From positions 1 to 33,114 of the forward strand of contig JAEEJM010000038.1 of the NCBI GenBank assembly GCA_016281895.1: 33,114 nt of DNA, given 5' to 3'. The notes under the pieces are model-generated. The model was not told the origin of the DNA. It saw only the letters and a program-made list of their open reading frames with translations, and did not search any database. This DNA is from Clostridiales bacterium (GTDB lineage Bacteria; Bacillota; Clostridia; Oscillospirales; CAG-272). Shown one piece after another: positions 1-33,114 of this stretch. The position numbers and the translations under genes were made by a program. The stretch's first letter is position 1; every line of letters starts with the position of its first letter.

Positions 1-1092
1 GACGTCGACGACATTCTGTACGACTGCAACGGATACGCCCTTGAGCTGCTGAGGCGCAAGTACGGCGACGATCCTGCTCTCGACATAAACCGAATAAAGT
101 CCTGGGGCGTCCAGGGCACGGCCGCCGACGAGCGCCTGAAGTTCTTCTCGGATCCGCAGTTCGTGCGCAGCCAGCCCCTGATCCCCGGGGCAAAGAAGTT
201 CGTGGGCGACCTCTGCGGGTTCGCCGACGTGTTTTTCGTCACCTCCGTCCCGCCCGGCTGCATGAGCGCCAGGGCGGAGAGGCTGGCCGAGGACTTTCCG
301 CAGGTCCCTGCGGGCAACATCATAATGGGCACCCGCAAGGACCTGGTGATCCTGGACATACTGCTCGACGACGCGTCGCACAACATCTCGTCGTCGCAGG
401 CCTCCTATCCGGTACTCATGAGGAAGCCCTGGAACACGTCGCTGTCCGGCCTGCTGTCCGTGAACAGCTATTCGGACTTCGTTCATCTGGCCAAGATCAT
501 AGGCAAGTCGTTCATGGAGAAGCGGCCCGACCTGAGGGCCGGCGGTGTGCTCTGCCTCGTCGGACCGACGGGCACGGGGAAGACGGAGATCGCCGCCGCA
601 CTTACGCGCAGTCCCGGGTTCGAGAAGCCCCTGACCACGACTACGCGTCCGCGCGCCGCCGGCGAGTCCGAGTCGGCCTACAGGTTCGTTACGGACGAGG
701 AGTTCATCCTCGAGCGGGACCGCGGCGAGTTCATCGAGACCACGGTGTACAGCACCTTCTCGTTCGGCACGTCAAGGCGCCACATAGATCCCATCGTCGA
801 GGCGGGGCGGATAGCCGTCATTCCGATAGACATCTGCGGGGCCGTGACGCTGAAGAACGTATACCGCTCAAAGGCCCTGCTCGTCTTCACGGACGGCGAC
901 AAGCGCGCCATACTTACGAACATCCTGGGCAGGGACATTCCGGACGACGACAAGATAAACCGGATCATGTCGATCGACTTCGAGCTGCGCAACATAGAAT
1001 TCTGCGATTTCGCGGTCAGGTACGACGAGGGCGCCGACGCCTGCGTCGCAAGGATCCGCGGGGAACTGGGGCTGGACGGCGGCAATGTTTGA
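1..1092 (+). CDS. HAD-family 5'(3')-deoxyribonucleotidase-like domain fused to guanylate-kinase-like domain (5' truncated by window edge)
   Basis: Frame 1 is open from base 1 (DVDDILYDCNGYALELL...). HAD motifs DVD, VTS and DILLDDASHN, plus NT5C-like PWN; then P-loop GPTGTGKT with TTTTRPRAAGES...YRFVTDEEF typical of guanylate kinases. Confidence 0.8.
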   Translation, partial: DVDDILYDCNGYALELLRRKYGDDPALDINRIKSWGVQGTAADERLKFFSDPQFVRSQPLIPGAKKFVGDLCGFADVFFVTSVPPGCMSARAERLAEDFPQVPAGNIIMGTRKDLVILDILLDDASHNISSSQASYPVLMRKPWNTSLSGLLSVNSYSDFVHLAKIIGKSFMEKRPDLRAGGVLCLVGPTGTGKTEIAAALTRSPGFEKPLTTTTRPRAAGESESAYRFVTDEEFILERDRGEFIETTVYSTFSFGTSRRHIDPIVEAGRIAVIPIDICGAVTLKNVYRSKALLVFTDGDKRAILTNILGRDIPDDDKINRIMSIDFELRNIEFCDFAVRYDEGADACVARIRGELGLDGGNV

Positions 1093-2137
1093 AAAGCTTT
1101 ACGATGCAATAGTGCGGCACGGCACCGTCATCATACACAGGCACACGTCGCCGGACGGCGACGCTCTCGGCAGCCAGCTCGGTCTGGCCGCCCTCATACG
1201 CGACAATTTCCCGGACAAGACCGTCTTCACGGTCGGAGATCCGGCGGGCAGATATTCCTTCATGGAGGGCTCCGGGATGGACGAGATCCCGGACTCCGCT
1301 TACGCGGTCGCGCTGGCGGTGGTCCTGGACTCGGCCGAGCGGGGCCTTGTCAGCGACGGCAGGTACGCCTCGGCCGCGTTCTCGGTCAGGGTGGACCACC
1401 ACATCCTCTGCGACACGTTCACCGACGTTGAGATCGTCGACACCTCCTTCGAGAGCTGCGCCGGGATGATAGCCGCCTTCGCGTCCGAGAGCGGACTCGC
1501 GCTCGGAAAGGCTTCGGCCGAGGCGCTCTTCACCGGCATGGTCACGGATTCGGGGAGGTTCCGATACGACTCGGTCGGCCCGAGGACCTTTGCCCTCGCG
1601 TCCTTCCTTATGTCGGCGGGCGTCGACACCGAAAAGCTGTACAGGAACCTGTACTGCGACTCGCTCGAGAACGTCAGGCTGCGGGCGTCCTTCGCCGGCA
1701 GGATCAAAAAATACGGGGACAGCCCCGTGGCGTACATCTATACGACGGCGGAGGAGCTGCGGGCCCTTCGCCGGGATCCGTTCTCCGTGTCCAGGGGGAT
1801 GGTTGGCGTCATGGCCGACATTCGCGGCATCGACGTCTGGGTCAATTTCACCGAGGCGGACGGCCGCGTGCTGTGCGAGATCCGCTCGTCACGTTTCAAC
1901 ATCAATCCCGTCGCCGTGAAGTACGGCGGAGGCGGCCATAAGAAGGCCAGCGGGGCGGAAGTCCCGGACCGGGAGGCCGCCATGGCCATGCTCGCGGACC
2001 TGGCGCGGCTTGCCGCCGAAGACGCGGCCGGTGCGGACCCGGCCGGCAATGGCACGGACGACAAAGGCTCGGCCGATATAGTCACTGACGGCAAAGTCAC
2101 GGCCGATAACGGCACTGCCGGGGGGAGCGCGTCATGA
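1085..2137 (+). CDS. DHH/DHHA1 family phosphoesterase (NrnA-like nanoRNase/pAp phosphatase)
   Basis: HRHTSPDGDALGS, VDHH and C-terminal YGGGGHKKASG motifs; overlaps the upstream stop by 8 nt. Confidence 0.88.
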   Translation: MFEKLYDAIVRHGTVIIHRHTSPDGDALGSQLGLAALIRDNFPDKTVFTVGDPAGRYSFMEGSGMDEIPDSAYAVALAVVLDSAERGLVSDGRYASAAFSVRVDHHILCDTFTDVEIVDTSFESCAGMIAAFASESGLALGKASAEALFTGMVTDSGRFRYDSVGPRTFALASFLMSAGVDTEKLYRNLYCDSLENVRLRASFAGRIKKYGDSPVAYIYTTAEELRALRRDPFSVSRGMVGVMADIRGIDVWVNFTEADGRVLCEIRSSRFNINPVAVKYGGGGHKKASGAEVPDREAAMAMLADLARLAAEDAAGADPAGNGTDDKGSADIVTDGKVTADNGTAGGSAS

Positions 2138-3114
2138 GCGGCGACGTCAGAGAGAGGATACTGGACAGCATAGCCGGGCACCGTACCGTGATCATCTCCC
2201 GCCACACGAGGCCCGACGGGGACGCCGTAGGTTCCACGCTCGGCCTGGCCGCGGCGCTGCGGCTGTCGTTCCCGGACAAGAGGATACTGCTCGACAACGC
2301 CGACCGCGCGGACTACCTGGCGTTCCTCGGCGACGAGACCTCCAGCCCGTCCGACGGCGACTACTCCGGGGCGCTGGTCATCGTGCTCGACACAGCCACC
2401 GAGGCCAGGATCTCCGGCGACCGCTTCCGCAGGGGGGACATGCTGGTCAAGATCGACCACCATCCTAACCTCGAGCCTTACGGGGATATAAACTGGGTGG
2501 AGGACGGACGGTCCTCGACCTGCGAGATGATAGCCGACCTGTGCCTGTCGTTCCCGGGCGTTCTGAAACTCGACCGCAGGGCCGCCTCGTGCCTCTACAC
2601 GGGCATGGTGACCGATTCGGGCAGATTCCGCTACAGGGAGGTCTCGCCCGGCACGCTTCGTACGGCCGCCGCGCTGCTGGAATTCGGTGTCGACACCGAG
2701 CGCCTGTTCGCCGAGCTTTATTCCGAGAGCTTTCAGGTGCTGAGGTTCCGGGCCGAGCTGACCCGCAGGATCAGGCTCACTCCGGCCGGGGTCGCATGGA
2801 TCAAGATAACGTCGGCCTTCCGAGAAAAGCGCGGGATAAGCCTCGAGGAGGCCAGCAACACGGTCGGCATTATGGACGCCATACGCGGGAGCCTCATATG
2901 GCTGGTCTTCGTCGAGAACGGCGACGGCAGCATCCGCGTGAGGCTGCGCTCGCGCTTCGTGGAGGTCGAGCGGCTTGCCGCGGCCTACGGAGGCGGAGGT
3001 CACGCCTGCGCCTGCGGGGCGACCGTGCACAGCGTCGGTGAGCAGAAGGCGCTCCTGGCCGACGCGGACGCCCTGCTTGCCGGGTTCAAAAAAGAGCACC
3101 CGGAACTGTTCTGA
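2134..3114 (+). CDS. DHH/DHHA1 family phosphoesterase, second tandem paralog
   Basis: SRHTRPDGDAVGS, IDHH and YGGGGHACACG motifs; 4-nt ATGA overlap with the preceding CDS. Confidence 0.88.
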   Translation: MSGDVRERILDSIAGHRTVIISRHTRPDGDAVGSTLGLAAALRLSFPDKRILLDNADRADYLAFLGDETSSPSDGDYSGALVIVLDTATEARISGDRFRRGDMLVKIDHHPNLEPYGDINWVEDGRSSTCEMIADLCLSFPGVLKLDRRAASCLYTGMVTDSGRFRYREVSPGTLRTAAALLEFGVDTERLFAELYSESFQVLRFRAELTRRIRLTPAGVAWIKITSAFREKRGISLEEASNTVGIMDAIRGSLIWLVFVENGDGSIRVRLRSRFVEVERLAAAYGGGGHACACGATVHSVGEQKALLADADALLAGFKKEHPELF

Positions 3115-3122
3115 GGTTAGAT

Positions 3123-3845
3123 ATGAGGATACTTGTAACAAACGACGACGGGATATCCGCCCCCGGCCTGAGAGTGCTTGCGGCCTTTGCCGCGGGCATC
3201 GGAGAGCCTCTCGTGGTGGCCCCCGCGTCAGAGCAGAGCGCCTGCTCGCAGAGCATCACCCTCAGGCGCCCCTTCGAGGTGCGCGGGAGCGACGTGTTCG
3301 CAGACCTCGGCATCGAGGCCTATTCGGTGGACTCCACGCCCGCCGACTGCGTCAGGTTTGCCGCCGACCGCTTCGGGGAATTCGACCTTGTGCTCTCCGG
3401 CGTGAACAGCGGCTTCAACCTCGGCAGGGACATCGCCTATTCCGGTACCTGCTCCGCCGCCTTCGAGGCGACCTACGCCGGCATCAGGGCCATGGCCTGC
3501 TCGACCGATAGGGAAAAGACCGGCATCGCGGCCGGACAGTTGCCGGAGGTCTGGGAGTTCATAAGGGCAAGGCGGCTTTTCGACAGATGCTCCATGCTGA
3601 ACGTGAACATGCACGAGGACCCGAGGGGGATCCGCGTGGTCGGGCAGGGAGGAACGTTCTACCGCGACCGTTTCAAGGATATGGGAAACGGTCTGTACAA
3701 GGCCGGGCTGTACGTCGCCTACGTCCGTGAGGACGAGCCGGACCTGTCCGTTGATACGGGGGCCTGCATGTCGGGCTATACCACCGTGTCCCCGCTGACG
3801 GCCGTCAGGACCGACTTTGCCGCTCTGGAGTCGTTTGCGGAATGA
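3123..3845 (+). CDS. surE: 5'/3'-nucleotidase SurE
   Basis: N-terminus MRILVTNDDGISAPGL, SGVNSGFNLGRDIAYSGT, VDSTPADCV typical of SurE. Confidence 0.93.
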   Translation: MRILVTNDDGISAPGLRVLAAFAAGIGEPLVVAPASEQSACSQSITLRRPFEVRGSDVFADLGIEAYSVDSTPADCVRFAADRFGEFDLVLSGVNSGFNLGRDIAYSGTCSAAFEATYAGIRAMACSTDREKTGIAAGQLPEVWEFIRARRLFDRCSMLNVNMHEDPRGIRVVGQGGTFYRDRFKDMGNGLYKAGLYVAYVREDEPDLSVDTGACMSGYTTVSPLTAVRTDFAALESFAE

Positions 3846-3964
3846 GGCCCGGGACTGCGGCACGAAGGTCCGTTTCCGGCTGAGAGTGCCGCCGGCTGTA
3901 CGCCGGACGAATCCGGTATCCGTTCGGTCCGGATGAGAGCGGTATCCGGACGGTCCGCATAAAT

Positions 3965-4021
3965 GCATAAGATGACCCCGCCGGGCGGTCTTGGCCCGGC
4001 GGGGTCGCCTTATGCTTTTTT
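3965..4021 (+). terminator. Intrinsic terminator between convergent surE and the minus-strand operon
   Basis: GCATAAG-at-GACCCCGCCGGGC-ggtcttg-GCCCGGCGGGGTC-gc-CTTATGC followed by a T run. Confidence 0.9.
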
Positions 4022-4046
4022 TGCTTCTCTGTCGGTCGGACCGGGG

Positions 4047-5360
4047 TCAGCGGACGGCGCTCTTTCTGCGGGAGACCGCGAACGCAGCGGCGGCCGCGCA
4101 GATCGCGACGGCGGCAAGGACGGCGTAGACGCCGGCCGGGTCGCCGGTGGAGGGAGCAGTGGTCTGGCCGGACGTCGTTCCGGCAGCGGCGGCCTTTTCA
4201 TAGGAATCGAGCGAGCAGTTCTGGTCGAACTCGTAGGTCGAATTCCCGGAGCCGTCCTTGTAATGCTTGAGCGAGCCGGTCACTTTGACCGTGTCCCCGA
4301 CGGCTATGACGTCGGCTCCGTCGCCCTTCATGCGGTAGCAGGTGACGGGCTTCGTCGTATCGTTTCCGACCACGATCTTCACGGTGACGTTCTTGTATTC
4401 GGAACTGTATTCGGTGACGATCTCCGTGATCTTTCCCTCGAGCGTGTACGGGCCTCCGGCCAGCGACTTGCCGGCTTCGAGCTTGTAGAGCGCGTCAAGG
4501 ATCTCCGCGGGAGTGGAATAGGTCGGCGCCTCCGGGGCGGTGGCCTTATAGTCCTCGAGGGTGCAGCCGCTGTCGAACTCGTAGGTGGACACGCCGGCCT
4601 TGTTCTGATAGTGCTTGAGCTGGCCCTTGACCGTGACCGTGTCGCCCATCTGGATCGATGCGCACTTGTCGCTGGTGCCGTTGACGAGCCTGTAGCACTG
4701 GACGTCCTTTCCTTCGACGGTTATCGTGACGGTGACGTTGCCGTTGCTGCTGTTGTAGGCGGAGTCGATGTTGTTGACCACGCCGGTAAGGGTGTAAGGC
4801 CCTCCGGCCAGGGTCGTGTTGGGCTCGAGAGCGTACAGGGCGGTGACGATCTCAGCCGGCGTGGTGTACGAGGGGGTCTCGGGTTCGGTGACGACGGCGG
4901 GCTCGCCGCCCAGGGTCACCTCGATCTTCATGATCCTCGCGTGGCCGCTGGACGCGGTGTTGGTGAAGATTACGGACGCCGCGCTGCCGGACCAGGTGCC
5001 GGTGGTGCCGCTGACGGCATAGGTCCCGCCGTCGGCGGAAAGCGTGCCGGTGTTGGACGTCGAGGAGAAGGTAAGGACGATTCCGGTGATCTTGTCGCCG
5101 GTCGAGGCCACCGTCACGGTGTTGCCGCCGTAGGCCCTTGCCGCGGTGCCGTTGTTGTAGTACTTTGGCGTGGTGGAGCCGGTGCCCTTATCGAAGGTCA
5201 CGGTGACGGCGCCTGAGGTGACATCGGTGATCTCGGCGGCGTCGGCAAAGCCCTGCGCCGTCATGTCGATGGTGACGGTCGTGCCCTCAGCGGAAACGGC
5301 CAGGCAGACGAGCGACGATGCGAGAAGGACGGCCAGAATGACCGAAAGTGTTTTTTTCAT
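4047..5360 (-). CDS. Secreted, PSTGD/TM-anchored surface protein with two OB-fold-like ~105-aa repeats
   Basis: Signal peptide MKKTLSVILAVLLASSLVCLAVSA; two copies of YTLxGxV...NVTVxI.V...CYR...VxVTGxLKHY...TYEFDxxC; C-terminus TAPSTGD + TM + RRKSAVR. Confidence 0.8.
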   Translation of the reverse strand: MKKTLSVILAVLLASSLVCLAVSAEGTTVTIDMTAQGFADAAEITDVTSGAVTVTFDKGTGSTTPKYYNNGTAARAYGGNTVTVASTGDKITGIVLTFSSTSNTGTLSADGGTYAVSGTTGTWSGSAASVIFTNTASSGHARIMKIEVTLGGEPAVVTEPETPSYTTPAEIVTALYALEPNTTLAGGPYTLTGVVNNIDSAYNSSNGNVTVTITVEGKDVQCYRLVNGTSDKCASIQMGDTVTVKGQLKHYQNKAGVSTYEFDSGCTLEDYKATAPEAPTYSTPAEILDALYKLEAGKSLAGGPYTLEGKITEIVTEYSSEYKNVTVKIVVGNDTTKPVTCYRMKGDGADVIAVGDTVKVTGSLKHYKDGSGNSTYEFDQNCSLDSYEKAAAAGTTSGQTTAPSTGDPAGVYAVLAAVAICAAAAAFAVSRRKSAVR

Positions 5361-5390
5361 CTGATCAGTATATCCTCCGGTTGAATTGAT

Positions 5391-7763
5391 TTAGCCGATC
5401 TTTTCGATAGTGCAGCCGGTGGTGAACTCGTAGGTGGGAGTGCCGTTGCTGTTGTAGTTTTTGAGCTGTCCCCTGACGGTGACGGTGTCGCCCACCTTGA
5501 TGGTGTCGGCGCCGGTCCCCTCGAGACGGAAGCACATGACCGGATAGTCGTTGAGCCCCGCGACGATAATGGTCACGGTGACGTTCTGGTGCTCCGCGCT
5601 GTAGGGGGTGTCTACGGTCTTGACCACGCCGGCAAGCGTGTACGGTCCGCCGGCAAGCGAGTCGCCGAGGGGCAGGGCGTACAGAGCCTTGACGATCTCC
5701 TCCTGGGTCGTGTACTTCGGAGTCGTGTCCTCGGCGGAGAAGTCGATGCTGTCGAGCGTGCAGCCCGCGTCGAACTCCTTCGTGCCTTTGTAGTTCTTGA
5801 GCTTGCCGGAGACTGTGATCCTGTCGCCGACCTTTACCTTGTCGGCGCCGGTGCCGGTCATGCGGAAGCACTGCACAGGTTTGTCGTCGTGGCCGGCGAC
5901 GGTGATGGTCACGGTGACGTTGTTGTAGCCCGCGTCGAAGGGGGTGTTGACCTTAGTCACGGTCCCGGAGAGGGTGTAGGTGCCTTCCATGGCGGCCCCG
6001 GGGGCCAGGGCGTAGAGCTCGTCGAGGATGCGGCCGGCTTCATCGGAGCCGGTGCCGGGTTCGGATCCCCTTTTGAAGCCGCAGCCGGCGTCGAACTCGT
6101 AAGTGGAGGCGCCGCTGTTGGAGTTGTAGTAGTGCTTGAGGGTGCCGGTCACGGTGATGACGTCGCCGACGGCGATCGTGTCGGCTCCTTCGCCGGTGAG
6201 ACGGTAGCACTGGATGGGCTTGTCGGCCATGTCGCCGACCTGGATGGTGACCGTGATGTTGCCGTGCTGAGCGCTGTAGGGCGTGTCGATCTTGGTGACC
6301 TTGCCGGTGAGCGTGTAGCTGCCGGGAAGGACGGCGCCCTTGTCGAGCGCGTATACGGCGTTGACTATGTCGGCCTCGGAGAGGTCGGCGGGGATGACGA
6401 GGATCGTGAACTCGCGCTGCCGGCTCTCGGATCCGCAGGTCGCGGTGGCGGTGAGGGTGAGCTTCTCGATGGCCTTGCCGACGGTCACGGAGAGCTTGCC
6501 TCCGCTGATCGAGGCGCCGGACGAGCCGGACACCGCCCAGGTGACGGCGACGTCTTTATAAGAGGCACCGGCGGAGGGCAGCTCGATCTCGGAGGTCTTG
6601 CTGACGGACGCGGGGACCGAGAGCGCGTTGAGCTCGCTGCCGGCCTTGTCCGCGGCGGAGACCTCGGTCGAGGTCACCGTGATGCCGCCCGGGCAGGGAT
6701 AGAGCTGGACCTCGTTATAGGAGGCGACGGGGGCTTCAACGTTTACCGTGTAGCCGATGTCGATCTTGGCAAGGTCCTCCTTGAGCTGGGCGACGGTGTA
6801 GGTGCAGGAGGTGGAGAGGAAGAGCCTTATGCTGGCGCCGTTCTTTTCGATGGTGACATAGACTCTTCCGTCGCCGAGGGCCTCGAAGGTCTCGGGGCTG
6901 TTCTTGTTCCACTCGATCTTGGTGATCTTGGCTCCGGTGACGGTCACTACCGTGCCCTGGGCCTTGTCGAGCTCGGCGGTGAAGTCCGTGCCCGCTTTGA
7001 ACAGCGCATCTATGTTTCTCTTGTTGACGGCCGAGGTCTGGACCTTGCCGTCGTCGCCGTACACGAGCGTGTAGGTGCAGCCGGCCCCCATCTCGCGGAA
7101 GGCGTTGTAGATTGAGGTCTTTCCGTTGACGACGATCACGTTGCCGACGGCGAGGTCGGTGTCGTAGGCCTCCTGGGAGTCGCATTTCAGGCGGTAGGCG
7201 AAGTAGCCGTGCTCGCCGTCAAGGTCCTGGAGAAAGACGCCGGTGTTCTTGTTCTCGGCGGAGTAGGGATACTTGGCGACCACGACGCCCTTGACGTTCA
7301 TGGCAGTCCCGGAGGTGTTGGCCTCCCAGTAGTCCCAGTTGGAGATGAGGAACTGCTTGATGACGTAGTTGAAAGCGAACTCGTTCGAACTGAAGCTGCC
7401 GCACTTGACGACGCCCTTGACGGAGAAGGGGGTGTCCTGATCGGCGAACGGATCGACCTTGACCAGGATCTGGTTCTCGTCGGAGGCCGGGACGAGCGAC
7501 ACGTACTTATCGCCGCCTTCGACCCGCCAGGTGACGTCCATGTCGTGGCCCTCGTAGTCGATCAGCTTGGAGGGAAGGGTGAAGCTGGCCGCCACCTCGT
7601 TGGAGGCGCCCGGCTTGTTGAACGTGTAGACGACGTCGGCGGCGGCGTCGACGAGCTCCTGGCTCAGCGGGGCCGCGTCGTTGCCGGGCTTGTTGTTGCA
7701 CGAGCCGAGCAGCAGGGCGGCGCACAGGACCAGTACTAAAAAGGTAATCGATGATCTTTTCAT
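5391..7763 (-). CDS. Lipoprotein with N-terminal OB/atypical-Ig-like regions and three C-terminal OB-fold-like repeats
   Basis: Lipobox LLLGSC; three repeats homologous to those in 4047..5360; ATG at 7763 has AGAAAGG ~10 nt upstream, preferred to the TTG at 7772. Confidence 0.8.
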   Translation of the reverse strand: MKRSSITFLVLVLCAALLLGSCNNKPGNDAAPLSQELVDAAADVVYTFNKPGASNEVAASFTLPSKLIDYEGHDMDVTWRVEGGDKYVSLVPASDENQILVKVDPFADQDTPFSVKGVVKCGSFSSNEFAFNYVIKQFLISNWDYWEANTSGTAMNVKGVVVAKYPYSAENKNTGVFLQDLDGEHGYFAYRLKCDSQEAYDTDLAVGNVIVVNGKTSIYNAFREMGAGCTYTLVYGDDGKVQTSAVNKRNIDALFKAGTDFTAELDKAQGTVVTVTGAKITKIEWNKNSPETFEALGDGRVYVTIEKNGASIRLFLSTSCTYTVAQLKEDLAKIDIGYTVNVEAPVASYNEVQLYPCPGGITVTSTEVSAADKAGSELNALSVPASVSKTSEIELPSAGASYKDVAVTWAVSGSSGASISGGKLSVTVGKAIEKLTLTATATCGSESRQREFTILVIPADLSEADIVNAVYALDKGAVLPGSYTLTGKVTKIDTPYSAQHGNITVTIQVGDMADKPIQCYRLTGEGADTIAVGDVITVTGTLKHYYNSNSGASTYEFDAGCGFKRGSEPGTGSDEAGRILDELYALAPGAAMEGTYTLSGTVTKVNTPFDAGYNNVTVTITVAGHDDKPVQCFRMTGTGADKVKVGDRITVSGKLKNYKGTKEFDAGCTLDSIDFSAEDTTPKYTTQEEIVKALYALPLGDSLAGGPYTLAGVVKTVDTPYSAEHQNVTVTIIVAGLNDYPVMCFRLEGTGADTIKVGDTVTVRGQLKNYNSNGTPTYEFTTGCTIEKIG

Positions 7764-7814
7764 GTTGTACAAGCCTTTCTCTTATATATAGCACATTGAA
7801 GAGGCGGTTCCGGC

Positions 7815-9116
7815 TCAGTCGGCGAAATCGCAGTCGGCAAGTGTGAGGAGCTTCAGCTGGGCGCTGCCCTCGTAGTACTCGACGATCCCGGTCACCGAGA
7901 CGGTCTTTGACGCGAAGCGGGATTCCGTGACGGTCTCACCGGACTCGTCGGTGAGAACCGCAGTCCTTACGGTGACGGCGGAGCCGTCGGGGGCAAGGCA
8001 GGTGAGCGTCATGGCTCCCTTGCTGGAGGAGGACTCGTTCACGGTCGTGTAGACGCTGGCCACGCGGATGCCCTCGATACGGACCAGGGTGTTCTCGAGC
8101 GTGGCGTCGCCGTTCAGCGTCTGGGCGTCGACGACGCGCGGCTCGGTCACGACGTCCTTCTCGAGGATCTTGACGTCGTCGCCGGTCGGGTTGATCAGCG
8201 AGAACGACAGGCCGGACACCTGGAAGCCGAAGGTCTCGTTGTTGTCGGCGGTCCCCGTGACGCTCAGCCTGTAGCCGGGCACGAGAAACTTCGGCGCCAG
8301 CGAGGCGTAGCCGCCGTAGACGTAGACACCGTAATACTGCTGGGTGTCGTCGTCGAAGGCCTGCATGTAGATGCCCTCGCCGCTCTTCTTGGTGACGACG
8401 CCCTCGAAGCGGACCTTGATGCCGCTGTAGCTCTCGCGGTTGAGGACCAGGGACTTGATGGAGAGCTCGACGGCCTCACCGTAATAGAACAGGGGATCCT
8501 GCCTGCCGGAGTAGAGATTGAGCTTCTCGTTGCGGGCGCTGGTCAGGGCCTCGGCGGCCGTAGAGCCGTACCTGTTGGACGAGGCGCTCTTACCCATGGC
8601 CAGGCCGTCGGCAAGGATCTCTATGTTGAGGTTCCTCCACACGTCGCTGCCCTTGTTCTTATACCATACCCAGGCGAGGTAGCGCGAGCCGGTCGAGTCG
8701 AAGTTCGCGCTGCCCTCGATGTCGCTCTCGAGCACGATCTTGTCGGCGTTCTGAAGCTTCTTCCTGGTGTAGATCGAGGCGGGCTTGCCCCAGGGCTCGA
8801 CCTTGCCGGTCGACTCGGGCGTGTCTATGGCGATGAAGCGCACCTTGAGCAGTTCGGTGTGGCTGTTGTTCCAGAAGTGGGCCGTGTCTCCGTCGACCGC
8901 GTGGTCGAGTTTGACGTAGCCGCGCCCGGTCTCGTTGAAGTCGGAGTCGAGGCCGGCGGTGTTGAGGGTGACCGCCGTCGCGTAGTCCGGCAGGTCCGCA
9001 GACCGTTCGTAAGTCCAGGCCTTCTCATCCTCGTTCCCGTTCCTGCAGGCCGCCAGCGGGAGCGCCGCGAACAGCAGGGCCAGGGCGAGGGAGGCCAAGC
9101 GGATCGTCTTTTTCAT
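7815..9116 (-). CDS. Secreted thermonuclease (SNase-fold) lipoprotein with C-terminal OB-like region
   Basis: Lipobox LPLAAC; VDGDTAHF, VRFIAIDTPES (R/D/T/E active-site pattern), GKPASIYTRKKL, SRYLAWVWY as in staphylococcal nuclease-type enzymes. Confidence 0.88.
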   Translation of the reverse strand: MKKTIRLASLALALLFAALPLAACRNGNEDEKAWTYERSADLPDYATAVTLNTAGLDSDFNETGRGYVKLDHAVDGDTAHFWNNSHTELLKVRFIAIDTPESTGKVEPWGKPASIYTRKKLQNADKIVLESDIEGSANFDSTGSRYLAWVWYKNKGSDVWRNLNIEILADGLAMGKSASSNRYGSTAAEALTSARNEKLNLYSGRQDPLFYYGEAVELSIKSLVLNRESYSGIKVRFEGVVTKKSGEGIYMQAFDDDTQQYYGVYVYGGYASLAPKFLVPGYRLSVTGTADNNETFGFQVSGLSFSLINPTGDDVKILEKDVVTEPRVVDAQTLNGDATLENTLVRIEGIRVASVYTTVNESSSSKGAMTLTCLAPDGSAVTVRTAVLTDESGETVTESRFASKTVSVTGIVEYYEGSAQLKLLTLADCDFAD

Positions 9117-9126
9117 GTCGGAAAGC

Positions 9127-10533
9127 TTATTTGTTGAGCGAGACGCAGCGGTTGTAGGCGTCCTTGAAGAGCTGCTTCAGGGAGCTCTCGGTGCTGTCGG
9201 CCGGGGCGGAGATGAAGGCCACGAGGAGCTCGCCGACCTGGTCGCGGGCGTCGGAAGAGCCGACGAAGGCGGGGCTCGTGAAGTAGGAGTTCTCCTGCTC
9301 CATGCAAATCTTGGCGGACAGGGCGGCTATGCCGGTCTTGTCGTAGTTGGCGCCGGAGAGGAACTCCTTATAGGCGTCGAGGGAGAAGGTCGACCTCAGC
9401 ACGGGGACGTAGCCGGAGGTCATGGAGAACTCGGCCTCGAACTCGGGGGAGGTGAGGAGGTATTTCAGGAAGAGCCAGGCGGCGTCGTTGACCGCCTTGT
9501 TCTTCTGCTGGAGCATGCAGACGGACGGGCCCTGCGAGATGACCTTTTTGTTGGAGGCGTCGGCCTGCGGGATCTCCGCTATGCCGACCTCGAAGCTGTA
9601 CGTGCCGTCGTCGTTGGCGGCGGGGCACTGGTAGGTGGCGCCGGCGGAGGAGCCGATGGAGATGTAGGAGTGGATGACCTTGCCCTCTTCGTTGGGTTTG
9701 GTGTTGGTGAACAGGCCGGAGGTGTAGCCCTTATAGATGGCCTGGGTGGTCATCCAGCCTTTCTGGTACCATTCGCGGATCTTCGAGCAGAACTCGTAGT
9801 TCTGATCGTTGTCGAAGAGGAAGCGCTCCTCGACGGTGTCGACGGCGGCGGTGTACGGGGTCTTGAGCTGCTCGGTCATGGTGATGAACCAGTTGGCCTC
9901 GGAGTCGTAGCCGAGCGGGATGCTGGTGGGTTCGATCTCCTTGATCCTGGAGACCACGTACTCCATGGAGGTGGTGTCGCCGGCGCCGGTGCTGAACCAG
10001 TGGTCGGGGACGCTGAGGCCGTTGGCCTCGAAGAAGGTCTTGTTATAATACATGACCTCGGTGGACTTGGAGAAGGGGAGCGTGTACATCTTGGACGTGT
10101 CGCCGAACAGCGTGCCCTCTTCGTAGTAGCCGGGGATGAAGTCGGCGATCTGCTCCGCGGTCAGGCCCACGTCGGGATCGTTGATGTACGTGTTGAGGTC
10201 GACGACCTTCCTGCTGCGCAGATAGGTGGCGACGTGGTCGGGATAGCAGTAGGCCAGCGCGGGCTGTTTGCCGCTCTGGAGCTCCGTAATGACCTGGTCG
10301 CGGACGTCGTCGTAGCCGCCTATGGAGGACTCGACGATGGTGATCTCGGGATGGACCTTGTTGAATTCCGCGATGTACTTCTGCAGCACCGCGCGCAGGT
10401 TGGCGCCCATGGTGTGGTAGAACACCACTTCGATGCCTTCCTTCTGCCCGCCGCAGCCGGCAAGAAGCAGGCAGGGAAGCAGGCAGGGAAGCAGGCAGGC
10501 GACGGCCAGTACGATTGCAAGGACTTTTTTCAT
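9127..10533 (-). CDS. ABC transporter extracellular solute-binding lipoprotein (family 1, UgpB-like)
   Basis: Signal peptide/lipobox LLLAGC; EVVFYHTMGANL...YIAEFNKVHPEITIV, YTLPFSKSTEVMYYNKTFFEANGL; adjacent to two permeases and an ATPase. Confidence 0.9.
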   Translation of the reverse strand: MKKVLAIVLAVACLLPCLLPCLLLAGCGGQKEGIEVVFYHTMGANLRAVLQKYIAEFNKVHPEITIVESSIGGYDDVRDQVITELQSGKQPALAYCYPDHVATYLRSRKVVDLNTYINDPDVGLTAEQIADFIPGYYEEGTLFGDTSKMYTLPFSKSTEVMYYNKTFFEANGLSVPDHWFSTGAGDTTSMEYVVSRIKEIEPTSIPLGYDSEANWFITMTEQLKTPYTAAVDTVEERFLFDNDQNYEFCSKIREWYQKGWMTTQAIYKGYTSGLFTNTKPNEEGKVIHSYISIGSSAGATYQCPAANDDGTYSFEVGIAEIPQADASNKKVISQGPSVCMLQQKNKAVNDAAWLFLKYLLTSPEFEAEFSMTSGYVPVLRSTFSLDAYKEFLSGANYDKTGIAALSAKICMEQENSYFTSPAFVGSSDARDQVGELLVAFISAPADSTESSLKQLFKDAYNRCVSLNK

Positions 10534-10563
10534 GTGTTTTCTCCTCTTATGCCGAAATGTGAT

Positions 10564-11490
10564 TCAACCTTTGATTCCGCTCCTCGACACCCCGCGCATG
10601 ATGTATTTGCGCAGGAACACGAAGACGAGGAAGAGGGGGATGGAGACGATGAAGACCGCGGCCATCTGGGCCGGGTAGTTCGTCTCGTTGGTCTCGGTCA
10701 CGAAGCTTGCGCCCCGCAGACCGTTCGTGATGAGCTTGTGCGCGTCGTCGTTGGCGACCAGGCGCGGCCAGATGTAAGAGTTCCAGGCGCCCATCATCTT
10801 GAGGATGGTGATGGTGATGACCGTCGACACCGAGAGGGGGAGCATCACCTTCCAGAGGTACTTGAAATCGCTCGTGCCGTCCACCTTTGCCGCCAGGTAC
10901 AGCTCGTTGGGGATCTGGAGGAAGGTCTGGCGCAGCAGGTAGATGTAGTACACGCTGACCAGCATGGGCACTATCAGGACGGCGAACGTGTTCGTGATGT
11001 CCAGCCAGGAGACCGCCTCGTCGAAGAAGGGGAGCTTGCCGGCCACGGTGAGGTAGTTGGTTATGGTATAGAGCTCGCCCGGCACCATCATGGTGGCCAT
11101 GAGAAGGCCGAACAGGGCGTTCTTGCCCTTGAACTCGAGCCTCGAAAAGGCGAAGGCCGAGAGGACGGTGACTATGAGCGAGAGCACGGTGGACACGACG
11201 CCGACGTAAAGCGTGTGTAGGAAGAGGTCGACGAGGCTGGCCTTCTCGAACGCGGTGCCGAAGTTCTCGAACACGATGGTGCGGGGCCAGAGGGTGGGGA
11301 CGTTCTCGCGGTACTCGTCGAAGGTCTTCAGCGATGAGATGACCATCCAGTAGAACGGGAAGATCACGATGACCGCCATGACGAACAGGAAGACGTAAGT
11401 CACCGTGAGCCGCACCGCGTTGGACGCGGTCTGCGCCCGCCTGGAGGAGGCTATGTCGATAGCCTTGGCGTTTTTAACTGCAGCTGCCAT
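10564..11490 (-). CDS. ABC carbohydrate-type permease, MalG/UgpE-like
   Basis: Multiple TM segments; EAA-loop-like NELYLAAKVDGTSDFKYLWKVMLPLS. Confidence 0.9.
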   Translation of the reverse strand: MAAAVKNAKAIDIASSRRAQTASNAVRLTVTYVFLFVMAVIVIFPFYWMVISSLKTFDEYRENVPTLWPRTIVFENFGTAFEKASLVDLFLHTLYVGVVSTVLSLIVTVLSAFAFSRLEFKGKNALFGLLMATMMVPGELYTITNYLTVAGKLPFFDEAVSWLDITNTFAVLIVPMLVSVYYIYLLRQTFLQIPNELYLAAKVDGTSDFKYLWKVMLPLSVSTVITITILKMMGAWNSYIWPRLVANDDAHKLITNGLRGASFVTETNETNYPAQMAAVFIVSIPLFLVFVFLRKYIMRGVSRSGIKG

Positions 11491-11498
11491 GGCTCACC

Positions 11499-12428
11499 TC
11501 AGTAATGAACTTTCTTCTTGCTCACGTAGCCGTTTATGGCGGTCACGACAAGAATGATGCCGAACAGGATCAGCGAGGCCGCGGAGGCGTTGCCGAGGTT
11601 GCTCTTGGGAAGCATGTTGTAAACGTAGCCGACGATGGTGTTCATCTGGCCCGAGGAGCCCGCGGGCCCCATGGATTCGCCGAAGATGCCCACGATGCTG
11701 GAGTACTCTTTGAAGCCGCCTATGAAAGAGGTGATGACGACGTAGGCGAGCATCGGGGAGACCAGCGGCACGGTTATCCTGAAGAAGGTGCGGGTCTTGG
11801 AGGTGGCGTCGATCTTGGCCGCCTCGTAATACTGCTTGTTGACGTTCTGCAGGCCGCCAAGCAGCACCAGGATCTTGAAGGGAAGGGCGTGCCATACGAT
11901 GTATGTGCAGACCACGAACATGTTGGCGCCCCAGCTGGATCCGGTGTTGACGAAGTTGATCGGCTCGGCCCCGAACAGACCTATGATGTTGTTGATGATG
12001 CCGTAGGTCTGGACGAGGTCGCCCACGCCGACCTGCGTGAACATCGCGTTGAACACCATGCCGATGGCGATGGAGTTCGTCACGTACGGCAGGAAGAATA
12101 CGGTCTGGAAGACCTTCTGAAGGGGCTTTATGGAGTTGAGGGCGACCGCTATGAGCAGCGCCAGTACCGTCGAGATCGGAACGGTGAGCACGCAGAGCAG
12201 CACCGTGTTGCGCAGATAGAGCTTGAAGTCGACGTTGTTGATGACGGTCCTGAAGTTCTCGACGCCGAAGGTGAACTTTTCGCCGCCTATGATGGCCAGT
12301 CCGTTGTAGCCGTTCAGGAAGGCCATGCGGAAGGTGTTGATCAGCGGATAGAACGAGAAGATCAGGAGCAGTATCACGGCGGGCAGCAGATACAGCCACG
12401 CCTTTGGATTGTTTCTCTTGTCTGTCAT
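11499..12428 (-). CDS. ABC carbohydrate-type permease, MalF/UgpA-like
   Basis: Multiple TM segments; EAA-loop-like YYEAAKIDATSKTRTFFRITVPLV. Confidence 0.9.
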   Translation of the reverse strand: MTDKRNNPKAWLYLLPAVILLLIFSFYPLINTFRMAFLNGYNGLAIIGGEKFTFGVENFRTVINNVDFKLYLRNTVLLCVLTVPISTVLALLIAVALNSIKPLQKVFQTVFFLPYVTNSIAIGMVFNAMFTQVGVGDLVQTYGIINNIIGLFGAEPINFVNTGSSWGANMFVVCTYIVWHALPFKILVLLGGLQNVNKQYYEAAKIDATSKTRTFFRITVPLVSPMLAYVVITSFIGGFKEYSSIVGIFGESMGPAGSSGQMNTIVGYVYNMLPKSNLGNASAASLILFGIILVVTAINGYVSKKKVHY

Positions 12429-12435
12429 GGCGGCC

Positions 12436-13530
12436 TCAGAACATGATCCTGCGCTCGGTGGTCCTGTCGAAGACGAACACCTTGTTCTTCTTCAGGTTGA
12501 AGCGCACCGGGGCGTCGGCGCCCGCGGCGATCCTGACGTCCGAGTCGACGATGGCCCTGACGGTCGGCTTCTGGCAGGCGGGGTTCGAGAACACGACGGA
12601 GCAGTCGCGGCCCATGACCTCGATGTTGACGAGTTTTCCTCCGATGACGCCGTCCCCGGCCGGGACGAAGCCCTCGGGCCTGATGCCGACAACGACCTCG
12701 CGGTCGGCCTCGCCGGGCATCTCGAAGAGGCGGTCGCCGCCGACGCACAGAAAGCCGCCGGTCACGGACGCGTCAAAGACGTTGATGGGGGGCGTGCCGA
12801 GGAACTTGGCCACGAAGAGGTTCTCTGGGTCGTCGTACACGCGCTGGGGCTCGCCGATCTGCTGGACGACGCCCTCCTTCATGACGACGATCATATCGGA
12901 GATGCTCATGGCCTCCTCCTGGTCGTGCGTTACGAAGACGGTCGTCACTCCGGTCTCGCGCTGGATCCTCTTGATCTCCTCGCGGGTCTGGAGGCGCAGG
13001 CGGGCGTCGAGGTTCGACAGAGGCTCGTCGAGGAGCAGCACGCGGGGGGCCTTTACCAGGGCCCTGGCTATGGCGACGCGCTGCTGCTGGCCGCCGGAGA
13101 GCTCGCTGGGCTTTCTCTCCATGAGCTCGTCGATCTGGACCAGCCTTGCGGCCTCGGTGGCGCGCGAGAGCATCTCCTCCTTGGAAAGCTTGTCCGGGCC
13201 CTTCAGGTTCTGAAGGGGGAAGAGGATGTTCTGCCTGACGGTAAGATGCGGATAGAGGGCGTAGTTCTGGAACACGAGACCTACGCCGCGGTGCTCGGGC
13301 TCGAGCCCGGTCACGTCGCTGTCTCCGAAGAAGATCTTTCCGGACGTGGGCTTCTGAAGGCCGCAGATCATGTAGAGGGTGGTGCTCTTTCCGCAGCCGG
13401 AGGGGCCGAGCAGGCCGATCAGCTTGCCGTCCGGGATCTCGAAGTCGAGATCGCTGACCGCGACCACGGTCTCCCCCTTCTTGTTTCTGCTGGGGAAGGT
13501 CTTCGTAAGGTTCTGCAATACGATTTTCAT
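12436..13530 (-). CDS. ABC transporter ATP-binding protein, UgpC/MsmK/MalK-like
   Basis: Walker A GPSGCGKST, signature LSGGQQQR, Walker B VLLLDEPLSNLD, H-loop VTHDQEEA, C-terminal regulatory extension. Confidence 0.95.
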   Translation of the reverse strand: MKIVLQNLTKTFPSRNKKGETVVAVSDLDFEIPDGKLIGLLGPSGCGKSTTLYMICGLQKPTSGKIFFGDSDVTGLEPEHRGVGLVFQNYALYPHLTVRQNILFPLQNLKGPDKLSKEEMLSRATEAARLVQIDELMERKPSELSGGQQQRVAIARALVKAPRVLLLDEPLSNLDARLRLQTREEIKRIQRETGVTTVFVTHDQEEAMSISDMIVVMKEGVVQQIGEPQRVYDDPENLFVAKFLGTPPINVFDASVTGGFLCVGGDRLFEMPGEADREVVVGIRPEGFVPAGDGVIGGKLVNIEVMGRDCSVVFSNPACQKPTVRAIVDSDVRIAAGADAPVRFNLKKNKVFVFDRTTERRIMF

Positions 13531-13569
13531 AGAGCCTCCTGCACTGAGTGCTTTTATGTCAGATTTGAA

Positions 13570-14331
13570 TCATTCCGTCCTGCAGGCGCCGTCCCCGTCC
13601 GCCCTGTGTGAGGCTATGTACGCGTCGCGCGCCTCCGCGTCGGGGAAGATGAGCTGGCTGTCCCAGTCGACCACGGCCGTTCCCGCCAGCACGTCGTGGA
13701 GCGGCCTCCTCTCGTAAGTGACGGCTATGCTCACGGCCTCGGCGGCGAGAAACAGGCCGAGGGCGGCAAGGCCGAAGACGCCGGTGACGCCCGTGACCGC
13801 AGAGAAGAGCAGCATTGCGGGCAGCAGCAGTTCCATGACGCCCTTGCCGACCACGTTGCGGGCGATCAGTACGGCTGGAGTTACGCGGGTGAAGCCGAGC
13901 CTCATGACCCCGAGGCCGAACAGGCGCTTGCCCAGCGTGCGGCCGTCGCCGAGGGCGAGGGGCACCGCAAAGCCGAGCACCGCTGCCGAGATGATGATGC
14001 CGCCGGCAAAGATCGCGAAGACGGACTTGTAGTACGACATGGCGGCGGCGTTTGCGTCGGGGTCGGCGTTGGCGGCGTCGACCGCGGCCCGGTAGTGGTC
14101 TTTCTCCTCCTGCCCGAGGGCCGCGTACTGCTCCTCCGTGAGGTCGAAGGTCACGCCGTATTCAGCCTCGTAGCCGGCAATTATCCGCCCGTACTCCTCC
14201 ATGAACCGGTCCGTGTTGAACACCGCGGACAGCAGAAGGTAGACCCCCGCCGTCAGTATGGAGGCCGCGATGAGGTCGGCCAGGAAGGCGAAGAGGCGCT
14301 TCGCGTACGAGGCCTTCTGAAGGTCAATCAT
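13570..14331 (-). CDS. RDD family membrane protein
   Basis: N-terminal KRLFAFLADLIAASIL (R..D pattern), GRTLGKRLFGLGVM, several TM segments. Confidence 0.8.
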   Translation of the reverse strand: MIDLQKASYAKRLFAFLADLIAASILTAGVYLLLSAVFNTDRFMEEYGRIIAGYEAEYGVTFDLTEEQYAALGQEEKDHYRAAVDAANADPDANAAAMSYYKSVFAIFAGGIIISAAVLGFAVPLALGDGRTLGKRLFGLGVMRLGFTRVTPAVLIARNVVGKGVMELLLPAMLLFSAVTGVTGVFGLAALGLFLAAEAVSIAVTYERRPLHDVLAGTAVVDWDSQLIFPDAEARDAYIASHRADGDGACRTE

Positions 14332-14475
14332 GTCTCACCCGAAGAAAAAGCGCCCGTGCGGGGAAACGGCGGGAGAGGAAGAGGAATAGCGGCTTATGCG
14401 CTTCAAAAAAAGCACCTCCGTCCCGTGTTCCGCGCTCGGAGCGCAGAGAAATCCGGCTCTGCCGGCATCTAACTT

Positions 14476-14504
14476 ATTATACTATCCGCATGTTTGTTTG
14501 TCAA
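14476..14504 (-). promoter_or_regulatory. Consensus sigma70/SigA-type promoter for the RDD-ABC-nuclease operon
   Basis: On the minus strand: TTGACA-17 nt-TATAAT (exact consensus at both boxes), about 140 nt upstream of the RDD start codon. Confidence 0.85.
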
Positions 14505-14630
14505 TGGATTTCAACACGGACAATAATAGCGAAAGTGTTGTTTTTTTATAAATAAAATGTGTATGAAACGGCCTCCGAGCGGGCATGAAACAGCCTCCGC
14601 GGCGGATCCCCCGGGCGGAAAAAAAGAATG

Positions 14631-14657
14631 CCGGGGGATCCTCTGCGGATCCCCCGG
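14631..14657 (-). terminator. Probable terminator of the small Cys-rich gene
   Basis: Perfect 11-bp stem CCGGGGGATCC/GGATCCCCCGG, then CATTC and a T7 tract on the minus strand. Confidence 0.65.
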
Positions 14658-14678
14658 GACCGGAAAAGCTGCCGGGAT

Positions 14679-14930
14679 TCAGGCCTCGGCCGGAGCCTCG
14701 TCGCCTTCGACCTCGACTTCGACTTCCTCGTCTTTTGCGCCGTCAAGTTCGTCGTCGCAGCAGGAGTCGTCAAAATCCTCGCTCTTGCAGATGCAGCAGC
14801 AGATGCCTTTCTTCTTGCAGTAGAGATAAGCGGCATATCCTGCAGCGGCTACTGCCGCGATAATGGAAAGGGTGATGGCTACGATCTTCACGTAGTTGGG
14901 CTTTTCGGGCTCTTTTCTGAACAGAAACAT
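14679..14930 (-). CDS. Small single-TM protein with a Cys-rich juxtamembrane cluster and acidic tail
   Basis: AAGGAGG-type RBS; TM followed by CKKKGICCCICKSEDFDDSCCDDELD and EEVEVEVEGDEAPAEA. Confidence 0.7.
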   Translation of the reverse strand: MFLFRKEPEKPNYVKIVAITLSIIAAVAAAGYAAYLYCKKKGICCCICKSEDFDDSCCDDELDGAKDEEVEVEVEGDEAPAEA

Positions 14931-15023
14931 CTGATTGTACCTCCTTGTCTTTGTCGTTGCATATCTAGTATACCATATTTTTCCGTTTTTTCAACAACAT
15001 TTTCGAAAAAGCCCCTTTTTTTG

Positions 15024-15052
15024 TTGAAAATTGCTCCGAAATAAGATACAAT
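15024..15052 (+). promoter_or_regulatory. Promoter for prmC
   Basis: TTGAAA-17 nt-TACAAT upstream of 15113. Confidence 0.6.
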
Positions 15053-15112
15053 TATACAAAATTCGGAGGCGGGGATCGGGCGGCGCGTGCCTGCCGCGGA
15101 ACGGGGGAAGGC

Positions 15113-15931
15113 GTGACTTACAGCGAGATCGTCAGAAGGCTCGGAGCGGCCGGCGCCGAAAGCCCCCGCTACGAGGCCTCCGTCCTTGTCGAAAGGTTTG
15201 CAGGCATCCCGCCGCACGAGCTGCTCTACAGGCCGGACGACGACATCCCGTCGCCCGAGCTCGAGGCCGCCGTTTCGCGACGCGTCTCGCGCGAGCCGCT
15301 GCAGTACATCACCGGCACGGCCGGCTTTTACGGGCTCGAGTTCTCCGTGAGTCCGGACTGCCTGTGCCCGAGGCCCGACACCGAGACGCTGGTCTCGGCC
15401 GCCGTCGCCGAGCTCCCCGCGGGCTGCCGCTTCGCGGACATAGGAACGGGCAGCGGCTGCGTTGCCGTGTCGGTGCTCAAGGCCAGGCCGGATCTGCGCG
15501 CGGTGTGCGCCGACATAAGCGCCGGGGCGCTCGCCGTCGCGGGTGAGAACGCCCGGAGGCTCGGCGTGGCCGAAAGGGCGGAGTTCGTCGCCGCCGACGC
15601 GCTGAGCCCGGATCTGTTCCGGATCACCGGACCTGTCGGGGCGGTCGTCTCGAACCCGCCTTACATTCCGTCCGGGGACATCGGCGGGCTGCAGCCCGAG
15701 GTGCTCCGCGAGCCGAGGATCGCCCTCGACGGCGGGGAGGACGGACTCCTGTTCTACAGGGCCGTCGCCGCTTCGGCCGCCGGGGCCGGCACGGAGCTGC
15801 TGCTGTTCGAGACCGGATGCGGCATGGCGGGGGACGTTGCCGCCGTCGCCGCGGAACACGGATATTCGGCCGAGACGCGCACGGACCTTTCCGGCAGGGA
15901 GAGGGTCGTGCTGCTGAGACTACGGAGGTGA
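15113..15931 (+). CDS. prmC: Peptide chain release factor N5-glutamine methyltransferase
   Basis: GTG start; RPDTETLV, DIGTGSGCVAVS, SNPPYIPS motifs typical of PrmC/HemK. Confidence 0.93.
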   Translation: MTYSEIVRRLGAAGAESPRYEASVLVERFAGIPPHELLYRPDDDIPSPELEAAVSRRVSREPLQYITGTAGFYGLEFSVSPDCLCPRPDTETLVSAAVAELPAGCRFADIGTGSGCVAVSVLKARPDLRAVCADISAGALAVAGENARRLGVAERAEFVAADALSPDLFRITGPVGAVVSNPPYIPSGDIGGLQPEVLREPRIALDGGEDGLLFYRAVAASAAGAGTELLLFETGCGMAGDVAAVAAEHGYSAETRTDLSGRERVVLLRLRR

Positions 15932-15935
15932 AGAG

Positions 15936-17522
15936 ATGAAGATCGAGATATACGACGCGACTCTCAGGGAGGGCTCTCAGACGGCCGGAGTCGTCTTTTC
16001 GGAGTATGAAAAACTGAAGGTGATAGCCGACCTTCGCGCCCTGGGCATAGCCTGCATCGAGGCGGGTTATTACGCCGCCAACACCTGCGCGGCTCTCGAG
16101 GAGCTCGCCGCCAAGGCCGGCGCTGGGGAGGGAGATGAGGCTCCGCTGTCTGTGCTCGTGCGGACCAGGCGCCCGGGGATCCGGGCCTGCGACGACCCCG
16201 TCCTCGTCTCGCTGGCCGGGGGGAGATACTCCCGCGTGGCCGTAGTGGGCAAGGCCCTGCTGTCCCAGGTGACGGAGGTCCTCGGCACCGACGCCGCCGA
16301 GAATCTGGCCATGATAAGAGACACTGTCGGCTACCTCAAGGCCGCCGGAAAGAGCGTCATCTTCGACGCCGAGCACTTCTTCGACGGGCTGGCCGAGGAT
16401 CCCGATTACGCGCTGGCGACCGTCCGGGCCGCCGCCGAGGCCGGAGCAGAGACGGCCGTCCTGTGCGACACGAACGGCGGCATGCTTCCCGAAGCGCTTG
16501 CCGGGGCCGTCGCCCAGACCGCAAAGGCCTTTCCGGGCCTGAGGATCGGCATCCATACGCACAACGACATAGGCATGGCCGACGCCTGCGCCGTCGCCGC
16601 CGTCGGAGCGGGGGCGGAGCACGTCCAGTGCACCGTCGCCGGCATCGGCGAGCGCTGCGGAAACGCCGACCTCTTCACGGTCATACCCGTGCTTCAGGTC
16701 AAACTCGAACACGACTGCATACCGGCCGGCAGGGTGGCCATGCTCACCCGCACGGCCAGGCACATCTGCCAGACCGCCAACCTCGGCTTCGACGAGAGCG
16801 AGCCCTTCGTCGGAGGCCACGCCTTCCTTCACAAGGCCGGTCTGCACATAGACGCCGTCCGCAAGAATCCGTCCTCTTTCGAGCATATGGATCCCGCCGT
16901 GACCGGCAACCGGCGAAGCATCGTAGTCAGCGAGCTGTCCGGCCGCGCCGCCGTGGCCGACCTGCTCGAAAAGAACGGGTACGAGATAGGCAAGGACTCG
17001 CCCGAGACCAGGAAGATCATGGAGGCCCTTATGAAGGCCGAGGCCGGGGGCTGTCAGTACGACAACTCGGAGGCGTCGCTGCGGCTGTTAGCCGGCTATG
17101 CCCTCGGGCTGTACGAGAAGCCCTTCCGCATCCTGGACTACAAGCTGAGCTTCAGCGCCGAGGCCGCCCCGGAGCGCCGCTGGACGGCTATCGTAAAGGC
17201 CGAGGCGGGCGGGGAGGAGCAGCTTCGCGTCGGCGAGGGAGACGGCCCCGTGAACGCGCTTGACATCGCGGCCCATCTGGCTCTCAAGCACCGCTTCCCC
17301 TGCATCGCACCCGTGAAGATGATAGACATAAAGGCAAGGATCGACTCGAACGACGCGGCGGCCTCTGCGTCCATCGTCCGCGTTTATGTCGAGTACGGAG
17401 ACGGCACTGACGTATGGCGCACCATGGGGGCCTCGACGGACATTATCGCCGCCAGCTGGCAGGCGCTCGTAGACGCGTACGAGTACTGCATCCTCCTGCG
17501 GGAGGGCCGGGTGCGCGACTAG
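15936..17522 (+). CDS. cimA: (R)-citramalate synthase-like protein of the alpha-IPM synthase/homocitrate synthase family
   Basis: IYDATLREGSQ, GIHTHNDIGMADA, VQCTVAGIGERCGNADL and C-terminal LeuA-type allosteric region; length and order match CimA-type enzymes. Confidence 0.85.
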   Translation: MKIEIYDATLREGSQTAGVVFSEYEKLKVIADLRALGIACIEAGYYAANTCAALEELAAKAGAGEGDEAPLSVLVRTRRPGIRACDDPVLVSLAGGRYSRVAVVGKALLSQVTEVLGTDAAENLAMIRDTVGYLKAAGKSVIFDAEHFFDGLAEDPDYALATVRAAAEAGAETAVLCDTNGGMLPEALAGAVAQTAKAFPGLRIGIHTHNDIGMADACAVAAVGAGAEHVQCTVAGIGERCGNADLFTVIPVLQVKLEHDCIPAGRVAMLTRTARHICQTANLGFDESEPFVGGHAFLHKAGLHIDAVRKNPSSFEHMDPAVTGNRRSIVVSELSGRAAVADLLEKNGYEIGKDSPETRKIMEALMKAEAGGCQYDNSEASLRLLAGYALGLYEKPFRILDYKLSFSAEAAPERRWTAIVKAEAGGEEQLRVGEGDGPVNALDIAAHLALKHRFPCIAPVKMIDIKARIDSNDAAASASIVRVYVEYGDGTDVWRTMGASTDIIAASWQALVDAYEYCILLREGRVRD

Positions 17523-17560
17523 TCCCGTCCTTCCGCGAATGCTTTTTTCTCCGATTCCTA

Positions 17561-17589
17561 TTGAAATCCGGCCGGATATGTGATATAAT
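17561..17589 (+). promoter_or_regulatory. Promoter for tRNA-Arg
   Basis: TTGAAA-17 nt-TATAAT, 14 nt before the tRNA 5' end. Confidence 0.8.
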
Positions 17590-17602
17590 ACCGGCTGTGA
17601 AA

Positions 17603-17679
17603 GCCTGTGTAGCTCAGCAGGATAGAGCGACCGCCTCCTAAGCGGTAGGCCAGCGGTTCGAATCCGCTCACGGGTGCCA
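17603..17679 (+). tRNA. tRNA-Arg (anticodon CCT)
   Basis: Cloverleaf readable by eye: acceptor GCCTGTG/CACGGGT, D-arm GCTC..GAGC, anticodon stem ACCGC-CTCCTAA-GCGGT, T-arm AGCGG-TTCGAAT-CCGCT, encoded CCA. Confidence 0.92.
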
Positions 17680-17720
17680 TGAAAGAAACCTGATTTGTCT
17701 ACCAAATCAGGTTTCTTTCA
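17680..17720 (+). terminator. Perfect 18-bp hairpin immediately after tRNA-Arg (terminator or processing structure)
   Basis: TGAAAGAAACCTGATTTG-TCTAC-CAAATCAGGTTTCTTTCA. Confidence 0.75.
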
Positions 17721-17722
17721 AC

Positions 17723-17899
17723 TAAGTGTTCCGCTGACGCGGAACGTGAAGTGAGGCTGCGCCTCGTGAAGCGCGCTACGCGCGTGAAGTGTGCCTTCGG
17801 CACGATGCGGAACACTTAACTTCACTTTGCGGCAACGCCGCAATACTTCACTGTGAGCGAAGCGAACTACTTCACTTGCCCGCAAGGGCAAACTTCACT
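17723..17899. repeat. Array of short palindromic cores separated by a constant GTGAAGT / ACTTCAC spacer
   Basis: GTTCCGC-TGAC-GCGGAAC, GAGGC-TGC-GCCTC, GCGCG-CTA-CGCGC, GTGCC-TTC-GGCAC, TTGCGGC-AAC-GCCGCAA, a degenerate core, TTGCCC-GCAA-GGGCAA; spacers are GTGAAG(T) x3, then ACTTCACT x4. Confidence 0.9.
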
Positions 17900-18017
17900 G
17901 AAAGGGAACGACTATGCAGGAATGGTATTCAATATGAATAACGCAGAAAGGGTCATGCCGACTCACATTTTTGGCGTTCTTTCTATGGTCTATGTATCAT
18001 TATGGCGCTCTTAGACA

Positions 18018-18051
18018 GCAAAAGGAGCAGCATGACGGCCGCTCCTTTTGC
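18018..18051. repeat. Inverted repeat / hairpin
   Basis: GCAAAAGGAGC-N12-GCTCCTTTTGC. Confidence 0.8.
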
Positions 18052-18078
18052 AACCGGAAACTCAAAAACTCTTCCTCG

Positions 18079-18106
18079 GGCCGGTCCTGACAGGAACGGA
18101 CCGGCC
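18079..18106. repeat. Inverted repeat / hairpin
   Basis: GGCCGGTCC-N10-GGACCGGCC. Confidence 0.8.
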
Positions 18107-18281
18107 GGGAGAGGTCATAAGGGATCGGACGGACAGAAATTGCCCGTCCTTTTCTTTGTCTGCTTTCATTTCTGTCTGCTTTTTTTCGCAGCCCGGCAGG
18201 TCACACGCCGCCGTGCCGTCTCCCGATTCCCCGTTCCGGGTCCCGGACTGCCCGACAGCGCGGTCCGCTCGTCATTCGCCG

Positions 18282-18316
18282 GCACCCTATGTACACGAAA
18301 TGTGTACATAGGGTGC
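18282..18316. promoter_or_regulatory. 15-bp perfect inverted repeat, candidate operator upstream of the HTH gene
   Basis: GCACCCTATGTACAC-gaaat-GTGTACATAGGGTGC; a further GTGTACAC palindrome lies at 18342-18349. Confidence 0.6.
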
Positions 18317-18480
18317 GAAAAACGAACAATATACACCGTCTGTGTACACGATAAATGGATATCCCGAAAACAAAAAGAACTATATAATTGTATCAGGGAC
18401 CGGATCGGCGAAGTATAATAATAGTAGCTTCTGGAAAATGAAGCGCGAAAACAGCGGATAAAGGACGGGAGGAGGCCGAA

Positions 18481-18843
18481 ATGTTTCACGTCGAAAACAA
18501 CAGCGCCGTTCTCGGTGCTTACCTGCGCTCGTTGATCAAGAGTAGATTCGCTTCGATCCGCAAGTTCTGCCGCGCGTATCTCGAACTCAGGGACAACACG
18601 GCGGACGTCAGCGACGAAGAGATCCGCAAGCTGCTCAACCGCTTCTCGCAGATCCTGAAAGGCGACAAACGCATCCAGATCGACGATCTTCCATATGTTA
18701 CCGAGCTTCTGGGCGTGTCCTGCGAGGAGGTCCTTTCCGCGGGGAAGGATTCCGTCAAAGCCGCCGGGAGCGTGGAAGACCGTTCCGCCGAATTCTCGAA
18801 CGATCCGAGCACCTGGCAGGAATACATAGGAAGGGACTGCTGA
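18481..18843 (+). CDS. Short HTH (XRE-like) protein
   Basis: GGGAGGAGG RBS; KSRFASIRKFCRAYLELR...KLLNRFSQILKGDKRIQIDDLPYVTELLGVSCEEVLSAG resembles XRE-type HTH. Confidence 0.65.
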   Translation: MFHVENNSAVLGAYLRSLIKSRFASIRKFCRAYLELRDNTADVSDEEIRKLLNRFSQILKGDKRIQIDDLPYVTELLGVSCEEVLSAGKDSVKAAGSVEDRSAEFSNDPSTWQEYIGRDC

Positions 18844-18898
18844 CAGCCGGTCTCGGGCCGGCCGGAGGCAATTATCTATCACGGAAAGGAAAAAGATA

Positions 18899-20389
18899 AT
18901 GAAAAAAGCATGGCAGGCAGGCGCCTTTTTGCTGGCGTGCGTTCTGGCCCTATCGTCGCTGACTCTCATTTCCTGCTCCGACGTCGGCGGCGAGACGTCG
19001 ACCGCCGTTTCGACCGACCCCGAAGGGCCGGAGGACACCACTCCCGCCTTTCCGGAGGCGGATTACAACGGAGACGGCTTTACGGTCTATATCGCCAAGG
19101 GCGGAAACTACGTCGCGAACTATATCGACGGCGAGGAGAACGACGCGGACGTCGTCAGCGCCGAGGCCTGGATCCGCAATTCCAGGGTGGAGGACAAGTA
19201 CAACTTGGTCTTCAACTGGAGATATGCCGTGAACCCCAGCCTGACGCTGAAGACCGACATCTCCACGGGCTCGTGCGGGTACGATATGCTCATCGACAGC
19301 CGCAAGACCCTGGCCACCAACTGCACCGCCGGTCTGCTCATGGACTGGAACAGCCTTGACGTCGACTTCTCGAACAAATGGTGGGACGAGAGGTGCATCG
19401 AGGACCTCACGATCCACGGCAAGGCCTACATGATGATGAACGACATCTGCACGGCCAGGTTCGAGGGCATACGTTTCTATTACTTCAACAAGCAGATAGT
19501 CGAGGACTACCATCTGACAAGCCCCTACGATTATCTCGAGAGGAACGAGTGGACGCTCGACAACTTCCTCTCCAGCGTCAGGTCGGTCAGGACGTCTCAG
19601 GACGGCGAGTCGACTGAGTTCGGCGTCTACGGCCTGCTGCTGGAGGTCGACACCAACAACAGCATCCCGATCCACATGCTCACAGGCTGCGGGATCACGT
19701 ATTCGGGAGTCGACTCCGACGGCAACATGTACTGCAACCTCGGAGAGAAGCTGGACAGCATCGATCTCATCCTCACGAAGCTCAGAACGACGTTCGACGA
19801 CAAGGCGAGCGTGATCACGTACGCGCAGGCCGTGGCGCAGGACACGAGGCAGATAAGCGGCGATTCTTCGGTCGGAATGTATCCCCGCGGAAGGACGCTG
19901 TTCAAGCTCGGCAAGTTCCTCTTCGCCCACTGCTCCGTCGCGGCGGCCTCGTTCATCGCCGACGGAATGGAGGACGATTTCGGCTGCGTCCCGAATCCCA
20001 AGGTCGATTCCTCCCAGAAGGAATACAAGCATCTGTGCGACCCTCTCACCGTGATCTTCGGCATACCTAACGACACCACGGTGGATACCGACAGGCTGGC
20101 CGTCATAACCGATTACTGGTCCTACGTGTCCAACGGCACCGTAGTGCCCAGGTATTACGACATCACGATCAAATCCAAGAAGGTATCCGAGGAGACCGCC
20201 GCAAGGACCATCGACATCGTGAGAGACACGGTGAAGTACGAGGTCCTCGGCTCGTTCGGCATCACGTTCCCCGCGAACATCATCAACGCGGCGTTCACCA
20301 GCGGCACCCTGTCGTCCGAATACAACAAATACGCGGTCGTGCTGACCAACAACATAAACAAGCTCAACAGCCAGTTCGAGAAGAACTGA
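18899..20389 (+). CDS. Extracellular solute-binding-like lipoprotein, no linked permease
   Basis: Lipobox LTLISC, acidic linker, periplasmic-binding-like body (YDMLIDSRKTLATN..., IHGKAYMMMND..., RFYYFNKQIVEDY). Confidence 0.65.
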   Translation: MKKAWQAGAFLLACVLALSSLTLISCSDVGGETSTAVSTDPEGPEDTTPAFPEADYNGDGFTVYIAKGGNYVANYIDGEENDADVVSAEAWIRNSRVEDKYNLVFNWRYAVNPSLTLKTDISTGSCGYDMLIDSRKTLATNCTAGLLMDWNSLDVDFSNKWWDERCIEDLTIHGKAYMMMNDICTARFEGIRFYYFNKQIVEDYHLTSPYDYLERNEWTLDNFLSSVRSVRTSQDGESTEFGVYGLLLEVDTNNSIPIHMLTGCGITYSGVDSDGNMYCNLGEKLDSIDLILTKLRTTFDDKASVITYAQAVAQDTRQISGDSSVGMYPRGRTLFKLGKFLFAHCSVAAASFIADGMEDDFGCVPNPKVDSSQKEYKHLCDPLTVIFGIPNDTTVDTDRLAVITDYWSYVSNGTVVPRYYDITIKSKKVSEETAARTIDIVRDTVKYEVLGSFGITFPANIINAAFTSGTLSSEYNKYAVVLTNNINKLNSQFEKN

Positions 20390-20683
20390 CCGCCGGACCC
20401 CCCCGCTCCCGAGGGCGGAACATAACGCCTGCAACAGTATTATTATCTGGCAATCATTTATCATTTGGCAATCATTATCCGTCACCGCTACTTTCACATC
20501 CCGGAGGTGTCTCGAGAACGTATCACGGGCGGCTACATTTCCCGGCCTTTCGGGCTTCTCACCCGCAAAGGCTGAGGTGACCGGCATCCGGAAGCGGACC
20601 GGAGCCGGGCATCGACCCGATCATCCGCAAAAACAAATACTGGAACGGCAAACAAGCCTTCCACGGAAAAAAGTGAGGCAGCT

Positions 20684-21748
20684 ATGAAAAAGATTCTTGC
20701 TATCGTTTTATCTGTCGTCATGGCCGCGGTTCTTGCGCTTCCGGCGTTTGCGGCCGACATCCCCTCGTATTTCCATGTCGTGGATACCGGCGACAAGACC
20801 GACGTGCTAAACGGCCTTTCCTGCACCTTCGCGAGATCGAAATACACCGGCGCCACCGATATCAACACGGCGGTCGACAACAAGACGCTCGCGCTGACTG
20901 ACGGCATCTTCGCCATGGACCTCAAAGACTCCGCCGGCGCGGCCCTTGACGGGAAGTACGGCGAATACGGAAAGACCTACTCAGCCGATCTCAGCGGAAG
21001 CTATGTCCATGTCAACACCGCGTGGGCCAACGCCAACAACACGACGTACCCCAACAACGTCGAGACTCTCACCGGCTATGAGGCCGGCAAGGGCTTCACG
21101 GTCGGCACCGGCGCCCTCATCGCCTTCGGCGGCGTCGCCACCAAGTATTACTACTCATACCAGTTCGACGGACTTGCCAACGTTACCGTCGGCAGCTTCG
21201 CCCTTTATTTCACCAACGCCGGACAGAACAACTTCAACAGCACCGCGACGGCGACCGTCGACTGCGCGTACGACATCCTCGTCTCCACTGACGGCGGCAA
21301 CACCTGGTCCGTCGCCTGGAAGTCCGTCGACCTCGTATACGGCGCCGACGGAAAGGTCAGCTCCTCCGCCGCCATGACGGTCGAGCAGGGCGGAAACGTC
21401 GTGCTCCACAACGACAACGAGCTGTACCAGTACATGACCGTGACCGGCGACTTCGACAAGGTCTACAAGAACGTGACCAATGTCGCCTACGCCTGCCGCG
21501 CTCCCAGAGTCTCCTCCAACGCCCCGTTCTACTATGTCGCCAGGATCTCCGAGTTCGACGTCTACACCGCCGTCGAGACCGCGGCCGGCACAGAGGCGGC
21601 GACCGGCTCCTCCTCGGGCAGCGGCCAGAGCGGCACGACCAGCCCGGCCACCGGAGACGGATACGCGGCCGTGATCTGGCTCTTTGCCGGAGCGGCGGCG
21701 ATCGCTGTCGGTTCCGCCGTCGTCCTGCGCAGGAAAAAAGAAAACTGA
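20684..21748 (+). CDS. Secreted surface protein with PATGD-type C-terminal anchor, discoidin/galactose-binding-like body
   Basis: Signal peptide MKKILAIVLSVVMAAVLALPAFAA; C-terminus SPATGD + TM + RRKKEN; ARISEFDVY motif shared with 27619..28698. Confidence 0.72.
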   Translation: MKKILAIVLSVVMAAVLALPAFAADIPSYFHVVDTGDKTDVLNGLSCTFARSKYTGATDINTAVDNKTLALTDGIFAMDLKDSAGAALDGKYGEYGKTYSADLSGSYVHVNTAWANANNTTYPNNVETLTGYEAGKGFTVGTGALIAFGGVATKYYYSYQFDGLANVTVGSFALYFTNAGQNNFNSTATATVDCAYDILVSTDGGNTWSVAWKSVDLVYGADGKVSSSAAMTVEQGGNVVLHNDNELYQYMTVTGDFDKVYKNVTNVAYACRAPRVSSNAPFYYVARISEFDVYTAVETAAGTEAATGSSSGSGQSGTTSPATGDGYAAVIWLFAGAAAIAVGSAVVLRRKKEN

Positions 21749-21832
21749 TAACGGCGGCTCTTCCGGACAAACGGCTCCGCCGTGACGCGGTCAGGCCGCA
21801 CAGCGCCTTCTGACTGCCCGGTCCGGAACTAC

Positions 21833-21898
21833 GGACGCCTCCAATCTTTACGATCTGTATCTGCTACAGCCGGCATATTGTGATCATTGGAGGCGTCC
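21833..21898 (+). terminator. 13-bp stem with 40-nt loop followed by T run; terminator or structured RNA
   Basis: GGACGCCTCCAAT...ATTGGAGGCGTCC-TTTT, inner CTGTA-TCTGC-TACAG hairpin. Confidence 0.6.
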
Positions 21899-21979
21899 TT
21901 TTGCGTCCAAACCGAACAGCGGATCCCGGCCGCCGCGGGCGCGGGGCGGGATCCGTCATCTGAACTGGTGGTCTTTATC

Positions 21980-23509
21980 ATGAAAATTTGCATGACATAT
22001 GCGGTCTGCATACTTCTTCTCGCGGCCCTGATCGCCCCGTTCGGCGCCGGAGCGCTGACCGACGGCCAGAAGGAGACGCTCGTCTCGTACACGGACCGGT
22101 TCATAGAGGACGGCAACGCGCCGATCTCCGATAAGAACAGGACCGGCTACCTGCAGTACGGCGTGAAAGAGGTGTGGCGGACTTATCAGCTCTTCCTGAG
22201 CTTTAACTACGAGGTGTACACCACGACACCGTCCGGATCAAGGCAGAAGATACTGTTCATGATGAACCCGGACGGCTATACGTCGTACGACCTGTACGCC
22301 GACGAGATCTCGCGCTCTCCCGGAGGATATCTCAAGCCGGGGAACTATCTCTGCCTCGACTGCTCCGCCTTCGTCGCCTGGATCTACAAGGCGGTGTTCG
22401 GCCTGCGCTTCGATTATGCAGAGACGGGCAACAACTCGATCAGGAACTGGTCCACCCTCCACTACCTCGGAAGCTCTTTCGCCTATCTGCGCAAAGTCAC
22501 GACCGACCGCGGGGTGACGGCTCTGTTCCGCGACGTCTGGTCCAAGATCGACCCCAAGGGGGGCATCGCCTTCTCCGATCTGTGCGAGATCCAGAACAAG
22601 CTCGAGGTCGGAGACATCCTCGTCGGGCGCAACAGCTCGTCCGACTGGGGGCACATCATGTTCTACGGCGGCGACGGATACATCTATCAGTCCTCGTCCA
22701 CTCCCCAGGTCATGCCCGACGGCTCGCTCAACACCCACCTGATACGCAGGCAGCTCCTGAGCGAGCTCACCAACGCAGTCTATACCGAGATCCATGTGCT
22801 GCGCATAAGCGACGGAGTCATTCCGGAGGATTTCGACGGCTGGAACGTGCCGGTCGATTTCGCCTCGCTTTCGACGTCCCGCTCGCAGTTCGACAGCACG
22901 GCTCCCGCGTTCATATACATTGATATCGAAGGAACCTACAATCCCAACGGCACGAAGACCGTCACGCTGCGCGCCACCGACGAGTTCGGCGACATGAAGC
23001 CGCTGTACCTTGCCGACGGAACGACGGTGATCCGCGGCTCCGCCTACGGCGAGAGCGGCGTGCTGGGGATATACATAAACGAGACCGGAACGCTTCCGGA
23101 GGACCTGTACGAATTCTCAGCCACGAGAAACACCTATTCGGTGCGCAAGCTGGCCGACGGCGTCCACTATATCTGGGCGCGCGACGCGGCCGAGAACGTC
23201 TCACAGCGCCTTACGGTGACCATCGGCGAGACCTCCACCGTCACCCGGCGCGAGGCCGACGGCAGCGAGACGCTCATAGCAAGATTCTCGGAAAACGGGA
23301 AGGAGATAGTGACGCCTCTTGTAAAGGCAAAAGAGGCGGCCACCTCCGCGGCGCAGACCGGGCAGACGGAGGATCCCGGGGACGACGTGACGGAGACGGA
23401 GAAGGTCCGCTCCTCCTGCCGCGCCTCGGCTTCGGTCTTCGTCCTGGGCGTCTGCGCGCTTGCAGCCCCGGCGGCGCTCGCAAGGAAAGAGCGCGGCGCG
23501 GGCGGCTGA
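21980..23509 (+). CDS. Secreted NlpC/P60-like cysteine hydrolase with C-terminal domain and TM tail
   Basis: Signal peptide from 21980; LDCSAFVAWIYKAVF (Cys block) and GDILVGRNSSSDWGHIMFYGGDGYIYQSS (His block); C-terminal TM and RKE tail. The longer ORF start (21887) lies inside the upstream hairpin. Confidence 0.75.
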   Translation: MKICMTYAVCILLLAALIAPFGAGALTDGQKETLVSYTDRFIEDGNAPISDKNRTGYLQYGVKEVWRTYQLFLSFNYEVYTTTPSGSRQKILFMMNPDGYTSYDLYADEISRSPGGYLKPGNYLCLDCSAFVAWIYKAVFGLRFDYAETGNNSIRNWSTLHYLGSSFAYLRKVTTDRGVTALFRDVWSKIDPKGGIAFSDLCEIQNKLEVGDILVGRNSSSDWGHIMFYGGDGYIYQSSSTPQVMPDGSLNTHLIRRQLLSELTNAVYTEIHVLRISDGVIPEDFDGWNVPVDFASLSTSRSQFDSTAPAFIYIDIEGTYNPNGTKTVTLRATDEFGDMKPLYLADGTTVIRGSAYGESGVLGIYINETGTLPEDLYEFSATRNTYSVRKLADGVHYIWARDAAENVSQRLTVTIGETSTVTRREADGSETLIARFSENGKEIVTPLVKAKEAATSAAQTGQTEDPGDDVTETEKVRSSCRASASVFVLGVCALAAPAALARKERGAGG

Positions 23510-23600
23510 AGAACAACCGATTGCAGGCGGACGGGGTCCGCTGACAAAATAAAGCGGCAGGCCGGTGAACTGAGCCGGGCCGCGAGTTTCTGAGGGAAAA

Positions 23601-24890
23601 ATGAGAATCCTTTCGCCTGGAGACAGACCGAAGATCGGTATCTTCGGCCTCGGAAGAGGGCAGAATTTTCTGAGGAACGCTATCAACAACGGTTTCGACG
23701 TCGTCGCTCTGTGCGATACCGACCAGAAAAAACTGACACTTGCAAAGACGAGAGCGCCGAGCGCCGCGGAGTATACCTCTTTCGACGAGTTCATCAAGCA
23801 CGACATGGACGCCGTCGTCCTCGTCAACTATTTCCACGAGCACGCCCCGTACGCCATAAGGGCCATGGAGGCGGGGAAGCACGTCATAAGCGAGGTCTGC
23901 GCCGCGTCAACGATGGCGGAGTGCGTCAGGCTGGTGCGTGCGGTGGAGCGCACGGGCATGAAATACATGCTCGGGGAGAATTATCCGTATATGTCCGTCA
24001 ACATCGAGATGAAGAAGCTCTACGAGAGCGGCTCTCTCGGGCGCGTGCTCTACTCGCACGGCGAGTACATACATCCGTCGAACGTCGAGTCGACGAACCA
24101 GTTCACCCAGGGCGAATTCCACTGGAGGGGATGGACTCCCCGGACCTATTATCTGTCCCATTCGCTCGGCCCGCTTATGTTCATAACGGGTTCAGCTCCC
24201 GTTACGGTCACGGCGGCCTCGGCGTACGCGCCGGAGCTGTGCCGCGGCACCGAGAAGCACGTCGCCGACGGCATCGCGCTCATGCTCTGCAACATGGCCG
24301 ACGGTTCCGTCTCGACGTTCAGCGGGGCAGGAGCGGTCGCCGGGCGCGGCAACTGGTACAGGATCGCCTGCCTGAACGGATCGGCCGAATCGGTCCGCGG
24401 CGACAACGAGAAGCTGGTCGTTCAGTACAACGACTGGACCTGCCCCGAGGGGAGCCCGCGCCTCTCGCAGTACGTGCCTCCTTACGAGAAGGCCGACGTC
24501 TCGGAGGCGGTCATCAAGGACGCAGGGCACTTCGGCGGCGACTACTGGGTGATGAACCACTTCAAGAAGGTCCTCTGGGGCGAGGAGCAGCCTTATTTCG
24601 ACGTCTACAGGGCGGTGACCATAGCCTCCGTAGGGATCCTGGGCTGGCGCTCCGTGCTCGAGGGAGGAAAGACCTTCGCCATCCCCGACTTCCGCACCGA
24701 GGAGGCCAGGGCGATGTACGAGAACGACACCGCGTCACCGTACCCAGGAGCGGACGGCAAGGCGGACATCCCGTGCTGCAAGAAGGAGTACATCCCCACG
24801 CCCGAGGACCGCGCGACTGCCGAGAGGATATGGAAGAAGTTCGGCGTCGAGGGGAACCTCGCGGAGACTGACAGGGCTGCCCGGCACTGA
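23601..24890 (+). CDS. Gfo/Idh/MocA family oxidoreductase-like protein
   Basis: Rossmann GIFGLGRGQNFLRNA...FDVVALCDTD; AMEAGKHVISEVCAAS; YYLSHSLGPLMFITG. Confidence 0.85.
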   Translation: MRILSPGDRPKIGIFGLGRGQNFLRNAINNGFDVVALCDTDQKKLTLAKTRAPSAAEYTSFDEFIKHDMDAVVLVNYFHEHAPYAIRAMEAGKHVISEVCAASTMAECVRLVRAVERTGMKYMLGENYPYMSVNIEMKKLYESGSLGRVLYSHGEYIHPSNVESTNQFTQGEFHWRGWTPRTYYLSHSLGPLMFITGSAPVTVTAASAYAPELCRGTEKHVADGIALMLCNMADGSVSTFSGAGAVAGRGNWYRIACLNGSAESVRGDNEKLVVQYNDWTCPEGSPRLSQYVPPYEKADVSEAVIKDAGHFGGDYWVMNHFKKVLWGEEQPYFDVYRAVTIASVGILGWRSVLEGGKTFAIPDFRTEEARAMYENDTASPYPGADGKADIPCCKKEYIPTPEDRATAERIWKKFGVEGNLAETDRAARH

Positions 24891-24909
24891 GAAGGGGGCG
24901 GGTTCCGGA

Positions 24910-26223
24910 ATGTCGGACGAACGTTACAGATACGCGCTTTTTTCCGATGAAAAGATGCGGAAGGCGCGGGATTCGTTCTTCTGGGTCGACAGCGATCCCG
25001 AGAGCGGAGAGAGGATATTCTTCGAGAATTCGGGCGGCTCGTTCCGCCTGAAGAAGGCCGTCGAGGCCAAGGCCCGCTACGAGGAGCTCCCGGACTGCCC
25101 CGAGCGCACGCACGAGAGGGCGCTGGAGCTGCAGGCGGTGCAGAGAAGGGCGGAGGACGACATCCTGCGTGTCATATGCGGATCGTCCTGCGCCGTGCTC
25201 GACTGCGCCCTTACGGCCTCCCAGCTCAACTTCAAGCTGGCGGAGGTCCTGGCGGAGAACGTGCCGGGCACCAACATCGTCACCACGGTGCTGGAGCATC
25301 CCTCCGCGTTCGACGCGGCCGCGTACGCCGCCGGGAAGACGGGCATGGAGCTTCGCGTCGCCCGCGCGGATCCGGCCACCGGCCGCATCGAAGCGGACGA
25401 GATCGTCCGCCTCGTGGACGGGGACACCTGCTTCCTGTCGGTCATGTACGCTTCAAACATCACGGGCTCGGTCATGGACATAGGGGCCGCCGTCCGCGGC
25501 GCCCGGGAGAAAAAGCCCGGCCTGTACTGCATCTGCGACGCGGTCCAGCACGCCATGCACGGCGTGATGGATATGGACGCTCTGGGCCTGGACGCCCTGG
25601 TCTTCGCCCCGTACAAGTTCTTCAGCACGCGCGGGGCCGGATACGCGGCGCTCAGTCCGCGCATGTCGCTGCTGCGCCACCACAAGCTGGCCGGGAAGCC
25701 GGCGGGCGTGTGGGAGCTCGGCTCGCCCACCCCGTCGAACTTTGCCGCGGTGTCCGCGGTCGTGGACTACGTGTGCTCGATGGGCGACGAGCCCGAGACC
25801 TCGGAGCGGCGCATCCGCTTCGTCTCCGGCATGAAAGCCATCAGGGAGCACGAGACTGCCCTCTACGAGCGCATGATGGACGGCACCGGCGCTCAGAAGG
25901 GGCTGCGCGGCATACCCGGCGTCAGGGTGTTCTGCGACGACCGGGACCTCAGCCGCAAGGATCTTATAATCGCATTTGCCGTCGAAGGCGTCGGCTGCGC
26001 AGAGCTGGTGTCGCGCTACGCGGCGGAGCGCATAACCGTGTACGAGCGGGTGCGCACGAGCATATACTCGGCCAGGATGCTCGAGGCGCTGGGCATAGAC
26101 GGCTGCGTCCGCGTGTCCCCGCTCCACTGCAACACGGAGGCCGAGGTCGGGAGGTTCCTGGCCGTGACGGAGAAGCTCGCGAAGGACGCCGCTGCCGGCG
26201 CCTCGTCCGGGAGGGACCGCTGA
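24910..26223 (+). CDS. Class V aminotransferase-fold PLP enzyme (cysteine desulfurase-like)
   Basis: FFENSGGS, EHPSAFDAA, CDAVQHAMHG, probable PLP-lysine motif APYKFFSTRGAGY. Confidence 0.82.
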   Translation: MSDERYRYALFSDEKMRKARDSFFWVDSDPESGERIFFENSGGSFRLKKAVEAKARYEELPDCPERTHERALELQAVQRRAEDDILRVICGSSCAVLDCALTASQLNFKLAEVLAENVPGTNIVTTVLEHPSAFDAAAYAAGKTGMELRVARADPATGRIEADEIVRLVDGDTCFLSVMYASNITGSVMDIGAAVRGAREKKPGLYCICDAVQHAMHGVMDMDALGLDALVFAPYKFFSTRGAGYAALSPRMSLLRHHKLAGKPAGVWELGSPTPSNFAAVSAVVDYVCSMGDEPETSERRIRFVSGMKAIREHETALYERMMDGTGAQKGLRGIPGVRVFCDDRDLSRKDLIIAFAVEGVGCAELVSRYAAERITVYERVRTSIYSARMLEALGIDGCVRVSPLHCNTEAEVGRFLAVTEKLAKDAAAGASSGRDR

Positions 26224-26224
26224 C

Positions 26225-27412
26225 ATGTTCGACGCAAAGGCGGAAGCCAAGAAGATCGAAGGCGAGATAATCGGCATGAGGCGGGCCTTCCACCGCTGCC
26301 CGGAGCTGCGGATGGAGATGGACGAGACCGAGAAGCTGATACTCTCGTATCTTTCAGACATAGGCATTACCGAGGTGAGGAGCGGCATCGGCGGCAAGGG
26401 CATCGCCGCGGTGATACGCGGGAGGGACTCATCCCGGTGTCTCGGCATCCGCGCCGACTGCGACGGACTGCCCATCGCCGAGCAGACCGGCCTGCCGTTC
26501 GCCTCTGAGAACGGCAACATGCACGCCTGCGGCCACGACGCACACACCGCCATGGCTCTCGGCGCGGCCAAGATGCTCTTTCGGCACCGCGGCGAGCTCC
26601 CCTTCACGGTAAAGTTCATCTTCCAGCCGTACGAAGAGGGCGGGGGCGGCGCGAAGGCGATGATCGCCGACGGCGTCCTCGCGGATCCTAAGGTGGACGC
26701 CGTCGTCGCCCTCCACACGGGCAATCTGTACTCGGGCGACTTCAAAGGCGGGGATATCTGCACGAACAGCCGTTTCATGTCCTTCAACATCACCGGCTTC
26801 CGCGTGACCTTCAAGGGGAAGGGGGCCCACGTCTCGACGCCGGAGCTCGCGCAGGACACCGTGTTTGCCGCCGCCTCTTTCATAATGCAGGCGCAGCAGA
26901 TCGTCAGCCGCAACCGCAGGCCCGCAAGTTCCGCCGTATGCGCGGTGACCGTGGTACACGCGGGGACCCGCAACAACATCATTCCCGGGGAGGCGGTGCT
27001 CGAGGGCAGTCTGCGCTCGCCGGATATGGCCGAGGAGAATGAGTTCTATGCCCGCCTCGGGGAGATCGTCCGCGGAGTGTCGGTCGCGTGCGGCGTCGAA
27101 GGGACCCTGGAAAAGACGTTCTTCGTCCCGGGGACGGTCATCGACAGCGGCCTGTGCGAGAAGTTCCGCAGGACCGTCGCCGAGACCCTCGGCCCGGAGA
27201 AGGACAGGCGCATCACGGAGCTGACGCCGGCCGGAGAGGACTTTGCCTTCTTCGCGCAGAAGTGCCCGGCCGTGTACGCCTTCCACTGTTCGAAGTTCGC
27301 CGACAGGGAGAACTATCCGCATCATCATCCGAAATTCGATATCGACGAAGCCCAGCTGTGGACGGGGAGCGCGGTGCTTGCCGCCTTCGCGATGAAGTGG
27401 GCGGACGACTGA
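26225..27412 (+). CDS. M20 family metallo-amidohydrolase (N-acyl amino acid/IAA-amino acid hydrolase type)
   Basis: RRAFHRCPEL, GIRADCDGLPI, HACGHDAHTAMALG, GEDFAFFAQKCPAVY. Confidence 0.92.
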   Translation: MFDAKAEAKKIEGEIIGMRRAFHRCPELRMEMDETEKLILSYLSDIGITEVRSGIGGKGIAAVIRGRDSSRCLGIRADCDGLPIAEQTGLPFASENGNMHACGHDAHTAMALGAAKMLFRHRGELPFTVKFIFQPYEEGGGGAKAMIADGVLADPKVDAVVALHTGNLYSGDFKGGDICTNSRFMSFNITGFRVTFKGKGAHVSTPELAQDTVFAAASFIMQAQQIVSRNRRPASSAVCAVTVVHAGTRNNIIPGEAVLEGSLRSPDMAEENEFYARLGEIVRGVSVACGVEGTLEKTFFVPGTVIDSGLCEKFRRTVAETLGPEKDRRITELTPAGEDFAFFAQKCPAVYAFHCSKFADRENYPHHHPKFDIDEAQLWTGSAVLAAFAMKWADD

Positions 27413-27618
27413 GGCCGCCCCGGCCCCGGCCTGCGAGCGGGCGGATGAGAGGCCCCCGGCAGAGCGAAGGCGGCGGAGGAAGACCGGCGGCGGAAAAGCC
27501 GGCTCCCGGACCGGCTCCGGGACCGGAGAAAACAGAGAAGCAAGAGGACAGTAAGCATACGATCTTCAGATACAAACGATTATTTTGATAAAAAGGCAAG
27601 CTGAAAGGAGAAAAACTC

Positions 27619-28698
27619 ATGAAAAAAGCGCTTTGCATCGCACTGGCGGTCATTATGACGCTGACCGTTCTTCCGTTCGTCGCGGCGGCTTTCACGGTCC
27701 CGGACAACAACCCCGTGGCCATAGGAAACCTCAACGACGAAGATCAGACCGACGGCGATTATCTGCCCGAAAGAGTCGCGGAAGGCATCGTCGACGTGCT
27801 CTCGGGCCGCGAGGGGCAGCTCTACTGCGCACCCACCTCTACCAGGAATAACATCAACATCGGCAACCTTCTTACCGACGGCCTGATCTCCGCGCGCCAG
27901 GCGGTAGCGGGCGAGGCCGAACTCACCAACTGCTATCTCAACTGCAAGGCCGCGGACGCGGGCGCGGCGTCGACCGTCGAGGTCCCCGGCGTCGACGAGA
28001 AGTACGTCTATCTCGTTCACTTCGGCGGCCTCAACAACGTGACGGCCGACAGCGCGGCCGTCTACTACGCGAGCCAGGCCGGAGCAGATTCCGCCCGCTC
28101 GGGCGTCGAGCCCGTCATCGGCATCACCGACACCAATCTCGTGATACTCATCTCGGTCGACGGCGGCGTGACGTACGAGGTCGCGTACAGGACGAGCGAC
28201 TCCTCCGCCTTCAACGACGAGGTCAACCAGATGGTCACTTATGCCGATCCCGAGACCTTCAACGTCTACTGGTACAGAACGGCCGCCTTCAAGTTCGCGA
28301 AGACCTATGCCGGAGTCACCGACATAATCTACGCCGCTCCCGTCGCCAGGCGCTCTGACAACGGCTACACCGCAAGGATCTCCGAGTTCAGCGTGTACGG
28401 AGCCTCCGCGGCCAACCCGGAACTCACTAACTACGCCGTTGCGACCCGCCCCGAGCCCACGACCGCCGAGGTGACGACCGCGGCTCCCGCGCCCGATACC
28501 CAGGCTCCGGATACCCAGGCTCCCGAGACCCAGACCCCCGAGACCAAGGCTCCCGATACTCAGGCTCCGACCAGCCAGGCTCCGGCCACCGAGGCTCCCA
28601 AGGAGGAGAAGAAGGGCTGCGGCAACTTTGCCGCCGGAACGTGGATCTGCGTTGCCGCCATCCTCGGAACGGCCGCAGTGATCAGGAAGAAAGACTGA
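27619..28698 (+). CDS. Secreted surface protein, paralogous body to 20684..21748, with APDTQ-type repeats and GCG+TM C-terminus
   Basis: Signal peptide; YTARISEFSVYG; APDTQAPDTQAPETQTPETKAPDTQAPTSQAPATEAP; KKGCGNFAAGTWICVAAILGTAAVIRKKD. Confidence 0.72.
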   Translation: MKKALCIALAVIMTLTVLPFVAAAFTVPDNNPVAIGNLNDEDQTDGDYLPERVAEGIVDVLSGREGQLYCAPTSTRNNINIGNLLTDGLISARQAVAGEAELTNCYLNCKAADAGAASTVEVPGVDEKYVYLVHFGGLNNVTADSAAVYYASQAGADSARSGVEPVIGITDTNLVILISVDGGVTYEVAYRTSDSSAFNDEVNQMVTYADPETFNVYWYRTAAFKFAKTYAGVTDIIYAAPVARRSDNGYTARISEFSVYGASAANPELTNYAVATRPEPTTAEVTTAAPAPDTQAPDTQAPETQTPETKAPDTQAPTSQAPATEAPKEEKKGCGNFAAGTWICVAAILGTAAVIRKKD

Positions 28699-28870
28699 CC
28701 CGCGCTCACCCGGCAGGCGGTTTTTTAGAAACCGCGGACGTTTGAAGAACCGACGGTAACAGCCAACCCCGGCAAAGACGTTCCCCGGACGCGCCGGCAC
28801 GGCCGTCCGGGAGAACGCCGGCAAACGGTTTCCCCCTTCGATCCTCCGGTCGGAGGGGAAGGAGTTTATA

Positions 28871-30844
28871 ATGAAACGTTTTCTTTCGCTTCTTCTGCCG
28901 GCGCTGATCCTGTTTGCGCTCTGTCTGCCCTCCTGCGACGGAGCCGGGCCTTCGGGCGACGGCACTTCGGACAAATTCAATGAAACGGAGCCCGATCCGA
29001 CGATGACGACCGACTGCAGCGGCGGAACGAACACCGCCGAAGCCGTGACGACGGCCGAGACCGACAAGAGGGAAAAGTACGCTCTGTTCATCATAGCCGG
29101 CCAGAGCAACGCCCAGGGCGGCTACGACGCCGCCGACGTCGACGCCGGCAGCAGCGCGGCCGAGGCGACCCCGGTCGATCCGGGCGTGGGCGTGTACATC
29201 GACGCCCGCACCGTCGCCGAGGCGAAGGCCTCGGTCGCCGTGGACCTCTCGAACGGAAGGACCGGCTTCGCGTGCGCTCTCGCCAGGCGCTGGAACGAGC
29301 TCACCGGAGAGAAGGTCATCATTATCGTGGGCGCCTCGAACGGCGCTCCCATGGCTGCCTGGCTCCCCGGCGGCGACTATGCCGGAAGCAGCGCCGTCGG
29401 CAACTGCTACGACAACACTCTTACGGCATACAGAAACGTGATGAGCGTCTACGGCGCCGACCCGGGCATCAGCATCGTCCGCACCGGCATGTTCTGGTGC
29501 CACGGCGAGACCGAGATGAACAACGAGTGGCGCAACGGGACCTGGGTCAGCGCGAATCCCGATCTTCTGACGGCCGACCGGTATGTCGAGATGTTCACGG
29601 AGATGTACCGGAGCATGGAGCGGGACATGAAGGTGGAGTTCGGCGCGATCAATCTCGTCCGCACAAATCCTAACCGCATATCTCAGCTCAGCCGGGAGAC
29701 GGGCATATACACGGACCTCGTCCCCATAAGAGCCGCTCAGTACGCGCTTCACAACAGCTCCGAGCTGAGCAACGTATTCATCGCCTCTCGTATCAGCGAC
29801 ATCGCGGTCTCCGTCTCCCGCACGGATCTCAGCGACAGGCCCGGCTACGGATACATGGGCACGATCAACGTCCACTACCGTCAGCAGGGCTACAACGCCG
29901 TCGGAGCCGATCTCGCCGAGAACACCTATGCACGCATCTGCGGAACTCCGGCCGCTCCGACCGGTCTCGAGGTCCTTGCCGAGGACGGACAGACGCGTCT
30001 GTCGGACGGCGATACGGTGAAGGTGACCTGCGGGGACGGCTGTCAGATCGCCGGCTTCGTGCTACCGATCGGCAGCAGGGACACGGGCGTGAGCTACGAG
30101 GTCACTGCGGGGAGCGAGTATTACTCCGTCGACAGGAACGGCTTCATATCGACCTCCGCCGACGCCAGGCCGGGATCCGCAGGCGAGATAGTCGTCAGAG
30201 CCGAGTCGGGTCATTCCGTGACGCTGAAGCTCATAGGTCAGGACGCGCTCGGCAATACGGAGGAAAAAACGTATTCTCAGACCGTCTGGCGCTGGGACTT
30301 CGACGGAAACATCGCGGAGATGAACCAGTACAACAACCTCACGGACACCGCGGAATCGACCCTCAGCTACAGCTTCGGAGAAGGCCGCGTGTTCCTGGCC
30401 GACGCGAACACCGATTTCACGCTCGCCGTACCGTTTACGCTCTCAAGCGAACGCGACTGGGCGCTCGAGTGGAAGGCGGAGATGACGCAGGTCGGTACGC
30501 TCTTCGGGAACGAGATATCCTCGTACGACTTCATTTATCTCGCCTACACGGTGGATCTTTGGGACAAGCCATTCAGACTCGTGCCCACCGCGGGCTCGGC
30601 GATGATGATCCCCTACGGGGACTACGCTCAGAAGAACACCGAGATGAACTCCTGGCGCGTCGAGTACGAGTCGGAGACCGGGACCATGACCCTGTTCTTC
30701 CTCGGAAGCGGCGGCTGGGAAAAGGTAGGCAGCACCGTCACCGGACAGTTCTCGGCACATTTCACGCGCATGTTCGGGAGGTATTCGAGGAACAACTTCG
30801 GCATGCGGGGCTCGGTGGACTATGTCCAGGTCGAGCTGTACTGA
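28871..30844 (+). CDS. SGNH/SASA-type carbohydrate (acetyl) esterase lipoprotein with C-terminal accessory domains
   Basis: Lipobox LCLPSC; FIIAGQSNAQGGY, VGASNGAPMAAWLP, WCHGETEMN, INVHYRQQGYNAVGADLA (candidate catalytic His). Confidence 0.82.
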   Translation: MKRFLSLLLPALILFALCLPSCDGAGPSGDGTSDKFNETEPDPTMTTDCSGGTNTAEAVTTAETDKREKYALFIIAGQSNAQGGYDAADVDAGSSAAEATPVDPGVGVYIDARTVAEAKASVAVDLSNGRTGFACALARRWNELTGEKVIIIVGASNGAPMAAWLPGGDYAGSSAVGNCYDNTLTAYRNVMSVYGADPGISIVRTGMFWCHGETEMNNEWRNGTWVSANPDLLTADRYVEMFTEMYRSMERDMKVEFGAINLVRTNPNRISQLSRETGIYTDLVPIRAAQYALHNSSELSNVFIASRISDIAVSVSRTDLSDRPGYGYMGTINVHYRQQGYNAVGADLAENTYARICGTPAAPTGLEVLAEDGQTRLSDGDTVKVTCGDGCQIAGFVLPIGSRDTGVSYEVTAGSEYYSVDRNGFISTSADARPGSAGEIVVRAESGHSVTLKLIGQDALGNTEEKTYSQTVWRWDFDGNIAEMNQYNNLTDTAESTLSYSFGEGRVFLADANTDFTLAVPFTLSSERDWALEWKAEMTQVGTLFGNEISSYDFIYLAYTVDLWDKPFRLVPTAGSAMMIPYGDYAQKNTEMNSWRVEYESETGTMTLFFLGSGGWEKVGSTVTGQFSAHFTRMFGRYSRNNFGMRGSVDYVQVELY

Positions 30845-30918
30845 GACCGCCGCAGCGGGTACTGACCGGCCTGCGGCGGCAGGCCCGTGCCGCAGAGGCT
30901 GAGATCATAATTTATGCC

Positions 30919-30952
30919 CCGGGGCGGCCGCGCGGCCGTCCCGGCTTTTTTT
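30919..30952 (+). terminator. Intrinsic terminator after esterase gene region
   Basis: CCGGGGCGGCCG-CG-CGGCCGTCCCGG (one G.T) followed by C and a T7 run. Confidence 0.8.
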
Positions 30953-31145
30953 CTGATGCTTCTCCGGATCCGGCAAAAAACAGTTGATTTGCCGTTAGAA
31001 ATATGATACCATTAAAGGCGATGTGAAGAGGCGGCGGGTCCGCCGCCGCGTCAGAAGCGTATGCGGCGGAGGCCCGGGTCCGCGCACTGTCCGGGCGTTC
31101 TTCAGCCGCCGCCCGGAGTCACTGTTATTTCTGCGGAGGTTCATT

Positions 31146-31901
31146 ATGACCGTATCGGAGTTCTACCGTTTCATGTGTGAGAAGATCCCGCTCGACTACC
31201 GCCTCGACAACGATTTCGACGGTATGTCGTGCTGCCCCGATCCCGGCAGGGAGGTCACGCGGGTGCTGTGCTGCCTCGACGCGACGCCGGAGATGGTCGC
31301 GGAGGCCGAGGAGGAGGACTGCCAGGTCATCCTGACCCACCACCCTATGCTCTACGGCGGCATAAGGGACGTCCTGGCGGGCGACTACCGCGGCGAGCGC
31401 CTCGTGCGGCTCATAAAGAGCGGCATATCGGTCATGAGCTTCCACACGAGGCTCGACGGAGTGCCCGGGGGCGTCAGCGACACCCTGGCCGGCCTCATCG
31501 GGGTCGGGAACACGAGGCCCATATGCGAGAAGGGGATAGCCAGGCTCGGGGTGCTCGACCGGGAGACCGACGCCCGTGAGTTTGCCGGGAGGATAAAGGA
31601 GGTCCTGGGGGCCCCGTTCGTGGAGTATGCCGACGCCGGCCGGCCGATCAGGACCGTGGCCGTCGGAGGCGGCTCGGTAAACTCCTTCCTGCGCGACGCC
31701 CTGGCCGAGGGCGCCGACGCCTTCGTGGGAGGGGAGATCGGCTTCCATAACATGACGGATCTCCCGGCCTGCGGCCTCAGCGTGTTTGCCGCCGGTCATT
31801 TCTACACGGAGAACCCCGTCTGCGCAAGGCTGTTCGAACTGACGGCCGAGGCGGGACTGCTGCCCGTCGTTGCGTTCTCAAACTCGGTAGGAGCGGTCTG
31901 A
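31146..31901 (+). CDS. Nif3-like dinuclear metal center (NIF3/DUF34) protein
   Basis: ILTHHPMLYGG, FHTRLDGVPGGVSDTLA, GEIGFHNMTD...AAGHFYTEN; ATG at 31146 preceded by CGGAGG. Confidence 0.88.
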   Translation: MTVSEFYRFMCEKIPLDYRLDNDFDGMSCCPDPGREVTRVLCCLDATPEMVAEAEEEDCQVILTHHPMLYGGIRDVLAGDYRGERLVRLIKSGISVMSFHTRLDGVPGGVSDTLAGLIGVGNTRPICEKGIARLGVLDRETDAREFAGRIKEVLGAPFVEYADAGRPIRTVAVGGGSVNSFLRDALAEGADAFVGGEIGFHNMTDLPACGLSVFAAGHFYTENPVCARLFELTAEAGLLPVVAFSNSVGAV

Positions 31902-32008
31902 CGGGCCGGTCCGGGGGCCGCCGGGTCTGCGCAGCCTGAAAACGGCCCGGTCTGCAGGGGCGGAGAACGGTCCGCACCCGACGGGGCTGCCGCTCAACAA
32001 CAAAAAAA

Positions 32009-32051
32009 CGTTCCCGGCGCGATGGGTTCGCGCCGGGAACGGCTGTTTTTT
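32009..32051. terminator. Bidirectional intrinsic terminator between convergent genes
   Basis: A7-CGTTCCCGGCGCG-atgggtt-CGCGCCGGGAACG-gctgT6. Confidence 0.93.
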
Positions 32052-32066
32052 CTGTCCCGCCGCGCC

Positions 32067-33114
32067 TCAGTTCGGCGCGAGGCGGTTCACGAGAGGCGCA
32101 TCCATGGTAACTCCCAGGACGTCTGAGCCCCCGCACCGGACCGTGTAAGAGGCGCCGGGGACAAGGCCCGGGGCCGATACCGTGCAGGACGAGTATGCGC
32201 GGGACGGATGGAACGATATAACGCTGTTCCCCGAGGCGTCTGTCACGGAGAAGTCCGTGCCGGGGCCCTGGCCGGGAAACGACACCGCAAACGAGGCCTG
32301 GTTCGAGCAGGCGGTGAGCCCGAGGCCGGCCTCAGAGGAGCCGAGCGCGGCAAAGGTGCCGCCGCTGACCTCGGCCGAATTGCTGTAGGCCAGGGGATAT
32401 TTGCCGTTCGACGACAAAGAGCAGACAAGGACGCTGCCGCCGGTCTGAAGATAGTCGGCGCCGCAGCGCAGACCGCTTCCTCCGGCCTCGGCGTTTACGG
32501 AGCCGCCGTCGATCCTTATGCATGTCTCGGCCTGGAAGGCCTCCTTGCCCGATCTGACAGAAACGGCGCCGCCCTTGACGTAGACGTAGCCCTTGGAGGG
32601 CTCGAGGGCGTTGGTCGCGCGGATGCCGTTGCTCCCGGCCTCCACGGACAGACTGCCTCCGGCTATGCGGACCGAATCCTTGCCGGAGACGCCGGTCTTG
32701 ACGGAGCTTACGCGAAGCGTGCCTGAGCCGACGACCAGATCGTCCCTTGACACTATGCCGTGGGCGAGGTTGCCGCGGACCTCGAGCGTGCCGGAGCCGT
32801 TGAACGCGAGGTCCGAGCGGCTGTAAACGGCGGCGTCGAGCTCGGTCTCGCCGTCGAAGGCCTTATACGAGGGGCCGTCGGCAAGGGTGCTGGAGGTGCC
32901 CGCCGAAGTCGTCAGGAAGACCTTGTCGGCGGACTTTACGAACACGGCGGGGCCCTTGGGATTTACGAGGGAGAGGCCGTCCAGGACGAGGCTGACCTTG
33001 TCGCCCGGGCCGGCGGCTACGGTGACGCTCCCGGCGGCGCAGGAGCCCGACAGCACGTACACGCCCGCGGCGGTCACCGTAACGGCGCTACCGGAGGCTG
33101 AGGCGCCGCGGCCC
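32067..33114 (-). CDS. Carbohydrate-binding domain-containing protein (DUF4353/Cthe_2159-like), N-terminus outside window
   Basis: Frame open to the window edge (GRGASASGSAVTVTAAGVYVLSGS...); GVYVLSGS..GSVTVAAGPGDKVSLVLDGLSL...GPAVFVKSADKVFLTT followed by beta-helix-like repeats. Confidence 0.78.
   Translation of the reverse strand, partial: GRGASASGSAVTVTAAGVYVLSGSCAAGSVTVAAGPGDKVSLVLDGLSLVNPKGPAVFVKSADKVFLTTSAGTSSTLADGPSYKAFDGETELDAAVYSRSDLAFNGSGTLEVRGNLAHGIVSRDDLVVGSGTLRVSSVKTGVSGKDSVRIAGGSLSVEAGSNGIRATNALEPSKGYVYVKGGAVSVRSGKEAFQAETCIRIDGGSVNAEAGGSGLRCGADYLQTGGSVLVCSLSSNGKYPLAYSNSAEVSGGTFAALGSSEAGLGLTACSNQASFAVSFPGQGPGTDFSVTDASGNSVISFHPSRAYSSCTVSAPGLVPGASYTVRCGGSDVLGVTMDAPLVNRLAPN

Follow-up and report, generated by a model that had tools for sequence, protein, structure and literature searches.

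A hairpin-spaced inverted word array after a tRNA-Arg gene, probably a decayed copy of a dispersed S23/IVP-linked mobile element

The array at the tRNA-Arg locus and its relation to Gut-1

The window, i.e. the whole stretch of 33,114 nucleotides from a Clostridiales bacterium (CAG-272) that was analysed, contains an intergenic array downstream of a tRNA-Arg gene, in which copies of a constant word, GTGAAG(T), alternate with short hairpin cores (Table 1). A previous sequence-only reading had described seven self-complementary cores of unrelated sequence, separated by a word that is forward in the left half and reversed in the right half. The forward GTGAAG words are located on the + strand exactly as described, and the reverse words (ACTTCACT) start at 17819, 17845, 17869, and 17892, placing the complement of GTGAAG at 17820, 17846, 17870, and 17893. 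All seven cores are present as well, the sixth (GTGAGCGAAGCGAACT) being imperfectly palindromic, and words are spaced by 18–26 nt with the hairpins in between. The 12-bp inverted repeat reported to enclose the left half (TAAGTGTTCCGC/GCGGAACACTTA) is perfect, with arms 72 nt apart. The last 7 nt of arm A also pair locally with 17739–17745, forming core 0, and arm A' is the centre, at which the words switch orientation. The coordinates given in that reading (17723–17899) hold, but the feature starts earlier, with a perfect palindrome that directly follows the tRNA.

Table 1. Features of the tRNA-Arg locus in the window.
Feature	Position	Strand	Source
tRNA-Arg (anticodon CCT), CCA-ended	17603..17679	+	ARAGORN, Rfam tRNA
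Leading palindrome, perfect, 18-bp arms, 5-nt loop, terminator-like	17680..17720	.	sequence
Left half, Gut-1-like (RF01706), words GTGAAG(T) at 17746, 17766, 17784	17719..17795	+	cmscan
Arm A of long-range 12-bp inverted repeat, TAAGTGTTCCGC	17723..17734	+	sequence
Hairpin core 1, GAGGC tgc GCCTC	17753..17765	.	sequence
Hairpin core 2, CGCGCTACGCGC, stem extends into G of next word	17772..17783	.	sequence
Hairpin core 3, GTGCC ttc GGCAC	17791..17803	.	sequence
Arm A', GCGGAACACTTA, pairs with 17723-17734	17807..17818	+	sequence
Right half, inverted Gut-1-like copy, words ACTTCACT and cores 4-6	17814..17900	-	cmscan
Hairpin core 4, TTGCGGC aac GCCGCAA	17827..17843	.	sequence
Hairpin core 5, GTGAGCGAAGCGAACT, imperfect	17853..17868	.	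sequence
Hairpin core 6, TGCCC gcaa GGGCA	17877..17890	.	sequence
Truncated S23/IVP gene start: ATG CAG GAA, deletion, stop after 7 codons	17914..17937	+	
Remnant of element 3' part, TATGTATCATT.. CTTAGACAGC common to C46 copy	17938..18013	+	alignment

GTGAAG occurs 28 times in the window, vs 14.4 ± 4.3 in dinucleotide shuffles, and seven of these occurrences fall in ∼150 bp. With DNA parameters, the single-strand fold of the array reaches −50.3 kcal/mol, vs −31.5 ± 3.4 for shuffled sequences (z = −5.5, with 0 of 200 as good), and RNA parameters give z = −4.5. Pairing between forward and reverse words, which the earlier reading had considered feasible, is possible in both folds. A broken frame (ATGCAGGAA) starts 14 bp past the end of the array.

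A DNA search of the genome of origin (G000) identified one further full copy, on contig C46, plus one fragment. The C46 copy, which is 89% identical to the array in the window across ∼210 bp, sits after a tRNA-Ser and runs on into a frame matching the Pfam family 23S_rRNA_IVP (PF05635; 46.1 bits, E 6.5e-12, residues 5–66). Both copies share the array and the IVP start, and differ in their palindromes. In the C46 copy 64 aligned IVP codons are kept; in the window the gene is nearly all gone, with its first codons and 3' scraps remaining, the latter weakly similar to C46 except for their final ∼30 nt. Because its IVP gene is broken, the copy in the window is best seen as what remains of an element or as a derivative consisting of the array alone. 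The earlier reading had overlooked the linked tRNA, the S23/IVP gene, and the dispersed nature of the whole element. In our view, the array probably represents a degenerate member of a dispersed family of IVP-linked mobile elements.

The array had been thought to match no standard element. This is not supported, since each half matches Gut-1 (RF01706), an orphan Rfam family, one on the + strand and the other on the − strand. In a cmscan search of 251 bases, the left half scored 43.9 bits (E 9.5e-8) and the right half 36.5 bits (E 7.1e-6), both under the gathering score of 50. Both halves nevertheless align across the full 77-nt model (positions 1–77), with its architecture of words and three hairpins. 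Sister arrays in the same genome score 74.9 and 69.2 bits, above gathering, and Gut-1 in arrays of relatives reaches this score as well; the array is thus not unique to its locus. In the sister arrays the left half matches Gut-1 on the + strand, and some right halves do so on the − strand. Gut-1 is above the cut-off in 52 of 147 genomes of the order. Among 92 Gut-1 hits in three genomes, there are 32 pairs in the order + then − within 60 bp and 0 pairs in the order − then +, indicating that Gut-1 commonly, if not always, makes up half of an inverted module. Gut-1 stems from a 2010 motif screen, which proposed it as a noncoding RNA of the human gut only, without gene association (PMC2864571). 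It resembles each half of the array in having words (GUGAAAU) parted by three hairpins. However, the family is given in Rfam as a single-strand RNA from gut metagenomes only, whereas Gut-1 is here half of an inverted pair that forms part of an IVP-linked element downstream of tRNAs, the copy in the window being sub-threshold.

IVP genes and word arrays in gut Clostridia

The genus encodes 28 PF05635 genes in 9 of its 13 genomes, and visual inspection of their flanks reveals such arrays in most. Two designs are seen: words with hairpin cores, and plain tandem words, forward and reverse, without cores. A pattern search of the genus for GTGAAG-N-GTGAAG proved too narrow, being tied to this one word, and also picked up coding hits. 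We extended the survey to other gut Clostridia using the 80 IVP loci most closely related to a single query alignment; these loci represent one part of the IVP family, and the genomes are mostly MAGs. In 73 of the 80 loci, the best 7-mer is found at least five times in the 400 bp upstream of the gene, vs 1 of 80 when the highest value from 40 dinucleotide shuffles is taken. The suspicion voiced earlier that similar arrays exist in gut Clostridia was therefore well founded: they are common there. Forward copies precede reverse copies nearly always, the commonest layout being four forward and four reverse words. Words are uniform inside an element and different between elements. As in the window, where arm A, part of the first hairpin, has a second partner in an extended central A', the same A/A' layout is readable in many elements.

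The cores between the words are highly variable in sequence and self-complementary. A stem score of at least 4 was obtained for 66% of 467 inter-word cores, vs 7% of shuffled cores. In 50 arrays with four reverse words, cores 4–6 have 43 distinct sequences out of 50 each. When arrays of equal geometry were compared, ignoring kinship, changes on both sides that keep the pair numbered 207, 194, and 214 for cores 4, 5, and 6, respectively, vs 48, 63, and 50 that break it. Such compensatory changes support the earlier proposal: a design in which the spacer stays constant and the cores vary but always remain self-complementary is conserved. Wobble is rare. Among ∼1,900 stem cells there are 17 G-T and 8 A-C in gene orientation, singling out neither strand; in terminators, the same count for comparison gives 31 to 18.

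These properties bear on the possibility that the array acts as a structured noncoding RNA, transcribed by read-through from the tRNA, folded through its hairpins and word-word pairing, and either bound by IVP or acting alone. Gut-1 is an RNA in Rfam, as originally proposed, the RNA fold is significant, the cores covary, and tRNA promoters lie upstream. However, the tRNA and the array are separated by a palindrome that resembles a terminator and has A and T tracts, the stems are almost purely Watson-Crick, and inverted halves made of the same word are better suited to a double-stranded site. In addition, a TATAAT-like box is found between the array and IVP in 56 of 84 loci. We consider the RNA explanation unlikely, and favour the reading of the array as part of a mobile element.

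Word type tracks the IVP tree, with 13 changes vs 36.5 in shuffles (minimum 30). Because array and IVP are adjacent, this agreement is explicable by linkage alone and is no proof of binding. A search of full-text literature, preprints and most subscription journals being outside it, returned no link of S23/IVP to hairpin arrays, heptamers, or Gut-1.

Several loci show further arrangements. After guaA, upstream of an IVP gene at 3001 (L145), part of the array has been amplified approximately fourfold as a ∼98-bp tandem unit. Two units lie in tandem after a tRNA in G006:C96 (L043/L048), the first consisting of array, IVP, and a DUF218 gene, the second of an array with another word, a promoter, and a membrane protein gene, with no IVP. 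A shared tail resembling a tRNA T-arm (GTAAGAGTTCGAATTCATACGCAAAA..) follows the IVP-less arrays of L244, L245, L247, L248, L250, and L264, and is present twice in L247, after tandem arrays. The hairpin form of the IVP element also occurs on two fecal phage contigs.

Site preference, passenger genes, and presence or absence of the element

In 52 of 76 loci, a same-strand tRNA or tmRNA, of many isotypes, is found within 600 bp upstream of IVP, most often 205–285 bp from the IVP start. In nearly all of these tRNA/tmRNA-linked loci, a palindrome (GAAAAAAGC..GCTTTTTTC) starts right at the CCA and the array comes next. Similarly, when the top Gut-1 locus of each genome was considered, a tRNA end was found ∼30–40 nt ahead of the motif in 18 of 30. 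No IVP gene was detectable in the stretch examined in 28 of these 30 loci, which indicates that IVP is not needed in each copy; array-only copies without IVP are common, in many places.

Orthologous sites with and without the element were found, the comparisons being between species rather than strains. One such site lies between a lipoprotein gene and a TPP riboswitch: it is filled with array, IVP, and reverse array in four genomes of the genus, whereas G006 and G009 have a short intergenic stretch without the element. The four filled sites use four different words (GTGATGATC, GTTAAGATC, AATGATGATC, and ATGGTTATC), the reverse complement of which recurs, whole or in part, beyond the IVP gene, so that the words are coherent on both sides. 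At a tRNA-Leu site, G038 carries palindrome, array, IVP, and an acetyltransferase gene. In G060 the palindrome is another one, accompanied by an incomplete array and a MazG-like gene, and G061 has no element. The flanks of G038 and G060 cease to align at most about one base from the CCA. At the tRNA-Arg site of the window, orthologs without the element have other terminators after the CCA. The leading palindrome in the window is nearly the same as the one after tRNA-Leu in G038, where it stands beside a different array. Palindrome and array are thus exchangeable separately, and the left boundary is not fixed. A similar MazG-like passenger follows the array in L217 and L110, in one genome at a tRNA-Leu without IVP and in another genome at a tRNA-Glu with IVP. 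From the dispersed near-identical copies, and from orthologous sites that either have or lack the element, we infer that it is mobile.

Could the arrays instead be passive repeats, with slippage and correction of palindromes making and keeping hairpins and words, and ordinary recombination spreading them, without any function? Near-perfect palindromes can result from template switching, and an array segment has been tandemly amplified in L145. Slippage, however, fails to explain why the same words flank a gene in inverted orientation, why words at an orthologous site change coherently, why tRNA 3' ends are preferred, or why IVP is linked. We regard this scenario as very improbable.

Passenger genes are often tightly coupled to IVP. 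In 29 of 65 scored loci, the start of the next, co-oriented frame overlaps the IVP stop by exactly four bases (ATGA). Fifty-three following frames, not all of them tightly coupled, match 53 Pfam families, acetyltransferases most often, and some more distant ones are resident genes, e.g. fmt and pnp in the genus. Comparison of the passengers with a library of defence genes gave scattered single hits and no defence theme. The last reverse word often adjoins the −35 region of the IVP promoter (L085, L092, and L195). This proximity and the ATGA coupling would suit words that are only operators of an IVP-passenger operon, bound by IVP or another protein, with no role in movement. Against this stand the many array-only copies without IVP and the riboswitch-site elements, in which arrays lie both before and after the IVP gene. 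Moreover, seven hairpins and a location next to tRNA 3' ends are more than a simple operator calls for. A purely regulatory role therefore seems improbable to us, and we retain the mobile element as the preferred reading.

Comparison with known systems and possible action of the array

The protein family of the element, PF05635, is that of the intervening sequences (IVS) of 23S rRNA, which have been described as parasitic elements with complementary sequences at their borders (PMC4990558). An S23/IVP gene is present in the element, truncated in the window and scoring 46.1 bits in the C46 copy. Unlike IVS, however, the element lies outside rRNA genes, at tRNA 3' ends, has passenger genes, and is bordered by word arrays with hairpins; there is no rRNA match in the window, where the array is intergenic after tRNA-Arg rather than within 23S or 16S.

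REP/BIME/REPIN sequences have a short constant foot word beside a hairpin, form inverted pairs, and are intergenic with many copies. The array resembles REP/RAYT systems in its constant word, hairpins, and inverted pairs, but has many different stems per array, eight words, and IVP as the linked gene. The Y1 (HUH) transposase PF01797 was absent from G000 and G058, with one weak match in G175, these genomes being 86–97% complete. As no Y1 transposase was found in the genome of the window, nor in G058 with its 51 Gut-1 hits, we dropped a REP/BIME assignment with RAYT. Reverse transcriptase (PF00078) was absent from G058 (86% complete) and G175, and occurs once in G000 (L320, G000:C92:3665-4291, the single such domain of this genome). 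Because neither enzyme was found in G058, both are poor candidates for the mover. No recombinase was found linked to the element.

Integron cassettes share with the element a structured palindromic site, diverse promoter-poor passenger genes, and in places tandem units, but the element has no single platform, uses sites at many tRNAs, and carries the IVP gene inside the unit. The attC/integron assignment was dropped, and we take the architecture of the array to be unlike that of attC. CRISPR was discarded as well, the array spacers being palindromic, the repeat flipping orientation, and CRISPR repeat hits being at chance level only; a simple terminator was likewise considered and set aside. 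The cyanobacterial STRR/TAACTGA heptamers are tandem repeats with no known mobiliser, described with no mention of S23/IVP (PMC4679880). The array differs from the STRR type, in which heptamers stand head to tail without spacers, since the words in the window are 18–26 nt apart with hairpins in between.

On plasmids of Nostoc, Dolichospermum, Euhalothece, Treponema, and Monoglobus, too, most IVP genes are flanked by a short word that is in forward orientation upstream of the gene and reversed downstream of it. Word counts are above shuffles in about two-thirds of 15 plasmid loci and weak in the others. Tandem-word flanks are found on cyanobacterial and Treponema plasmids (L227, L228, L232, L233, and L234–L243); in L227 the word is AAGTCGC/GCGACTT, with 29 copies downstream. 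Like STRR/TAACTGA arrays, IVP genes on Nostoc and other plasmids thus lie among short words, here forward and reverse. In contrast to the array in the window, the cyanobacterial words have no hairpin cores between them, and the link to IVP is an observation of the present analysis. Such flanking words may have given rise to some of the cyanobacterial STRR heptamers.

An intact element consists of a palindrome, a forward word array, the central A', a reverse word array, the S23/IVP gene, and often a passenger, with hairpin cores in the arrays. It sits directly 3' of a tRNA, a tmRNA, or another transcription unit and brings along its own terminator-like palindrome. Because words stay identical while cores drift, the word should be either what a trans factor reads or a sequence that must pair with every other word. 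The inverted arrangement favours a double-stranded site, or a duplex between the halves, over a single-stranded site. IVP is the natural candidate reader, being the sole recurrent gene of the element and having a tree that word type follows. The S23/IVP family has been reported to form a toroidal homopentamer of unknown function (PMC4990558), and the solved relatives 2rld and 2gsc contain five chains per entry. Several identical words opposite a ring of identical subunits would be in keeping with multivalent binding, and we propose the constant word as a candidate binding site of the IVP ring. We put recognition of the word by IVP forward as a hypothesis with nearly even prospects; pairing between words is another way in which the inverted words could be kept identical. 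The hairpins might only serve to present or space the words, and therefore be free to drift as long as they are palindromic. The whole inverted array might serve as a cis-acting end or recognition region for copying or moving the element, with IVP and host functions acting on it, including in trans on array-only copies.

More tentatively, these loci may represent a new class of small mobile elements in several phyla, combining an IVP ring with its own inverted short-word arrays, which in gut Clostridia would be hairpin-spaced, placed at tRNA 3' ends, and equipped with passengers, with no linked transposase, integrase, or reverse transcriptase. If so, the Gut-1 RNA, S23/IVP genes that stand alone, and some of the cyanobacterial heptamer arrays would all belong to one system. 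The element brings together three orphans: a Gut-1 "RNA" unexplained since 2010, S23/IVP pentamers of no known function, and short-word repeats of no known mechanism. The orphan motif and the orphan protein gain a common context, in which each is now testable. If the element is mobile, gut Clostridia would have a dispersal system for passenger genes that standard annotation has missed, and the coherent change of all words per element offers a natural experiment on the co-evolution of a repeat and its recogniser. On one Nostoc plasmid (L241, 677–1033), an IVP gene is inserted between cas2 and cas1.
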